64,000 bases of DNA, taken from contig NZ_JASXSH010000001.1 of the NCBI RefSeq assembly GCF_030315745.1, positions 124,001 to 188,000 on the forward strand. The letters run 5' to 3'. Source of the stretch: Gordonia heveisoli (GTDB lineage Bacteria > Actinomycetota > Actinomycetes > Mycobacteriales > Mycobacteriaceae). Positions 1 through 64,000 of this stretch are shown piece after piece. Every line of letters begins with the position of its first letter. The first letter of the stretch is position 1. A program made the translations under genes and the position numbers. Below the pieces are notes generated by a model, which worked only from the letters and a program-made list of their open reading frames with translations, did not search any database and was not told where the DNA came from.

Positions 1-456
1 TCCAACCAGGCCGACAAAGCCGATCACTACAAGGGTCTGCTCAAGCTCGGCGGCTTCTGGCTACCGCTGATCCTCGGCATCCTCGGTGCGCTGATGATCA
101 TCGCCTGGGCGCTGATCGTGTGGCGCGGCAGCCGGAACACCCGCGACGACGATCCCGGCAACGGCGGCGGCGGAAACGGTGACGACGGGGGTCCCTTCGG
201 TCCCGACGCCGACAACTCGCCGACGCGGATCGTCGACACCCCGGAGGCAGCCGCCCCGACCAGTGTCATCGATACCGGCGAGCCCGCATCGGACACCGGT
301 GCGCGCCCGGCCGATCCGTGGGAACGTCCGACCGAGCAGATCCCGCGGGTGGCACCTCAGTCCGCGGGCGACGAATTCGGTCCGGTCTCCAGGCCTGCGG
401 ACGATTCCGCGGCGCAGACCTACCGGCATCGTTCGGTCCCACCGCCCGGGGAGTGA
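1..456 (+). CDS. Membrane protein, C-terminal part (5' end outside window)
   Basis: The reading frame is open from base 1 and stops at 454-456, giving 151 visible residues; the start lies left of the window. Residues about 18-44 form one hydrophobic helix ending in WRGSR, which is a stop-transfer pattern. After it comes a low-complexity hydrophilic tail rich in Gly, Asp, Pro and Thr (a GGGG run, then DTPEAAAPT and DTGEPASDTG), probably disordered. An extracytoplasmic domain anchored by a single C-terminal helix would fit, as in actinobacterial DUF3068/PorA-family proteins. That family assignment is a guess, because the diagnostic domain is not visible. Confidence 0.6.
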   Translation, partial: SNQADKADHYKGLLKLGGFWLPLILGILGALMIIAWALIVWRGSRNTRDDDPGNGGGGNGDDGGPFGPDADNSPTRIVDTPEAAAPTSVIDTGEPASDTGARPADPWERPTEQIPRVAPQSAGDEFGPVSRPADDSAAQTYRHRSVPPPGE

Positions 457-474
457 TCGCAGCGCCCGGCTGAC

Positions 475-534
475 CGCATACGACGACGCCCCCGGCAGTC
501 CTCATCAGGACCGCCGGGGGCGTCGTCGTATGCG
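475..534 (+). terminator. Large perfect hairpin after the leading gene
   Basis: Arms 475-496 and 513-534 are perfect 22-nt reverse complements. The 16-nt loop carries a further inner 5-bp pairing (498-502 with 507-511). The hairpin begins 18 nt after the stop codon at 454-456 and has no strong U-tract, which is common in actinobacterial terminators. Confidence 0.75.
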
Positions 535-581
535 TTGCTGAATGTCGTATGCGTTGCTGAATGTCGTCTGCCTTGTTGATT
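525..581. repeat. Three tandem copies of a 19-bp unit
   Basis: The 19-mer gtcgtatgcgttgctgaat occupies 525-543 and is repeated exactly at 544-562. A third, degenerate copy (15 of 19 matches) occupies 563-581. The first unit starts inside the right arm of the neighbouring hairpin, so the array may have arisen by slippage at that structure. Confidence 0.85.
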
Positions 582-724
582 AGCGCCCAACTCCGAGCGG
601 AGCGTCCGGTACTCAACACTTCGAGGCCCCCGCTACCGGCTCCTACTCCTGCTCCTGCTCCGGACGCGAGCGTCACGAAGGCGCACACCACCCTCTGGCC
701 CGCCGACGCGGTGGCCCACATACG

Positions 725-760
725 CCAAGGGCCGGTGACCCGTAGGTCACCGGCCCTTGG
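725..760 (-). terminator. Hairpin terminator of the mycolyltransferase gene
   Basis: A perfect 16-bp stem (725-740 with 745-760) has a 4-nt loop and starts 27 nt beyond the stop of the minus-strand mycolyltransferase gene. GC-rich stem with tight loop; the placement supports termination on the minus strand. Confidence 0.8.
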
Positions 761-787
761 CTGATGAAACTGTGCGCTATCCGCGGA

Positions 788-1750
788 TCAGAAGAACGCG
801 GGGCGGAAGGTGGTGCGCCACGACTGCTTGAAGTCGGACTGCCAGTAATCCCACCAGTGCGTGCCGTCCGGGGTGATCCGGGTGGTCAGCTTGACGCCGG
901 GCACCAGCGCGACGCGGCCGATGTACAGCTGGCTGCTGGTGGACGCGGCCACCTCAAGCGGGATCATCTGCGCGAACTTGACCGGGTCGAAGTTCGGGGC
1001 GGTCGGGTTGACCGACGAATCGTACTTGCTGCCAACGCCGGTGCCCGCGGACACGTAGACGTAGTGGTTGGCGAGGTTGCCCGCGCTCAGGAACGGGTCG
1101 TTGGCGAACCACTGACCGGCCGGGTAGAAGCCCCACATGTTGAAGGGGTTGCCGCCCATCTCGGCGACCGAGGCCTGGATGCCCTGGGTGAAGCCGGGCA
1201 TGGTGACGGTCGGGTAGCCGCTGTAGGAGGCGACCGCCTGGTAGAAGCCGGGGTGCCGCGACGCGAGGTTCAGCGCCGAGGTGCCCGACATCGACAGGCC
1301 GGCGATGCCGTTGCGACGGTTGTCACTGCCGTGGTGCGAGGCCATGTAACGGGGCAGCTCACGAGTCAGGAAGGTCTCCCACCGGTTCAAGCCGAGTTTC
1401 GGGTCGACCTGCTCCCAGTCGGTGTAGAAGCTGCCGCCACCACCGAACGGGATCGCGACGTTGGTGCCCTTGCCGTTCATCCAGCGCGCGACGTCGGTGT
1501 TCTGCAGCCAGCCGCTGGTGTTGTTCGGGGCGCGCAGACCGTCGAGCAGGTACAGCGTCGGCTTTCCGCCGCCTCCGCCTGCCGAGACGATGCACACCGG
1601 GATGTTCTTGTGCATCGCGTTCGAGTGAACGTATTCAACAGTGCAGCCTCGGGCCGCGGCGGCCTCCGGTGCGACGGCCACCGTCGCACCCGACACGGCC
1701 ATCAGGCCTACGAGTCCGGCGACGAGGCGCTTACGGGCGCGTGTCAGCAT
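788..1750 (-). CDS. Secreted antigen-85-type mycolyltransferase/esterase
   Basis: The 320-residue product begins with a Sec signal peptide (basic MLTRARKR, hydrophobic core, AAA near residues 31-33). The rest is an alpha/beta-hydrolase of the antigen 85/FbpC family. The nucleophile motif GLSMSG places Ser153 at the elbow, and THWWDYW carries the catalytic His288. These enzymes move mycolic acids between trehalose and arabinogalactan in the envelope, so the gene ties the window to a mycolate-producing organism. Mature size (about 287 residues) is normal. The start is an ATG preceded by GAGGAA. It is a single gene with its own terminator; the acyl substrate range cannot be read from sequence. 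Confidence 0.93.
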   Translation of the reverse strand: MLTRARKRLVAGLVGLMAVSGATVAVAPEAAAARGCTVEYVHSNAMHKNIPVCIVSAGGGGGKPTLYLLDGLRAPNNTSGWLQNTDVARWMNGKGTNVAIPFGGGGSFYTDWEQVDPKLGLNRWETFLTRELPRYMASHHGSDNRRNGIAGLSMSGTSALNLASRHPGFYQAVASYSGYPTVTMPGFTQGIQASVAEMGGNPFNMWGFYPAGQWFANDPFLSAGNLANHYVYVSAGTGVGSKYDSSVNPTAPNFDPVKFAQMIPLEVAASTSSQLYIGRVALVPGVKLTTRITPDGTHWWDYWQSDFKQSWRTTFRPAFF

Positions 1751-2105
1751 TCGTCAATTCCTCACGGTGTTCGATTACCCGGGCAGGGGCATCACGCTTA
1801 CGAGAGCTTTCGTAGAGGGGATTGTATGGGTCCCCGACCGGGCGTGAACCCGTCGAGAGGCAGTGTAACGGCTCGATAACACTCCGGCAAAGGCTGTCGC
1901 GATGACCGGCGCCCGACCCGTAGCCGGATACGACGTACGGCCGACACAGCTGACCAGCATCGCGTCCCATACCCCGACGTCCGGTCCGGGCGGTCTGCGA
2001 TCACGTCGCGCCGCATCGGCAGCCGCCGCGATCTCTTCGTTATCCGATTGGGTGGCCAACGGTAATCGGCGGCCGACGAACGGCCCGGGGCTCTACTCTC
2101 GACGC
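1751..2105. other. Divergent promoter interval (355 bp)
   Basis: This lies between the start codons of the mycolyltransferase gene (minus) and the amidase gene (plus), so it must carry both promoters. The mycolyltransferase ribosome site GAGGAA lies just right of its start. Frames open across the interval show no recognisable domain. No clear operator was seen. Confidence 0.5.
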
Positions 2106-3592
2106 ATGGACGTCAGCGAGTATCTGGCCCACGATGCGACCGCCCTCGCCGGGCTCGTCTCCCGCGGCGAGGTGAGCGCCACCGAGTTGCTCGACGTCGC
2201 CCGGCAGCGCGCGCAGGCGGCCGACCCGACGATCAACGCGATCGTGCTGCGGATGGACGAGAGCGCCGACGCGCAGGCCGCCGATCCGCAGCTGGGCGGC
2301 CCATTCGCCGGGGTGCCGTTCCTGATCAAGGATCTGGCGCAGGAGTTCCGCGGGTACCCGACCTCCTACGGGTCGAGGTCGCGAGCCCGGCATATCGCAA
2401 CCGAACACGCGACGATCACCCAGCGGTTCCTCGACGCGGGCTTCGTCATCTTCGGAAAGACCAACACCCCCGAATTCGGCGCCAAGGGGATCACCGAGTC
2501 CGAGTTGTGGGGTCCCGCACGCAATCCGTGGAATCCCGACCACTCCCCGGCGGATCGTCGGGTGGCAGTGGCGCGGCGGTGGCCGCGGGCATCGTCCCGG
2601 CGGCCGGCGCGAACGACGGCGGCGGATCGATCCGCATCCCGGCGGCCTGCAACGGGCTGGTCGGCCTGAAACCCACCCGCGGGCTGGCGCCGTTCGGCCC
2701 GGCCACCGGGGAGTCGATGTTCGGCATGGCCGTGCAGGGCGCGCTCACCCGCACGGTGCGCGACGCCGCGGCCATCTACGACGCAGTGGTCGGCCCGACT
2801 CCGTCGTCGGTGTATCCGACCCCGACCCCGACGACCCCGTTCTCGACCGTCATCACCACCGCACCGCGCAGGCTGCGCATCGGGTTCCACATCGGTTCGG
2901 CGATCAACCCGAATCCGGATCCGGAGGCGGTGGCCGCGGTCACCAACACCGCACATCTCCTGGAGAGTCTCGGCCATCACGTCGAAGAGGTGTCCCAGCC
3001 TTATGACGATGCGGCGCTGGCCCGCGATTTCCTCACCATCTGGTTCGCGGTGGTGGCCACCGAGATCGACGAGGCCCGGAGGATGACCGGTGCACGGGAC
3101 AGCGATTTCGAGGCGGACACCCTCGCGGTCGGCGAGGTGGGCCGGGCGGCCGGGGTGGTCGCCGCCTTCACCGCCCTCAACAACGTCAACGAGTACGTGA
3201 CGTCGCTCGACGCCTTCCACGCCGACCATGACTTCCTGCTGACCCCGACGCTGGCCACCCCGCCACCGACGATCGGCTCGATGACGACGCCACGGTTGCT
3301 GCAGACCGTGTCGCGGGTGATCGCGAAGCTGCGTGGTGGCGCGTTGCTGTCGAAGGTCGGCATCCTGGACGACCTGATCACCGAGAATCTCGGTTGGGTG
3401 CCCTATACCCAGCTCGCGAATCTGACCGGACGACCGGCGATCAGCGTGCCGATGCACTGGACGGCCGCGGGCCTCCCGTTGGGTGTGCAGTTCGTCGGAC
3501 GCCTGGGTGCCGACGGCGACCTCCTCGCGCTGGCCGCACAGCTGGAACAGGCGCAGCCGTGGTTCCACCGGTACGCCGACATCCAGTACTGA
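2106..3592 (+). pseudogene. Amidase-signature hydrolase, disrupted by a single-base frameshift
   Basis: Two abutting frames encode one amidase-signature (GatA/6-aminohexanoate hydrolase-like) enzyme of about 495 residues. The first frame (from ATG 2106) has the catalytic Lys in VPFLIKDLA and reads [10 protein letters not shown]. The second continues at once with GGSSGGS (cis-Ser) and [10 protein letters not shown] (nucleophile Ser), and runs to the stop at 3590-3592. The junction is a run of four C at 2545-2548, where one base appears to be missing. All catalytic motifs survive on either side, so this is a very recent mutation or a sequencing error. Read literally, the first frame ends near 2669 without the Ser residues and would be inactive. 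Confidence 0.85.
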
Positions 3593-3687
3593 TCGCGGGA
3601 CGGTCGATCGGCGCCCGGCGATTCACCTGCATGCCGACCCGGGCAGATTAAGCTCGTTCCGACACCGGGTTGTGAAGGGGAGAATTC

Positions 3688-5355
3688 GTGACGCAGCAAC
3701 AGGCCGACGCGATCGTCGTCGGTGCGGGTCTGGCGGGTCTGGTCGCCACCTACGAACTGACCAAGGCCGGACGCCGGGTGATCGTCGTCGATCAGGAGAA
3801 CCGTAAGAATCTCGGCGCGCAGGCCTTCTGGTCGTTGGGCGGCCTGTTCCTGGTCGACTCCCCCGAGCAACGTCGGCTGGGTATCAAGGACTCCCCCGAA
3901 CTCGCACTGGCCGATTGGATGGGGTCGGCCGGTTTCGACCGCGAGGACGAGGATTTCTGGCCGCGGCAGTGGGCGCGCGCCTATGTCGACTTCGCGGCCG
4001 GCGAAAAGCGCCCTTACCTGCACGAACTCGGTCTCCGGTTCACCCCGTTGGTCGGCTGGGCCGAACGCGGCGGTGGTTTCGCCGACGGTCACGGCAATTC
4101 AGTCCCGCGGTTCCACCTGACGTGGGGCACCGGCCCGGAGGTGGTCCGCATCTTCGCCGAACCGGTGCTCGACGCGGAACGTCGCGGGCTGGTCGAGTTC
4201 CGCTTCCGTCATCAGGTCGACGAACTCCTCGTCGACGACGGTGCGGTGACCGGTGTGCGCGGTTCCCGCCTCGCCGACACCGACCTCGAGCGCGGGGTGG
4301 CATCGGACCGGAATGTGGTCGACGACTTCGAGATCCGGGCCGGCGCGGTGACCGTCACCACCGGCGGTATCGGCCACAACCACGATCTGATCCGCCAGAA
4401 TTGGCCGACCGAACGCCTGGGTCCGGCCCCGAAGAAGATGATCTCGGGCGTGCCCGCGCATGTCGACGGCCGGATGCTGGGGATCGCGGAGGCCGCGGGC
4501 GCGAGCCTGGTCAACCGGGATCGGATGTGGCACTACACCGAAGGCATTCACAACTGGGACCCGATCTGGCCCGATCACGCTATTCGTATCATCCCGGGGC
4601 CGTCGTCGCTGTGGCTGGACGCCAACGGAAATCGTTTGGCACCACCGAACTTCCCCGGCTTCGACACCAATTCGTCGATGCGCGAGATTCTTTCGACCGG
4701 CTATGACTACTCGTGGTTCATCCTCACCCAGACGATCATCGAGAAGGAATTCGCGCTGTCGGGTTCCGAACAGAACCCGGACATCACCGGAAAGGATCTG
4801 CGGTTCGCGGCGAAGAGCCGCCTGGCCAAGGGTGCACCGGGACCGATCGACGCGTTCAAACGCAATGGCACCGACTTCGTGGTCGCCGACAACCTGCCCG
4901 AGCTGGTGGCCGGGATGAACGCGATCAGTCCCGGACCCAAACTCGACCTTCAGCAGCTCGAACGGGTGATCTCCGCGCGTGACTCCCAAGTGGAGAACAA
5001 GTATTCCAAGGATGCGCAGATCATGGCGATCACCAACGCGCGACAATACTTCGGCGACAAGATCCTGCGTGCGGTCAAGCCGCATCGCCTGCTCGATCCC
5101 GCACACGGTCCGCTGATCGCCGTCCGCCTCAACATCCTGACCCGAAAGACGTTGGGCGGCTTGGAGACAAATCTCAACTCGCAGGTAATGCGGCCGGACG
5201 GCAGCGCCTTCGACGGCCTGTACGCGGCCGGTGAGGTGGCCGGCTTCGGCGGCGGCGGTGTCCACGGATACAACGCGCTCGAGGGCACATTCCTGGGCGG
5301 TTGCATCTTCTCCGGCCGGGCCGCGGGACGGGCTGTGGCGCAGGCACAGAAATAG
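3688..5355 (+). CDS. FAD-binding dehydrogenase (fumarate reductase/KstD-like flavoprotein)
   Basis: 555 residues. The N-terminus VVGAGLAGLVATYELTKAG is the dinucleotide-binding fold of FAD, and DQENRKNLGAQAFWS follows where the ribose-binding acid is expected. The C-terminus GGGGVHGYNALEGTFLGG is the second FAD-contact region of the succinate dehydrogenase/fumarate reductase flavoprotein and 3-ketosteroid dehydrogenase superfamily. It resembles the mycobacterial Rv0785-type FAD-binding dehydrogenases, whose substrate is not known to me. Start is GTG 3688 behind gaaggggag. It stands alone, 95 bp after the broken amidase and about 110 bp before the peroxidase gene. Confidence 0.85.
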   Translation: MTQQQADAIVVGAGLAGLVATYELTKAGRRVIVVDQENRKNLGAQAFWSLGGLFLVDSPEQRRLGIKDSPELALADWMGSAGFDREDEDFWPRQWARAYVDFAAGEKRPYLHELGLRFTPLVGWAERGGGFADGHGNSVPRFHLTWGTGPEVVRIFAEPVLDAERRGLVEFRFRHQVDELLVDDGAVTGVRGSRLADTDLERGVASDRNVVDDFEIRAGAVTVTTGGIGHNHDLIRQNWPTERLGPAPKKMISGVPAHVDGRMLGIAEAAGASLVNRDRMWHYTEGIHNWDPIWPDHAIRIIPGPSSLWLDANGNRLAPPNFPGFDTNSSMREILSTGYDYSWFILTQTIIEKEFALSGSEQNPDITGKDLRFAAKSRLAKGAPGPIDAFKRNGTDFVVADNLPELVAGMNAISPGPKLDLQQLERVISARDSQVENKYSKDAQIMAITNARQYFGDKILRAVKPHRLLDPAHGPLIAVRLNILTRKTLGGLETNLNSQVMRPDGSAFDGLYAAGEVAGFGGGGVHGYNALEGTFLGGCIFSGRAAGRAVAQAQK

Positions 5356-5468
5356 CCTGCGTGGCGACCCGACCGTAGCGCGGTAGCGAAAAGGGTTGCC
5401 TGACCTCAGTATTCATGTTGAGACACAGCTCACCCCGAGGGCGCCGACAACCCGATACAGTGGATGTC

Positions 5469-6476
5469 GTGTCCGTGCCGCAGACGATCCTGACAAGGAA
5501 GACCAGATCGGCGATCTTTCTGGTGCTCACCATCAACGATGACGGTGAGACCGCCGTTCGCGACGCACTCACCCAGATTTCCGGGTTGACCAGCGCAGTG
5601 TCCTCCCGCGCCCCTGAAGCTGCCCTGTCGACCATCGTCTCGATCGGCTCGGACGCGTGGGATCGTCTGTTCACCGGCCCCCGGCCGCGGTCGCTACGCC
5701 CGTTCGTCCCCTATGTCGGTGAGGTGCACACCGCGCCGGCCACCCCGGCCGACCTGCTGGTCCACATCAAATCCGATCAGCCCGACCTCTGTTTCGAGGT
5801 CGGCCGCAAGATCACCGGCCTACTGGGCGAGGCGGTGACGACCGTCGACGAGGTCCACGGTTTCCGCTACTTCGATCTGCGGGATCTGATCGGATTCGTC
5901 GACGGCACCGAGAACCCGGTCGGGCAGGCCGCGGTCGACGCGATCACCGTCGGCGACGAGGACCCCGATTTCACCGGTGGCAGTTATGTCGCGATCCAGC
6001 GCTACGTCACCGATCTCGATTCTTGGAACGCGCTCGGCGTCGAGGATCAGGAGAAGGCGATCGGCCGGACCAAACTCGACAACATCGAGATGTCCGACGA
6101 CGAAAAACCCGCCAACTCCCATATCGCCCTCAACGTCGTGGAGGACGCCGACGGCGAGGAGATCGACGTCGTCCGGGACAACATGCCCTACGGCGACGTA
6201 TCCGGCACCGGTGAGGCGGGCACCTTCTATATCGCCTACTCCGCGGGACCCGACGTCACCGAGGAGATGCTGCGCAAGATGTTCGTCGGCGAACCGGTCG
6301 GCAATTACGACCGTCTGCTGGATTTCACCACCGCGGTCACGGGAGCGCAGTTCTTCACCCCGACCGTCGACTTCCTCGCCGACCCGCCCCCGGCCCCCGA
6401 ATCCGACGACCCGCCGCCCACGCCGACACGTCACCGGCCGGCCGACGGTTCGCTGGGTATCGGCTCACTGCGCTGA
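5469..6476 (+). CDS. DyP-type haem peroxidase, encapsulin cargo (DypB class)
   Basis: From GTG 5469 the product has 335 residues. It closely follows the DypB pattern: GFVDGTEN with distal Asp145, proximal haem ligand His218 (NSHIALNV), and Arg236/Asn238 in VVRDNMPYG. The extreme C-terminus DGSLGIGSLR, after a Pro-rich linker (about 305-322), is the classic encapsulin cargo-loading peptide, so the enzyme should be packed inside the shell encoded 60 bp downstream. DypB enzymes use peroxide to oxidise dyes, Mn or phenolics. The start is chosen by homology. A TACAGT -10-like box at 5456-5461 would place transcription near 5469, so the mRNA may be leaderless. An in-frame upstream ATG at 5415 is less likely. 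Confidence 0.93.
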   Translation: MSVPQTILTRKTRSAIFLVLTINDDGETAVRDALTQISGLTSAVSSRAPEAALSTIVSIGSDAWDRLFTGPRPRSLRPFVPYVGEVHTAPATPADLLVHIKSDQPDLCFEVGRKITGLLGEAVTTVDEVHGFRYFDLRDLIGFVDGTENPVGQAAVDAITVGDEDPDFTGGSYVAIQRYVTDLDSWNALGVEDQEKAIGRTKLDNIEMSDDEKPANSHIALNVVEDADGEEIDVVRDNMPYGDVSGTGEAGTFYIAYSAGPDVTEEMLRKMFVGEPVGNYDRLLDFTTAVTGAQFFTPTVDFLADPPPAPESDDPPPTPTRHRPADGSLGIGSLR

Positions 6477-6536
6477 CCCCCGGCCACTCGGACACCCACC
6501 GACCACCAAGCACCAGACGAACGAGGAGAGACAGCA

Positions 6537-7340
6537 ATGAACAATCTGCATCGCGAGCTCGCACCGATCTCGGACGCCGCCTGGGAGGCCATCGAGGAGG
6601 AGGCCGGCCGCTCCTTCAAACGCAACAGCGCCGGCCGACGGCTCGTCGACGTCAAGGGTCCGCTCGGGTTGGACACCTCGTCGGTGACGCTCGGACATCG
6701 CACCAAGATCGACTCGCCGGCCGACGGCATCACGGCCTTCACCCGGCGCACCCAGCCCCTCGTCGAGCTGAAGGTGCCGTTCACGGTGACGCGGGAGGCC
6801 ATCGACGACGTCGATCGCGGCGCGCAGGACTCCGATTGGGATCCGGTCGTCGACGCCGCACGCCAACTCGCGCTCGCCGAGGACCGGGCCATCTTCGAGG
6901 GCTACGCCGCGGCGAACATCTCCGGTATCCGTGCCGAGGCATCCGCGGCCCCCATCACCCTGCCCACCGACGTCCGTGACTATCCCGAGGCGATCAGCCA
7001 GGCCTTGAGCACTCTCAAACTGGCCTCGGTCGACGGCCCGTATTCAGTGGCGTTGTCGGCGGATGTGTATTCACTGGTCAACGAGACGTCGAATCACGGC
7101 TACCCGATTCGTGAGCACATCCAGCGACTGCTCGACGGCAACATCGTCTGGGCCCCCGCCATCACCGGCGCCTTCGTACTGTCCACCCGCGGCGGCGACT
7201 TCGAGCTCACCATCGGCCAGGACGTGTCGATCGGCTACGACTCCCACGACGGCGATGTCGTCAACCTGTATTTCCAGGAGTCATTCACCTTCCTCACCTA
7301 CACCGGCGAAGCCGCAGTGCCGCTGCTGCCCGCGACGTAA
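6537..7340 (+). CDS. Encapsulin shell protein (family 1, HK97 fold)
   Basis: 267 residues, the usual size for a T=1 encapsulin (60 subunits, about 24 nm). The family N-terminus MNNLHRELAPISDAAWEAI forms the cargo-binding inner face. Next come the E-loop region (VDVKGPLGLDTSSV) and the C-terminal axial domain ending DVVNLYFQESFTFLTYTGEAAVPL. Strong ribosome site gaggaga ahead of ATG 6537. It forms a two-gene operon with the DyP gene 60 bp upstream, whose C-terminal tail is the matching targeting peptide. The pair is a peroxidase nanocompartment, generally linked to oxidative stress in mycobacteria. Confidence 0.95.
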   Translation: MNNLHRELAPISDAAWEAIEEEAGRSFKRNSAGRRLVDVKGPLGLDTSSVTLGHRTKIDSPADGITAFTRRTQPLVELKVPFTVTREAIDDVDRGAQDSDWDPVVDAARQLALAEDRAIFEGYAAANISGIRAEASAAPITLPTDVRDYPEAISQALSTLKLASVDGPYSVALSADVYSLVNETSNHGYPIREHIQRLLDGNIVWAPAITGAFVLSTRGGDFELTIGQDVSIGYDSHDGDVVNLYFQESFTFLTYTGEAAVPLLPAT

Positions 7341-7431
7341 CCGGCACTCCGGGCGACGCCATCGCGACCAGCGGATAACCCGGTGGCGGTCGTCGCCCGG
7401 TTGGCGCTAGCGTCGACCAGGTGAGTGCCGC

Positions 7432-9165
7432 ATGCTGAACCGACTCATCCGCACCTATCTGGCGGGGTATCGCGCCTTCCTGACGCTGGTGGTGGCGCTG
7501 CAGTTGGTCGCCACTGCCGCGATGCTGTACCTGCCCACGCTGAACGCCGACATCATCGACAAGGGTGTGGCCCGCGGCGACACCGACTACATCCTGCGTA
7601 TCGGCGGCTGGATGCTGGCGGTGACCGTCGTGCAGGTCGTGTGTACGGTCGCCGCACAGTATTTCGGCGCGCAGGCCGCACTGGGCGCCGGGCGCGACAT
7701 CCGCGGCGACCTACTGCACCGGGTCAACACCTATTCGGCACGGGAGATCGGCACCTTCGGCGCACCCTCGTTGATCACCCGCACCACCAACGATGTCCAG
7801 CAGGTTCAGCTGTTGATCGTGATGAGCACCTCGATTCTGGTGATGGCCCCGATCATGTGCGTCGGCGGGATCCTGATGGGTATCCATGTCGCCCCCGGGC
7901 TGTCCTGGGTCCTCGTCGTCGCGGTACCGCTGCTCGGCCTGTTCATGGCCTTGATCATCGGCCGGATGATCCCGGCTTTCCGGGTGATGCAAGAACGGAT
8001 CGACAAGGTGAATCGGATTCTGCGGGAACAGATCACCGGCATCCGGGTGGTGCGTGCATTCGTCCGCGAGCGCCATGAGATGCACCGTTTCGCCATCGCC
8101 AACGACGAACTGTCGGCGGCCACCCTGACGGTCGGCCGGATGATGGCATTGGCTTTCCCGGTGGTTCTCCTGATCACCAACCTGACAATCGTCGCGATCA
8201 TCTGGTTCGGCGGGCACGGCGTCGTCGACGGCAATGTCGAGATCGGTGCGCTGACCGCGATGATCAGCTATGTCATGCAGATTCTGATGGCGGTGATGAT
8301 GGCTTCCTTCCTGGCGATGATGGCCCCGCGCGCCGCGGTCTGCGCCGAACGCATCTGCGAGGTCCTCGACACCGAGACGTCGGTGCGACCCCCGCAGCGG
8401 CCGGTCGGCTTCGCGACCGCGCCGTCGACCATCTCGTTCCGGGCCGCCGAGTTCCGCTACCCGGGCGCCGACGACCCGGTGCTGCGCGACATCACCTTCG
8501 ACGCCCGACCTGGTACGACGACCGCGATCGTCGGTTCAACCGGATCGGGGAAGACGACGCTGCTCTCGCTGATTCCCCGGCTCGTCGACGCCACCGCGGG
8601 TGAGGTCCTCGTCGGTGGCACCGACGTCCGGGCACTGGACCCCGACGACCTGCGCGCCGCGATCGGGCTGGTCCCGCAACGTCCTTACCTGTTCTCCGGC
8701 ACGGTCGCGTCGAACATCCGGCACGGCAAACCCGACGCCACCGACGACGAGATCTGGGCGGCGCTGCGCATCGCGCAGGCCGAGGACTTCGTGACCCGTA
8801 TGCCCGAGGGCTTGGACAGTCCGATCGCGCAGGGCGGCACCACCGTGTCCGGCGGTCAGCGTCAGCGTCTGGCGATCGCGCGGGCGATCATCCGGCGGCC
8901 GGGTATCTATCTGTTCGACGACTCGTTCTCCGCGCTCGACCTGACCACCGACGCCCGGCTGCGCGCCGCACTCGCGCCGGTGACCGCCGATGCGGCCGTC
9001 GTCGTGGTGGCACAGCGTATCTCGACCATCGTGTCGGCCGACCAGATCGTCGTCCTCGATCAGGGGCGGATCGTCGGGCTCGGCCGCCATGCGGATCTGC
9101 TCGACGACTGCGCGACCTACGCCGAGATCGCGGCATCGCAGCTGGCCTTGGCGGAGGGATCATGA
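7432..9165 (+). CDS. ABC exporter half-transporter, degenerate ATPase site
   Basis: 577 residues: a six-helix exporter domain (about 1-300) and an ATPase domain (about 335-577). Walker A GSTGSGKTT is at 368-376 and the signature TVSGGQRQR near 471-479. Walker B (IYLFDDS, Asp496-Asp497) has Asp where the catalytic Glu belongs. That is typical of the non-hydrolysing site in heterodimeric exporters such as TM287/288. It overlaps the next gene by 4 bp (ATGA), so the two subunits are probably translated together. Substrate unknown; relatives include mycobacterial Rv1272c/Rv1273c-type lipid or drug exporters. The start lies 91 bp after the encapsulin stop. Confidence 0.9.
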   Translation: MLNRLIRTYLAGYRAFLTLVVALQLVATAAMLYLPTLNADIIDKGVARGDTDYILRIGGWMLAVTVVQVVCTVAAQYFGAQAALGAGRDIRGDLLHRVNTYSAREIGTFGAPSLITRTTNDVQQVQLLIVMSTSILVMAPIMCVGGILMGIHVAPGLSWVLVVAVPLLGLFMALIIGRMIPAFRVMQERIDKVNRILREQITGIRVVRAFVRERHEMHRFAIANDELSAATLTVGRMMALAFPVVLLITNLTIVAIIWFGGHGVVDGNVEIGALTAMISYVMQILMAVMMASFLAMMAPRAAVCAERICEVLDTETSVRPPQRPVGFATAPSTISFRAAEFRYPGADDPVLRDITFDARPGTTTAIVGSTGSGKTTLLSLIPRLVDATAGEVLVGGTDVRALDPDDLRAAIGLVPQRPYLFSGTVASNIRHGKPDATDDEIWAALRIAQAEDFVTRMPEGLDSPIAQGGTTVSGGQRQRLAIARAIIRRPGIYLFDDSFSALDLTTDARLRAALAPVTADAAVVVVAQRISTIVSADQIVVLDQGRIVGLGRHADLLDDCATYAEIAASQLALAEGS

Positions 9166-11114
9166 CCCGCCCAGGCGGCCCTCGTCCCGGCGGGCCACCG
9201 GGGATGGCCGGACCGCCGGTGGAGAAGGCCCGGTCCTTCGGCCCGTCGATGAAGCGACTCGTCGCCCTACTGGCCTCCTACCGGGGCATCATGTCGATCG
9301 TCCTCGGTTCGATCGTGGCGTCGGTGATCCTGACCGCCATCGCACCGCGCGTCCTCGGCCATGCCACCGACCTGGTGTTCAACGGATTCATCGGTTCGCT
9401 GCTGCCCGCCGGGCTCAGCAAGGAACAGGCCGTCGACGGGTTGCGCGCCGACGGTCAGGGCACCTTCGCCGACATGGTTTCGTCGATGGACGTCACGCCT
9501 GGCGTCGGAGTGGACTTCGCCGACGTCGGCCGGGTGCTGGCACTGGTGCTGGTGCTCTATCTCGCGGCGTCGGCGTTGGCGTGGCTGGCCGCCTTCCTGC
9601 TGAACAACGCGGTGGTCGGCGTAATCCGCGGACTGCGTGCCGACGTGGAGGCCAAGATCCATCGGCTTCCGTTGCGCTATTACGACTCCGCACCGCGCGG
9701 TGATCTGCTCAGCCGTGTCACCAACGACCTCGACAATCTGTCGCAGAGTTTGCAGCAGACCATCTCGCAGTTCCTCAACTCGGTGCTGACCGTGGTCGCG
9801 CTGTTGGTGATGATGATCTGGATCTCGCCGCTACTGGCCCTGATCGCGGTGGTCACGGTACCGCTCGCAGCGATCGCCACCGCCGTCATCGCGAAACGCT
9901 CCAAACCGCACTTCATGGCGCAATGGGCGTCGACCGGCGCCCTCAACGCCCAGGTCGAGGAGGCGTTCACCGGACATGAGCTGGTGACGGCGTTCGGTCG
10001 GCAACGCGAGATCGAGGAGACCTTCGACGCGCGGAACGAGAAGCTGTACCAGTCGAGTTGGCGGGCGCAGTTCATCTCCGGTGCGATCATGCCGACGATC
10101 ATGTTCCTGGGCAATCTCAACTACGTGGCGATCGCGGTGGTCGGTGGCCTGCGGGTGGCGTCAGGCTCGTTGAGCCTCGGCGAGGTGCAGGCCTTCATCC
10201 AATACTCGCGCCAGTTCACCCAGCCGCTGACCCAGATCGGGTCGATGATCAATCTGATGCAGAGCGGTGTCGCGTCGGCCGAGCGCATCTTCGACATCCT
10301 CGACGCCGACGAGCAGACCCCCGACGACGAGCGGCCGCAGACGCCTGCCACCGACCACGGTCTCATCGAATTCGACGACGTCTCGTTCCGGTACATCGCG
10401 GACAAGCCGCTCATCGAGAATCTGAGTCTGCTCGCCCGGCCCGGACACATGGTGGCGATCGTCGGTCCGACCGGCGCGGGTAAGACCACCCTGGTCAATC
10501 TGGTCATGCGGTTCTACGACGTCGACGCGGGCACCATCCGTGTGGACGGTATCGACTCGACCCGGATGACCCGTGACGACCTGCGGGAACGGACCGGCAT
10601 GGTGCTGCAGGATTCGTGGTTGTTCGGCGGCACGATCTACGACAACATCGCCTACGGGGATCCCGACGCCTCGCGCGATGAGGTTCTCGAAGCGGCCCGA
10701 CTCAGTCACGTCGACCATTTCGTTAGGACATTGCCCGACGGTTACGAGACCGTGCTCGATGACGAGGGCGGTGGGGTGAGTGCCGGTGAACGGCAGTTGA
10801 TCACCATTGCGCGCGCTTTCCTGGCCAAGCCGACGATCCTCATCCTGGACGAGGCGACCAGCTCGGTCGACACCCGCACCGAGCTGCTCATCCAGCAGGC
10901 GATGGCCAATCTCCGTACCGACCGCACGAGTTTCGTGATCGCGCACCGGCTCTCGACGATCCGCGACGCCGACGTCATCGTGGTGATGGAGGACGGCCGG
11001 ATCCGTGAGCAGGGCACACACGACGAACTGCTGGCCGCAGGCGGCGCCTACTGCAGGCTCTATCGCAGCCAGTTCACCGGGCCGGTGGACGAGACCGTCG
11101 AGGTCGCACCCTGA
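9162..11114 (+). CDS. ABC exporter half-transporter, catalytic partner
   Basis: 650 residues: a Gly/Pro-rich N-terminus (MTRPGGPRPGGPPGM), a six-helix domain with a long periplasmic loop after the first helix (about 70-120), and an ATPase domain with Walker A GPTGAGKTT (about 435-443) and a canonical Walker B ILILDEATSS (about 558-567). Its signature is SAGE rather than SGGQ, and it therefore faces the Asp-bearing Walker B of the partner: the two oddities combine into one degenerate site. The other site (this Walker A/B plus the partner's SGGQ) is intact. Start ATG 9162 overlaps the upstream stop. The pair should form one heterodimeric exporter. Confidence 0.9.
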   Translation: MTRPGGPRPGGPPGMAGPPVEKARSFGPSMKRLVALLASYRGIMSIVLGSIVASVILTAIAPRVLGHATDLVFNGFIGSLLPAGLSKEQAVDGLRADGQGTFADMVSSMDVTPGVGVDFADVGRVLALVLVLYLAASALAWLAAFLLNNAVVGVIRGLRADVEAKIHRLPLRYYDSAPRGDLLSRVTNDLDNLSQSLQQTISQFLNSVLTVVALLVMMIWISPLLALIAVVTVPLAAIATAVIAKRSKPHFMAQWASTGALNAQVEEAFTGHELVTAFGRQREIEETFDARNEKLYQSSWRAQFISGAIMPTIMFLGNLNYVAIAVVGGLRVASGSLSLGEVQAFIQYSRQFTQPLTQIGSMINLMQSGVASAERIFDILDADEQTPDDERPQTPATDHGLIEFDDVSFRYIADKPLIENLSLLARPGHMVAIVGPTGAGKTTLVNLVMRFYDVDAGTIRVDGIDSTRMTRDDLRERTGMVLQDSWLFGGTIYDNIAYGDPDASRDEVLEAARLSHVDHFVRTLPDGYETVLDDEGGGVSAGERQLITIARAFLAKPTILILDEATSSVDTRTELLIQQAMANLRTDRTSFVIAHRLSTIRDADVIVVMEDGRIREQGTHDELLAAGGAYCRLYRSQFTGPVDETVEVAP

Positions 11115-11117
11115 CCC

Positions 11118-11798
11118 TCACCCGTCGGTGCCGCGTTCGAGCTGGCCGGCGATGCGGCTCTCCAGTTCGGCGGCCGCGGCGGCCGGGACGTCGATGAGAC
11201 CGTCGAGTTCGGCGCGTGCCCGGCGGTAGGCGGCCTGACGTTCGGCCGGGGTGGCGGCACTGTCGGAGGCGACGGCGACAAGTTTCGCGGCTCGGTCGAG
11301 GGCCTCGCGTTCGACCGGCGAGAAGCCCGACTGTTTGCGGCGCCGGGCTTCACGTTCGGCCGCATCGAAGGCGGCTGCGTATTCGGCGACCGCATCGCGG
11401 TAGTCGCCGAAGTCGGTCGGCGACATCTGCTGCTGTTCCGATGCCGGGCGCAGCTCGTCGGCGTGCAGTTTCGCGCGGTGGAAGGCCAGCGTCAGGGGTT
11501 CGCGCATATCGATCATCAGCGGAAAGTCGATGAGGGTGGCGAGGTCGAGTTCGTAGCCGAACCATCGTCGGTCGAGGTCGTCGTGCCGGTGGAGTGCCTT
11601 GCGGATCTGCGCCGCCGAGGCCTGGGTGATCCGCAGCTGCTCGGTGCGGGCATTCGCCTTGATCCGCGCGAGTTCGATCTTGTCGCGGCGCCGTTTCTCG
11701 TTGTACCGCGCGATATGCCCGGCCCAGCCGCCGACTACACCGCCGACCGGGAACACCAGCCACCAGTAGTCGCCGACGAAATGCAGGACGGACTCCAC
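11118..11798 (-). CDS. Single-pass membrane protein with charged helical cytoplasmic region
   Basis: With GTG 11798 as start, the product has 226 residues. Residues about 4-28 (VLHFVGDYWWLVFPVGGVVGGW) form one membrane helix, followed by the basic stretch NEKRRRDKIELARIKANARTEQ. The remaining 180 residues are rich in Ala, Arg and Glu and look largely helical, perhaps coiled coil. No domain was recognised. The frame is open further upstream, but that stretch would overlap the divergent gene at 11865 and lacks membrane-protein character. The gene converges with the ABC operon, its stop only 3 bp past that operon's stop. Function unknown. Confidence 0.65.
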   Translation of the reverse strand: MESVLHFVGDYWWLVFPVGGVVGGWAGHIARYNEKRRRDKIELARIKANARTEQLRITQASAAQIRKALHRHDDLDRRWFGYELDLATLIDFPLMIDMREPLTLAFHRAKLHADELRPASEQQQMSPTDFGDYRDAVAEYAAAFDAAEREARRRKQSGFSPVEREALDRAAKLVAVASDSAATPAERQAAYRRARAELDGLIDVPAAAAAELESRIAGQLERGTDG

Positions 11799-11864
11799 GC
11801 CGACAACTCTACCGACGGTGCCGCCATCGGCTTCGAAATCAACGTCGGCGGCTAGCCTTGGTTC

Positions 11865-12434
11865 ATGGCCGATCCCGACGCCCCGAAGCTGACCCTCGCC
11901 AGCCTGGACCAGTGGCGAGAGTGGTTGCGCGACAACCATGCCACCTCGTCGGGCGTGTGGCTGGTGTTCTGGCGTAAGGACTCCGGCCACGCGCCGCTGG
12001 ACTACGACGAGACGGTCCGGGAGGCGCTGTGCTGGGGGTGGATCGACGGCCACACCCGCACCATCGACGTGCATCGGCGTGGCATGTGGTTCACCCGACG
12101 CGGACCCAACAGCGCCTGGGCCAAGACGAACAAGGCCCGTGTCGCCGACCTCATCGCCGGTGGCCGGATGCAACCGCCGGGTCAGGCGGTGATCGATGAC
12201 GCCAAGGCACGTGGGCTGTGGCATCTCCTCGATGATGCCGAGGCAGGTATCGAGTCTCCCGATCTCACCGCCGCGCTGGATGCCCGACCGGCCGCGCGAG
12301 CCAACTGGGACGCTTTCCCGCCGAGCGCGCGGAAGGCGGGCCTGACCCAGCTGGCTTTCGCCAAGAAGCCAGAGACAAAGGCACGGCGTATCGCCACGCT
12401 GGTCGAGCGGGCCGCCCGCAACGAGCGTCCCTGA
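11865..12434 (+). CDS. YdeI/OmpD-associated family protein
   Basis: 189 residues. Family signatures: SLDQWREWLRDNHATSSGVWLVFWRKDSG near the N-terminus, LDYDETVREALCWGWIDGHTRTID, and the Trp/Arg-rich FTRRGPNSAWAKTNK. The C-terminal basic part (KKPETKARRIATLVE) is also typical. Members of this family are small cytoplasmic proteins whose biochemical role is poorly defined; some have been tied to bacteriocin or antibiotic tolerance. ATG 11865 is 66 bp from the divergent membrane-protein start. The stop lies 7 bp from the stop of the converging SDR gene. Confidence 0.85.
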   Translation: MADPDAPKLTLASLDQWREWLRDNHATSSGVWLVFWRKDSGHAPLDYDETVREALCWGWIDGHTRTIDVHRRGMWFTRRGPNSAWAKTNKARVADLIAGGRMQPPGQAVIDDAKARGLWHLLDDAEAGIESPDLTAALDARPAARANWDAFPPSARKAGLTQLAFAKKPETKARRIATLVERAARNERP

Positions 12435-12441
12435 ACCGATC

Positions 12442-13233
12442 TCACAGATCCGGGATGGGCAGGTCCAGGTTGGGTGCGATGAGCCCGCCGTCGACCTCCA
12501 AGATCTTGCCGGTCAGATAGGAGCTGGCGGGCGAGGCGAGATAGACGGCTGCGGCCGCGATGTCCTCGGCTTCGCCGATGCGGCGCATCGGGGTGGCCGA
12601 CTCCAGTGCGGTCCGCATGTCGTCGTTGGCGGCGACGTACTCCAGTGACGAGGTTCGGATCGATCCCGGCGCGATGCCGTTGACGCGGATCTTCGGGTTC
12701 AGGTCGAGGGCCGCCAGCCGCGTGTAGTGCGCGAGCGCCGCCTTCGCGGTGCCGTAGGCGGCGAAGGCCCGACCCGGCAACCGCCCCAACGTCGAGGTGA
12801 TGTTGATGATGGCGGGATCGTCGGAGGTCTCGAGCATCGGCTTGATGGACGCTGTGACCAGCGCGTGCGCGTTGGCGACGTTGAATTCGAAGGCGGCGGT
12901 GAGGTCGGCGGCCGAGGTGTCGGCCAGCGGCCGGGGCATCGCTCCCCCAACGTTGTTGACGAGGATGTCCAGGCGCCCGAATTCGTCGATCGCGGTCTCC
13001 GCGAGTGCCGCGGAGGCAGAAGCGTCGCCGAGATCGGCGACGACCGTCTTGGCCCGCCGACCACGCTCGGCGACCTGGGCGGCCACCTTCTCCAGTTCGT
13101 CGCCGGTGCGGGCGGCGATCACCACGTCGGCACCGGCCTCGGCGAAGGCGACCGCGATAGCAGCCCCCAACCCGCGGCCGGCACCGGTGACGATGGCGAC
13201 CTTGTCGTCGAGACGGAATCTGTCGAGAATCAT
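12442..13233 (-). CDS. Short-chain dehydrogenase/reductase (Rv0927c-like)
   Basis: 263 residues from ATG 13233. Classical [11 protein letters not shown] (16-23) binds the cofactor, NNVG is at 93-96, Ser147 and Tyr160-x3-Lys164 (YGTAK) form the active site. The opening [19 protein letters not shown] and the end [15 protein letters not shown] closely match the mycobacterial Rv0927c group as I remember it. Those are annotated as oxidoreductases of lipid or steroid-like substrates; the actual substrate is unknown. A palindrome resembling the KstR operator sits at 13257-13270, 24 bp upstream of the start, hinting at control by a sterol/lipid TetR repressor. Confidence 0.88.
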
Positions 13234-13256
13234 GGTCCGAGGATGCCACACCAAAC

Positions 13257-13270
13257 GAGAACGTGTTCTA
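13257..13270. promoter_or_regulatory. KstR-like operator before the SDR gene
   Basis: The sequence gagaacgtgttcta fits the mycobacterial KstR consensus TNNAACNNGTTNNA with one mismatch (G for the first T). The core agaac-gt-gttct is perfectly palindromic. It lies 24-37 bp upstream of the SDR start, where a repressor could block the promoter. Confidence 0.55.
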
Positions 13271-13310
13271 TATTTCAACCAGGGTCCAGAATTAACTCAC
13301 CCCCCCCCGA

Positions 13311-14294
13311 TCAGGCTGAACTGCCGGCAACCCAGGCCATATCCGGATATCGGTCGCCCGCAGCCTCCAACCCCGACAATCGGTCGAGCTGATCGGCGGA
13401 CAGCGTGACCGCGAGCGCACCGACGTTCTCGTCGAGATAGCTGCGGCGCTTGGTCCCGGGAATGGGGATAACGTCGTCACCCCGGGCGAGCAACCAGGCG
13501 AGTGCGACCTGGCCGGGTGTCACGCCCAGTTCGTCCGCGAGCGCGCGAACCTGCTCGACGACCGCCAGGTTGGTGTCCAGGTTCTTCGCCTGCCAGCGGG
13601 GCAGCGTGTGGCGGAAGTCCGTCTCGGCCACTGCACCGACCCGGCCGGTCAGCAGCCCGCGGCCGAGCGGCGCATACGGCACCAGGGCAGCCCCGACCTC
13701 ACGTGCGGCGATGACGGTCTCGGATTCGATGTCGCGGCTGAAGATCGACCATTCCGACTGCAAGGCAGCGATCGGATGTACCGCGGCGGCACGTCGGATC
13801 GTCTCCGCGTTGGCCTCCGACAATCCGATGTGCCGTACCTTTCCGGCGACGACGAGTTCGGCCATCGCGCCCACCGTCTCCTCGATCGGCCGGGTGGGAT
13901 CCACCCGGTGCAGGTAGTACAGGTCGATGACGTCGATGCCGAGACGACGCAACGATGCGTCGGCGGCTGCGCGCACGTACTCGGCAGATCCGTCGACACC
14001 GACCGGATAGCTGGTGTCCGGATCGGTGAGGATGCCGAATTTGGTGGCTAACACCACCTCGTCACGGCGGTCGGCCAAGATCTTGGCCAGCAGCCGTTCG
14101 TTGTCACCGCGGCCATACATGTCGGCGGTGTCCAGGAAGTTCACCCCGATGTCGAGTGCGTGGTCGAGAGTCGCAAGCGCCTCGGTCTCATCGACCGGAC
14201 CGTAAGCGAAGCTCATCCCCATGCAGCCGAGACCGATCGGCAAAACCGACAGGTCGCCGATGCTGCGGGCTGCGATGCTATCCGGAGTGTTCAT
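13311..14294 (-). CDS. Aldo/keto reductase
   Basis: 327 residues, a TIM-barrel NADPH-dependent carbonyl reductase. The catalytic tetrad is visible: Asp55 and Tyr60 in DTADMYG, Lys85 in LATKFG, His129 in YYLHRVD. The C-terminal IPGTKRRSYLDENVGA contacts NADPH. It resembles the YajO/AKR13-type reductases often induced with MerR regulators. ATG 14294 overlaps the stop of the upstream merR-type gene by 4 bp (ATGA), so the two form an operon and are probably coupled. A run of nine C (13300-13308) lies directly after its stop. Physiological aldehyde or quinone substrate unknown. Confidence 0.92.
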   Translation of the reverse strand: MNTPDSIAARSIGDLSVLPIGLGCMGMSFAYGPVDETEALATLDHALDIGVNFLDTADMYGRGDNERLLAKILADRRDEVVLATKFGILTDPDTSYPVGVDGSAEYVRAAADASLRRLGIDVIDLYYLHRVDPTRPIEETVGAMAELVVAGKVRHIGLSEANAETIRRAAAVHPIAALQSEWSIFSRDIESETVIAAREVGAALVPYAPLGRGLLTGRVGAVAETDFRHTLPRWQAKNLDTNLAVVEQVRALADELGVTPGQVALAWLLARGDDVIPIPGTKRRSYLDENVGALAVTLSADQLDRLSGLEAAGDRYPDMAWVAGSSA

Positions 14295-14758
14295 GGCTGG
14301 GTCCTTCCCCCGTAGGTGGCGATCTTGTAATCAGTGGCAGCGAGCGACAGGGTGAGTTCGGCGATCTGGCGCCGGATGGTGTCCCGATGTTCGAGGAGCA
14401 TGTCGAGGCGTTCGTCGACCGTGCCCTCCCCCTGGTCGACCAGGTCGACATAGTGCTTCAGGTCGCGGATGGCCATGCCGGACAGACGCATTCGAGAGAG
14501 GAATACCAGCCGCCGCATTGCCGCGTCGTCGTAGAGGCGGTTGCCCGCTGCATCCCGGCGTACCTTGATCAGTTCGATCCGTTCGTAGTAGCGCAGGGTG
14601 TGCGCGGAGACGCCGAGGACCTCGGCGGCCTCGGCGATGCCCAGCGGGTCTGCGACCGGGTCCATGCCGACGAGCTCGTTCAGCACCTCCACCGACAACG
14701 GGCCGTCGATCTCGCCCAGCGCGGCAAGTGCCCTGGCCATCAGCTTCTCTGTACTCAC
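14291..14758 (-). CDS. MerR-family transcriptional regulator
   Basis: 155 residues from GTG 14758. The MerR winged helix-turn-helix begins IAEAAEVLGVSAHTLRYYERIELI (about 46-69), followed by RRDAAGNRLYDDAAMRRL. The dimer helix (about 110-140) is EGTVDERLDMLLEHRDTIRRQI. An unusual N-terminal extension of about 43 residues precedes the helix-turn-helix. No Cys cluster is present, so it is not an obvious metal or redox sensor of the SoxR type. The frame stays open upstream to 14983 but only by crossing a gluconokinase remnant, so the GTG start is preferred. It probably controls the overlapping aldo/keto reductase gene. Confidence 0.85.
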   Translation of the reverse strand: MSTEKLMARALAALGEIDGPLSVEVLNELVGMDPVADPLGIAEAAEVLGVSAHTLRYYERIELIKVRRDAAGNRLYDDAAMRRLVFLSRMRLSGMAIRDLKHYVDLVDQGEGTVDERLDMLLEHRDTIRRQIAELTLSLAATDYKIATYGGRTQP

Positions 14759-14787
14759 ATCGGCAACGCTAGGCCTTCGAGTGCGCT

Positions 14788-14983
14788 CTAAGGCAAGAGC
14801 AGTTTCGCGACGATCTCGCGACGACCGAGTTCGTCGAGCCAGGACGGCCTGTCGGTAAGCGCGATCCCCGCGGCCATCGCGGCGATGTCGGCGGCCGGAT
14901 ACAGGTCGTCGGCGTCGACGAACTCCCGTAGCGAGTTCCGCACCGACCGTGGACTTTCCGCGGCCGCCGACACCCATCACCAC
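14788..14983 (-). pseudogene. Gluconokinase remnant (N-terminal fragment, frameshifted)
   Basis: On the minus strand, the first frame reads VVMGVGGRGKSTVGAEL, the P-loop start of a gluconate kinase. One frame away, it continues LREFVDADDLYPAADIAAMAAGIALTDRPSWLDELGR, the next conserved block of that family, before a stop at 14788. The two blocks join with a one-base shift near 14935. Two further residues of the usual TDDDRWPWL segment are missing, and the C-terminal two thirds of the enzyme (about 100 residues) is absent. It is clearly decayed; it was probably once the neighbour of the adjacent MerR gene. Confidence 0.75.
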
Positions 14984-15012
14984 AATCGACGACGAAATCT
15001 GCGACTACCCGC

Positions 15013-15924
15013 TCAGTAGTCCCGTTCCGGGGTGATGACCGACAGCATCGGGGTCCCCGCGGTGAAGCGCCGGATGTTCTCGGCCACCCACGGCGCAAGT
15101 TCACGCGGCAGCCCCGACGCCGGATTGGCGATGTGCGGGGTGATGATCACATTCGGCAGCGACCACAGCGGATCGTCGGGGTCCGGAGGCTCCGGGTCGG
15201 TGACGTCGAGGGCAGCACCCGCGATGTCGCCGGCGACGAGTGCGGTGCGCAATGCCTGCTGATCGATCAGCGGTCCGCGGGCGATGTTCACCACCCAGGC
15301 GTGGCGGGGCAGAGCGGCGAAGACGTCGGCGTTGATGAGGTGACGGGTCTCGGCGGTGTCGGGCGCCGCGACGACCACATGGTCGGTGAGCGGCCACACC
15401 TGCGCCAGTTCGTCGACGGTGAAGGTGCGGTCCGCGCCGGGTACCGCCCGCCCAGACCGGTTCACCGCGATGATGTCCGCACCACATGCGCGCAATCGCG
15501 GGATGAGCGCGTCACCGATCCCACCGGCTCCGACGATCGTCACGGTCGAGGAGCGCAGCGTCCGGACCGCGGTGTCGATCGGTTCCTTGTCCCAGTGTCG
15601 GAGCACTGAAGTATTGATCTGGCGGAGGCCCGAAAGTAGTAGCGCCAGAGCATGTTCGGCGACGTTCTCCGCGTAGAATCCGGCCGCGTTGGTCCAGATC
15701 CGCCGGTCGTCGACGATCCCGGCCCGCACATAGCCCTCGATGCCCGCCGTCTTGAGCGCGACCCATTCGACCTCATCGGGCAGCGCCGGGAAGTCACCCG
15801 GATCGCCCAGCCAGACGAGCACACGCGCGTGCGCCAGGTCGACGACCTGCGCGCCGGTCGACTCAACCGCGGCCACCACATACGGATCGGCGATCGGTTC
15901 GACCGCGACGGCGAGATCACTCAT
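15013..15924 (-). CDS. D-isomer-specific 2-hydroxyacid dehydrogenase
   Basis: 303 residues from ATG 15924. The central NAD-binding domain has [21 protein letters not shown]. The catalytic set comprises Arg in NIARGPLID, Glu/Asp in ALDVTDPEP and His in ITPHIANP. It resembles the phosphoglycerate dehydrogenase/glyoxylate reductase superfamily. Its N-terminal domain is short and lacks an ACT domain, so it is not SerA. The start overlaps the RNase HI stop by 4 bp, giving an RNase HI to dehydrogenase operon. Substrate unknown. Confidence 0.88.
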
Positions 15925-16418
15925 CGGCCGAGAGCCTTCTCCGCCGAAGCCACTTCGCGTGCCGCGGCGGTGGCCAGTTCGTCGGCGATCTCGTTGTAGT
16001 GATCCCCGGCATGCCCTTTGACCCAGCGCCACTCGACACGATGACGCTTCTCCTCGTCGATGAGACGCCGCCACAGGTCGGCGTTCTTCACCGGCTGTTT
16101 GGCCGCGGTCTTCCACCCGTTGGCCTGCCATCCGTTGACCCACTTGGTGATTCCGTTGCGGACGTACGTCGAGTCGGTGTAGATGATCACCGTCGACGGC
16201 CGGTTCAGCGCGGCCAGACCCTCGATGGCGCCGGTCAGTTCCATCTTGTTGTTGGTGGTATCCGATTCGCCACCGGAGATCCGCTTCTCGCTGCCGCGAT
16301 AGCGCAGCACCGCACCCCAGCCACCCGGGCCGGGATTGCCGAGGCAGGCACCGTCGGTCGAGATCTCCACCGCGGCCTGCGAGCCGATGGGGTCGGGGCC
16401 GTCATTCTCCACACTCAC
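15921..16418 (-). CDS. rnhA: Ribonuclease HI
   Basis: 165 residues from GTG 16418. All four metal-binding acids of type 1 RNase H are present: Asp22 ([11 protein letters not shown]), Glu60 ([10 protein letters not shown]), Asp82 ([11 protein letters not shown]) and Asp146 (NEIADELA). The basic handle region ([22 protein letters not shown]) that grips the hybrid is also present. It cleaves the RNA strand of RNA-DNA hybrids in the cytoplasm. A longer in-frame extension to 17309 exists only because the opposite strand is coding. First gene of an operon whose second gene overlaps it by 4 bp. Confidence 0.95.
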
Positions 16419-16526
16419 ATCTGCCGACCTTAGTCGCCTTCGGATCGCGCACCGAGTTGCGCTCACGAGGGCGCGGATTGCCACCAGACCCTGCAGTACG
16501 GAGCGTCCTGCGCTTATGGTGAACAC

Positions 16527-17306
16527 ATGCCTGTCTGGGACCCAGCTCGCTACCTCCAATTCGCCGACGATCGTGCCCGGCCGTTTCTCGATCTGATCGA
16601 ACAGATCCCCACCAAACCGGATTCGATCGTCGACCTGGGCTGCGGACCGGGCCACCTCACCCGGCATCTGCGGGCACGCTGGCCCGACGCCGAGGTACTC
16701 GGTATCGACTCGTCCACCGAGATGATCGAGCGCGCCATCGCCGACAACACCGACCACTTCGCCAATTACGACGTCGGCGACGTGGCCGATTGGGTCCCGC
16801 ACCGACCGGTGGATCTCTTCCTGTCGAACGCGGCCTTCCAGTGGGTACCCAACCAGTTCGAGGTCATCACCCGGCTGCTGGGCCACCTGTCCGACACCGG
16901 TAGCGTGGCCATCCAGGTGCCCGACAACAGCGACTCGGCCGCCCATCAGGCGCTCGTGGACCTGGCCGACCGACCTGCCTACCGCGACGCGCTGTCGGAG
17001 GTCCGACGACTGCCACGGATCGACCCGCACGAGTATCTGGCGTTCTTCGCAGGCAAGGGCTTGGAGGTCAACGCCTGGTCGACGACGTATCTGCATGTGC
17101 TGCACGAGCCCGATCCGGTGTTCGACTGGATCTCCGGCACCGGTGCGCGCCCCTATCTGGAGGCGCTCGACGACGACCTGCGGGCGGCCTTCGAAGACGA
17201 TCTGCGGGCGCTGCTCACCGAGGCCTACCCGGCGCAGGATTACGGCACGGTGTTCCCGTTCCGACGGACCTTCGCCGTCGCGACCCTGAGCGCGCTGGGT
17301 CGCTGA
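16527..17306 (+). CDS. tam: Trans-aconitate 2-methyltransferase
   Basis: 259 residues. SAM-binding motif I is [14 protein letters not shown]; the post-I acid is in VLGIDSS; motif IV is [13 protein letters not shown]. The family-specific N-terminus [20 protein letters not shown] is the Tam hallmark (compare M. tuberculosis Rv0294). The enzyme esterifies trans-aconitate, a spontaneous by-product that inhibits aconitase, thereby protecting the TCA cycle. ATG 16527 is 108 bp from the divergent rnhA start. The next gene on the strand starts 103 bp downstream. Confidence 0.9.
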
Positions 17307-17409
17307 CACCGGCCATCACACCTCGGTGACGGTCTGGTCTCCGATCTACCACGCGCAGAGCTCTTCTGTAACACTGGCACCACTTGCCGTGTCATTGCAG
17401 GGGGCATCC

Positions 17410-18735
17410 ATGTCGTCAGGCCAGGTCATCATCCGTAGTGGTCGCCGTACCCACCGTCGCGGTGGACCACTCGCCGATGCCATCGCTGTCGGCGCGGTCA
17501 CCGCGCTCGCCGCCGTCGCCACAGTTCTGACCGGCGTCGCCGGTGCCGGACCGGCCGGCGCCTCGACCTGCGCCGCGACCGGCTTTCACGGCGGCGACGT
17601 CGGCAGTACCGGTAGTTCGGGCTCGAGCGATCTCGGCATGGGCAGCCTCGACTTCGGGAGTTACCGGGCAGGTGGCAAGAAGCCGCAGGGTCCGCTGGTC
17701 AAGCTGACCGGTCCCAGCCGTGCGATCCAATGGGTCACCGGGCCGCGGAGTCCCAATCGCACCGACCAGCGGTTCTCCATCACCTCGACCGATGTCGGCG
17801 TCATGTGGGACAACGGCTCCGGTCAGATCCTGATGGCCTTCGGGGACACCTGGGGCAGATGTGCCGGTCAAATGGTGTGGCGGCACAACACCATGCTGCG
17901 CAGCACCGGCCCGACCAACCTGGACAAGGGCATCTCCTTTCCCGGCGCCATCCCGGGATCGATCCGTTCGGGCGCGTCGGTGACGCCCGGACACCCCACC
18001 TTCGCCCAGCCGATGCTCAACGCGGTGGGCGTCCGCAACATCGAGGTCGGCGTGATCCCGACCGGCGGCATCGCGATCGGCGGCGTGCAGTACGCCTCGG
18101 TCATGTCGATCCACAAATGGTCCGGTCCAGGCCGCTGGGACACCAACTATTCGGCCATCGCGGTGTCCCGCAACAACGGCCAGACCTGGGCGATCGCGAA
18201 CAGCACGGTGCGCGCGAATGTGGACCTGAGCCTGCCCGGTGTACCGCAGGTCCGTACTGGTCATGGGCGATTCCAGATGGGCGCATTTCTCCGTAGCGGC
18301 GGCTACGTCTATCAGTACGGCACGCCGAACGGCCGCCATGGCGCGGCGTACGTCGCACGTTTCCGGCCCGCCGACATCCTTAACCTGAACCGCTACGAGT
18401 ACTTCCACGGGCCGGACTCGTGGTCACCCGATCCGGCCGTCGCGGTGCCCGTCGTACGGGCGCCGGTCAGCGAGATCTCGGTGGCCTACAACTCCTATCT
18501 CAAGCGGTTCGTGATGCTCACCGAGAATGCTGGCAACATCATGCTGCGCACCGCCCCCACCCCAGTCGGTCCGTGGAGCGGACAGCATGTGATCGTCTCG
18601 CGCGACCAGGCCGCCGGGATGTACGCACCCTTCATCCACCCGCGTTCGGACGGCCAGATGCTGTACTTCGTCGCGTCACGCTGGGACGACTACAACGTCA
18701 TGCTGATCCGTACCGACCTTGCCAAGGTGCGCTGA
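17410..18735 (+). CDS. Secreted DUF4185-domain protein
   Basis: 441 residues from ATG 17410, preceded by gcaggggg. The twin-Arg-containing N-terminus (SGRRTHRRGGPLADAIAVGAV) and hydrophobic stretch about 20-50 end at AGAS, so it is exported. A Gly/Ser linker (about 60-90) leads into a DUF4185 domain with repeated blade-like blocks: DVGVMWDNGSGQILMAFGDTWG, YSAIAVSRNNGQTWAIANSTV, PVSEISVAYNSYLKRFVMLT and DQAAGMYAPFIHPRSDG. DUF4185 is found in mycobacterial surface proteins and looks like a five-bladed beta-propeller related to glycoside hydrolases. Substrate and activity are unknown. Confidence 0.85.
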   Translation: MSSGQVIIRSGRRTHRRGGPLADAIAVGAVTALAAVATVLTGVAGAGPAGASTCAATGFHGGDVGSTGSSGSSDLGMGSLDFGSYRAGGKKPQGPLVKLTGPSRAIQWVTGPRSPNRTDQRFSITSTDVGVMWDNGSGQILMAFGDTWGRCAGQMVWRHNTMLRSTGPTNLDKGISFPGAIPGSIRSGASVTPGHPTFAQPMLNAVGVRNIEVGVIPTGGIAIGGVQYASVMSIHKWSGPGRWDTNYSAIAVSRNNGQTWAIANSTVRANVDLSLPGVPQVRTGHGRFQMGAFLRSGGYVYQYGTPNGRHGAAYVARFRPADILNLNRYEYFHGPDSWSPDPAVAVPVVRAPVSEISVAYNSYLKRFVMLTENAGNIMLRTAPTPVGPWSGQHVIVSRDQAAGMYAPFIHPRSDGQMLYFVASRWDDYNVMLIRTDLAKVR

Positions 18736-18830
18736 CCGGCTCGGGTTTGGCCGGACCCGCCGCCGCGCCCGATCATCTTCTGATCCCCGCGCCCCTTTCC
18801 CACCACGGCGATTGCTGACAGACTGACGCG

Positions 18831-19361
18831 GTGGGTAGACGAGTGGTGCTGATCCGAGCCGTCAACGTCGGCGGTGCAAAGCTACCGATGGCCGAATTGC
18901 GTTCGATCGCCGCGGAACTCGGAGCGACCGACATTTCGACCTACATCGCCTCCGGCAATCTGCTGTGCAATCCGGACGGCGATCCGGCACAGTTCGACCG
19001 TGCGCTGGAACACGCCATCGAAGAGCGATACCACTACTTCCGCGAGGTCATCAGTCGCACACCCGCACAACTGCGGGCCGCACTCGACGCCCACCCCTTC
19101 GAGGTCGCGGACGAAAAGTTCTCCTACGTCTACTTCCTCACCCGAGCACCGAGTGCCGAAGCGGCCGCCGCCTTCGAGGCCCGCGACTTCGACGGCGAAC
19201 AGGTCCGGGTCATCGGCGACGACCTTCATCTCCGCTATCCAGGCGGCGCCGGCCAGTCGAGGCTGGGTGCGTCGACTATCGCGAAAGCCCTTGGCGTACA
19301 GGGCACCGGACGCAACCTGCGTACCGTCGGTAAGCTCATCGAGCTCGCGGGCCCCGAGTAG
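18831..19361 (+). CDS. DUF1697 family protein
   Basis: 176 residues from GTG 18831. The family pattern is clear: VVLIRAVNVGGAKLPMAELRSIAAELG, YIASGNLLC, the central ISRTPAQLRAALDAHPF, and the C-terminal LGVQGTGRNLRTVGKLIEL. DUF1697 proteins are small cytoplasmic proteins with a ferredoxin-like fold and no defined activity. The gene stands alone and its stop is 4 bp from the stop of the converging MetE-like gene. Confidence 0.85.
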   Translation: MGRRVVLIRAVNVGGAKLPMAELRSIAAELGATDISTYIASGNLLCNPDGDPAQFDRALEHAIEERYHYFREVISRTPAQLRAALDAHPFEVADEKFSYVYFLTRAPSAEAAAAFEARDFDGEQVRVIGDDLHLRYPGGAGQSRLGASTIAKALGVQGTGRNLRTVGKLIELAGPE

Positions 19362-19365
19362 CCGG

Positions 19366-20406
19366 TCAGTGCAGAACCGCGGTGTCGGCGGTCAGTTCTT
19401 CCCACGCGTCGGCAACCGCACGCAGTTGATCGGCTGAATGTCGGCCGAGACCGCATTCGGTCGACAGCCCGAAATCCGGTAGGAACTCGGCGGCCAGTGC
19501 TGCCCGTTCCCGGGCGCCGGCCGCACCGTCCTCGGCATGCAGCAGGCCGAGGAACACCTCGGTTTCCGGTTCCAGGGCCAGGTCGGCCAACGGGCGCCAG
19601 TGCGCGCGCCGGTTCCAGGCGGCCACGGTTGCCGCGTGGATCGCATTGATCGGACGAGACACATGCCGCGACAGCCCATTGGCCACCGCGACAATCGTCG
19701 AGGCGTCACGCGGCAGGATATGACGACCACCTCGCGCGGCCGCTTCGGCGTCGGGTGGATCGCCCATGAACGGAGACGCACCGAATTTCGAATCGCCGTA
19801 GCAGAGGTGGAAGGTCAGCTCGGCGTCGTCGTGCACCCATTCCGCGAGGCGGGCCGTCGCCCGGAGGATCGCCTCGGGACCGGCGTACGGATTCGGGAAC
19901 CACCCCTCGACGGTCGCCAGCTCGGTGGGCAGATCCCATTGCACAGCAAGGTCACTCGGCGGGATCAACTCCTGTAGCCGGGCCACGCTCTGCGCCAGAC
20001 GCTCCTCGTAGGCGATGGCCACCTCGACCTGGGAATCGAGTTCGACGAATGAGTTGACCGCGTTGAACGGCGTCGGGATGGACACCAGGAAGCGTGAATC
20101 CGGCGTCAGGGCCCCGTTGTCGCGGGCCTCCCGGAATCGTTGATACGAGTCGGCGGCCACCGTATGGTAGTCGATCGCATCGAAGGACACGGCGGTGCCC
20201 GGCCGGACCCGCGCCCGTCCGTCGACGACGTCGAGGGTCGCGTTCGCCAGGAAGTGATCGGCCTGCGTCAGCACCCAATTCGCCCGCGGCCCGGGCTCAC
20301 CGTCGGGGACCCGGACAACACCGGGCTGAAAGTCGCGCCCCACCAGGGTGAACGCATCCTCGACGGTCGGCACGTTGATGCTGCCGGTCAGATAGAACCT
20401 TGCCAT
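19366..20406 (-). CDS. MetE-like (cobalamin-independent methionine synthase C-terminal) protein
   Basis: 346 residues forming only the catalytic TIM-barrel half of a MetE-like protein. The Zn-ligand pattern of MetE is kept: His200-x-Cys202 in FHLCYGD and Cys318 in TECGLGR. There is no N-terminal folate/peptide domain, so it cannot be a standard methionine synthase. Such stand-alone barrels act as methyltransferases or C-S bond enzymes on diverse thiols. It lies 48 bp downstream of a DszC/SfnB-type flavin monooxygenase gene on the same strand. A role in handling a sulfur compound is a reasonable inference, but the substrate is not known. Confidence 0.75.
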   Translation of the reverse strand: MARFYLTGSINVPTVEDAFTLVGRDFQPGVVRVPDGEPGPRANWVLTQADHFLANATLDVVDGRARVRPGTAVSFDAIDYHTVAADSYQRFREARDNGALTPDSRFLVSIPTPFNAVNSFVELDSQVEVAIAYEERLAQSVARLQELIPPSDLAVQWDLPTELATVEGWFPNPYAGPEAILRATARLAEWVHDDAELTFHLCYGDSKFGASPFMGDPPDAEAAARGGRHILPRDASTIVAVANGLSRHVSRPINAIHAATVAAWNRRAHWRPLADLALEPETEVFLGLLHAEDGAAGARERAALAAEFLPDFGLSTECGLGRHSADQLRAVADAWEELTADTAVLH

Positions 20407-20454
20407 GATGTGGTCCTCGCACTCGAAAACGGTTGAGAGAGTTGTCGGATCGAC

Positions 20455-21702
20455 TCAGAGCAGCACACCCAAACGCGGCGGTCGCGTCCCGTGCAGGGTG
20501 TGGTTGCCGAGGTGGACGTACTTCCACCGAGCCGGGTCGTGGAGCGAATGCACCCGGACGTTGCGCCAGTGCCGATCGAGCGCCAGCGGACCGTCGGTCG
20601 CCGAGGTGCCCGCCACCTCGAAGATGCCGCCCGCGATCTCGACGGCGAATTCCTGCGCCAGCGCCTTGGCCGCGGCGATTCGCAGGGATGCCGCGGCAGC
20701 GCTCTCCCGGGTGAGTACCTCCTCGGCAGCGGCCGCATCGATCAGATCCGCACCGTGCGCCAGCAGCGACTCCAGGGCGTACAGCCGTGCGGTGAGCTCA
20801 CCGATACGTCGGACCACATGGGGCTCGGCGTCGGCCGTGTCGACCCCGGCCTCGAACCACGGCCGGCTCCTGGTGCGTACGAACTCAGCGCCGTCCTCCA
20901 AGGCGGCGCGGGCGATCCCGATGTCGATTGCGGCGTGCAATGCCTGGTCGAAGGCACCAAGGAAGCTGGGATCGGAGTCAACCGGATCCGGGTCGGGTCC
21001 TTCGTCGACGACGAATGCGTCGTCGACGAACACATTGTCGAGCACCACTTCGCCGCTCGCCGTGCCCTGCTGGCCGAAGGATGACCACTTGTCGAGGTTG
21101 AGCGTGACACCCTGCGCATCGGGCCGGATGAACACGCTGGCACCGTGCGCCGGCTCGGTTCCCGGGATCCGGGCGGCGACGGCGATCCACGACGCCCCCA
21201 GCGCGCCGGTCGCGTAGTACTTAGTCCCGTCGAGCACCCACTTGTCGTCGACCTTGCGGACCGTGGTGGCACGATCGCGTGCGGTGCGGGTACCTCGTTC
21301 CGCAGTTGCATTGCCAATCCGCTTGCCGTTCAACGCATCCGCGTAGATACTGCGGGCGGGTTCGCGGTCACCGAGCGCGGAGATCGCCTGCACCAGAAGG
21401 TAATGCGCCAGATGCAGCTGGCCGACCGCGGAGTCGGCCCGAGACAGCCGACGGAACACCTCGATCACGACCGACGGCGGTAGACCCGGACCGCCGGCCG
21501 CCGCCGGAACCGAGATCCCCAGTAGCCCCGACCGGGCCACGAGGTCGAGTTCGGCAATCGGCAGTTCGCCGGCCACCTCCCGCTGCGCCGCCGTCGACGC
21601 GATCTGTGGGGCGATCGCATCCACCGCCGCCAGCGCCGCCTCGCGGCTGGTCAGCAGCGGTACCGACGCACGGAGGTCGGCGGATTCGGCGGCAACGGTC
21701 AT
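20455..21702 (-). CDS. Acyl-CoA dehydrogenase-fold flavin monooxygenase (DszC/SfnB-like)
   Basis: 415 residues from ATG 21702 with aggagt upstream. It has the acyl-CoA dehydrogenase fold but not the catalytic Glu pattern. The best fit is the flavin-dependent monooxygenase branch containing dibenzothiophene monooxygenase DszC and the sulfur-acquisition oxidoreductase SfnB: FRRLSRADSAVGQLHLAHYLLVQAI, the mid-domain LDGTKYYATGALGASWIAVAA, and the C-terminal ALDRHWRNVRVHSLHDPARWK, a motif of that branch. Such enzymes need reduced flavin from a separate reductase. Tandem motifs at 21759-21791 lie in its promoter. Co-directional with the MetE-like gene downstream. Confidence 0.82.
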   Translation of the reverse strand: MTVAAESADLRASVPLLTSREAALAAVDAIAPQIASTAAQREVAGELPIAELDLVARSGLLGISVPAAAGGPGLPPSVVIEVFRRLSRADSAVGQLHLAHYLLVQAISALGDREPARSIYADALNGKRIGNATAERGTRTARDRATTVRKVDDKWVLDGTKYYATGALGASWIAVAARIPGTEPAHGASVFIRPDAQGVTLNLDKWSSFGQQGTASGEVVLDNVFVDDAFVVDEGPDPDPVDSDPSFLGAFDQALHAAIDIGIARAALEDGAEFVRTRSRPWFEAGVDTADAEPHVVRRIGELTARLYALESLLAHGADLIDAAAAEEVLTRESAAAASLRIAAAKALAQEFAVEIAGGIFEVAGTSATDGPLALDRHWRNVRVHSLHDPARWKYVHLGNHTLHGTRPPRLGVLL

Positions 21703-21758
21703 CGTGACTCCTGTGTTCGATGTCGTGGTGAGGGCGAAACGCACTGTGCAGAAGCCGT

Positions 21759-21791
21759 ATACGGGGTAGAAGTTGGCATACGGGGGTAGAA
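21759..21791 (-). promoter_or_regulatory. Direct repeat in the DszC/SfnB-like gene promoter
   Basis: On the minus strand, ttctaccccgtat (21771-21759) and ttctacccccgtat (21791-21778) are near-identical direct repeats about 20 bp apart, two helical turns. They sit 57-89 bp upstream of ATG 21702, a position suited to an activator. The cognate protein is unknown. Confidence 0.45.
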
Positions 21792-21902
21792 ACGGTGACA
21801 GTCGCGAATCTCGACCTTCACCCTGTCGCGACCGTCACCCGCTGGCGAGATTTACGGGCGGCCTGAGCCAAAGATCCGCGGCGCTGCACCCACAGCGTCC
21901 GG

Positions 21903-22916
21903 TCAGTACGCCGACGGCGCGCCCGCCGGCCGGATGCCGTGATGTAGTTCGGCGACATCGGGATGCGCACGCGTACGCGACTTCCACGCATTCTCGCCGT
22001 AGGTGTTGAAGATGGGGTTGTCCGGATCGAGTTCGACGCCGCGGGCCCGGCCGGCGAGTTCAGCGGGTAGGTCGAGCACCGGGATCTGGGCGTCGAGTCC
22101 GGGATTGAGAAAGTAGGGAATGGCGATGCGATCGCGTCCGACCGGCGGTGCCAGCACCCGATGCCGGGTGGCCCGGAGGTAGCCGCCGGTCGCCACCTCC
22201 AACAACTCGCCGATGTTGACGATGAAGGCGCCCGGCAGCGGGGGGACGTCGATCCAGTCACCGCCGGGACCCTCCACCTGCAACCCCTGCGTACCCGGTT
22301 CGACGAGAAGAAGGGTCAGTACCCCGGAGTCCTTGTGCGCCCCCACGCCCTGGGCGGTGTCATCGGTGCCGGGGTAGCGGACGACCTTGATCAGGGTGGC
22401 CGGGCGATCGTCGAAGGCGGCGTCGAAGATGTCCTCAGCAGCGCCGAGTGCCCCGGCCCAATGCCGGAGCAGCGCGCGGCCGACGCGCGCGAGATCCTCC
22501 GCCCACGCCTCGAAAGCCGGTCGGAGTTCGGGCAACGCCGTGGGCCAGAGATTGGGTCCCTGCAGTCGCCAATAGCCGTCGGCGCCGTCGATGACCGCAC
22601 GTTCGGGTCCGATGTCGATCTGCTCGCGCCAGTCGACGGCACCGTTCGTCAGTTCACCGCCCAGCCGCGAATAGCCGCGGAACTGGGGACTCTTGAGCTG
22701 GGAGATCTCATCCTTGTCCGCTGCGGAGAGAGCGAAGAACCGCCGGGCGAGGCCGATCAGCTCTCCGAAGCGTTCCGCCGCGATCCCGTGCCCGACGAGG
22801 TAGAAGAATCCCAGCTCGTGCGTGGCGGCCAGGATGTCCCGGCGAAACGTCTGCGGATCCTTCGCCGCGACGGCCAGGTCCAGTGTGGGCAACGCGGCAG
22901 ACTTCTCGGTGACCAT
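21903..22916 (-). CDS. Isopenicillin N synthase-like Fe(II) oxygenase
   Basis: 337 residues in the IPNS/2-oxoglutarate-Fe(II) oxygenase family. The iron triad is intact: His194 and Asp196 (VGAHKDSGVL) and His252 (LRATRHRVLAP). The usual Arg-x-Ser that holds the 2-oxoglutarate carboxylate reads Arg263-Ile-Ala265, so the co-substrate site is altered. The N-terminal DIOX_N block is present (AATHELGFFYLVGHG). It is unlikely to make penicillin, as no NRPS is nearby. It is co-directional with the flavin monooxygenase and MetE-like genes, 200 bp downstream of it. Substrate unknown. Confidence 0.85.
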   Translation of the reverse strand: MVTEKSAALPTLDLAVAAKDPQTFRRDILAATHELGFFYLVGHGIAAERFGELIGLARRFFALSAADKDEISQLKSPQFRGYSRLGGELTNGAVDWREQIDIGPERAVIDGADGYWRLQGPNLWPTALPELRPAFEAWAEDLARVGRALLRHWAGALGAAEDIFDAAFDDRPATLIKVVRYPGTDDTAQGVGAHKDSGVLTLLLVEPGTQGLQVEGPGGDWIDVPPLPGAFIVNIGELLEVATGGYLRATRHRVLAPPVGRDRIAIPYFLNPGLDAQIPVLDLPAELAGRARGVELDPDNPIFNTYGENAWKSRTRAHPDVAELHHGIRPAGAPSAY

Positions 22917-22979
22917 GGCCCCAGTATCCGCCCGCCGTTGCGCCCCGACCAGGGTTCGGATCCCAGGTGGTGCAACCGG

Positions 22980-23456
22980 TCAGATACGACGCAGCGTGGC
23001 GGTCACCCGATCCAGGTCGGCCAGCTGATCCGCCTTCGGCGCCTCCCACAGCTTCTTCGGCAGTTCTTCGAGTACCGCGATCGCCGACTCGGTCGCATCC
23101 AAGGCCTCGGTTCGCTCGTCGCCCTCCTGCTGCGACGCCGCGATCAACCGGTCATCGGTGTCGAAGACCGCCTCGTCGAGGTGGTCACGGGCGGCGACCA
23201 GTTCCGGATCGCGCGGGATCGCGGGATTGTTGTGGACGTCGGCGATCGCGTACCGGATACGCCGATGCAACAACGCCTCCCGCGTATTGCCGGTCGCCCA
23301 CTCCGCGGGCGCTCGGCTCGGCTTGCCCGGGATCAGGTCGGTGGATCGCGCGAACTTTCGGATCCGCTTGTCGGAATCGAACGCGAACCACGCCGCACCA
23401 CCGAGAATGATCAGCGCGACCACGACGGTGACCACGATGACGATGACGGCGATCAT
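22980..23456 (-). CDS. Small membrane-anchored protein, function unknown
   Basis: 158 residues. Residues 1-25 (MIAVIVIVVTVVVALIILGG) form an N-terminal membrane helix. The remainder is a soluble, mainly helical region with a basic stretch (DSDKRIRKFARSTDLIPGKPSRAP) and an acidic one (EGDERTEALDATESAIAVLEELPKK). No domain was recognised; it is probably an actinobacterial conserved hypothetical protein. It lies 63 bp upstream of the IPNS-like gene on the same strand and could be cotranscribed. Confidence 0.65.
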   Translation of the reverse strand: MIAVIVIVVTVVVALIILGGAAWFAFDSDKRIRKFARSTDLIPGKPSRAPAEWATGNTREALLHRRIRYAIADVHNNPAIPRDPELVAARDHLDEAVFDTDDRLIAASQQEGDERTEALDATESAIAVLEELPKKLWEAPKADQLADLDRVTATLRRI

Positions 23457-23575
23457 CGGCGTACCTCTCGAATCCGCACCGCGTACCCGGCCACATCAGA
23501 TCGCTGCATGACTCAACCCTAACGCGCCGCAGCATCGAAGAGTGACCACATCGCAGGCGTACACGCACGCACCGG

Positions 23576-24847
23576 TCAGGACCCCGACACTCCCTTGGGT
23601 GCCGAACCGGACATGAAGCCGAACAGGTAGCCCGCGACCCGGCGCATCTGGATCTCGTCGGCCCCCTCGGTGATCCGATACCGCCGGTGATGCCGGTAGA
23701 TGTGTTCGAACGGTTCGTGGCGGGAGTAGCCCCGGCCGCCGAAGACCTGCATCGCCTGGTCGGCCGCATCGCAGCACAGCCGATTCGCCTGGTAGTTGCA
23801 CATGGACACCTCAGCCGAGGCGGAGAACGGCCCGTAGGTGTCCATCTTCCAGGCGGTTTCGCGGATCAGTGCCCGGGCCATCGCGGCCCGCGTGTGCAGG
23901 TCGACCAGCGGGAACTGGATCGCCTGGTTGGTGGAGAGCTTCTTGCCGAACGGGGCGCGTTCGTTGGCGTAGGCGACCGCGCGGTTGATGCAGTACTGGG
24001 CGGCGCCCAGGCTGGCGGCCGCCTGACGGATCCTGTTCTCGTTGAAGAAGTGCTGCACCACCTGCAGCCCCCGGCCCTCCTCCCCGAACAGCGCCGACGC
24101 CGGCACCCGGACGTCGCGCAGACTCACATGGGCGTGATCGGTCGGCATGTTGAAGGTCCACAGGTATTCCTCGACGGTGAATCCCGGAGACTGCGGGTCG
24201 ACGAGGAATGCGGTGATGCCGCGGGCGTCGCCGGGTTCACCGCTGGTGCGGGCGAAGACGATGTCGCGGTGTGCGGCATGGATGCCGGTGTTCCAGGTCT
24301 TCTCACCGCTGATCACCCAGTCGTCGCCGTCGCGGACCGCGGTGGTCTCCATATACGTGGCGTCGGAGCCATGGTCGGGTTCGGTGATACCGAAGGCGAA
24401 GAACTTGGTGCCTGCGGCCAGACCCTCGACCCATTCCTCCTGCTGTTCCGGCGTTCCGTATTCGAGCATGAGTAGCAGCCCGATGTTGTTGCCGACCACG
24501 GAATGCTCATTCTGCAGATCGCAGTGCAGCCCGAGCCCGCGCGTGGTCAGGTGTTCACGAATGATCGCCATCGACAGGTTCGACCCGTCGCGGCCACCGA
24601 ATTTCGCGGGAAACGGGTAGCGGAAGTGGCCCGCGGCATCGGCCCGACGACGGGCTTCGCCAAGCAGCGCCTCCCACTCCGCAGTCGGCAGTCCGCCATG
24701 TTCCCAGTCGGTTCGCGCATCTTCGCGCCGATGATCGAAGAACCGGATGTTGTCGTCGGCCTGTTCGAGCGGGACGATTTCGGCGTCGATGAAGGCGTCG
24801 AGCTCGGCGAGATAGTCGCGCAACGATTCCGGCAGAGCGAAATCCAT
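23576..24847 (-). CDS. Acyl-CoA dehydrogenase (FadE), kinase-linked type
   Basis: 423 residues from ATG 24847, chosen for the excellent ribosome site aggagga. Acyl-CoA dehydrogenase: the FAD/substrate loops read FAFGITEPDHGSDATYMETTA and WVISGEKTWNTG, and the C-terminal QVFGGRGYSRHEPFEHIYRHHRRYRITEGADEIQMR includes an Arg-rich FAD contact and an acidic residue near the active site. It follows, by 63 bp on the same strand, a gene for an aminoglycoside-phosphotransferase-fold kinase. This gene pair resembles the two halves of animal ACAD10/ACAD11 and the LvaA/LvaC proteins, which handle 4-hydroxyacyl-CoA. Confidence 0.88.
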   Translation of the reverse strand: MDFALPESLRDYLAELDAFIDAEIVPLEQADDNIRFFDHRREDARTDWEHGGLPTAEWEALLGEARRRADAAGHFRYPFPAKFGGRDGSNLSMAIIREHLTTRGLGLHCDLQNEHSVVGNNIGLLLMLEYGTPEQQEEWVEGLAAGTKFFAFGITEPDHGSDATYMETTAVRDGDDWVISGEKTWNTGIHAAHRDIVFARTSGEPGDARGITAFLVDPQSPGFTVEEYLWTFNMPTDHAHVSLRDVRVPASALFGEEGRGLQVVQHFFNENRIRQAAASLGAAQYCINRAVAYANERAPFGKKLSTNQAIQFPLVDLHTRAAMARALIRETAWKMDTYGPFSASAEVSMCNYQANRLCCDAADQAMQVFGGRGYSRHEPFEHIYRHHRRYRITEGADEIQMRRVAGYLFGFMSGSAPKGVSGS

Positions 24848-24910
24848 CAAGGTCCTCCTGGGTCGAGGTATGTCGACAACTAACGGATCTGCGCTACCGC
24901 GCGCCACCGC

Positions 24911-26362
24911 TCACGGATGCTCAATCGCGAAGTAGCGCGGGTTGGCGACGGCCAGCCGCGCCCGTACGTCGGCGGCGACGGCGGCCCGAACGTGCTGATC
25001 GTCGATGTCGAGTCGGCCGTCGAGGATCCGCCGGGCGAGGTCACGCTGGTCGTCGATGCCCAGCTGTCGCAGGCGAACAACGCTCTGCGCGACCATATCC
25101 GGGCCGTCGAGGAGTTGACGGCGGACGACGTCGACGACATTGGCCGCAACCCGGGTGTGGAATCGGATGTGCCCGGGCAGGTTCTCCCCCACCTCCGGCT
25201 GCCGCAGGAAGTCGGCGACCGCGGCGAGGAGTTGCTCGATGCTCGGCGACCCGTACAGGTCGGTCGGCGACGTCGGCGATTCACCGGCCGCGATGGGATC
25301 GTCGACCGGTCCGGGGGTGGCGATGCCCAAGTCGAGCAAAGCGTCGAATTCCTGCTCGGCGCTGCGCCTTCCAATGGCCGCGAGTTCCACCGACCGTTCG
25401 GTTCCATCGAGGTGCCGATTGGCCTGCACAGCACACAGCAGCCCCCACCGGACGGTCGCGTAGAGCTCCCACCAGCGCAGTGCTTCCTCGGTGGGACGCC
25501 AGCCGGCCGCCGCCGCATAGGCGTCGAGCAGATCGGCCCGTTCCCCCATTCCGGCGACCGGGCGAGGGACGGAGAACCGCCACGCCTTGGCACACAACCA
25601 CCCGAGGTCCTCGAGCGGGTCACCGATATGGGTGAGTTCCCAATCCAGCACCGCGGCAATGCCGTCGGCGTCGATGAGCAGGTTACCCAGCCGAAAGTCA
25701 CCGTGTACAACGGTGATTCGCGGCGACGGCGGCGGGCGGTGATCGGCCAGCCACCGGACTGCCAGCGCCAGGCCGGCAGGCATCTCGTCATATTCGCGCG
25801 GACACAGCTGACGCAACGCCGCCAATGGATCGGCCTGCTCAACCAGTGCGCCGGCCCGGTCGCGGTCGATCCGGTGGACACACGCCAGCTCCGCACCTGC
25901 CTGTGCGACGAACCGGGTACGGGCGACGGCGTAGTTGTCGTCGCGGAGAATCTTGCGCGGAATCGATTCCCCGGCAACAAAGTTCATCACGAGATACGGA
26001 TAGCCCAGCACGCTGTCGGCGAAACCGTGATCGAGCACCTCGGGCACCTTCACCCCGGCCTGCGCTGCCGCGGTCAACACGTCGACCTCGGCACGCAAGC
26101 CGCCGTCCCCGTCGTCGGCGGCCGGCACGGCACGGACGATCACGGATTCGGTTCGCCCGTCATCGGCCTCGAAGCCGAGCAGGTAGGTCGCGCGACTCGC
26201 ACCGGCGGGCAGGATGCGCGCGTCACGCAGGAACAGCGTGCTACCGCGGTGTTGCGCCAGCCGCTCGGCGATCCGTGCGCCAACCTCGTCGGCCGCGGTC
26301 ACTCGGCGGTCGAGGTCCGCGCCGTCGATCACCGCCGGCCGATCGTCGTGTTGCTGACTCAC
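24911..26362 (-). CDS. Aminoglycoside-phosphotransferase-fold kinase with C-terminal DUF6285
   Basis: 483 residues. The N-terminal two thirds form an APH/choline-kinase-like domain: Brenner motif VVHGDFRLGNLL with the catalytic Asp, then the metal-binding AVLDWELTHIGDPLEDLGW. From about 365 on, SIEQLLAAVADFLRQPEVGENLPGHIRFHTRVAANV matches the DUF6285 domain that commonly follows these kinases. It is first in an operon with the acyl-CoA dehydrogenase gene. In LvaA/ACAD10/11 systems, the kinase phosphorylates a hydroxyacyl-CoA that the dehydrogenase partner then converts. A similar hydroxy-lipid route is inferred here. A drug-resistance role is unlikely. Confidence 0.85.
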   Translation of the reverse strand: MSQQHDDRPAVIDGADLDRRVTAADEVGARIAERLAQHRGSTLFLRDARILPAGASRATYLLGFEADDGRTESVIVRAVPAADDGDGGLRAEVDVLTAAAQAGVKVPEVLDHGFADSVLGYPYLVMNFVAGESIPRKILRDDNYAVARTRFVAQAGAELACVHRIDRDRAGALVEQADPLAALRQLCPREYDEMPAGLALAVRWLADHRPPPSPRITVVHGDFRLGNLLIDADGIAAVLDWELTHIGDPLEDLGWLCAKAWRFSVPRPVAGMGERADLLDAYAAAAGWRPTEEALRWWELYATVRWGLLCAVQANRHLDGTERSVELAAIGRRSAEQEFDALLDLGIATPGPVDDPIAAGESPTSPTDLYGSPSIEQLLAAVADFLRQPEVGENLPGHIRFHTRVAANVVDVVRRQLLDGPDMVAQSVVRLRQLGIDDQRDLARRILDGRLDIDDQHVRAAVAADVRARLAVANPRYFAIEHP

Positions 26363-26481
26363 GCCCCACCCCTTCGCGCTCCCGACCGGTACGGCCCTGT
26401 TGCGAAGTTAGCATGACGTGGGTCACAGGATTCGTGGCCCCGAGCCGGGCACCGAAGACGCAGCCGAGGCAGGCGGAGATT

Positions 26482-26949
26482 TCAGTCGCGCGACGCCTCC
26501 GCATGTAGCGCAGCTGCGTTCACACGGGTCAGCACGCCGTGAAGTTCCTCGAGTTCGGCGAGTTCCACCCCGAGTTCGGCGACCACGGCACCGGGAATCA
26601 TCAGGGCTTGTTCCCGCAGCGCCCGCCCGGCGTCGGTCAGATCCACGTCGACGTTCCGTTCGTCGTCGCCGCGGCGGCGCCGTTCGATGAAGCCATTGAC
26701 TTCAAGCCTCTTGAGCAGCGGTGACAGCGTGGCGGAGTCGAGTTGCAGGGTCGCGCCGATATCCTTGACCGCCATCGGCGCCGCTTCCCAGAGTGCGAGC
26801 ATCACCAGATATTGCGGGTGGGTCAGGCCGAGCGGGTCGAGCAGCCGCCGGTAGATGCGCAGCACCGACCGATTGGCGACGGCGAGGGCGAAGCACACCT
26901 GCCGTTCGAGCGCGAGCGGGTTGTCGTCGACCTGGACCGATTCGGTCAT
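26482..26949 (-). CDS. MarR-family regulator, OhrR-like
   Basis: 155 residues. A winged helix with AVKDIGATLQLDSATLSPLLKRLEVNGFIERRR (about 59-92), followed by the wing DERNVDVDLTDAGR. The N-terminus ERQVCFALAVANR carries a single Cys at residue 19, the position of the peroxide-reactive Cys in OhrR, and LDPLGLTHPQYLVMLALWE matches OhrR closely. One conserved Tyr partner is His here (THPQ rather than TYPQ), which could change oxidation chemistry. No ohr gene is in the window. A 22-bp perfect palindrome at 27004-27025 lies 55 bp upstream and is a likely autoregulatory operator. Confidence 0.88.
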   Translation of the reverse strand: MTESVQVDDNPLALERQVCFALAVANRSVLRIYRRLLDPLGLTHPQYLVMLALWEAAPMAVKDIGATLQLDSATLSPLLKRLEVNGFIERRRRGDDERNVDVDLTDAGRALREQALMIPGAVVAELGVELAELEELHGVLTRVNAAALHAEASRD

Positions 26950-27003
26950 CTGCGTACCTCCTCACCGCGCACCGTCGTGGTGGGGTCCACCCAGTCTAGG
27001 CGA

Positions 27004-27025
27004 ATTCGATCGCGCGCGATCGAAT
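27004..27025. promoter_or_regulatory. 22-bp perfect palindrome, probable MarR/OhrR operator
   Basis: attcgatcgcg-cgcgatcgaat is its own exact reverse complement. It lies between the MarR-type gene start (26949) and the end of the upstream membrane-protein gene (27085), in the promoter position. A 22-bp symmetric site suits a MarR dimer. Confidence 0.65.
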
Positions 27026-27084
27026 CGGTTCCCAGACGACTTCGGTGACGGACAGGCCGGCGGCAGCACGTGCGCATCGACCGA

Positions 27085-27843
27085 TCATTCGGCACCGGCG
27101 CCTGCCGTCGGCCCCGGATCGGCATGGGTTGGATCACTCGGCTTTCCGGCCACCCATTCCTCGGCGCTCAGGCCCCACCGTCCCCAGCGCCGGTCGAAGT
27201 GCTCGGCCCGGCGTCGGGCGGTCTCCATCCGGTCGGGCGAATACCGGCGCCGCGCCCACAGCGAGCCGGGACGCGCGAGCCGGATCGCCCCCACCCACAC
27301 CAGCGGCGGCACGAACGCCCCGACGACGGCAGTCGCGAATTTCCCCTTGGCCACACACATCAGCACGCAGAAGATGTGTATCGGGAGATTGGCGGTCAGC
27401 ACCAGCGGACCGAGCGCGACCGTGGTGTCGGTGAGCGGATCGAAACCGAGCATCGCCATCCCGAGTGCGGCGATCGTCAGCGCGACCACCTGAACCGACA
27501 GCTGGCCCTCATGCGACCAGTAGACGTCCTTGAGATGCAGGATCAACGCGAATTCGTCGAGTACCAGTGACGTCCCGATCCCGAGCATCACCGCACTGAT
27601 CTCGGCCGCCGGTGAACCACCCGACGCCGCGACGGACAGAAACGCGCCCGCCACGGTCAGGATGATGCCCGGCACCGCATGGTGAATGTGCAATCCGTCG
27701 GAAACGTTGTCGCGGAACGGCCCTCGGCCCGCGCGGATCAGCCTGGTGATGACCCGCGTGACTACGAAGGTGATCACGAAGGAGAGGAACAGCAGGAACA
27801 ACGCCAGCTGGCCATCGGTGAGCGGGTCGTCGATGGTGGGCAT
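27085..27843 (-). CDS. Multi-pass integral membrane protein
   Basis: 252 residues with about five or six hydrophobic helices: 13-35 (LALFLLFLSFVITFVVTRVI), then a loop with the motif GLHIHHAVPGI, then further helices up to about residue 190 (IFCVLMCVAKGKFATAVVGAFVPPLVWVGAI). The His-rich loop next to a membrane helix could bind metal or haem. The soluble C-terminus (YSPDRMETARRRAEHFDRRW) is typical of a conserved actinobacterial family annotated only as integral membrane protein. No function can be assigned. The next gene upstream (CoA-binding) ends 38 bp away on the same strand. Confidence 0.75.
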   Translation of the reverse strand: MPTIDDPLTDGQLALFLLFLSFVITFVVTRVITRLIRAGRGPFRDNVSDGLHIHHAVPGIILTVAGAFLSVAASGGSPAAEISAVMLGIGTSLVLDEFALILHLKDVYWSHEGQLSVQVVALTIAALGMAMLGFDPLTDTTVALGPLVLTANLPIHIFCVLMCVAKGKFATAVVGAFVPPLVWVGAIRLARPGSLWARRRYSPDRMETARRRAEHFDRRWGRWGLSAEEWVAGKPSDPTHADPGPTAGAGAE

Positions 27844-27881
27844 GCGCTACCTCGTTCCGGTGGCGGTGCGGGGAGCCGATG

Positions 27882-28304
27882 TCAGGCGCGCGGCGCGGAG
27901 AGTCCGGTGCGACGCTGTTCGATGACCAGGCAACGGTCCTCGACATAGAGCAGCCCGGCCGACTCGGCGATCTCCCGAGCCTCCGGTGAGGTGATACCCA
28001 GCTGCAACCAGAGCGCCGTGGCACCGGCGGCGACCGCCTGCCGCGCGACCTCGGCGCACTCGGGTCCGGGCCGGAACACATCCACCAGGCCGATCTGCTC
28101 GGGGACGTCGGCAAGGCTGGGATACGCGGGTTCGCCGACGATCTCGGTGGCCGTCGGGTTGATGGGGATGATCCGCCAGCCGTGGTGCTGCATATGTGTG
28201 GGCACCTCATTGGCCGGTTTGGCCGGGTTGGCACTCGCACCGACGACGGTGATGGTGTCATAGGAGGTCAGGATCTTCTCGACGATCTCATCGGTTGTGC
28301 TCAT
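27882..28304 (-). CDS. CoA-binding Rossmann-fold protein (YccU-like)
   Basis: 140 residues forming a single CoA-binding domain: ITVVGASANPAKPANEVP (nucleotide loop), the strand GWRIIPINPTATEIVGEPAYPSL, and the C-terminal ALWLQLGITSPEAREIAESAGLLYVEDRCLVIE. Matches the YccU/CoA_binding_2 family of small stand-alone domains, related to the N-terminus of succinyl-CoA synthetase alpha. Biological role unclear. Probably cotranscribed with the membrane-protein gene 38 bp downstream. Confidence 0.9.
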   Translation of the reverse strand: MSTTDEIVEKILTSYDTITVVGASANPAKPANEVPTHMQHHGWRIIPINPTATEIVGEPAYPSLADVPEQIGLVDVFRPGPECAEVARQAVAAGATALWLQLGITSPEAREIAESAGLLYVEDRCLVIEQRRTGLSAPRA

Positions 28305-28360
28305 CAGCCCAATCTAGCCACCGCCACCGACGGCCACGAGCGAATATCGCGGCCGCGGGC

Positions 28361-28693
28361 TCAGGGTCGTGGCATCGGCCCCGTAGCCCCCAGCAACGAC
28401 CACCAATACTCCTCGGAGATCTCCTCACCGGCGCGCAGCACCCGCGCAAGTCCGGCGGCCATGCAGATGCCCAGAATCCCCAGCCACAATCCGGCCAGGG
28501 AGATGACCGTCCACGCCACCACGACCGCCACCGACCAGGGGCTGAGGGCGATGACGACCGGAGCGAAGAAGAAGCCTCCGCCGACGAACCAGGCCGAACC
28601 CGCCCGGTCGCACCGCATCACCACGGTCAGCCAGCGTGGACTCGATGCGGTCGGAGCCCCGACCGGCCGGGTGATTCGCGACGGTGCCACCAT
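28361..28693 (-). CDS. Small two-helix membrane protein
   Basis: 110 residues. Two hydrophobic helices (about 35-55, FVGGGFFFAPVVIALSPWSV, and about 56-82, VVVAWTVISLAGLWLGILGICM) follow a short basic N-terminus, and the soluble tail is GEEISEEYWWSLLGATGP. A strong ribosome site (gaggagg) precedes ATG 28693, which supports the gene. No family recognised. It lies 56 bp upstream of the CoA-binding gene on the same strand. Confidence 0.65.
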   Translation of the reverse strand: MVAPSRITRPVGAPTASSPRWLTVVMRCDRAGSAWFVGGGFFFAPVVIALSPWSVAVVVAWTVISLAGLWLGILGICMAAGLARVLRAGEEISEEYWWSLLGATGPMPRP

Positions 28694-28784
28694 GTTGGCC
28701 TCCTCATCTGATAGCGATGAGTCCAGCCTCCTCGTGACCTCTGCCCAGGTCTACTACCTGGCAGGTCAACACCAGTCCGGCGAG

Positions 28785-30098
28785 TCAGCTGTATGGGTGG
28801 CGGGCGGTTTCCGGATCGCCGTAGGTGATCGCACGTTCCCGACGGCTGTCGGTGAGCAGCGTGGCACCCCAGGTCGCCACCGTGCCCAGCCTGTTCCGGA
28901 TACCGGCGAGGAAGGCGATGTGGATGACTCCCCACGCCAGCCAACCGGGATAGCCCGACAGTCGAATCCGTCCGGCCTGGACGACCGCCTGTCGCCGCGC
29001 GATATAGGCCGCGCTGCCCAGGTCCCGGTACCGGAAGGCCGGCCTTGCGGTACCGCCCGCGGCCAGGCCGCCGATCATCCGGCCGACGTGCCACCCGCCC
29101 TGCATCGCCACCTCGGCGACGCCGGGCAGATCATCGAGGGCGCTGACGTCACCGATCACCCACACGTTGGGATGACCGTCGACCGACAGGTCGGGTCGCA
29201 CCGGAATCCGGCCGGCACGATCGGTTTCGACGCCGAGCGCGTCGGCGACGGCGCCGGCGAAGGGGGCCGCCTCCACCCCGGTCGTCCAGAGCACCGTACG
29301 GGCGGGATAGCGGATCACCTCCCGTGGCTCGGCTTTCGCGGTGGTCTCCACGAAGTCCGCGCCGACGTCGGTGACGTGGACACCCAGATGCGTTTCGACG
29401 CCGAGCCGATCGAGGGTGCGTTGGGCGTCGGCGGACAACGTGGCGTCGAAGGCAGGCAGTACGCGGTCGCCGCCGTGCAGCAACAACACCCGCGCATGGT
29501 CGGGGTCGATGGTGCGGAACTCACGTTCGAGCGCCAGGGTCGCGAGTTCACGTATCTGCCCGGCCAATTCGACGCCGGCCGGGCCACCGCCGGCCACCGC
29601 GAAGGTCAGCCAGGCACGCTGGAGATCCACGTCGTCCTCGATCGACTCGGCCATCTCGAAGGCGCCGATGATCTTTCGCCGGATGGCGAGCGCGTCGTCG
29701 AGCGTCTTCATCCCCGGCGCGTGGGCGGCCAGTTCCTCGTTGCCCCGATACGAGGTCCGCATCCCGGCGGCGACGACCAGGTGGTCGTAACGGAGGCTGA
29801 AGCTCGACCCGTCTATCCGGTTGACCGTCACGGTCCGCGCGGCCGGATCGATGCTGCGCGCCTCACCCAACGCCACATCCGCATTGCGCTGCCGCCGCAA
29901 TAGATGGCGGATCGGGCTGGAGATCGCACCCTCCGACAGCAGCCCCGTCGCACACTGGTACAGCAGCGGCTGGAACAGATGGCTGGTGCCGCGATCGACG
30001 ACGGTCACCTCGACCGGGGCTCGTTTGAGGCGCCGCGCGCAGTTGAGGCCGGCGAACCCCGCACCGATGACGACGACATGCGGTTTGGCAGTGGTCAT
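28785..30098 (-). CDS. ndh: Type II NADH dehydrogenase (NDH-2)
   Basis: 437 residues from ATG 30098. FAD-binding VVVIGAGFAGLNCARRL at the N-terminus, NADH-binding AVAGGGPAGVELAGQIREL (about 162-180) and the ATG-like VVAAGMRTSYRG. The quinone-site region VAMQGGWHVGRMIGG matches the NDH-2 AQxA/G block. The C-terminal amphipathic stretch (YPGWLAWGVIHIAFLAGIRNRL) anchors the enzyme to the membrane. It passes electrons from NADH to menaquinone without pumping protons. It is a single gene; another annotator might call it a generic FAD-dependent oxidoreductase, but length and membrane tail favour NDH-2. Confidence 0.88.
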   Translation of the reverse strand: MTTAKPHVVVIGAGFAGLNCARRLKRAPVEVTVVDRGTSHLFQPLLYQCATGLLSEGAISSPIRHLLRRQRNADVALGEARSIDPAARTVTVNRIDGSSFSLRYDHLVVAAGMRTSYRGNEELAAHAPGMKTLDDALAIRRKIIGAFEMAESIEDDVDLQRAWLTFAVAGGGPAGVELAGQIRELATLALEREFRTIDPDHARVLLLHGGDRVLPAFDATLSADAQRTLDRLGVETHLGVHVTDVGADFVETTAKAEPREVIRYPARTVLWTTGVEAAPFAGAVADALGVETDRAGRIPVRPDLSVDGHPNVWVIGDVSALDDLPGVAEVAMQGGWHVGRMIGGLAAGGTARPAFRYRDLGSAAYIARRQAVVQAGRIRLSGYPGWLAWGVIHIAFLAGIRNRLGTVATWGATLLTDSRRERAITYGDPETARHPYS

Positions 30099-30173
30099 GA
30101 CGCCGATTGTCGCGTACCCGAACCGTTCCCGTCGCCGAACACGCTCCACCGACCACGCCGCCCCGCTCGGCGC

Positions 30174-30830
30174 TCAGAGCACCGAGCGGTCCGGCGCCCA
30201 TCCGCCGCGTCCGGTCAGCGCGAGCAGGGCATCCGGGCCGGAATCGCGCGCGGCGGCGATCGCGACGGTGAGTTCCAGCGCGACCTCCAGTACCGGTCGC
30301 GGCAATTCAAGGTCGACGCCGGTCGCCCGCGCGATATCCAGCCCGTGGACCGCCAGTTCGAAGACTCTGGTCGGCAGGTAGTCCGACAATGCCATCACCC
30401 CGAACCGCGTGCGCACCAGCCGGGTCGCCGGATCATCGACGCCATCCAGGGCCGCGACGACCCGATCGCGACCGACCCGGATCGCACCGGCCGGATCCGA
30501 TCCCAGTGCCATCCCTGCCTGCACTCCTCGCTCGTGCACCTCCCGATTCAGTCCGGCCATGTCCGGGGTGGTCATGGATGCGACGAAATAGTCACGGGCG
30601 CTAACGATCTCGATGGCGGGCGGCTCATCGCCGGGCGTCGGCGACGCCGGTGACAGGTAGTCGATGACGGTGGCCATGGCCCGGCCGGTGTGCCCCACCA
30701 GGGACCGCACCGACCAGTCGCCGAGACCTGGCTCGTCCCACTGGTCGACACCGATGGCTTCGACCAGTCCGACCAGGTGATCGGCACCGGCACCGAAGAT
30801 CTCGCGCATCGACGTCACCTCGGTGGTCAC
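30174..30830 (-). CDS. Maleylpyruvate isomerase/DinB-like mycothiol-dependent family protein
   Basis: 218 residues from GTG 30830. Helical bundle with family motifs: FGAGADHLVGLVEAIGVDQWDEPGLGDWSVRSLVGHTGRAM (metal ligand His in LVGHTGRAM) and the C-terminal LPTRVFELAVHGLDIARATG with the second metal His. Members use mycothiol, the thiol of actinobacteria, or have lost activity. The start is decided by overlap: GTGA at 30827-30830 joins it to the stop of the upstream OPT transporter gene, indicating translational coupling. ATG 30809 is the alternative. Confidence 0.82.
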   Translation of the reverse strand: MTTEVTSMREIFGAGADHLVGLVEAIGVDQWDEPGLGDWSVRSLVGHTGRAMATVIDYLSPASPTPGDEPPAIEIVSARDYFVASMTTPDMAGLNREVHERGVQAGMALGSDPAGAIRVGRDRVVAALDGVDDPATRLVRTRFGVMALSDYLPTRVFELAVHGLDIARATGVDLELPRPVLEVALELTVAIAAARDSGPDALLALTGRGGWAPDRSVL

Positions 30831-32836
30831 GACCGGCCTGCCGGGCTCTTCGTCCCGCTGGCCTCGGCGATCCGGCGGGTACGGCCATAGAGCCAGGCGA
30901 CGGTGGCCGCGAAGGCGATGATGCCGAGGATCTGCGCCCACTTGTCGAATCCGTCGCCGACGACGGCGAGCACACTGTCATCACCGGTGGCCGCGACGAT
31001 CCCGGCGAAGACGACGCCGAAGAGTGCCTCGCCGACGATCAGACCGGTGGCGAGCAGGGTACCCATCCGCTTCTTGTGCTCCACCGCGCCGCCGCTACGT
31101 TCGGCCCACCGGTTGTAGTAGAACCCGAGGAAGGCGCCGACCGGGATCACCAGGGTGACCGACATTGGCAAGTACATACCCATCCCGACCGCGAGCGGGG
31201 GCAGCCGGAATCGGGTGCCGCGTCCGAGGAATTCGTCGATCGCGATGACGGCCGCACCGATCAGTGCGCCCAGGCCGACGAGCGACCAGTTGAGGTCACC
31301 GCCGAGGACCCCCTGCGTCAGGAAGGACAGCAGACTGGCCTGCGGCGCCGCCAGCGCGTCGCTGTCGGCGTCGGGCGCGCCCTGGAATCCGAAGACGTTG
31401 TTCATCAGGCTGAGGATGGGCGGGATGATGATCGACCCGAACAGGACGCCGATGATGAGCGCGACCTGCTGTTTCCACGGTGTCGCACCGACGAGCTGAC
31501 CTGTCTTGAGGTCCTGCAGGTTGTCATTGGAGATGGTGGCGACGCCGAAGACGATCGCACCGGTGAACAGCGTGAAGGCGATGAGTGCCGTGGTCTGCGC
31601 CTCGCTGTCGGTAGTCCCGTAGACCACCTTGATCAGAATCGCGGCGATGAGCACGACGAGGATGCCGACCCCGGAGATGGGGCTGTTCGATGAGCCGATC
31701 AGACCGGCCATGTAGCCGCAGACAGCGGCGACGGCGAGACCGATCACGAAGATCAGCACGACGCTGACCGCGATGATCCCGCCTGCGCTGCCGCCGAGGG
31801 CCGTGCCGTGGACGAAGTCCCACAGCAGCAACCCGATCGGGATGAGCAGCGCGACGATCGTCGTCCCCACGATGGTGAACGGCAGGTCCTGTTCGGTGAG
31901 GTCGACGGTGATGCCCTGCCGGCGGGCTCGCGTCGACGCGAGCGCCGCCTTGATGCCTCGGAGGATGGGCATGATGATCTTGATCAACGTCCACACGGCC
32001 GCGATGGCGATGGCTCCGGCACCGACCAGGCGTACCTCGTGGACGAAGACGTCGTCGATGACATCGCCGATCGCGAATCCGCCGGTGAAATCGCCGTGCG
32101 TCTTGATCGGCAGCAGGATGAGGAACGAGATCACCACGCCGACGAGCATCGCCACGCCCACCGCGACGCCGACGAGATGGCCGATGCCGATGAGCGACAT
32201 CAGCAGTCCGCCACTGAGGATGGTGCCGCCGGTCCCGATCTTCACCGTCACCGACACGGTGTCGCTGATCACCTTGAGCTTCGTCACCAACGAGAACACC
32301 GCGGCGGCGACGGAGCCGAGCACGATGACGCGCAGGCCGGCCCGGTTCTCCTCGACGCCACCTTCCTCGTCGCCGACCTTCAGCACCTCGGCCGCGGCCA
32401 CACCTTCGGGATAGGGCAGGTCCGATCCGGTCACCAGCGCCCGCCGGAGCGGTATCGAATACATCACGCCGAGGATGCCGCCGATCGCGCACACCGCCAC
32501 GGTCACCCAGTACGGAAACCCACTCCACCAGCCCACGATGACCAGGCCGGGCAGGATGAACACGATCGCCGACAGCGTGCCCGCCGCCGATGCGATGGTC
32601 TGCACGATGTTGTTCTCGACGACCGAGTGATCGGCGAAGTAGCGCAGGATCGCCATCGAGATGACCGCGGCCGGGATGGCGGTGGCGAAGGTCAGTCCGA
32701 CGCGTAATCCCAGGTAGACGTTGGCCGCGGTGAAGACGAGGGTGATCAGACCGCCGAGAATGATTCCGCGGAGTGTCAGTTCACGCAGACCGGACGCTCC
32801 GTGCGCGGGGATCTGTTCGGTTCCGGTGTTCGTCAA
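30827..32836 (-). CDS. OPT-family oligopeptide/metal-chelate transporter
   Basis: 669 residues, about 14-16 hydrophobic helices. N-terminal block ELTLRGIILGGLITLVFTAANVYLGLRVGLTFATAIPAAV is typical of bacterial OPT/YSL-type proteins, followed by the family loop ALVTGSDLPYPEGVAAAEVLK. Members import oligopeptides or metal chelates by proton symport. Start is TTG 32836 (MTNTGTEQ) with the ribosome site gagggg 8 nt upstream. It overlaps the downstream mycothiol-family gene by 4 bp. Specific substrate cannot be inferred. Confidence 0.9.
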   Translation of the reverse strand: MTNTGTEQIPAHGASGLRELTLRGIILGGLITLVFTAANVYLGLRVGLTFATAIPAAVISMAILRYFADHSVVENNIVQTIASAAGTLSAIVFILPGLVIVGWWSGFPYWVTVAVCAIGGILGVMYSIPLRRALVTGSDLPYPEGVAAAEVLKVGDEEGGVEENRAGLRVIVLGSVAAAVFSLVTKLKVISDTVSVTVKIGTGGTILSGGLLMSLIGIGHLVGVAVGVAMLVGVVISFLILLPIKTHGDFTGGFAIGDVIDDVFVHEVRLVGAGAIAIAAVWTLIKIIMPILRGIKAALASTRARRQGITVDLTEQDLPFTIVGTTIVALLIPIGLLLWDFVHGTALGGSAGGIIAVSVVLIFVIGLAVAAVCGYMAGLIGSSNSPISGVGILVVLIAAILIKVVYGTTDSEAQTTALIAFTLFTGAIVFGVATISNDNLQDLKTGQLVGATPWKQQVALIIGVLFGSIIIPPILSLMNNVFGFQGAPDADSDALAAPQASLLSFLTQGVLGGDLNWSLVGLGALIGAAVIAIDEFLGRGTRFRLPPLAVGMGMYLPMSVTLVIPVGAFLGFYYNRWAERSGGAVEHKKRMGTLLATGLIVGEALFGVVFAGIVAATGDDSVLAVVGDGFDKWAQILGIIAFAATVAWLYGRTRRIAEASGTKSPAGRS

Positions 32837-33227
32837 CGCGTCTTCCCCTCACTGCCGGCCAGCTGACCGGACATCGGGCCGTTACCGGCTGCGCCGAGGC
32901 TCCGACGAGGCGGGGTGTCGACGTGGCATCGGTGGGTGAGCTACCGATTCACTCTAAGACCGCACGCGCGGTCGTGTGGCCGGGTTGCCGGGAGCGGCTC
33001 CGGATCGCGATCAGTCACCGTTGCGCCAGAACGCGATTGAGTGCCTCCCGGTCGATGATCGCAGTCGGCGACAGATTTCGCGACCGCTGGGCGCCGACTC
33101 GGCTCCGCCATGCCGCCCGGCCGTATCCGCCTTCCAGCGCACTCCCGACACGCCGTGGTGGCCTTTTCGTGGGCGTAGAGTGGTCAGGGCAAGTACCGCA
33201 CCCAAACCTGCGTACCGGGAGGCGATC
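32837..33227. other. Divergent promoter interval (391 bp)
   Basis: This separates the divergent OPT and ferredoxin reductase-like genes. No convincing coding region was seen. It contains an inverted repeat gaccgc-acgc-gcggtc at 32958-32973, a possible operator. The ribosome site gggagg of the rightward gene is at its right edge. Confidence 0.45.
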
Positions 33228-34448
33228 ATGCCAACCATCGCGATCATCGGCGGCGGCCTGGCCGGCGCCAAAACCGCGGAAGCCTTGCGTGAGCAGGACT
33301 TCGACGGCGACGTGCAGCTGTTCTGCGCGGAGGAGCATCTGCCCTACGAGCGTCCGCCCTTGTCCAAGGAATTCCTGGCGGGCAAGAAGACCCTGCCGGA
33401 CTTCACCGTGCATCACCCGGATTGGTACCGGGACAATCGGATCGACCTGCATCCTGGCACTCGGGTCGCCGCCATCGATACCGGCGCCCACACCCTGACA
33501 CTGCCGGACGGCACCGAAATGGGCTACGACAGCGCGGTTCTGGCCACCGGGTCCCGCTCCCGGACGATCGACATCCCCGGCGCGGATGCCGCCGGGGTGC
33601 ACACCTTGCGCACCATTGACGACGCCCGCGCGCTCGACGAGGCCATCACCGAGGGCAGCCGCGTGGGCATCATCGGCGGCGGCTGGATCGGACTCGAGGT
33701 AGCCGCGGGCGCCCGGGAACGGGGAGCGCAGGTGACCATCGTGGAGGCCGCCTCCACCACCCTGCTGGGTTCATTGGGTGCCGAAGTCGGGGCGGTGTTC
33801 GCCGATCTGCACCGCGCCCACGGCGTCGACCTGCGCACGTCGACGGGTGTGGCGGAGATCCTGGTCGACTCCGGTCGGGCATGTGGCCTGCGTCTGAGCG
33901 ACGACGCCGAGGTACCCGCGGACATCGTCTTGGTCGCGGTGGGTGCGATCTCGAATGTCGAACTCGCGCGAGATGCGGGACTCGACGTGGCAGACGGGGG
34001 TGTGGTGGTCGACGCGTCTCTGCGCAGCAGCGACCCGGACGTCTACGCCGTCGGCGACATCGCGAACGCGCAGCACCCGACGCTGGGTCGCCGGGTGCGC
34101 ACCGAGCACTGGGCGAATGCCCTGAATCAGCCTGCGGTCGCGGTACGCAACATCCTGGGCAAGCCAACCGAATACACGAATCTGCCGTATTTTTTCACCG
34201 ATCAATACGACCTCGGCATGGAGTACGCGGGTCTGGCCGATCCCGGGTCGCCGGTGGTGTTCCGTGGCGATGTCGCAGGCCGGGAGTTCCTCGTCTTCTG
34301 GCTCGACGACGATCAGCGCGTCCGGGCCGGTATGCAGGTCAATATCTGGGATCAACTCGACGGGATCAAGGCGCTGATCGCCGCGGGCACCCCGGTCGAC
34401 GCCGCGGCGCTCGCCGATCCCGCCGTCGCACTCGACACCTTGGCCTGA
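33228..34448 (+). CDS. Ferredoxin/rubredoxin reductase-type FAD-NADH oxidoreductase
   Basis: 406 residues from ATG 33228 with gggaggcg upstream. FAD site IAIIGGGLAGAKTAEALRE, the family motif YERPPLSKEFLAG, NADH site VGIIGGGWIGLEVAAGARERG (about 146-166), second FAD motif DVYAVGDIANAQHP, and the C-terminal reductase domain from about 320 on. It matches reductases that serve bacterial Rieske oxygenases and cytochromes P450 (putidaredoxin reductase-like). No ferredoxin, P450 or Rieske gene is adjacent, so its partner must lie elsewhere. Confidence 0.9.
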   Translation: MPTIAIIGGGLAGAKTAEALREQDFDGDVQLFCAEEHLPYERPPLSKEFLAGKKTLPDFTVHHPDWYRDNRIDLHPGTRVAAIDTGAHTLTLPDGTEMGYDSAVLATGSRSRTIDIPGADAAGVHTLRTIDDARALDEAITEGSRVGIIGGGWIGLEVAAGARERGAQVTIVEAASTTLLGSLGAEVGAVFADLHRAHGVDLRTSTGVAEILVDSGRACGLRLSDDAEVPADIVLVAVGAISNVELARDAGLDVADGGVVVDASLRSSDPDVYAVGDIANAQHPTLGRRVRTEHWANALNQPAVAVRNILGKPTEYTNLPYFFTDQYDLGMEYAGLADPGSPVVFRGDVAGREFLVFWLDDDQRVRAGMQVNIWDQLDGIKALIAAGTPVDAAALADPAVALDTLA

Positions 34449-34470
34449 TCGGCGTCAGATCGGTTGGCGT

Positions 34471-34908
34471 CTACGTCGCTGAGCGCGCGGTGAGTTCGAC
34501 GATGGCGATCGGCCGATCGGTCTTTCGTTGATAGGCCGCATATCGACCGTCGTTGACCTTGTCGACGATCTCCCAGCGGCGGCCATAGTCCGGATCATCC
34601 GGGTAGGTTGCTCGTGCGCGCACCGGGATTCGACGACGCCCCACCTGAATCTCGACGTCGGGATTCGCTTTCAGATTCGCCAACCAGGCGGGAGGACGGG
34701 GCGATCCGCCGTTCGACGCCACGACCAAATAGGCATCACCGTCGCGGCCATAGGTCAGGGCGTTGGTGCGCGACTGTCCGGTCTTGGCACCGCGGGCACG
34801 CAGCAGCAGCGTCGGATTACCGAGCAGCAGCCGATGGCCGACAAGGCCACCGCTGTGCTCATAGATCCATTGATGGCCTTGCAGGACACGGACGAACAGT
34901 GCGGTCAC
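34471..34908 (-). CDS. Deazaflavin (F420)-dependent nitroreductase family protein (Ddn-like)
   Basis: 145 residues with a split beta-barrel. Family motifs: LLLRARGAKTGQSRTNALTYGRDGDAYLVVASNGGSPRPPAWLANLKANPDVEIQVG, covering the F420 phosphate/glutamate contacts, and DKVNDGRYAAYQRKTDRPIAIVEL. Actinobacterial Ddn-type enzymes use F420H2 to reduce quinones or, in M. tuberculosis, pretomanid. Converges with the ferredoxin reductase-like gene (22 bp between stops). The window holds no F420 biosynthesis gene. Confidence 0.88.
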   Translation of the reverse strand: MTALFVRVLQGHQWIYEHSGGLVGHRLLLGNPTLLLRARGAKTGQSRTNALTYGRDGDAYLVVASNGGSPRPPAWLANLKANPDVEIQVGRRRIPVRARATYPDDPDYGRRWEIVDKVNDGRYAAYQRKTDRPIAIVELTARSAT

Positions 34909-34979
34909 CGGCGCCAGCGTACTCGGATCCCCAGATCCGTCGGACCGGCGATGACGGCGACCACGACGATCCTACAGAC

Positions 34980-34995
34980 CCGAGCGAGCGCTCGG
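34980..34995. promoter_or_regulatory. 16-bp palindrome upstream of an SDR gene
   Basis: ccgagcg-ag-cgctcgg has perfect 7-bp arms and lies 72-87 bp upstream of ATG 35067. It resembles the operators of TetR repressors in fatty-acid and sterol regulons of Mycobacteriales. No regulator gene is adjacent. Confidence 0.4.
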
Positions 34996-35066
34996 ACGGC
35001 ATCGCTGTACGATCACTCCCGATCATGCTCGGCGCGACTGCGACCGAGCGCCTCGGGAGGGAAACC

Positions 35067-35903
35067 ATGTCGCAGCACCTGCAGGGCAAAGTCGTCATCA
35101 TCACCGGCGCCGGGGGCGGATTCGGCAAGCTGATCGCGGAGAAGTGCGCCGCAGGCGGCGCCCATGTCGTCGGCATCGACATCGATGGCGACGCCGTTCA
35201 GGCAACCGCCGAAGGTATTGTCGCCCAAGGCGGTTGCGCGGTAGGCTTCGCCGCCGACGTGACCGATATGGAGCAGATGAAGGCGGGCGCAGCACTGGCA
35301 GTCGAACGCTTCGGCGCCATCGACGTCACGGTCAACAATGCCGGCGTGATGCCGCTGGCCTACTTCGCCGACCACGAACGTGCCTGGCAGCGCTGGCACA
35401 AGGCCATCGACATCAACATCAAGGGCGTGGTGAACGGGATCTCGGCGGTCTACGACCAGATGATCGAACAGGGTCGCGGGCAGGTCGTGAACATCTCGTC
35501 GATCTATGGCAACGGCGGCTTCGAGGGTTCGGGCGTGTACAGCGCCACCAAGGCCGCGGTCACCACACTGTCGGATTCGCTGCGTATCGAGGCGAAGGGC
35601 AAGATCAAGGTCACGACGGTGAAGCCGACCGGTGTCGCCGGTACGAATCTGGCGAGCTGGATCGTCAACGAACGCGCCATCATGGGCATGGTCGGGCAGC
35701 GCGCGAACAACTTCCGCGGACATATGGCCGACCTGACGAAGGGCTCCTTGCCCGCGGAACTCACCGATGTCGACTCGGTGCAGTACTGGCTGATCACTCC
35801 CGATGATCTGGCCAACGCCGTCGTACATGTCATCGATCAGCCGTGGGGAATCAGCCTCAGCGACGTGACTGTCCGGGCCAGTGGCGAGGACTACCTGCAC
35901 TGA
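35067..35903 (+). CDS. Short-chain dehydrogenase/reductase
   Basis: 278 residues from ATG 35067 with the strong ribosome site gggaggg. Classical SDR: TGAGGGFG (13-20), NNAGVMP (90-96), catalytic Tyr158-x3-Lys162 (YSATK), and Ser in VVNISSIYGNGG. It has a longer C-terminal part than usual (about 195-278), which shapes the substrate pocket. Substrate unknown. Its neighbours (Ddn-like and DUF5313 genes) are on the opposite strand, so it is transcribed alone, perhaps controlled by the palindrome at 34980-34995. Confidence 0.88.
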   Translation: MSQHLQGKVVIITGAGGGFGKLIAEKCAAGGAHVVGIDIDGDAVQATAEGIVAQGGCAVGFAADVTDMEQMKAGAALAVERFGAIDVTVNNAGVMPLAYFADHERAWQRWHKAIDINIKGVVNGISAVYDQMIEQGRGQVVNISSIYGNGGFEGSGVYSATKAAVTTLSDSLRIEAKGKIKVTTVKPTGVAGTNLASWIVNERAIMGMVGQRANNFRGHMADLTKGSLPAELTDVDSVQYWLITPDDLANAVVHVIDQPWGISLSDVTVRASGEDYLH

Positions 35904-35922
35904 CGACGTCGCGCCGGACAGC

Positions 35923-36312
35923 TCAGCGCTGCCCGCCCCGATACTTGCGGTAGTACTCGTCGTAGACGTCGGCGTTGCGCTCACGCTCACGCTTGTTGAT
36001 GAGCTCAGGATCGAGGCCGTGCTGACTGAGCCGGTACCGGCGATAGACCCGATTGAGGGCAATCGAGAAGAAGATGTACGGGACCAGGATCGGGATCGTC
36101 ATATTGGCGCGGATGAGCCAATCAGCCGGGACGAACAGCATCGGCACCAGCAGAATCACGCAGGGCACGGCCCAGAACGCGACCATCCCGAACGCTGCGC
36201 CGGGACCTGCCAGGTCGTTGGCGACCCATTCCCGCATCGACGCCGGAAGCTTGGCCCCGTAGGCGTATTTGATCCGCTCAACGGTTGTCGGCGCGGTCCG
36301 CGCATCGGTCAT
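35923..36312 (-). CDS. DUF5313 membrane protein
   Basis: 129 residues from ATG 36312. The start TTVERIKYAYGAKLPASMREWVANDLAG matches the actinobacterial DUF5313 family. Two membrane helices follow (AAFGMVAFWAVPCVILLVPML and ANMTIPILVPYIFFSIALNRV). The C-terminus YDEYYRKYRGGQR is basic and cytoplasmic. Function unknown; the family is restricted to Mycobacteriales and relatives as far as I know. An in-frame upstream ATG at 36438 would add 42 residues of poor family similarity. Confidence 0.8.
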   Translation of the reverse strand: MTDARTAPTTVERIKYAYGAKLPASMREWVANDLAGPGAAFGMVAFWAVPCVILLVPMLFVPADWLIRANMTIPILVPYIFFSIALNRVYRRYRLSQHGLDPELINKRERERNADVYDEYYRKYRGGQR

Positions 36313-36440
36313 CTGATGTCCTGAACTCTCTGTCCGGTGAGCCGCATCGCGCTGCACCGCCGTGCTGCGCCGCGCCGGACTCCCTACCTCAGCCATCTTA
36401 GTGACCTGCATCGTTGCCACCTTCGCCGCGTCGGTCATGA

Positions 36441-36457
36441 TGCGGAACGTTTCCGCA
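36441..36457. promoter_or_regulatory. Inverted repeat tgcggaa-cgt-ttccgca
   Basis: Perfect 7-bp arms with a 3-bp centre, 20 bp left of a second palindrome, in the gap between the DUF5313 gene and the MarR gene. It may bind the MarR product or another regulator. Confidence 0.4.
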
Positions 36458-36475
36458 TTTCACTATTTGATCGTA

Positions 36476-36490
36476 CACAATTGAATTGTG
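36476..36490. promoter_or_regulatory. MarR-type operator upstream of the MarR gene
   Basis: cacaatt-g-aattgtg is a perfect 15-bp inverted repeat in a locally AT-rich stretch (tttgatcgtacac...). Its core acaatt-n-aattgt equals the well-known MarR/OhrR half-site pair. It lies 85-99 bp upstream of GTG 36575, so autoregulation is likely. Confidence 0.6.
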
Positions 36491-36574
36491 GCCTACTAGA
36501 GAATGTCGGCCGTCTCACGCCGAGAACCCGGTCGCTACCCTGAGCCGAGAACGACGACAAGCACAGGGGGCACC

Positions 36575-37024
36575 GTGTCCGGAGATCCGATCGCCGACCT
36601 CGAAGCGGAGCTCGCCGACTTCTGGCGACGCGGCCGGGTCCGCATTCGCGCCCGCACCCACGCCATCGACCCCGCACTCGACCCGAGCTGTTATCCGCTC
36701 ATCGCTCTGCTCGCCCGCCGCGGCCACCTGCGCATGTCCGAGCTGGCCGCCGAACTGGGTCTGGAGAAGTCGACCGTCACCCGTCAGATCGACGCGGTCG
36801 TCCGACTCGGACTCGTCGACCGCCACCCTGATCCCGACGACGCGCGGGCTCGCATCGTATCGCTGAGCGAGGCCGGCAGGCAGCGCTTCGGCGACGTCGT
36901 CACCTCCGCCGTCGCCGACTGGCGCACCCGGCTGAGCCGCTGGAACCCCGACGACATCCGCACCCTGACCGCATTACTGCACCGTCTCGGCGACGCCTCC
37001 GACGAGACACCGCCCACCGCGTAG
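36575..37024 (+). CDS. MarR-family transcriptional regulator
   Basis: 149 residues from GTG 36575, chosen because caggggg lies just upstream. Winged helix: LRMSELAAELGLEKSTVTRQIDAVVRLGLVDRH (about 51-83), wing PDDARARIVSLSEAGRQRF. The dimer helices are at both ends. There is no Cys in the N-terminal helix, so it is not of the OhrR type. Ligand unknown. A 15-bp MarR-type palindrome lies upstream. The cinA gene starts 99 bp downstream and could be part of the same unit. Confidence 0.85.
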   Translation: MSGDPIADLEAELADFWRRGRVRIRARTHAIDPALDPSCYPLIALLARRGHLRMSELAAELGLEKSTVTRQIDAVVRLGLVDRHPDPDDARARIVSLSEAGRQRFGDVVTSAVADWRTRLSRWNPDDIRTLTALLHRLGDASDETPPTA

Positions 37025-37123
37025 ACCCCGCGATCAGTCTGAACTGACCCGCGCGGGAAGGCGCACGCCGACGCAGAACGACACGCGACGACGGTGAGGG
37101 CGGCTACCACTAGGCTCGGCGAC

Positions 37124-38395
37124 ATGAGTGTGCGTGCGGGCATCGTCGTCACCGGCACCGAGGTGCTGACCGGCCGGATCACCGATCAGAACGGCCCGTG
37201 GGTGGCGCAGCGACTCCTCGAAGCCGGAGTGGACGTCGCACACATCACCATCTGCGGCGACCGGCCGGCAGATCTGACCGCACAACTCCGCTTTCTCATC
37301 GCCGAAGGTGTCGACCTCATCGTCACCACCGGAGGTCTGGGCCCCACCGCCGACGACCTCACCGTCGACACGGTGGCCGAGCTACTCGGCCGACCCCTGG
37401 CGCTCGACGCCGAATTGGAAAGCCGCATAACCGAGATCATCGCGCGCTGGCAACGGCATGCACTGGAGACCGATGCCGTGCGCGCCGGTATCCGCAAGCA
37501 AGCACTGGTGCCCTCGGGGGCCGAGTCGATCCCACCGACCGGTACCGCCCCCGGTGTCGCCATTCCCCGGACCACGTCGACCCCGACCGTGGTCATCCTT
37601 CCCGGACCGCCCCGCGAACTGCAGGCGATGTGGCCCGCAGCCCTCGTCACCCGCGCGATGACCCAGGTGATGCCACCGCGCGTGGAGGTCCGGCAGGAGG
37701 TCATCCGTGCCTACGGCCTGTCCGAGGCGGAGCTCGCCGAGTCACTGCGGGAGGCGGAGCACTCGGTCGCCGGCTTCGGCGGGCTGGAGATCACCACCTG
37801 CATGCGGCGCGGCGAGATCGACATGGTAACCCGGTTCCCCGACGAGGCCACACCGGCCTATCGTGACCTGTCCGCACTTCTCGACGAACGTCATGGGGCC
37901 CAGATCTTTTCGACCACCGAATCGACGCTCGACGATCTCCTCGCGCACGCTCTGACCGGTGTGCGGATCGCCACCGCAGAGTCCTGCACCGGCGGACTGG
38001 TCGCGGCCCGCCTGACCGACCGGGCCGGATCGTCGGCGTATGTGTGGGGTGGGGTGGTGTCGTACTCCAACGACGTCAAGACCGACATGCTCGACGTCCC
38101 GGCGACCATGATCGCCGAACACGGGGCAGTCAGTGAACAGGTGGCGCGGGCCATGGCCGACGGTGCCCGCCGACGGTTGGGCGCCGACATCGCGGTATCC
38201 ACCACCGGAATCGCCGGACCGGATGGGGGTTCCACCGAAAAGCCGGTGGGCACAGTCTGTTTCGGCCTATCCATCGCGGGACGGACGACCGCTACACGAA
38301 CCCGGCGATTCCCCGGTGACCGCGCCACCGTACGGGCACTCGCCACCACGGCGGCCTTACATCTGGTGCTCGACGCCCTGAAGCAGGAGAACTGA
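37124..38395 (+). CDS. cinA: CinA family protein (NMN deamidase / competence-damage protein)
   Basis: 423 residues from ATG 37124. N-terminal MoCF/COG1058 domain (about 1-170): [20 protein letters not shown] and [13 protein letters not shown], a nucleotide-handling motif. C-terminal CinA domain (about 265-423): [23 protein letters not shown] with the catalytic Ser, and [20 protein letters not shown]. The C-terminal domain deamidates nicotinamide mononucleotide in the pyridine-nucleotide cycle; the N-terminal domain is linked to ADP-ribose pyrophosphatase activity. No recA or pgsA neighbours, unlike in many bacteria. Confidence 0.93.
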
Positions 38396-38452
38396 CCGAG
38401 GAGGATACGGACGCGCCACGCGTTCATCCCTCTTCAGGATATCGCGACACCC

Positions 38453-38472
38453 GGGGGTTGCGGCAAGGCCCC
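38453..38472 (+). promoter_or_regulatory. Rifamycin-associated element (RAE)-like motif before helR
   Basis: gggggttgcggcaaggcccc differs in one base from the actinobacterial RAE consensus as I remember it (GGGGCTTGCGGCAAGGCCCC). The RAE precedes rifamycin-inducible genes, including rifamycin-modifying enzymes and helR. It lies 55-74 bp upstream of ATG 38527. Confidence 0.75.
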
Positions 38473-38526
38473 GGTGAGGGTGCACCATGGTGCCTCCACA
38501 CCGCACCGATCCGTACCGGAGACCGA

Positions 38527-40683
38527 ATGCCCGCTGCCGCCACCAGCATCTTCGACCTTGCCCGCCCCGTCGACGGAAGCCCGACACCCAAAGCCGCCGA
38601 CGCGCTCATCACCGAGGACGAGAAGTTCTTCGCCACCCTGTCCGCCGCACTCGACGATGCGGTATCCACCCTCACCGCCCGCATCGGCCATCTCCGGGAG
38701 ATGCCTGGCGGGAGGGGTAAACAGGCCGTCGAGCGCGATCTGGAAATCCATCTGGCCACCACCCGGCTTCGCACTTTGGAACGCCACCGTATCGACCTCT
38801 GCTTGGGCCGTATGGTCACCGCGACGGGCGAAATCGTCTACATCGGCCGGATAGGGATCGTCGATGCTGGCGGTACCCAACTGCTCGTCGACTGGCGCAC
38901 CCCGGCCGCCGAACCGTTCTTCGCCGCCACCCACGCCGATCCCCGCGGACTGGCCAGCCGGCGCCGCTATCGCTGGGCACATGCACGCATCGTCGACTAC
39001 TGGGATGAAGAGCTCTCGGCCACCGCTGACCGCAGCGGCCTTGCCCTGGACGATGATTCGGCATTCCTGTCCACCCTCGCCGATCACCGTTCCGCCCGCA
39101 TGCGCGACGTACTCGCCACCATCGCCGCCGACCAGGACGCGATCATTCGGGCCGGGTCGGCGGGAGCCCTCGTCGTCGACGGCGGTCCCGGAACCGGCAA
39201 GACGGTCGTCGCGCTACACCGTGCCGCCTACCTCGCCTACGCCGATCCACGGTTGGCCGGCCATCGGGGTGCCGTGCTCGTCGTCGGACCGCATCGGCCG
39301 TATCTGTCCTATGTCGCCGACGTACTACCCAGCCTCGGTGAGGAGAGTGTGCGGACCTGCACCCTCGACGATCTCGTACCCGAAGGTGCCGGCATCGCCG
39401 ACGAGGCAGATCCGGCGCTCGCCCGGCTGAAGTCGTCAAGCCGCTTCGCGGCTGCGGTCAATGTCGGCATCGACTGGTACGAGGAGCCGCCGACAGATCC
39501 GTTCATCGTCGAAACCCCCTGGGCGGATGTCGAACTCGGCCGCGATGAGTGGGCGCTGGCGTTCGCCTCACCGGAGGCGGGAACACCACACAACGACGGA
39601 CGCGACGGCGTGTGGGATGAGCTGGCCGACATCGTCGCCGCACGCCTGGCCAGCCCGGCGGCGACTCCGGACAAGGTGCGTCGGGCGCTCACCGCGAACT
39701 CCGACCTGGCTGAGGTGGTGCACCGGGCGTGGCCGATTCTGCATGCGACCGACATCGTGGGGGACCTGTGGTCGGTACCCGCCTTCCTCCGCAAATGCGC
39801 ACCCTGGCTGACCGACGCTGAGGTGAACGCTCTCCAACGCGCGGACGCCACGGCGTGGACGCGCTCGGATCTGCCCATCCTCGACGCCGCCCGCCATCGG
39901 CTGGGCGACCCGGAAGCCGCGTCTCGTCGCCGATCCCGATCGAGGGCACTGGATTCCGAACGCCGGCGGATGGACCGGGTCGTCGATGACCTCCTCGATG
40001 CCCGCGACTTCGACGACGGCGAAGGACTGACGTCGATGCTGCGGCACGACGACCTGCGTTCGGCACTCGTGGACCAGGATGCAGCGACGCCGGAGATCGC
40101 CGATCCGCTGGCCGGGCCGTTCGCCCACGTCATCGTCGACGAAGCGCAGGAACTCACCGACGCACACTGGCAGATGCTGATGCGACGCTGTCCGGCAAAG
40201 AGTTTCACGATAGTCGGCGACCGAGCGCAGGCGCGGCACGGATTCCGCGAGACGTGGGAGCAACGCCTGACCGGGGTCGGCTTCGATTCGGTCACGCGCG
40301 CCGTGCTCAGCGTGAACTACCGGACTCCCGCCGAGGTGATGACGGTTGCCGGGCCGGTCATCCGCGCCGCCATCCCCGACATCGAGGTCCCGACGTCGAT
40401 CCGGCAGAACGGGCTCCCGGTTCGACGCGGCTCGATCGACGAGCTCACCACGATCGTCGACGATTGGCTCGCCGACCACGAGGAGGGCACGGTCTGCGTG
40501 ATCGGCGCACCGGCTCCCCCTCGCGCCCGGGTCAGCTCGCTGTGCCCGATGGACGCGAAAGGTCTGGAGTTCGACCTCGTGGTGCTGGCCCAGCCGGATC
40601 GCCTGGGTTCGGGGATCGAGGGCGCAGTGGACCGCTACGTCGCGATGACACGCACCACTCAGCAGCTCGTCATCCTGTCCTAG
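38527..40683 (+). CDS. helR: HelR: RNA polymerase recycling motor ATPase (HelD/UvrD-like)
   Basis: 718 residues from ATG 38527 (ribosome site ggaga). UvrD/Rep-type superfamily 1 ATPase of the HelD class. Its long N-terminal helical arm (about 15-75) includes EKFFATLSAALDDAVSTLTARIGHLREMPGGRG. Walker A is VDGGPGTGKTVVALHRAAY (about 217-235), motif II VIVDEAQELTDAHWQMLMRRCP, motif III FTIVGDRAQARHG, and the C-terminal motif DAKGLEFDLVVLA. HelR displaces rifamycins and frees stalled RNA polymerase, giving intrinsic rifamycin tolerance in Streptomyces and Mycobacteroides abscessus. The RAE-like motif upstream supports HelR over generic HelD. A strong bidirectional hairpin follows. Confidence 0.9.
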   Translation: MPAAATSIFDLARPVDGSPTPKAADALITEDEKFFATLSAALDDAVSTLTARIGHLREMPGGRGKQAVERDLEIHLATTRLRTLERHRIDLCLGRMVTATGEIVYIGRIGIVDAGGTQLLVDWRTPAAEPFFAATHADPRGLASRRRYRWAHARIVDYWDEELSATADRSGLALDDDSAFLSTLADHRSARMRDVLATIAADQDAIIRAGSAGALVVDGGPGTGKTVVALHRAAYLAYADPRLAGHRGAVLVVGPHRPYLSYVADVLPSLGEESVRTCTLDDLVPEGAGIADEADPALARLKSSSRFAAAVNVGIDWYEEPPTDPFIVETPWADVELGRDEWALAFASPEAGTPHNDGRDGVWDELADIVAARLASPAATPDKVRRALTANSDLAEVVHRAWPILHATDIVGDLWSVPAFLRKCAPWLTDAEVNALQRADATAWTRSDLPILDAARHRLGDPEAASRRRSRSRALDSERRRMDRVVDDLLDARDFDDGEGLTSMLRHDDLRSALVDQDAATPEIADPLAGPFAHVIVDEAQELTDAHWQMLMRRCPAKSFTIVGDRAQARHGFRETWEQRLTGVGFDSVTRAVLSVNYRTPAEVMTVAGPVIRAAIPDIEVPTSIRQNGLPVRRGSIDELTTIVDDWLADHEEGTVCVIGAPAPPRARVSSLCPMDAKGLEFDLVVLAQPDRLGSGIEGAVDRYVAMTRTTQQLVILS

Positions 40684-40691
40684 CCCCGATC

Positions 40692-40732
40692 TCGTAGTAC
40701 GACACCGCGCGAAACGCGGTGTCGTACTACGA
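40692..40732. terminator. Bidirectional hairpin between helR and fadD
   Basis: Perfect 18-bp stem (40692-40709 with 40715-40732) and 5-nt loop cgaaa, between two converging genes. The TAG stop of the fadD-like gene (40727-40729) lies inside the right arm, so the hairpin starts at the very end of that gene. Confidence 0.85.
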
Positions 40733-42370
40733 AATCCCGAGGGGGCCGGTGGGCAGCTGCCTGCGGACCAGTTTGCCGGTGGCGTTGCGTGGCAGTTCGT
40801 CGACGAAGACGATGTCGCGCGGGACCTTGAACCGAGCCAGGTGCATCTTGACGTGCAGCTTCAGCTCGTCCGGCTTCGGGTCGCTGCCGTCGGCTCGAAC
40901 GATGAAGGCCCGCAGCCGTTTACCGTATTCGTCATCATCCACACCGACCACCGCCACATCGGCGACCTCGGGATGTTCGGCGAGTAGATTCTCGACCTCC
41001 AAGGGGAAGAGGTTCTCGCCTCCGGAGACGATCATGTCGTCGTCGCGTCCCTCGATGAACACGAGTCCGTTCTCGTCGATGCGGGCCATATCCCCGCTCG
41101 ACATGTATCCGTCGATGATCTGTTTGTTGCGCCCGTCGGTATACCCCTCGAACGGCGCACCGGTGCGCACGAACAACCGGCCGACCACATTGGTTCCGTG
41201 GATCCGCCGATCGTTGTCGTCGAAGAGCGCGATATGGCTGCTGACCGGCGGCCTGCCCACCGTACCGGGAGCCTGCCGCAGATCCTGCGGCTGTGCGACG
41301 GTCGCGATGGCTACCTCGGTCGACCCGTACATGTTGTAGAGCACATCGCCGAAGGCGTCCTGGACGGCCTCGCACAGCGTCGGCGACAACGCCGAGCCGG
41401 CGACCACGATGATCTTCAACGCCGACAGGTCGTACCGGCCGATGACCTCCGGGCCGAGGGCGACCATGCGGTGCAGCATCGTGGGTACCGCGACCAGCAC
41501 CTCCGCCCGATGCTCGGCCAGTGCCGACAGCGTGCGCTCGGCATCGAAGCGACGCATCACCACTGTGCGGTTACCCAATCCGGTGGCGACCCCCCACAGC
41601 GCGAATCCGGTGGAATGGAAGATCGGCGACACGATGACCGCGGTACTGTTCTGCGGCAACGGGATTCGATCGAGGAGCAATGCGCTGGTGAACGGCGAGG
41701 AGAGCTTCCGCTTGGCTCCCTTGGGCAGACCGGTGGTGCCGCTGGTGAGAATCACCAGACCGTGGAACTCCTTCGGGGTCGCCGGCCGGGTCGTGTCGCC
41801 TGCGGTCACGACGTCATCGAGTACCGCCCCCGCACCCGGGACGGGCCGATTACCGTCCACCCAGGTCAGGATGCGCAGCATCGCAGGCGGAAGCCCGGTC
41901 AGCAGGTCGGCGAACTCCTCGTCATAGAGCATCGCGACGACCTGTTCGCGTTCGGCGACCTCGACGAACTGGGTCTTCCCGAAACCGGTGTTCATCATCG
42001 CCAGTCGGTAGCCGGCCCGTCCGGCGGCGGCGAGGGTGGTGATCAGTCCGCGATGATCGCGGGCGAGCACACCGATCACCGAGCCTGGTTGGACCCCGGA
42101 CGCGAGCAACCAGTTCGCCAACGCGTTGGCGCGGCGATCGAGTTCTCCGAAGGTGAGTGTGCCCGCCTCGTCCGTCAGCGCCGGCGCATTCGGATGCTTC
42201 TCTGCTCCGCGCATGATCACCGCCGATGCGGGACCGATCTGTTTGGTTCGCTTGGCCGTCGACACGATGTCCCCGGGATCACGCAGATCGATCAGTTCCG
42301 ACCGCTGCAGCACCCGAACCGAACCGACCAGATCCCCGACCATCTCGAATGCCTGCCGAACCGATACCAC
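40727..42370 (-). CDS. Long-chain fatty-acid-CoA ligase-like AMP-forming synthetase (FadD)
   Basis: 547 residues from GTG 42370, chosen for the ribosome site acggggg 7 nt upstream (GTG 42400 and ATG 42343 are alternatives). AMP-binding core LVILTSGTTGLPKGAKRK, then YGSTEVA, SSGDMARIDENGLVFIEGRDDDMIVSGGENLFPLEVE and the C-terminal catalytic Lys in PRNATGKLVRRQL. The architecture with a long N-terminal lead-in resembles mycobacterial FadD2. It activates a carboxylic acid to acyl-CoA. Divergent from the fadE-fabG unit with a 161-bp shared control region, so the three may act in one lipid-degradation route. Confidence 0.88.
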   Translation of the reverse strand: MVSVRQAFEMVGDLVGSVRVLQRSELIDLRDPGDIVSTAKRTKQIGPASAVIMRGAEKHPNAPALTDEAGTLTFGELDRRANALANWLLASGVQPGSVIGVLARDHRGLITTLAAAGRAGYRLAMMNTGFGKTQFVEVAEREQVVAMLYDEEFADLLTGLPPAMLRILTWVDGNRPVPGAGAVLDDVVTAGDTTRPATPKEFHGLVILTSGTTGLPKGAKRKLSSPFTSALLLDRIPLPQNSTAVIVSPIFHSTGFALWGVATGLGNRTVVMRRFDAERTLSALAEHRAEVLVAVPTMLHRMVALGPEVIGRYDLSALKIIVVAGSALSPTLCEAVQDAFGDVLYNMYGSTEVAIATVAQPQDLRQAPGTVGRPPVSSHIALFDDNDRRIHGTNVVGRLFVRTGAPFEGYTDGRNKQIIDGYMSSGDMARIDENGLVFIEGRDDDMIVSGGENLFPLEVENLLAEHPEVADVAVVGVDDDEYGKRLRAFIVRADGSDPKPDELKLHVKMHLARFKVPRDIVFVDELPRNATGKLVRRQLPTGPLGIS

Positions 42371-42402
42371 CGCACGCCCCCGTCTCTCATGTTGAAACAC
42401 GT

Positions 42403-42429
42403 GTTGTCGGATTCCCGTTGTCGGACTCC
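42403..42429. repeat. 13-bp direct repeat in the fadD/fadE control region
   Basis: gttgtcggattcc (42403-42415) and gttgtcggactcc (42417-42429) match at 12 of 13 positions with a 14-bp period. They sit next to the palindrome aacacgtgtt (42396-42405), in the gap between divergent fadD and fadE. A regulator binding site is possible. Confidence 0.5.
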
Positions 42430-42531
42430 AATGTAGGGCTCTTCGCGACGCCGAGCGGGCCTTCGCCGGAATCGAGAGATTTCGTCGACCCGGGTTCCCG
42501 GCCGCCCCTGCCCGGCGGCATAGTTGTGGCC

Positions 42532-43743
42532 ATGGTCACCACTTCCTCGGTCAGCTATATTCCCGAGACGCTCAACCCGGACGTCCCCGACGACGTCTTC
42601 GGCGAGGTGCTCAACCAGGTTTCGCGGTTCGTGCGGTCTCATGTGGTGCCGCGGGAACTGGAGATCATGGCCGCCGACGAGATTCCCGCCGACCTGCGGA
42701 CTCAGGCCGCCGACATGGGACTCTTCGGGTATGCGATCCCACAGGAGTGGGGCGGCATCGGCCTCGACCTCATGCAGGACGTCGAGATCGCCATGGAGTT
42801 GGGTTACACGTCGCTGAGCCTGCGGTCGATGTTCGGCACCAACAACGGCATCGCCGGCCAGGTCCTGGTCGGCTACGGCACCCGAGAACAGAAGGCCAGG
42901 TGGCTTCCGCCGATCGCCACCGGCGAGGTCGTCGCCTCCTTCGCACTCACCGAGCCGGGCGCCGGATCGAATCCGGCCGGGCTGGCGACCACCGCAACCG
43001 CCACCGATGACGGCTGGATCATCAACGGCGGCAAGCGGTTCATCACCAACGCCACCGACGCCCAGCTGTTCGTCACCTTCGCACGCACCGATCCGGCACC
43101 CGAAACCGGCACCGGCATCGGTGTCTTCCTCGTCCCCGCCGATACGCCCGGCCTGACCGTCGGCGTCAAGGACGCGAAGATGGGACAGGAGGGTTCGCGC
43201 ACCGCCGACGTCACGTTCGACGGTGTGCGGGTCGGCCCGGAGGCACTGGTCGGCGGCGACGCCGCGGTCGGCTACCAGGCCGCCATGACCATCCTGGCGC
43301 GTGGCCGCATCCACATCTCGGCGCTGGCGGTCGGGCAGGCGCAGCGCGCCCTCGACGAATCCGTCGCCTACGCGGCGAGCGCCACCCAGGGCGGTTCCCC
43401 GATCGGCGACTTCCAGCTGGTTCAGGCGATGATCGCGGATATGCAGACCGGGGTGATGGCCGGCCGCGCGCTGGTGCGCGACGCCGCCCGCGCGTGGGTG
43501 ACCGACACCGACCGGCGGATCGCACCGTCGGCGGCGAAGCTGTTCTGCACCGAGATGGTCGGCAAGGTCGCCGATCTGGCGGTGCAGGTCCACGGCGGCA
43601 CCGGCTATATGCGCGAGGTGCCCGTCGAACGGATCTACCGCGACGTCCGGCTACTCCGCCTCTACGAGGGCACCAGCGAGATCCAGCGACTCATCATCGG
43701 CGGCGGCCTCGTCCGCGCCGAGAAGAAGAAGCAGACCTCCTGA
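42532..43743 (+). CDS. Acyl-CoA dehydrogenase (FadE)
   Basis: 403 residues from ATG 42532. FAD loops [21 protein letters not shown] and [14 protein letters not shown], Arg-containing [37 protein letters not shown], in which Glu of YEGTSE is the usual catalytic base. It oxidises acyl-CoA to trans-2-enoyl-CoA, passing electrons to ETF. It forms an operon with the SDR gene 55 bp downstream and diverges from fadD, consistent with beta-oxidation of a particular acyl chain. Confidence 0.93.
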
Positions 43744-43798
43744 CGGCCCCCGGCCACCATCCCCGACCGACACCATCTCCGGCAACGAAAGGCACCCC

Positions 43799-44527
43799 AT
43801 GCTCACCGGCAAGACCGCGATCATCACCGGAGCCGCACAGGGCATCGGCCTGGCCATCGCCGAACTGTTCGCCGCCAACGGCGCCCGGATCGTCATCGGC
43901 GACCTCGACGCCGACCAGGCACAGGCCGCCGCAGCCTCCTTGGACACCGAGGCGATCGGAGTGGCCTGCGACGTCGCCGACGGCGCGGACGTCCAGCGGC
44001 TGATACAAGCCGCGGTCGACGCGTTCGGATCCCTGGACGTCATGGTGAACAACGCAGGCATCACCCGCGACGCGACGATGCGCAAGATGACCGAGCAGCA
44101 GTTCGACGACGTCATCGCCGTTCACCTCAAGGGCACGTGGAACGGCACCCGGCTCGCCGCGGCACATATGCGCGAGCACGGCGGCGGCACGATCATCAAC
44201 ATGTCCTCGATCTCCGGCAAGGTGGGCATGATCGGCCAGACGAACTACTCGGCCGCGAAAGCCGGCATCGTCGGCCTCACCAAGGCCGCGGCGAAGGAGG
44301 TGGCTCACCTCGGGGTCCGGGTCAACGCCATCCAGCCGGGACTGATCCGCACCGCCATGACCGAGGCGATGCCCGCCAAGGCGTGGGAATCGAAGATGGC
44401 CGAGATCCCGATGCAGCGTGCGGGCGAACCCGCTGAGATCGCCTCCGTCGCACTGTTCTACGCATCGGAGATGTCGTCGTATATGACCGGTACCGTGGCC
44501 GAGGTGACCGGTGGCCGCCACCTCTGA
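43799..44527 (+). CDS. FabG-type 3-oxoacyl reductase / 3-hydroxyacyl-CoA dehydrogenase (SDR)
   Basis: 242 residues. TGAAQGIG (10-17), NNAGITRD (84-91), Ser in [11 protein letters not shown], Tyr150-x3-Lys154 (YSAAK), and the FabG C-terminus [17 protein letters not shown]. Cotranscribed with the acyl-CoA dehydrogenase, so it more probably acts as a beta-oxidation 3-hydroxyacyl-CoA dehydrogenase or PhaB-like reductase than as the biosynthetic FabG. A hairpin terminator follows at 44575-44610. Confidence 0.9.
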
Positions 44528-44574
44528 GGGAGCTACCCGCCCGCATTCGCGGATCAGATGCGCCGACGACCGGC

Positions 44575-44610
44575 AATCCCGCGTAGTCGAGTAGTCGACT
44601 ACGCGGGATT
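44575..44610 (+). terminator. Hairpin terminator after fadE-fabG
   Basis: Perfect 16-bp stem (44575-44590 with 44595-44610), loop gtag, 48 bp after the fabG-like stop; ends in gatttct, giving a short T-rich tail. Confidence 0.85.
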
Positions 44611-44668
44611 TCTCGCCGACGGGCGCCCATCATGGAACCATCACACCACTTGCGGGCGCGGAGGTCTC

Positions 44669-46324
44669 ATGAGTACCGAACAGCAGCAGGCCATGGACAA
44701 GCTGTATGCACTCGACAATGTGGTGACGGTCGAGATCACCATGCCCGCCACGGACTGGGAATCGGTCCGAAACGAGGCGCCCAAGGGCGGGCGGTGCAAC
44801 TTCGACTGGACCGGCGGCTCGCGCTACACGTGGCGTACCGCCACCACGGTGACGATCTCCGGAACCCACTTCCCACCGAAGACCACGCTGACAAATGTCG
44901 GCATCAAGAAGAAGTCCTTCTGCGGGTCGATCAGTTCAACCAAACCCTGCCTCCATCTCGATTTCGCCAAGGGCAACAAGCCAAATCGGCCGATCATCGA
45001 AAGTCTCATCGGCACCCGCTACCTCACTCTGAACAACTCGGTGCAGGACGCCTCCTTCGTCCGGCAACCGGTCACCTACAAGCTGTTCGAGCTGGCCGGT
45101 CTGCCATATTCCCGCTGCAACCTGATCCGCGTGCTGGTCAATGGAAAGCCGGTGGGCCAGGGTCTGCCCGGCGTCAACGCGCCGGGGGTCTTCGTCAACG
45201 CGGAGCCGATCATGCCGCGCTATATCGAGCGGCATTTTCCCGACACCAAGGGAAATCTGTACGAGATCGAGCACACCGACGATTTCATCGACTCCCGATT
45301 CGGGTTCATCGGGGTCGAGGATCTGTCGGCCTTCGACGACAAGGCCGACCTGCGACTGGCGGTCAATCACCTCAAAGATCATGGAATCGCCGGAGCCGCA
45401 GATGTTTTCGATCTGGAGCAATACATCAGGCTGTATGCGATGGAGTTCTTCCTCAAACATTGGGACGGATACAGCCGCAACACCAACAACACCTACGTGT
45501 ACAACAATCTGAACGCAGTCGAGCATCCCTCACTCGCCGACGTGGATTTCGTGATGATTCCCTGGGGCGTCGACCAGGTTCTGCAACCCGCCCGGAGTTT
45601 CAACCTCGGCACCGACGGTCTGCTGGCCCGGCTGGTCCGCGCCGACGCCGTCCGACGAGGGCAGGTGATGGATCAGATACGGATCCTGCGTGAAACCGTC
45701 TTCGGCCGGGACCCGCTGGGCAACACCATCATCCCGATGATCGACAACCTGCAGCAAACCCTCACCGGCCTCGGCGTCGGCAACCTGACCGCCGAGATCG
45801 CCGTGGTTCGCAAACAGCTACGACTGGCCGCCTCGGCCGGCTACCTGTGTGCCGGACTACCGAGCTCCGGCGGAGTTTACATCCGCGATGATCGCACGGT
45901 CGACTGCATGCGGGTCGGCACCGAGAAGGTACCCGTCACCGCGCCGAACGCGGTCGACGCCGAGGTGATCCACCGGCCACGACCAGCCCAGACCGAACCC
46001 GAGAATCTGTGGACCTTCACCGATCTGGGTTCTGGTCGTGCGCTGACCAATCCGGCCTCCGGGCGACGTCTGCACGCCAGCGTGACACTCAAGACCGCGC
46101 AGGGGCATCCGATGGTGTACGCCAGCCCCGGCGACAATCGCGACCACGCAGAGGAGTTCACGGTGAACCCCGCCAAATCGCCCGACGCGTTCACCAACAA
46201 CGGGTACTTCACCATCGCCAGCGTGCGCACGGGCGCACAGCTGGTCTTCGGCACCGATCCGACGCCCGGCGGCGAGGTCCGTGTGCACCAGGGCTCGACC
46301 GGTTCGACGCTGTTCTTCACCTGA
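44669..46324 (+). CDS. CotH-like kinase family protein
   Basis: 551 residues from ATG 44669 behind gaggtctc. CotH kinase fold: N-terminal VVTVEITMPATDWESVR, then TLNNSVQDASFVRQPVTYKLFELAGLPYSRCN, the catalytic-loop candidate FFLKHWDGYSRNTNNTYVYNN (Asp and Asn residues) and the metal-binding candidate FVMIPWGVDQVL. CotH proteins are secretory-pathway or spore-coat protein kinases. This organism should not sporulate, so another target is implied. No signal peptide is seen. The C-terminal 130 residues (from about 420) contain repeats like LWTFTDLGSGRALTNPASGRRL, resembling a carbohydrate-binding beta-trefoil. Confidence 0.78.
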   Translation: MSTEQQQAMDKLYALDNVVTVEITMPATDWESVRNEAPKGGRCNFDWTGGSRYTWRTATTVTISGTHFPPKTTLTNVGIKKKSFCGSISSTKPCLHLDFAKGNKPNRPIIESLIGTRYLTLNNSVQDASFVRQPVTYKLFELAGLPYSRCNLIRVLVNGKPVGQGLPGVNAPGVFVNAEPIMPRYIERHFPDTKGNLYEIEHTDDFIDSRFGFIGVEDLSAFDDKADLRLAVNHLKDHGIAGAADVFDLEQYIRLYAMEFFLKHWDGYSRNTNNTYVYNNLNAVEHPSLADVDFVMIPWGVDQVLQPARSFNLGTDGLLARLVRADAVRRGQVMDQIRILRETVFGRDPLGNTIIPMIDNLQQTLTGLGVGNLTAEIAVVRKQLRLAASAGYLCAGLPSSGGVYIRDDRTVDCMRVGTEKVPVTAPNAVDAEVIHRPRPAQTEPENLWTFTDLGSGRALTNPASGRRLHASVTLKTAQGHPMVYASPGDNRDHAEEFTVNPAKSPDAFTNNGYFTIASVRTGAQLVFGTDPTPGGEVRVHQGSTGSTLFFT

Positions 46325-46337
46325 CGCAGCAGATTCG

Positions 46338-46363
46338 GTTTGCCCATCGGTGCGTCGGGGTAC
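46338..46363 (+). promoter_or_regulatory. SigF/SigB-type promoter, leaderless
   Basis: gttt (46338-46341), a 16-nt spacer, then gggtac (46358-46363) match the SigF consensus GTTT-N15-17-GGGTA. The ATG of the next gene is at 46374, 11 nt past the -10, so the transcript would begin at or next to the start codon. Confidence 0.7.
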
Positions 46364-46373
46364 CCACGCGGGC

Positions 46374-47372
46374 ATGCACGCCGCCCTGCACACCTCGCCG
46401 GCCGCCGCACTGCTGCCGCCCGCACGCGGGCCGCTGTCCGCGCACGTCATATCGGTACTCCGAGAAGACTCGTCAGCCGGCCGCCCGCCCGATCCGCACG
46501 GTGCCGATCCGTTGGGCGCCGACATTCAGCTCGCCCTATACGTGCTCTACGAATTGCATTACAGCGGCTTCGTCGACGTCGACCCGGAGTATGAGTGGGA
46601 TCCGGACCTGCTCGCGTTGCGCCGAACGCTGGAGTACTCGATGCTCGACGCGGTCGGGGCCGGCGTCGGACCGATCGCCCCGAAGTCGACCGCCGCACAG
46701 GAGATGGACGCGCTGTCTGTCGAGCCGATTGCCGGGACCGGGGTGTCGTTTCATCTGCGGGACGCCGGTACCTGGCAGCAATTCCGGGACCTCTTCGCGC
46801 TACGTTCGATCTACCACCTCAAAGAGGCCGACCCGCATGCGTGGGCCATCCCCAGACTGCGCGGTCAGGCCAAGGCTGCCTTGGTCGCGGTGGAATTCGA
46901 CGAGTTCGGCGCCGGACGTGGCGCGCACATCCACCAGGAGTTGTTCGCCGATCTACTCGCCGCCGCCGACCTGCGGACCGATCACCTCGGCTATCTCGAC
47001 ATCGCACCCGAATGGGCGTTACTGCCGGTGAACCTGATGTCCTGCCTCGGCTTGCATCGCGCTTTGCGTGGCGCCGCGGTCGGCCATCTCGCCGCCACCG
47101 AGATCACCTCGTCACCCGGATCACAGCGTCTACTGTCCGGGCTCGAACGACTCGACGCACCCGAGCCCTGCCGAGCGTTCTACCGCGAGCATGTCGAGGC
47201 CGACGCGGTTCACGAACAGGTGATGCGCTTCGACGTGGTCGGCGCACTGATCCGCGATGAACCCGACCTGGAGCGAGACGTCATCTTCGGGATGCGCGCC
47301 TTCGGCTATGTGGAGGACCTCTTCGACGTGGCGTTGCGTCAGGCATGGACGAACGGGGAACCGATTCGCTGA
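46374..47372 (+). CDS. Haem-oxygenase-like diiron (iron-containing redox enzyme) protein
   Basis: 332 residues from ATG 46374. Helical haem-oxygenase-like fold with metal-ligand candidates in three helices: ALYVLYELHYSGF (Glu, His), VEFDEFGAGRGAHIHQELFADLL (Glu, His) and FYREHVEADAVHEQVM (His, Asp, His). The middle motif E-F-D-E-F-G-x-G is typical of the group annotated as iron-containing redox enzyme, related to UndA/SznF/BesC-type oxygenases. No ribosome site precedes the ATG. A SigF-type promoter ends 11 nt upstream, so translation is probably leaderless and stress-induced. Converges with the CDGSH/methyltransferase pair; substrate unknown. Confidence 0.82.
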   Translation: MHAALHTSPAAALLPPARGPLSAHVISVLREDSSAGRPPDPHGADPLGADIQLALYVLYELHYSGFVDVDPEYEWDPDLLALRRTLEYSMLDAVGAGVGPIAPKSTAAQEMDALSVEPIAGTGVSFHLRDAGTWQQFRDLFALRSIYHLKEADPHAWAIPRLRGQAKAALVAVEFDEFGAGRGAHIHQELFADLLAAADLRTDHLGYLDIAPEWALLPVNLMSCLGLHRALRGAAVGHLAATEITSSPGSQRLLSGLERLDAPEPCRAFYREHVEADAVHEQVMRFDVVGALIRDEPDLERDVIFGMRAFGYVEDLFDVALRQAWTNGEPIR

Positions 47373-47383
47373 TCCCGGACACC

Positions 47384-47590
47384 TCACCCCAGATCCGCTC
47401 CCCGGCAGCGTCGACGATGGCTGGTGTCGCACAGCGGATAGTTGCGGCTTCGTCCGCACGCGCAGAGTGCCACCATGAATCGATCCGAGTGCACCAGGGT
47501 CCCGTCGGACAGTTCGATGTCCACCGGGCCGGGCACCATCAACGGACCGCCGCGGACCAGACGGACACGTACACATGAGCCCTCGGCCAT
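47384..47590 (-). CDS. CDGSH-type iron-sulfur domain protein (mitoNEET-like)
   Basis: 68 residues from ATG 47590. The 2Fe-2S ligand set C-x-C...C-D-x-x-H is present in ALCACGRSRNYPLCDTSH (Cys, Cys, Cys and His), the CDGSH signature. Small soluble electron carrier or cluster-transfer protein. The start lies 1 bp after the stop of the upstream methyltransferase gene, so the two are translationally coupled. Its own stop is 11 bp from that of the converging diiron-protein gene, an arrangement suggesting a functional group. Confidence 0.88.
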   Translation of the reverse strand: MAEGSCVRVRLVRGGPLMVPGPVDIELSDGTLVHSDRFMVALCACGRSRNYPLCDTSHRRRCRGADLG

Positions 47591-47591
47591 C

Positions 47592-48356
47592 TCACACCTC
47601 CCGGCGTCGGGTCTCGGATTTGTCGGCACGGATGACGGAGATGCGCTCGACCCGTCGACCCGGTTCGAGGACTCCCCGATTCTCCAACCAGTCCGCCTGG
47701 GACCGCAGTACGGGTCCGAAGGGAATCCACTGAGAGCGCACCACTCCGGCGCGCAGCCCCGACCGGCGCAATGCCTCCACCGACCTGCGGACATCCGCGA
47801 ACTCCGACTGCACGACGAAGAGCGCACCATCGGTGTTCAGCAGGTCGGCGGCGTGATCGCACAGCGGGTCGAGGATGGCGCGGCCATCTTCACCGGCGTC
47901 CCACGAGGACCGCGGGTCGCCGACATCCCCGTCGCCGCCGTCCGTCTCGTTCGGGGCGCACGGCACATACGGCGGGTTGCAGGTGACCAGGTCGAATCGA
48001 CAGATAGCGCCCCCGCTGAGCGCCGACAACCCACCACCGGCACCCCAGCCCACCGTCAGGTCGACGGCCATCACAGTGACCGGCGCCGGCACGTCGGCAC
48101 AGTTGCGGCGGGTGGCTTCAACCGCTGCGGGGCTGGAGTCGACGGCGAGTACCGATTGTGCACCGAGGACCGCACATTCCCGTGCGACGATCCCTGATCC
48201 CGTGCAGAGATCGGCCGCGCGCGCACCCGGCGCACATCCGCTGACCCGTACGGCATCGATCAGTAGACGTGAGTCCTGTTGTGGCCGATAAACACTCCCC
48301 GTGCCCCGCGATTGCGCAGCCGAGGACGTCCACGTGGTGCCGAGCGTGACGGTCAC
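47592..48356 (-). CDS. HemK-like class I methyltransferase
   Basis: 254 residues from GTG 48356 (gaggtg upstream). SAM motif I AADLCTGSGIVARECAVLGA, acid loop VLAVDSSPAAVEATRRN, and the NPPY motif VTCNPPYVPCAP that marks N5-glutamine/N6-adenine methyltransferases of the HemK/PrmC class. The usual N-terminal helical domain of PrmC is missing, so it resembles the shorter MTQ2/HemK2-type enzymes; the target protein is unknown. Coupled to the CDGSH gene downstream. The start faces the promoter zone of the sigma-factor module. Confidence 0.85.
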   Translation of the reverse strand: MTVTLGTTWTSSAAQSRGTGSVYRPQQDSRLLIDAVRVSGCAPGARAADLCTGSGIVARECAVLGAQSVLAVDSSPAAVEATRRNCADVPAPVTVMAVDLTVGWGAGGGLSALSGGAICRFDLVTCNPPYVPCAPNETDGGDGDVGDPRSSWDAGEDGRAILDPLCDHAADLLNTDGALFVVQSEFADVRRSVEALRRSGLRAGVVRSQWIPFGPVLRSQADWLENRGVLEPGRRVERISVIRADKSETRRREV

Positions 48357-48670
48357 GGTCGCACACCTCGCAGGTCTCCTCGAGCCGGCGCGCCCATCTT
48401 CGAACCTGCCATACGCTCACCGTCCTCGCGATCATCGAAAGATCCATCCTGGATTCGCGAGGGGGTTCCCCGGCTCGGTCCTCGCCAAACCACCGGGGCA
48501 TCGTGGGGTCGGTCGGGTCCCGTGCAGCCCCCTGAGCACCATCTGGGGTCGCGCGTTCCTTGGCGGGACGTGCGGTTTGGGCCGACGACGCAGTGGGTAA
48601 CAATTGCGACAGACCGGTATTCGGATCAGCGGTTTTGACAATCGCGTGCAGCGACGTGAGGGGATTCGAC
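48357..48670. other. Divergent control region (314 bp) of the sigma module
   Basis: No gene was recognised here. The region holds the promoter of the leftward methyltransferase and a SigF-type promoter (48575-48600) for the rightward anti-sigma gene. Confidence 0.6.
48575..48600 (+). promoter_or_regulatory. SigF/SigB-type promoter of the anti-sigma gene
   Basis: gttt (48575-48578), 16-nt spacer, gggtaa (48595-48600): exact match to GTTT-N15-17-GGGTA. The expected start of transcription is about 48607, giving a leader of roughly 65 nt before GTG 48671. It implies autoregulation by the sigma factor encoded at 49795. Confidence 0.75.
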
Positions 48671-49126
48671 GTGACCGACCAGGGTGACACCATCGACGAG
48701 CAGTTGGTGGAGGTGACGCATGCGGCCGGCCCTCCGGTACAGGTCTCCGTGGCCGCCGAGGCCGACCGACTGTCGATCGTGCGTGCGGTTGTCGAGCGCA
48801 CCTTGTTCCTGGCGGACTGGCCCCTCGACGACGTCGCCGACATACAACTCGCGGTCGACGAGGTGTGCTCACAACTGGTCACCATTTCTGCCGCCGGACA
48901 CCGCATCGACGTTTCCCTCAGCGTCGGTCCGCACGGGTTGCTGGCGGTGATCGATGGGCGGGTCGCCGATCGCTTGCAGCTCGATACCACCGGATTCGGC
49001 TGGCGAGTCGTCGAAACCGTGACCGACCGACAGTCGGTGACCTATGACGACTCCCGCCCAGAGGACGAACACACCGAGAGCGACCGGCGCGTCACTGTAC
49101 GCATCACCAAACGCGTCGACGTCTGA
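48671..49126 (+). CDS. Anti-sigma factor, RsbW-like serine kinase
   Basis: 151 residues from GTG 48671. HATPase_c_2/GHKL fold: VRAVVERTLFLADWPLDDVADIQLAVDEVCSQLV carries the N-box (Glu/Asp in LAVDEVCSQLV), and the late block DTTGFGWRVVETVTDRQSV corresponds to the G-box GxGxxxV. It is of the UsfX/RsbW type, which binds the sigma factor and phosphorylates the antagonist. Encoded with STAS antagonist (49138) and sigma factor (49795), though the antagonist is on the opposite strand. Preceded by a SigF-type promoter. Confidence 0.85.
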   Translation: MTDQGDTIDEQLVEVTHAAGPPVQVSVAAEADRLSIVRAVVERTLFLADWPLDDVADIQLAVDEVCSQLVTISAAGHRIDVSLSVGPHGLLAVIDGRVADRLQLDTTGFGWRVVETVTDRQSVTYDDSRPEDEHTESDRRVTVRITKRVDV

Positions 49127-49137
49127 CCGAACTTCGC

Positions 49138-49557
49138 TCAGTGCAGGAGATGCGGCTGCAGGGCCTCCACGGCCTCCTCCAGTGTGGCGTACGCCTCGAC
49201 GATCGGATCGAGACGGCAAAGCCGCAGCGTCCTGGCAAGTCCCCGCTCACACACCACGGAGACGGGCATCTGCTGCGCGGCGGCGTCGGCGACGAATCGG
49301 CCGATGACCCCGACCCCGGACACAGAGACGAAGTCGACACCCCCCATATCGAGGACCACGCATGCCGGGCGCTGTCCCAGGATGCGGTCGAGCGCAGCGG
49401 TCAGGTCGGCGAGGGTGCCCAGGTCGATGTCGCCGGAAAACTGCTGCAGACACAGCGATTCGCGGATCACGAGACTGCTGTTCGTCGTCCGCGCAACCCG
49501 AAAGTCCAAGGGCCACAGCTCTGACGGGTGAAAGGTCGTGTGAGTATCCAGATTCAT
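49138..49557 (-). CDS. STAS-domain anti-anti-sigma factor
   Basis: 139 residues from ATG 49557. Single STAS domain: IRESLCLQQFSGDIDLGTLADLTAALDRIL, VVLDMGGVDFVSVSGVGVIGRF in which a Ser of DFVSVSG is the likely phosphorylation site, and VVCERGLARTLRLCRLD. When unphosphorylated it should bind the anti-sigma kinase and free the sigma factor. Orientation opposite to its partners (convergent with the anti-sigma gene, 11 bp between stops) means separate control. Confidence 0.88.
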   Translation of the reverse strand: MNLDTHTTFHPSELWPLDFRVARTTNSSLVIRESLCLQQFSGDIDLGTLADLTAALDRILGQRPACVVLDMGGVDFVSVSGVGVIGRFVADAAAQQMPVSVVCERGLARTLRLCRLDPIVEAYATLEEAVEALQPHLLH

Positions 49558-49794
49558 GGCGCACCGCCTCAACTCGATGTCGAGATCGTGATGGGCACGT
49601 GATCACTCACCGTCCCATCCGGCCGTCAAGAACGAACCGTCTGGGTCAGGACGACGCAGTGACGAGACCCGGGGGTGATCGCCCATTTGCAGCTGCTGTC
49701 TGAACCGCTGTTTCAACCGTACGGTGGTGAACGAGCATCTTCAAGACTTGTTTCACTGCCGAACGAACCGGGCGGCGACTACCCTCCGGAGACG

Positions 49795-50670
49795 ATGCAC
49801 CGGTCTCGCCGACCTACCGAGGAGTCCACCGAAGCCGATCGGAGGAGCCTGTTGACCTCAGCCGATTCCGACCCGACCGCCAAGGCCGACGACTATTCCG
49901 ACGTAACCGCCGCCATCGCCGCGATGCGTGCGGAGCCCGACGAACTGCGCCGATGCGCGATGCGCGACCGGATCGTCGAACGTTGCCTGCCACTCGCCGA
50001 CCACGTGGCACGCCGATTCCGGGATCGGGGTGAAGCGCTGGACGATCTCGTCCAGGTCGCCCGGATCGGCTTGGTCAACGCCGTCGATCGATTCGAGCCC
50101 GATCGCGGATTCGGCTTCCTCTCCTTCGCGGTTCCCACCGTGATGGGTGAGGTGCGGCGCCACTTCCGCGACACCATGTGGTCGATGCGGGTGCCGCGCC
50201 GGGCCAAGGAGGTGTCACTCGCGATCGGCAAGGCCAACGACGAACTCGTCCAACGCCTGGGCCGGTCACCCCGGCCAAGCGAAGTGGCGGACTTTCTCGA
50301 CATTCCGGTCGCCGAGGTGATCGACGGCCTGGCCGCGCGCTCGGCCTACAACGCGATCTCGATCGACGCCGATTCCGACACCGACGACGGTCGTTCCATC
50401 CGTGACACACTCGGCCGCGACGACGAACACCTCGAGCAGATCGATGAGTTCACCGCGCTCACCCCCGCCGTGGCGCAACTCGATGAGCGCGAGCGAAAGA
50501 TATTGTCACTGCGCTTCTTTCGCGACATGTCGCAAACCGAGATCGCCGCCGAGATCGGCATCTCCCAGATGCATGTGTCCAGGCTGTTGGCACGAACCCT
50601 GGATCGCTTGCGCGCCGCGGCGAACGGAGCCGACGCCATCGATCCCGACACCACCGGATTACCCGACTAG
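49795..50670 (+). CDS. SigB/SigF-family RNA polymerase sigma factor
   Basis: 291 residues from ATG 49795 with ccggaga upstream (the frame is open to 49675). Sigma-70 group 3: region 2 has ADHVARRFRDRGEALDDLVQVARIGLVNAVDRFEPDRGFGFLSFAVPTVMGEVRRHFRD; region 3 has RPSEVADFLDIPVAEV; region 4 ends in MSQTEIAAEIGISQMHVSRLLARTLDRLR. This subgroup governs general or envelope stress in actinobacteria. Controlled by the anti-sigma kinase and STAS antagonist next door. Two promoters matching its presumed consensus are present in the window. Confidence 0.93.
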   Translation: MHRSRRPTEESTEADRRSLLTSADSDPTAKADDYSDVTAAIAAMRAEPDELRRCAMRDRIVERCLPLADHVARRFRDRGEALDDLVQVARIGLVNAVDRFEPDRGFGFLSFAVPTVMGEVRRHFRDTMWSMRVPRRAKEVSLAIGKANDELVQRLGRSPRPSEVADFLDIPVAEVIDGLAARSAYNAISIDADSDTDDGRSIRDTLGRDDEHLEQIDEFTALTPAVAQLDERERKILSLRFFRDMSQTEIAAEIGISQMHVSRLLARTLDRLRAAANGADAIDPDTTGLPD

Positions 50671-50762
50671 GGCGCGACAATCACATTCAGCGAGGCGTCT
50701 CGCTGGGTAGTATCCGTGAGTTGACATCCGCTCGGCCACCTTCCCGGGCAGTGGAACGAGAG

Positions 50763-51443
50763 GTGGGACCGTTGACCGAGGACGACATCCACCAGGTTTT
50801 GAGCACCGGCTCCGCATTTCGACCGGTCGCCACCTTCCGCTTCTATTTCACCGACGAGCATTGGGAATGGTCGGACGAGGCCGCGATTCTGCACGGATAC
50901 CAACCGGGCGAGGTCGTTCCGACCACCGACCTACTCACCCGTCACAAACACCCGGAGGATCGCGCGCGGTTCGAAGGGACCGTCGCCGAGATGCTGGCAC
51001 ACCGCACGCCCTTTTCCAGTCGACATCGCATCATCGACACCCGCGGCAAGGTTCACTCGGTCGCGGTGATCGCGAAGACCTTCGCCGACGCCGAGGGGAC
51101 GGTCATCGGTACCGAGGGTTTCTACCTCGACCTGGACGAGCACATCGAGTCACTCGTCAACCCGCGGATCGAGGAGCATGTACAGCGCTTCCGCAGCGGA
51201 CGGGCGGTGATCGAGCAGGTCAAGGGCATGATGATGCTCGTCTACGGCATCTCCGACGAACGTGCCTTCGAGGTGCTGACCTGGCGTTCCCAGGAGGAGA
51301 ACGTCAAGGTCACCGATCTGTGTGCCGCCATCTGCGCCCGGGTCGGTGAGATCGCCATCGCCGCCGACAATCGGCGTGCCTTCGACCAACTGCTGCTGAC
51401 CTCTCATCTCGAGATCACCCGCCCGGAGACCGCACCCGACTGA
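50763..51443 (+). CDS. PAS-ANTAR RNA-binding antiterminator
   Basis: 226 residues from GTG 50763 with gaacgagag upstream (TTG 50721 is the alternative). N-terminal PAS sensor domain (about 20-130): RFYFTDEHWEWSDEAAILHGYQPGEVVP and VIAKTFADAEGTVIGTEGFYLDLD. C-terminal ANTAR domain (about 145-205): RSGRAVIEQVKGMMMLVYGISDERAFEVLTWRSQEENVKVTDLC. ANTAR proteins bind paired hexaloop RNA hairpins to prevent transcription termination. The gene follows the sigma gene by 92 bp in the same direction, a frequent pairing in Mycobacteriales. The PAS ligand is not known. Confidence 0.88.
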   Translation: MGPLTEDDIHQVLSTGSAFRPVATFRFYFTDEHWEWSDEAAILHGYQPGEVVPTTDLLTRHKHPEDRARFEGTVAEMLAHRTPFSSRHRIIDTRGKVHSVAVIAKTFADAEGTVIGTEGFYLDLDEHIESLVNPRIEEHVQRFRSGRAVIEQVKGMMMLVYGISDERAFEVLTWRSQEENVKVTDLCAAICARVGEIAIAADNRRAFDQLLLTSHLEITRPETAPD

Positions 51444-51493
51444 CGGAGGCATTCGACTGATGGGGGCATCCGACTGGCAGAGGCATCCGAGCA

Positions 51494-51518
51494 ATAACAT
51501 GAACACCGTTCATGTTAT
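51494..51518. promoter_or_regulatory. 25-bp perfect palindrome, likely TetR operator
   Basis: ataacatgaac-acc-gttcatgttat has perfect 11-bp arms. It sits 31-55 bp upstream of the lipase ATG (51549). A TetR gene follows the lipase gene and is the obvious candidate to bind it. Confidence 0.75.
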
Positions 51519-51548
51519 CGTTTCGCCACCAGCTACAAGGGGGCGATC

Positions 51549-52514
51549 ATGAAGACTCGGCTGTTCCGGCTATGCGTTGCCATCGCCGCATTGGCCACTG
51601 CCACAGTGGCCGGCGTAGGCCTGGAGTCACCGGCATCGGCGGCGCCGCGCCAATTGCCGGTGACCTACGGCAACGCGGCGATGGTCGACAAGGCGGCGAC
51701 CGACTGGGACGGGCCGACCGCTGGCGCCGACGACGATCGGTGCCGACCGAGCAGCGCACACCCCCGCCCCGTCGTGCTGGTCGGCTCGACCTTCCTGTCC
51801 GCAGGCGTCAACTGGACCTCGATCGCGCCCTACCTGCACAACGCCGGGTACTGCGTGTTCACCGTCGACTACGGCAAGACGCTCTACCGGATCGGCCCGG
51901 GACTCAACGGCCTCGATCCGCTGTCCTCGTCGGCCATCGAACTGGACCGGGCCGTGGCCCATATCCAGCGGGTGACCGGTACGCGTGAACTCGACTTCGT
52001 CGGCCATTCCCAGGGCGGACTCGTCATCCGATACTTCCTGAATCAGATTGCCCCCCATAGAGGTTCAGAACATGAAGTGAGCGCACACACCGTCGTCCTG
52101 CTGTCGTCGCCATATTCGATGACCGGGCCGATCGACTTCGGCCCTCTCATTCGCGATCACGCCCCCGCGGCGGTTCGCGACGCGGCCCGCCGCGCCGGAC
52201 GCACCGCACCCTTCCCGCTGAGCATCGTCAACCCGTGGGAGTTCGCCAAGGCACAGACCCTGCAGCCGGGGGTGCGCTACGTGCAGATCACCGACGTCGC
52301 CGACGAGATGGGCATGCTCGGTGGGATGATGCCGCCGCGCGGAGCCCGCAACGCGACCACCACCTACCTGAACGCGGTGTGCCCGACCGACTTCTCGCAG
52401 CACTTCGCGCAGCCGTACTCGCCCACCGCCGTCGCGTTGATCGGGAACGCGCTCGATCCCGCCCACGCACGCACCCCGCCCTGCGCCGTGGTACCCCTGT
52501 ATTCAGTGCACTGA
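51549..52514 (+). CDS. Secreted triacylglycerol lipase/esterase
   Basis: 321 residues. Signal peptide of about 32 residues ending ASAAP. Alpha/beta-hydrolase: the oxyanion-hole region VVLVGSTFLSAGVNWTSIAPYL, the nucleophile elbow FVGHSQGGLVIRYF (Ser near 155), Asp candidate in QITDVADEMG and His in the C-terminal FSQHFAQPYSPTAVALIGNAL. Four Cys in the mature part could form disulfides (CRPSSAH, AGYCVFT, NAVCPTD, TPPCAVV). Similar to actinobacterial secreted lipases. A palindromic operator precedes it and a TetR gene follows. Confidence 0.9.
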   Translation: MKTRLFRLCVAIAALATATVAGVGLESPASAAPRQLPVTYGNAAMVDKAATDWDGPTAGADDDRCRPSSAHPRPVVLVGSTFLSAGVNWTSIAPYLHNAGYCVFTVDYGKTLYRIGPGLNGLDPLSSSAIELDRAVAHIQRVTGTRELDFVGHSQGGLVIRYFLNQIAPHRGSEHEVSAHTVVLLSSPYSMTGPIDFGPLIRDHAPAAVRDAARRAGRTAPFPLSIVNPWEFAKAQTLQPGVRYVQITDVADEMGMLGGMMPPRGARNATTTYLNAVCPTDFSQHFAQPYSPTAVALIGNALDPAHARTPPCAVVPLYSVH

Positions 52515-52559
52515 GTAATCGGTGCGCTGGGCATCCGGTGCGCTGGGCATTCGGTGCAC
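52504..52559. repeat. 16-bp tandem repeat, about 3.5 copies
   Basis: Unit cggtgcgctgggcatc: exact-type copies at 52520-52535 and 52536-52551 (15 of 16 identical), a degenerate copy at 52504-52519 that includes the lipase stop, and a partial one at 52552-52559. The array lies between the lipase stop and the TetR gene start. Confidence 0.8.
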
Positions 52560-52588
52560 CGATTCCACGCGCACAACCGGAGCGATTC

Positions 52589-53251
52589 TTGACCCCTGGC
52601 CGAGCACAGCCCCCTGGCGAGCCATCCACCACCCGTCGACGTGAACCGCGACAGGAACGCAGTCGTCTACGCGTCGAACGCATCCTCGCCGCGGCCCGCG
52701 CCATCCTCGACGAGTCGGGGCCGGCCGGGATCACCATGCGCGCGGTCGCCAACCGGGCGCAGGTGCCGGTCGCCACGATCTATCAGTTCTTCACCGACCG
52801 GGAGGGCCTGATCGAGGAGTTGATCCACCACGACGTCGAGGCGCGGGAAGACGAGTTCCGACGGCTGCTCGATCCAACCGCACCGACGACCATCGCCGAG
52901 GCAGTCGACCAGGTCTTCGCCGCGCATATTTCGGTGTTTCGTCCGCACCCGCAGCTCGTGGACGCGTACTACGCGGGTGACCGCGGTCCCCGCATCGAGA
53001 CCATCCGCGCGCATCGTCGACGGCTGGCGCAGATCGTGGCGGACCTCATGGTCGGCGCCGGACTCCTTCCCCCGTCGACGCCGGCGCATATCGTCGAACT
53101 CGCCGTCGAACTCGGCGACCGCGGAATCGAATACGCACATACCGGACTTCCGGAGAATGCCCAGGACATCCTGGCTGAGACGAGGATCGCGGTGATCGCC
53201 TATCTGGATACGGTCGCGGCTCGGTCGGCTACCCCCGACGACCACGAGTGA
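52589..53251 (+). CDS. TetR-family transcriptional regulator
   Basis: 220 residues from TTG 52589 (ccggagcg upstream). After a disordered, basic N-terminus (about 1-28), the TetR helix-turn-helix reads RVERILAAARAILDESGPAGITMRAVANRAQVPVATIYQFFTDREGLIEELI. The C-terminal domain (from about 80) has AHISVFRPHPQLVDAYYAGDRGPRIETIRAH. It likely represses the upstream lipase gene via the palindrome at 51494-51518; ligand unknown. The TTG start is inferred from the ribosome site, as no ATG or GTG is nearby. Confidence 0.85.
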   Translation: MTPGRAQPPGEPSTTRRREPRQERSRLRVERILAAARAILDESGPAGITMRAVANRAQVPVATIYQFFTDREGLIEELIHHDVEAREDEFRRLLDPTAPTTIAEAVDQVFAAHISVFRPHPQLVDAYYAGDRGPRIETIRAHRRRLAQIVADLMVGAGLLPPSTPAHIVELAVELGDRGIEYAHTGLPENAQDILAETRIAVIAYLDTVAARSATPDDHE

Positions 53252-53274
53252 GGCCGTGCCGACCACCCGCCGGA

Positions 53275-53775
53275 TCAGGCGAACTCGCCGACGTCGACCA
53301 CGGCGTCGTCACCCAGCGGTCGACGGATCGACCATCGTTCGGTGAGCCTGCTGGCCGCCATCCGCCAGGCACCGTCTTCCACCACGTACTCGTCGTCGTA
53401 TTCACCGGCCAGCACCGTTTCGGTCCGATCGATCATATTGAGCTGCCGAAATCGCAGAGTCCACTGCCCGATGGCGGTGGTCGGCGAGGTCAGCGTGATG
53501 TCGGGGTGGAATCCGTGATGCATGTCGAGGATGGCGTACTGCCCATCGACCCGGTACAGCGCCATCCGCTCGAAGACCTTCGCCATCGGCTCGACATCGT
53601 CGAACACGCCGAGCCTGCCGTAGTCGATCCGAGCGCCTGATCGGATGAAGCAGCTACGAAACCCGTTGGGATCTTTGCCGTCGCAGACACGCCAGTAGCG
53701 GTGTTTGAGCGCCTTGATCGCCGCGACGCGGTCCAGGTCGTCCAGTCGGCGAGCCAACTCGTCGGATTCGGTCAT
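53275..53775 (-). CDS. SnoaL-like/NTF2-fold protein
   Basis: 166 residues from ATG 53775. NTF2-like cone fold: ELARRLDDLDRVAAIKALKHRYWRVCDGKDPNGFRSCF at the start, central DDVEPMAKVFERMALYRVDGQYAILDMHHGFHPDITL with His residues, and the terminal AGEYDDEYVVEDGAWRMAASRLTERWSI. Matches the SnoaL_4 class, which includes bile-acid 7-dehydratase-like and scytalone dehydratase-like enzymes. Could be a dehydratase or isomerase. Converges with the TetR gene (23 bp between stops). Confidence 0.8.
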   Translation of the reverse strand: MTESDELARRLDDLDRVAAIKALKHRYWRVCDGKDPNGFRSCFIRSGARIDYGRLGVFDDVEPMAKVFERMALYRVDGQYAILDMHHGFHPDITLTSPTTAIGQWTLRFRQLNMIDRTETVLAGEYDDEYVVEDGAWRMAASRLTERWSIRRPLGDDAVVDVGEFA

Positions 53776-53876
53776 CCACCAACCATAGGGTCCACATGCG
53801 CCGGGGCGGTCGAAAGCACTGGGCATCGGTGGTCACCGGGCCTACCCTGGAAAGTGGTAGTTCGAAAGGTGGCATC

Positions 53877-54710
53877 ATGCTGGCCGACGAGACCATGGAC
53901 AGGATCGCGAACGACATCGTCGCGGTCGACGGCGTCATCGGCGTGACGCTGGGCGGAAGCCGCGCACGGGGCGACGCAGGCCCCGACTCCGATGTCGATC
54001 TGGGCGTCTACTACGAGGGTTCGCTCGACGTGGCGGCGCTGTCCACCCTGGCCCGACGATGGTCGGGGTCCGGCGCAGAGGTGGTCGGACCGGGGACGTG
54101 GGGTCCGTGGGTCGACGGCGGCGGCTGGCTCACCATCGAGGACACCGCCGTGGACTGGCTGCTGCGCGACGTCGCGCGCGTCCGCGAGCAATGGCAGCGA
54201 GCCGGCGACGGCGAATTCGCGTTCCACATGCAGGTCGGCCATCCGTTGGGGTTCCTCGACGTCGCCTACGCCGGGGAACTCGCGCAGGCTCGCGTGCTGG
54301 CCGATCCGGGCAATGTGCTGTGGCCGCTGCACACCGCGATGCGCACCTACCCACCCGCATTGCGACAGGCGATGGTGCATCTGCTGTGGGAGGCCGGGTT
54401 CGTGCTGATCTTCGCACGAAAGGCGGTGCGCCAGAACGACCTGGCGTTCATCTCGATGGCGCTGTCGCGCTCACTCATGCTGTGTTCGCATGTGTTGTAC
54501 GCCCACAATTCGGTCTGGGCGACCAACGACAAAGGGCTGGTCCCCGGGGTGGCCCGGCTGGCCGAGGCGCCACCCGACTTCGCCGACCGCGCCGCCGAGG
54601 CCATCGCCGCGGTGCGCGGTTCGGGAGAGGACCTCGTCGATGCGATCGAGCGAGTCCAGTCACTGGTCGGCGAGACCGAGAAGATCGCCGCCCCCGAACG
54701 TCACAACTGA
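53877..54710 (+). CDS. Nucleotidyltransferase-domain protein
   Basis: 277 residues from ATG 53877 (gaaaggtgg upstream). DNA polymerase beta-like nucleotidyltransferase: GVTLGGSRARGDAGPDSDVDLGVYY (about 23-46) contains the GSx10DxD metal triad. A helical C-terminal domain (from about 130, RVLADPGNVLWPLHTAMRTYPPALRQAMVHLLWEAGF) follows, as in kanamycin nucleotidyltransferase-like proteins of the DUF4037 type. It could modify a small molecule or a toxin/antitoxin partner. No partner is adjacent, so it does not look like a toxin-antitoxin pair. Confidence 0.8.
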   Translation: MLADETMDRIANDIVAVDGVIGVTLGGSRARGDAGPDSDVDLGVYYEGSLDVAALSTLARRWSGSGAEVVGPGTWGPWVDGGGWLTIEDTAVDWLLRDVARVREQWQRAGDGEFAFHMQVGHPLGFLDVAYAGELAQARVLADPGNVLWPLHTAMRTYPPALRQAMVHLLWEAGFVLIFARKAVRQNDLAFISMALSRSLMLCSHVLYAHNSVWATNDKGLVPGVARLAEAPPDFADRAAEAIAAVRGSGEDLVDAIERVQSLVGETEKIAAPERHN

Positions 54711-54746
54711 GCAGCTACCGGCCGACTGTCGACACCCCGCGCACCG

Positions 54747-55892
54747 CTACGTCGCCGTACCTCCGGTGCCACCCAGTTGTGGTCGATGCAGCACGAGTTT
54801 GGTCGTGTGGGCGCGGTATGCCTGCGGGGCGTCGTCCCAGTCGGCCAGCACGGTGGTCACCTGTTCGGCGGGAAAGCCACTCTCGGCAATGAACGACAAC
54901 AGGCCGGGCAAGGTGGGACGGACATGGGAGACCCCGATGTGCAGAGAGGCGTCGTTGGCGTACATATGCATCAGCGGCACCTTGGTCCCGGGCGGGAGGT
55001 AGTAGCCGACGGGGGTGCAACGTCCGCCCGGTTCCAGCGCGCGCAACGCCAAGTCAACCCCGGCCGCACTCGAGGTGCCCTCGACGGCGATGTCGTAGCG
55101 TCGGCCCGGGAGGTCTGCCTGCCGCAGCCTACCCTTGCGGGCCTGATGCACTGTGGCCCCGAGCTTTTCGGCGATCGCGAGCCGTTCTGGGCGGTGATCG
55201 ACGTAATCCACCACGCCGGCTCCATGGGCGACGGCGAGCCCGGCGGCGTACAGACCGATGCTCTGTGCCGCGCCACCGAGGATCAGCACCGAACCACCGG
55301 GTCGCTCCGCCAGCGGCGGCACGACACAGCGCCATGCGTCGCTGAGATTGTCACTGGCCGCGGCCACCCGAAGCGGGTCGACGCCGTCGGGAACCTTGAC
55401 CAGCATGTGATCGGCGAAGGGGATGCGGAGCCGGTCGGCGACCATCCCACCCCACGGACCGCTGGCCGGACCGAATCCGAAGGCGGACAGCGTGCCCGCC
55501 GAGGTCGTCGCGCATTTCGCGGTCAGGCCGCGGCGGCAGGGCAGACAGTCACCGCACGACACCGCCCAGGGCACCACGACTACATCGCCAACGGCGAGCC
55601 CGCCGACCGCCTCGCCGACCGATACCACCTCGGCCACACACTCATGCCCGATGCCGAATGGCCCCTGGAACGGCACCGACCCACAGATCCCCGCGACCAC
55701 CGGATCTATCAGGCCCAGACGCAAACCCGCCTGCATCGGCCGCGACACATGGCGATGGATCGGCATGGTGTCGCCGTCGCACCGCGAAGCGATGAACGGC
55801 CGTACGATCGCATCGCCAGGATCGGTGATCGTCGGGTCGGCGCGCTCGCGCCACTCCAGTCGGTGTGCCTTGATCAGCTGTAGCTCACGCAT
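54747..55892 (-). CDS. Zinc-binding medium-chain dehydrogenase
   Basis: 381 residues from ATG 55892. MDR fold: catalytic-zinc region FGIGHECVAEVVSVGEAVGGLAVGDVVVVPW, structural-zinc cluster CGDCLPCRRGLTAKC (four Cys), and the Rossmann motif VLILGGAAQSIGLYAAGLA. The C-terminal part is LRALEPGGRCTPVGYYLPPGTKVPLMHMY. Similar to threonine/sorbitol dehydrogenase-like enzymes. ATG shares one base with the stop of the tautomerase gene (TGATG), so they are coupled. NAD or NADP preference and substrate unknown. Confidence 0.88.
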   Translation of the reverse strand: MRELQLIKAHRLEWRERADPTITDPGDAIVRPFIASRCDGDTMPIHRHVSRPMQAGLRLGLIDPVVAGICGSVPFQGPFGIGHECVAEVVSVGEAVGGLAVGDVVVVPWAVSCGDCLPCRRGLTAKCATTSAGTLSAFGFGPASGPWGGMVADRLRIPFADHMLVKVPDGVDPLRVAAASDNLSDAWRCVVPPLAERPGGSVLILGGAAQSIGLYAAGLAVAHGAGVVDYVDHRPERLAIAEKLGATVHQARKGRLRQADLPGRRYDIAVEGTSSAAGVDLALRALEPGGRCTPVGYYLPPGTKVPLMHMYANDASLHIGVSHVRPTLPGLLSFIAESGFPAEQVTTVLADWDDAPQAYRAHTTKLVLHRPQLGGTGGTAT

Positions 55893-56323
55893 CAGCGCTG
55901 CTCCTTCGTCGCCTTCGCGACAGTGACCAGATCCGCCAGTCGGATGATGCCGCCACCGGCGCCCCAGGTGCCATCCGGCTGTTCGTGGATCAGCACCCAT
56001 ACCCGCAACGCATCGGCCTGTTCGAGACCGGCCGCGTTCAGCACGTCGGTCGTGACCTGCTGGACGAGGCCGGTCTTGCGACGGTCGGACAGCGCACCCG
56101 CAGGCACCGTGACGTCGACGCGAAAGCGCGGCAGATCGTCGCCGAGACTGCCGAACCCACCGTCGGGTACCTCGTCGACGCGTACCCAGGTCAGCGCCCG
56201 GAAGACGTCCGTGTCGGGTGCGCCCTCCCAATGCAGCAGTGTCTCGGCAAGCGTCATACGCAGGGAATTGCGTGAATCCTGGTCGAGTACGCCAGTCGGC
56301 AGACTCAGCACGATCATCGGCAT
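55892..56323 (-). CDS. Tautomerase-superfamily protein
   Basis: 143 residues. Starts M-P, so the mature N-terminus would be the catalytic Pro1 of 4-oxalocrotonate tautomerase. The length suggests a fused double beta-alpha-beta unit, like MSAD/CaaD-type members. DEVPDGGFGSLGDDLPRFRVDVTVPAGALSDRRKTGLVQQV resembles the second half of that fold. First gene of an operon with the Zn dehydrogenase, divergent from a TetR gene. It may act on an enol/keto intermediate of an aromatic or haloacid pathway. Confidence 0.82.
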   Translation of the reverse strand: MPMIVLSLPTGVLDQDSRNSLRMTLAETLLHWEGAPDTDVFRALTWVRVDEVPDGGFGSLGDDLPRFRVDVTVPAGALSDRRKTGLVQQVTTDVLNAAGLEQADALRVWVLIHEQPDGTWGAGGGIIRLADLVTVAKATKEQR

Positions 56324-56341
56324 CGGAGAACTCCTCGAGGT

Positions 56342-56395
56342 CGTTATAACAGTCGCTATAGCGATCGGACGCTACACTAAGACGACCGTTATAGC
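56342..56395. promoter_or_regulatory. Three copies of a CG[T/C]TATA[A/G]C motif, TetR operator candidates
   Basis: cgttataac (56342-56350), cgctatagc (56354-56362, part of the perfect palindrome cgctatagcg at 56354-56363) and cgttatagc (56387-56395) lie in the 95-bp gap between divergent tautomerase and TetR genes. Confidence 0.55.
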
Positions 56396-56418
56396 CAGAT
56401 GCCGAGGACGCCGCCCAC

Positions 56419-56991
56419 ATGCCCGACACCCCTACCCGCAGTCAGATGGTGGCCGGTGCGGCCGAGTTACTCGGCCGCCGCGGATTGCGCGCCGCAAGCA
56501 TCCGCGAGCTGGCCAAGAGCTCCGGCGCCCCGCTCGGATCGACCTATCACTACTTTCCCGACGGGAAGGTGCAACTGGTCACCGAGGCCGTCCGTTTCGC
56601 CGACGAGCTGACCGTGCGCACGCTGGCGGCCGCGTTGGACAACGGTCCGGTCGCCGGCCTACGGGCCTTCGTCGAGATGTGGCGGCGGGTCGTCGTCGGC
56701 AGCGACTTTCGCGCCGGTTGTCCGGTGCTGGCGGTGTCGGTACAGGAGCCGGATGAGGGTGTCGAAGAACCATTGCGTTCCGCGGCAGCGGCATTCGAGC
56801 GATGGACCGAGCTGCTGACGCAATCCCTCCGCGATCACGGTGCCGACGCCGAACACGCGACACGGGTCGCCACGCTCATCGTCGCCGCACTCGAAGGCAC
56901 CGTCGCAATCTGTCGCGCCCAACGCAGCATCACCGCGCTCGACGTGACCGCGGCCGCCCTGGAAGACGCCATCCGTGCGGCAATCCGGTAG
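56419..56991 (+). CDS. TetR-family transcriptional regulator (LfrR/YxaF-like)
   Basis: 190 residues. Helix-turn-helix MVAGAAELLGRRGLRAASIRELAKSSGAPLGSTYHYFPDGKVQLVTEAV (about 10-58). The C-terminal ligand domain has FRAGCPVLAVSVQEPDE and ERWTELLTQSLRDHGADAEHA, a pattern of the TetR_C_33/YxaF-type group, with the Cys in RAGCPVL. Divergent from the tautomerase-dehydrogenase operon with a 95-bp intergenic operator zone, so it very probably represses that operon. Confidence 0.88.
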   Translation: MPDTPTRSQMVAGAAELLGRRGLRAASIRELAKSSGAPLGSTYHYFPDGKVQLVTEAVRFADELTVRTLAAALDNGPVAGLRAFVEMWRRVVVGSDFRAGCPVLAVSVQEPDEGVEEPLRSAAAAFERWTELLTQSLRDHGADAEHATRVATLIVAALEGTVAICRAQRSITALDVTAAALEDAIRAAIR

Positions 56992-57170
56992 CGCACCGTG
57001 CCGGGCACCGTCGGCACCTCCAGGACCACCGCCTCCGAGGAGCACGGCGCGCCGGATTCGCGTCCGAGACCGGCGTACATCAACACCTGATCGCGGCCGG
57101 ATATCGATACCGGACAACATTTTTCGATAGTCGACCACCTGAGGCCAGGACGCCACTACGGTGCGATGCC

Positions 57171-58136
57171 ATGGGTGACACGGTGCAGATCCAGCCCGGC
57201 GAGCTGATGCGGGCCACCTATCGAAGTCTGCGTCTGTCGATGATCGCGCTCATCCTGATGCTCGGCTTCGCGATCCTGTGGCAAGCGGCGATCAGTGAGT
57301 GGCGGTTCCAGACCTCGATCAGCGCGTATTTCTACACGGGTGTCCATCCGGTCTTCATCGGTGCGCTGTGTGCCCTCGGCGCCCTACTGATGGCCTACAA
57401 GGGCAGTACCCGAGTGGAGGATGTGCTGCTCAACTTCTCCGGCTATTTCGCCTTCTTCGTCGCGTTCATCCCATGCCGTCGGCCCGATCCCATCTACGGA
57501 CCCGGCGCGCTGCCGGAGACGTTCCCGGCGGACACCGACATCGAGATCGCGGTCGCCGCCGCATTCGTCGTCGGCCTACTCGGGTTGGCACTGTGGGGCT
57601 TCACGAGCGATTGGCGATCAGTGGGTGGCAGCGTCATCGACGTCGCGCATATGTCGTTGGGGCCAACGTCGATCGCGGTCGACCTCGCCTGGTTGGCGCG
57701 CATCGGCGGGTGGGTGATCACCCTGATCCTGTTCGGTCTGTACATCTGGGATCGGGAGGCATTGACCGATTACGGGCACTACATCGCCGCGATCGGCATG
57801 TTCGTCGGACTGGGAATGGTGGTGGCATACAACGCGGTGATGGGCGCGCTCGTCAACGCGGAACGCAACGGCACCTCGGTGGCAGCGGAGATCCGGCAGG
57901 GTCGACCGCTGATCTACGCGGCATTGGCCTTCGGCATGGAGCTCGCGGTGATCGTGGCGGTGGTACTGGGCGCCCTCGGGCACGGTTCGTCTCCACACGG
58001 CTTGATCAGCGTCGAAGCCGTCCTGCTGATCCTGTTCGCAATCGCCTGGGCAGTCCAGAGCCATGAGCTCTGGGATGAGGGGCCACGGCCCGTGGTGGTG
58101 CCGACCGCCGACGACGGGGACAGCCCCGAGCCGTAG
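57171..58136 (+). CDS. Multi-pass membrane protein, function unknown
   Basis: 321 residues from ATG 57171. About seven hydrophobic helices: 20-40 (SMIALILMLGFAILWQAAI), 55-75, 85-102, 125-147, 175-195 (GWVITLILFGLYIW), 205-228, and 250-275. The loop AISEWRFQTSISAYFYTGVHPVFIGAL is distinctive. There is a short polar tail PRPVVVPTADDGDSPEP. No transporter signature was recognised. Ends 44 bp before the FetB-like start on the same strand and may be cotranscribed with it. Confidence 0.75.
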   Translation: MGDTVQIQPGELMRATYRSLRLSMIALILMLGFAILWQAAISEWRFQTSISAYFYTGVHPVFIGALCALGALLMAYKGSTRVEDVLLNFSGYFAFFVAFIPCRRPDPIYGPGALPETFPADTDIEIAVAAAFVVGLLGLALWGFTSDWRSVGGSVIDVAHMSLGPTSIAVDLAWLARIGGWVITLILFGLYIWDREALTDYGHYIAAIGMFVGLGMVVAYNAVMGALVNAERNGTSVAAEIRQGRPLIYAALAFGMELAVIVAVVLGALGHGSSPHGLISVEAVLLILFAIAWAVQSHELWDEGPRPVVVPTADDGDSPEP

Positions 58137-58180
58137 CCCGGCGTGTGTGCGGCTTGCCGATTGTCATCGCGACGGCAACG

Positions 58181-58945
58181 ATGTCCTACGTGAGCGGGAT
58201 CGACGACGGGCTCGTCAACGTAGGCCCGGCGCTCGGTGTCGCGGTCGCAGCGCTGGCCATCATCGCTATCATCGTCAACCACTACGGCGGCGCGGGCCTC
58301 GGCGCCGCGACCGCCCGCGCCGCGCTTCGCGCCGTGATCCAGTTGGCCGCACTCGCCGCGGTTCTCGCGGTCGTCATCACCCATCTGTGGTCGTCGTTGC
58401 TGTTCGTCGCGGTGATGGCATCGGTCGCGTCCTGGACGTCGGCCGGGCGGATCACCGGATGCCGGGCCACTCTGACCGCGACGCTGCGGTCCCTGCTGCC
58501 GGTCGCCGCGGCGACGATCGCGATCGTCGCACTGATGGTCGCCATCGGCGTGCTGCCCGCCACCGGACTCGCGATCATCCCCACCGCCGGCATCCTGTTC
58601 GGCGGCGCGATGAACACCGCCTCGCTGGCAGGCAAACGCGCCCACGACGAATTGCGTACGCGCCACGGCGAAGTCGAGGCGGCGCTCTCGCTCGGCTTCG
58701 CCACCCGGGACGCGCGAATGGAGGTGGTGCAGACCGCGGCGGCGACGGCGCTGATACCCGGCCTGGATCAGACCCGGTCGGTCGGCCTGGTGACCATTCC
58801 GGGTGCCTTCGTCGGCATGGTGCTCGGTGGTGCGTCGACGACGGCCGCCGCCGTCATGCAGCTGTTCGTCCTGATCACACTGCTGGTGGTCAGCGGGATC
58901 GCCGCCGCGATCACCGTGGAGATGGTCGCCCGCGGCGACATGTGA
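58181..58945 (+). CDS. FetB/UPF0014-family ABC transporter permease
   Basis: 254 residues from ATG 58181 (GTG 58145 is an alternative). About seven helices. UPF0014 hallmarks: ARAALRAVIQLAALAAVLA, IPTAGILFGGAMNTASLAGKR, LSLGFATRDARMEVVQTAAATALIPGLDQTRSVGLVTIPGAFVGMVLGGAS. FetB works with the ATPase FetA in iron export or metal homeostasis. No ATPase gene adjoins it here, so the partner is either elsewhere or replaced. The 57171 membrane protein precedes it. Confidence 0.85.
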   Translation: MSYVSGIDDGLVNVGPALGVAVAALAIIAIIVNHYGGAGLGAATARAALRAVIQLAALAAVLAVVITHLWSSLLFVAVMASVASWTSAGRITGCRATLTATLRSLLPVAAATIAIVALMVAIGVLPATGLAIIPTAGILFGGAMNTASLAGKRAHDELRTRHGEVEAALSLGFATRDARMEVVQTAAATALIPGLDQTRSVGLVTIPGAFVGMVLGGASTTAAAVMQLFVLITLLVVSGIAAAITVEMVARGDM

Positions 58946-58963
58946 CCGACGAGCCGGCGACCG

Positions 58964-60700
58964 TCAGGTCGCGATCCGGAACTGTTTGATCTTCCGGTAG
59001 ATCGTCGCGCGCGAGATGCCGAGCGACTGCGCGGCCTTCTGCTTGTTGAAGTGATTCTCGGTCAGCGACCGCACGATCTCATCACGCTCGAGCGCCTCGA
59101 TCCGACTGAGCCGATGTCGGGCGAAGGTTCGGCACACCGGCGGTAGATCGTCGACCTCGACGACCCCCGAATACTGTTGCCGTACAACGGATAGCAGGAT
59201 CTCGCGCAACTGGGCCACGTTTCCCGGCCACCCAAACTTGGCCAATTGCCTCATCGCGGCCGGCGACAGGGTCAGCCTGTCGCCACGGCTCAACTGGCGC
59301 AGCAGCAGCGGGACGAGATCGTCGAGGTCGTCGAGCCGGAAACGCAGCGCGGGGATGGTGACCGTCCGGCTGAAGAACGGCAACAACAGACCCTCGACCG
59401 CAGTCGTCGTGTTGTCCGGGCCGAGGGTGACTCCCACCCAGCCATCGTGTTCGCGGCCGGAGAGCAGATCGACGAGCTGTTCGACAGTGGCGTCGTCGAG
59501 CTGGTCGATGTCGCGCAGGATCACATTGAATCCGTCGCGGTCGAGTTCGTCCTCCAGGTGCGTCATACCGGCGGGCGTCGCCAGATCGCCGGGTCCGAAG
59601 CTACGCACGGATCCCGACCGTTTCAGTTCGGCGGCACCGCGCAGGACCGCGCAGCGGCCGACCCCGGGTTCACCGGCGACTGCGATCCACTGGGAGGTCT
59701 CCAGCGCACGCCGCACCTCCGACGTCGCCCGCCGCCACGACGAGCTACGCCCGGCCAGACCGGGCAGGGTCGTCGGGGTCCCGGTCGCGGCCAGCGCACG
59801 ACGAAGTGTGGCCTCGGTGACGTGGACGGCGAAGATCGCACCCATCCCGTCCAGCGCGGTATCGACCCTGGTCAGACGCACGGTGGTGCCGCTGGGTAGG
59901 GTGTCCACCCGCGATCGGCTCACCGCACCGACGCAGTCGGCGGCGTAGTCGAGCAGCGTCGCCTGGTCGTCGGAGTCCAGCCGCTGTCGGAGCTTCTGAT
60001 TCGTCAGGACCAGATCGTCGCCGAGCGCGACGACCATCACGCCGGCATGGCGGCGGCACACCGCGGCGAACTCGTTGAGCAGCGCGATGTGACTGGCACT
60101 GGCCTGTTCGAGCAGACGATCCTCGATGCGGGCCGCCGCCGACACCGCGAGCGTGGACATCAGACCCCCGCCGTGCTGCACCCACCCGGTCAGATCCACC
60201 GCCCCCAGCAGCGCACCCGAAACCGGATCGAAGATCGGGGCCCCCGCGCACGCCAGGTTCACCAGCGATTCGCAGTAGTGTTCAGCGCCGATGACCATCG
60301 TCGGCTTCCTCGTCTCGAGCGTCGTGCCGATGCCATTGGTGCCGACGAACTCCTCGGAATAGCTGAAGCCCGGTGCGAGATGAACCGAATCGAGATCGTG
60401 GCAGAGCGAACTCGCCGCCGCCGCGCGGCTCAGCACCACCCCGTCGTGGGAGGTCAGGATGACGCTGATCGGATCGCTGGCCAGCCCGTCGGCGAGGTCA
60501 CGCATCACCGGCCGGGCCGCCGCAGCCAGCGGGGAGTCGAGTTCGGGTTCCCGGATGAACGCGAGATCGACCGTGTCGGAGTCGACGGCGAGTGCCTTGG
60601 AACGGCGCCACGACATCGAGATGGAGTCGCGAAGTTCACCCGCGAGTTCCTGATCTGCGAGGAAGCGCTGGCGCATGGTGAGTACGTCGAAGTCGGTCAT
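58964..60700 (-). CDS. GAF-AAA-Fis transcriptional regulator (AcoR/MimR-like), AAA domain degenerate
   Basis: 578 residues from ATG 60700. N-terminal GAF-type sensor (about 60-230), with FVGTNGIGTTLETRKPTMVIGAEHYCESLVNLACAGAPIFDPVSGALLGAVDLTG, exact AcoR-family pattern. The AAA domain (about 310-510) is degraded: Walker A reads GEPGVGRC without Lys-Ser/Thr, there is no GAFTGA, and the Walker B region is NVILRDIDQL. The C-terminal Fis helix-turn-helix LTENHFNKQKAAQSLGISRATIYRKIKQF is intact. Relatives activate alcohol, acetoin and propane-oxidation operons. With no sigma-54 contact loop, it must act on ordinary promoters. A palindrome lies upstream at 60772-60788. Confidence 0.87.
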   Translation of the reverse strand: MTDFDVLTMRQRFLADQELAGELRDSISMSWRRSKALAVDSDTVDLAFIREPELDSPLAAAARPVMRDLADGLASDPISVILTSHDGVVLSRAAAASSLCHDLDSVHLAPGFSYSEEFVGTNGIGTTLETRKPTMVIGAEHYCESLVNLACAGAPIFDPVSGALLGAVDLTGWVQHGGGLMSTLAVSAAARIEDRLLEQASASHIALLNEFAAVCRRHAGVMVVALGDDLVLTNQKLRQRLDSDDQATLLDYAADCVGAVSRSRVDTLPSGTTVRLTRVDTALDGMGAIFAVHVTEATLRRALAATGTPTTLPGLAGRSSSWRRATSEVRRALETSQWIAVAGEPGVGRCAVLRGAAELKRSGSVRSFGPGDLATPAGMTHLEDELDRDGFNVILRDIDQLDDATVEQLVDLLSGREHDGWVGVTLGPDNTTTAVEGLLLPFFSRTVTIPALRFRLDDLDDLVPLLLRQLSRGDRLTLSPAAMRQLAKFGWPGNVAQLREILLSVVRQQYSGVVEVDDLPPVCRTFARHRLSRIEALERDEIVRSLTENHFNKQKAAQSLGISRATIYRKIKQFRIAT

Positions 60701-60771
60701 AGGCGCTCTTTCCACACCGGCCGGGCCGTCGACCGTCGTAAGCCCACCCTACGACCATGATGTGTGATGGA

Positions 60772-60788
60772 TGTCTCATCTTGAGACA
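60772..60788. promoter_or_regulatory. Palindrome tgtctca-tct-tgagaca before the regulator gene
   Basis: Perfect 7-bp arms and 3-bp centre, 72-88 bp upstream of ATG 60700. TGTC-n-GACA-type sites are the known targets of AcoR-family activators, so this may be an autoregulatory site. Confidence 0.55.
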
Positions 60789-60832
60789 CTGTCCGTGTCA
60801 CCGACGGCCGCGACCGCCGGCGACACGGACAG
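60789..60832 (-). terminator. Hairpin after the quinol monooxygenase-like gene
   Basis: Perfect 11-bp arms (60789-60799 and 60822-60832) with a GC-rich 22-nt loop, beginning 3 bp past the stop of the minus-strand gene at 60836. Probable terminator of the adh-groEL-like operon. Confidence 0.7.
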
Positions 60833-60835
60833 ATC

Positions 60836-61159
60836 TCATGCGATGTGCAGTTCACCCATCTCCGACCACCCGTCGCCATCGATCTCCCGGCTGATGATCC
60901 GCGGTGTCTCCCGTAGTGCCGGGCGCATCGCGTCGAGGCCGGCGCGGAAATGTGGCGCCGACACATGCGCCGACCCTGCTGCGGCGTCCCGGAATGCTTC
61001 CACCAGGACGAATTCGGCCGGATCGTCCACGCCCCGGAACCAGTCGAACCACAGGTTCCCGTCCTCGGCGCGGGTCGCGGCGGTGAACTCCGCCGTGCGT
61101 TCCAGCCACCCCTCGACGAACTCGTCGGCCACCTTGAACCTCACCACGATGAAGATCAC
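60836..61159 (-). CDS. Antibiotic biosynthesis monooxygenase (ABM)/quinol monooxygenase-like
   Basis: 107 residues from GTG 61159. ABM ferredoxin-like fold: IFIVVRFKVADEFVEGWLERTAEFTAATRAEDGNLWFDWFRGVDDPAEFVLVEAFRDAAAGSAHVSAPHF, where the phrase NLWFDWFRG is the usual GxxxY-like core strand and HVSAPHF the conserved His-helix. Family members oxidise quinols or are cofactor-free monooxygenases such as YgiN. Third in an apparent operon adh, groEL-like, abm with gaps of 76 and 53 bp. Confidence 0.85.
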   Translation of the reverse strand: MIFIVVRFKVADEFVEGWLERTAEFTAATRAEDGNLWFDWFRGVDDPAEFVLVEAFRDAAAGSAHVSAPHFRAGLDAMRPALRETPRIISREIDGDGWSEMGELHIA

Positions 61160-61212
61160 CGTGCGCCTCCCATCTATCGATCAGTACATTGCCAGTCGGT
61201 TAATGTGCCCGG

Positions 61213-63967
<2,755 letters not shown>

Positions 63968-64000
63968 GACTTCTCCTGACCGGTGATCCGGGTGTTGGTG

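Follow-up and report, generated by a model that had tools for sequence, protein, structure and literature searches.

The published SigF consensus is GGWWT-N16-17-GGGTAY (PMC7693655). Among the 88 numeric promoter distances read in the SigF table of PMC4694148, 14 fall at 8 to 11 bases, and placement next to the start codon is therefore a recurring class, at least in that part of the table. The closest described case is MSMEG_1773 of M. smegmatis, which that 2015 report lists as strongly SigF dependent, with log2 changes of -5.98 and -4.09 when sigF is deleted and with a GTTT-N15-GGGAA promoter 11 bases from the start (PMC4694148); the promoter sequence has been printed as GTTTACCGCAGGCACAAATGGGAAT (PMC5445863). 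The same report describes the adjoining methylase MSMEG_1771 and MSMEG_1772 as likewise SigF dependent and places the MSMEG_1772 promoter at a distance of 696 bases (PMC4694148), about the length of one methyltransferase gene, which fits the gene order of the locus described here. Leaderless transcripts make up 24% of those in M. smegmatis (PMC6448022), and an ATG or GTG at +1 is enough for leaderless initiation in mycobacteria (PMC4633059). Our literature searches combining haem oxygenase with leaderless or with MSMEG_1773 returned nothing on the diiron protein discussed below, and a search combining Gordonia with SigF returned nothing relevant.

We analyzed a window of 64,000 nucleotides from Gordonia heveisoli, in which a gene for a haem-oxygenase-like diiron protein is preceded by a motif of this kind (Table 1; coordinates count from the first base of the window). 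The -10 element is followed by CCACGCGGGC and then by ATG 46374-46376, and the 16-base spacer lies within the 15 to 17 bases that we required between a GTTT-like and a GGGTA-like element. An earlier note on this DNA had placed GTTT-N16-GGGTAC 11 bases before an ATG without a ribosome site. The motif stands as described; the gap is 10 bases from the end of GGGTAC and 11 from the end of GGGTA, a trivial difference, and either way the -10 element is set such that +1 would coincide with the start codon. The lack of a ribosome site is also borne out, as no Shine-Dalgarno core (AGGA, GGAG or GAGG) is found upstream of ATG 46374.

Table 1. Positions of promoter elements and genes in the window.
Feature	Position	Strand	Remarks
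-35 element GTTT (GGTTT from 46337)	46338..46341	+	Exact SigF-type -35; exact GTTT in 63/94 orthologous leaderless promoters
-10 element GGGTAC, 16 bases past -35	46358..46363	+	GGGTAC in 11/94 orthologous leaderless promoters, GGGTAN in 79/94
Predicted transcription start region, leader 0-4 bases, A46374 favored	46370..46374	+	Inferred: 9-11 spacing in 93/94 orthologs, C at -1 in 64/94
Haem-oxygenase-like diiron protein, 332 aa, start ATG 46374	46374..47372	+	PF14518, E 4.4e-49
CDGSH iron-sulfur protein gene, convergent with diiron gene	47384..47590 (homologous part; listed frame to 47830)	-	PF09360
HemK-like methyltransferase gene	47592..48356	-	PF05175; HemK/PrmC-type NCBIfam models below cut-off
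Third SigF-type promoter, GTTT-N16-GGGAA	48466..48490	-	About 110 bases upstream of methyltransferase-CDGSH pair
Second SigF-type promoter, GTTT-N16-GGGTA	48575..48599	+	About 57-72 bases ahead of likely rsbW-like start
rsbW-like anti-sigma kinase gene (start 48656 or 48671)	48656..49126	+	PF13581, just below Pfam cut-off
STAS anti-sigma-antagonist gene	49138..49572	-	PF01740; antiparallel between rsbW and sigF
SigF-type sigma factor gene	49675..50670	+	TIGR02980 284 bits (cut-off 234); PRK07122 SigF 329 bits (cut-off 372)

The match to the SigF motif is by itself weak evidence. GTTT-N14-18-GGGTA is expected 0.16 times per 64-kb window and was found twice, and the broader pattern GTTT-N15-17-GGGWA gave three matches against 0.53 expected. 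Genome-wide, however, the 20 sites of GTTT-N15-17-GGGTA barely exceed the 13 of the reversed control pattern, and motif enrichment was therefore dropped as proof. We instead regard conservation at fixed spacing ahead of the orthologous gene as the decisive test of the promoter. We collected 141 non-redundant orthologous genes from Gordonia, Mycobacterium, Williamsia, Dietzia, Rhodococcus and other genera of the family and scored them for a -10 element GGG[TA]A or GGGAT with a GTTT-like -35 element, and with 8 to 12 bases separating the -10 from an in-frame ATG or GTG. Such a promoter precedes 94 of the 141 genes, at 9 to 12 bases from the start codon and, for all except one, at 9 to 11; in 100 shuffles of the upstream regions the mean was 1.37 and the maximum 6. 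With an exact GTTT required, 63 were observed versus 0.01 in shuffles. The same promoter arrangement precedes the same gene across mycobacteria and their relatives, which indicates that a leaderless start is an ancient and strictly kept property of the diiron-gene promoter.

That the match is coincidental and the gene expressed from another promoter would be in keeping with the near parity of motif and control counts in the genome and with the absence of the leaderless form from most Gordonia orthologs. We nevertheless consider this the least probable of the readings weighed here, to the point of being close to negligible, given that orthologous conservation lies far above the shuffles and that the three GTTT-N15-17-GGGWA matches of the window cluster at three genes of the sigF neighborhood, all inside 2.3 kb. 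Moreover, no sigma-70-like promoter that might serve the gene instead was detected in 46200-48700, and the scanned stretches yielded neither terminators nor Rfam RNA families. We conclude that 46338-46363 is very likely a functional SigF-type promoter of the diiron gene, with transcription predicted to start at, or at most about 4 bases upstream of, ATG 46374.

Several features of the 94 promoters point to where within this interval transcription would begin. The base at -1 is C in 64 of them, and also in the window gene, and a Shine-Dalgarno core precedes only 4 of the 94 genes as compared with 26 of the remaining 47. Fixed spacing of 9 to 11 bases, C at -1 and the near absence of a Shine-Dalgarno core are what one would predict for transcripts that begin at the start codon. 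A SigF-dependent promoter could still yield an mRNA with a leader of only a few bases, with the start 3 to 5 bases before the ATG. The usual distance from -10 to +1 would permit G46370-G46372 within the GGGC that directly precedes the ATG, a start 7 bases past GGGTAC would leave a 4-base leader, and leaders of up to 5 bases are counted as leaderless in published work (PMC6448022). We hold such a leader to be unlikely, though by a modest degree, since the spacing to the start codon is so narrowly held among the orthologs, since C at -1 is also found at mycobacterial start sites and since mycobacterial translation begins less efficiently from codons at +2 to +5 (PMC4633059). The favored start is thus A46374 itself. 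The window gene resembles mapped mycobacterial leaderless mRNAs in carrying ATG or GTG at +1 or close to it, a C at -1 and no Shine-Dalgarno core (PMC4633059, PMC6448022), and differs from them in that its start is predicted.

The assignment of ATG 46374 as the translation start was weighed against GTG codons upstream. The frame is open upstream, with a 363-aa ORF from GTG 46281 inside the CotH gene, and the CotH-like gene lies on the same strand, ends at 46324 and is followed by no terminator-like sequence in the scanned stretch. Translation could accordingly begin at GTG 46281 or GTG 46350, with the SigF motif inside coding sequence and the mRNA arising from an upstream promoter by read-through from the CotH gene. 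This is very improbable in our view. The orthologs start 8 to 29 codons before a conserved LP motif, GTG 46350 lacks a ribosome site, and conservation extends to the promoter but not to the upstream gene. We rejected both GTG codons as starts, since with either of them the conserved promoter would fall within the gene, and neither agrees with the conserved start positions. ATG 46374 lies 13 codons ahead of the LP motif, the same position as in Gordonia orthologs whose starts have a ribosome site (L021, L023, L102 and L111), and this shared position supports it as the true start. The leaderless start proposed in the earlier note gains support from comparison, by way of spacing, the base at -1, the missing Shine-Dalgarno core and agreement with the Gordonia starts. 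The upstream gene encodes a CotH-kinase-domain protein (44558-46324, 588 aa) and ends 14 bases before the promoter; no counterpart was seen in the flanking DNA of the other loci that were compared.

A search of the genome returned one SigB/F/G-family gene above cut-off, the sigma gene of the window. Its best-scoring NCBIfam model is PRK07122 SigF, yet its score is below that model's own cut-off. The earlier note had tied the diiron gene to a stress sigma gene about 3.4 kb away. The connection is strengthened by the sigma gene being the sole one of its type in the genome, and the note's SigF assignment of the promoter by this together with conservation across the family; the distance needs correction, as the listed frame starts 3.3 kb downstream of the ATG. 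Next to the sigma gene, between it and the diiron gene, lie genes for an anti-sigma kinase of RsbW type and for a STAS antagonist, and such partner-switching proteins would release SigF, after which RNA polymerase carrying it would read GTTT-N16-GGGTAC to give an mRNA whose 5′ untranslated region is very short or absent. The ribosome would then start on the 5′-terminal AUG without Shine-Dalgarno contact. For G. heveisoli, we infer that SigF binds the promoter, where exactly transcription begins and that the mRNA is translated without a leader.

The second SigF-type motif (48575-48599) is a probable feedback promoter of the rsbW-like gene, and the third faces the methyltransferase-CDGSH pair. 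Around the methyltransferase start, a SigF motif occurs within 260 bases in 34 of 118 orthologous loci versus a background of 3.6%. The order of diiron gene, antiparallel CDGSH gene and antiparallel methyltransferase gene holds in nearly all loci compared, and in some Gordonia it is followed by RsbW on the diiron-gene strand, STAS on the opposite strand and SigF again on the first. The diiron-gene promoter would firmly place the uncharacterized diiron oxygenase-like protein and its CDGSH iron-sulfur and methyltransferase neighbors in the SigF stress regulon across a bacterial order. Separately, we observed that the arrangement of rsbW-like (+), antiparallel STAS (-) and sigF (+) genes at 48656-50670 recurs in several Gordonia (loci L022, L023, L028 and L032) and that a PAS-ANTAR protein gene (50721-51443), possibly an antitermination regulator tied to the stress module, lies directly downstream of sigF.

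The protein encoded by 46374-47372 belongs, by its domain and predicted fold, to the haem-oxygenase-like diiron proteins. Candidate ligands E151, E177, H187, H273, D277 and H280 are invariant in 24 orthologs and align with SznF E189, E215, H225, H311, D315 and H318, which we take to be the six iron ligands of that enzyme; the diiron identity put forward in the earlier note is supported by this agreement at every position. A profile of the 24 orthologs matches HrmI, RohS and SznF, and an AlphaFold2 model (pLDDT 88.8) has HrmI as its best PDB match (TM about 0.7), with SznF also among the best. The protein is probably an oxygenase or oxidase. It shares with the N-oxygenases HrmI, SznF and RohS a PF14518-type domain, the aligned and invariant ligand set and the best fold matches in the PDB, but is only about 18-20% identical to them.

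Comparison with the described promoters shows the window promoter to be a Gordonia member of a known SigF-regulon class. MSMEG_1773 is probably the ortholog of the diiron gene, judged only by gene order and promoter placement; the published MSMEG_1773 promoter sequence found no match in the 396 Mycobacterium genomes searched, and the orthology therefore rests on gene order. Both genes have a GTTT-like/GGG-type SigF motif 11 bases before the start codon, but the spacer is 15 bases in MSMEG_1773 and 16 in the window, and the -10 element is GGGAA in the former and GGGTA in the latter. The window promoter likewise shares a GTTT-like -35 element, a GGGTA-like -10 element and 8 to 11 bases to the start codon with leaderless mycobacterial SigF promoters such as those of MSMEG_0521, 0686, 1758, 1775, 5402 and 6515, and differs from them in its host, Gordonia, where most of the genus is not leaderless at the diiron gene. 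SigF dependence of the probable M. smegmatis ortholog was thus already known, and the window promoter is less novel than the earlier note supposed because MSMEG_1773 had been reported as SigF dependent, with like placement, in 2015 (PMC4694148).

What is new, as read from the compared upstream regions, is that most Gordonia relatives lack the leaderless form and that several carry a SigF motif further upstream together with a leader and a ribosome site. By our test, 90 of 111 genes outside Gordonia are leaderless versus 4 of 30 within it, so that 90 of the 94 leaderless-type promoters belong to non-Gordonia genes. The four are the window gene, L105, L108 and L111, the last being ambiguous. Of the remainder, an exact SigF motif lies at a greater distance upstream in 7 of the 30, and 19 of the 30 have no motif within 250 bases; a ribosome site precedes the start codon in several upstream-motif genes (L021/L103, L023/L109, L110, L032/L120, L125 and L127). 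Genus membership alone is therefore no predictor of the leaderless form. In a quick protein tree the promoter types cluster, with 13 changes in all versus 48.5 in shuffles, and the window gene, on a long branch, may have kept or regained the leaderless form, neither being favored. The orthologs with an upstream motif may have kept the SigF motif and gained a leader, or the reverse.

It is this mixture of forms in Gordonia that merits further work. We tentatively speculate, as an idea more doubtful than not, that the leaderless start is itself selected, with SigF control and leaderless translation retained together across Mycobacteriales while several Gordonia lineages (L021, L023, L110, L032, L125 and L127) kept the SigF promoter with a leader and ribosome site. 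If true, these genes would allow one gene under one sigma factor to be compared in naturally occurring leaderless and leadered versions. Gordonia could serve to find out what benefit leaderless translation brings under stress. Two further observations concern the genus. An exact SigF motif lies 78 to 136 bases before the conserved LP codon in L021, L023, L110, L111, L032, L125 and L127, most of which have a ribosome site, and Gordonia genomes G013, G018, G031, G037, G041, G045, G048, G050 and G054 carry an additional, more divergent version of the diiron gene (38-41% identity).
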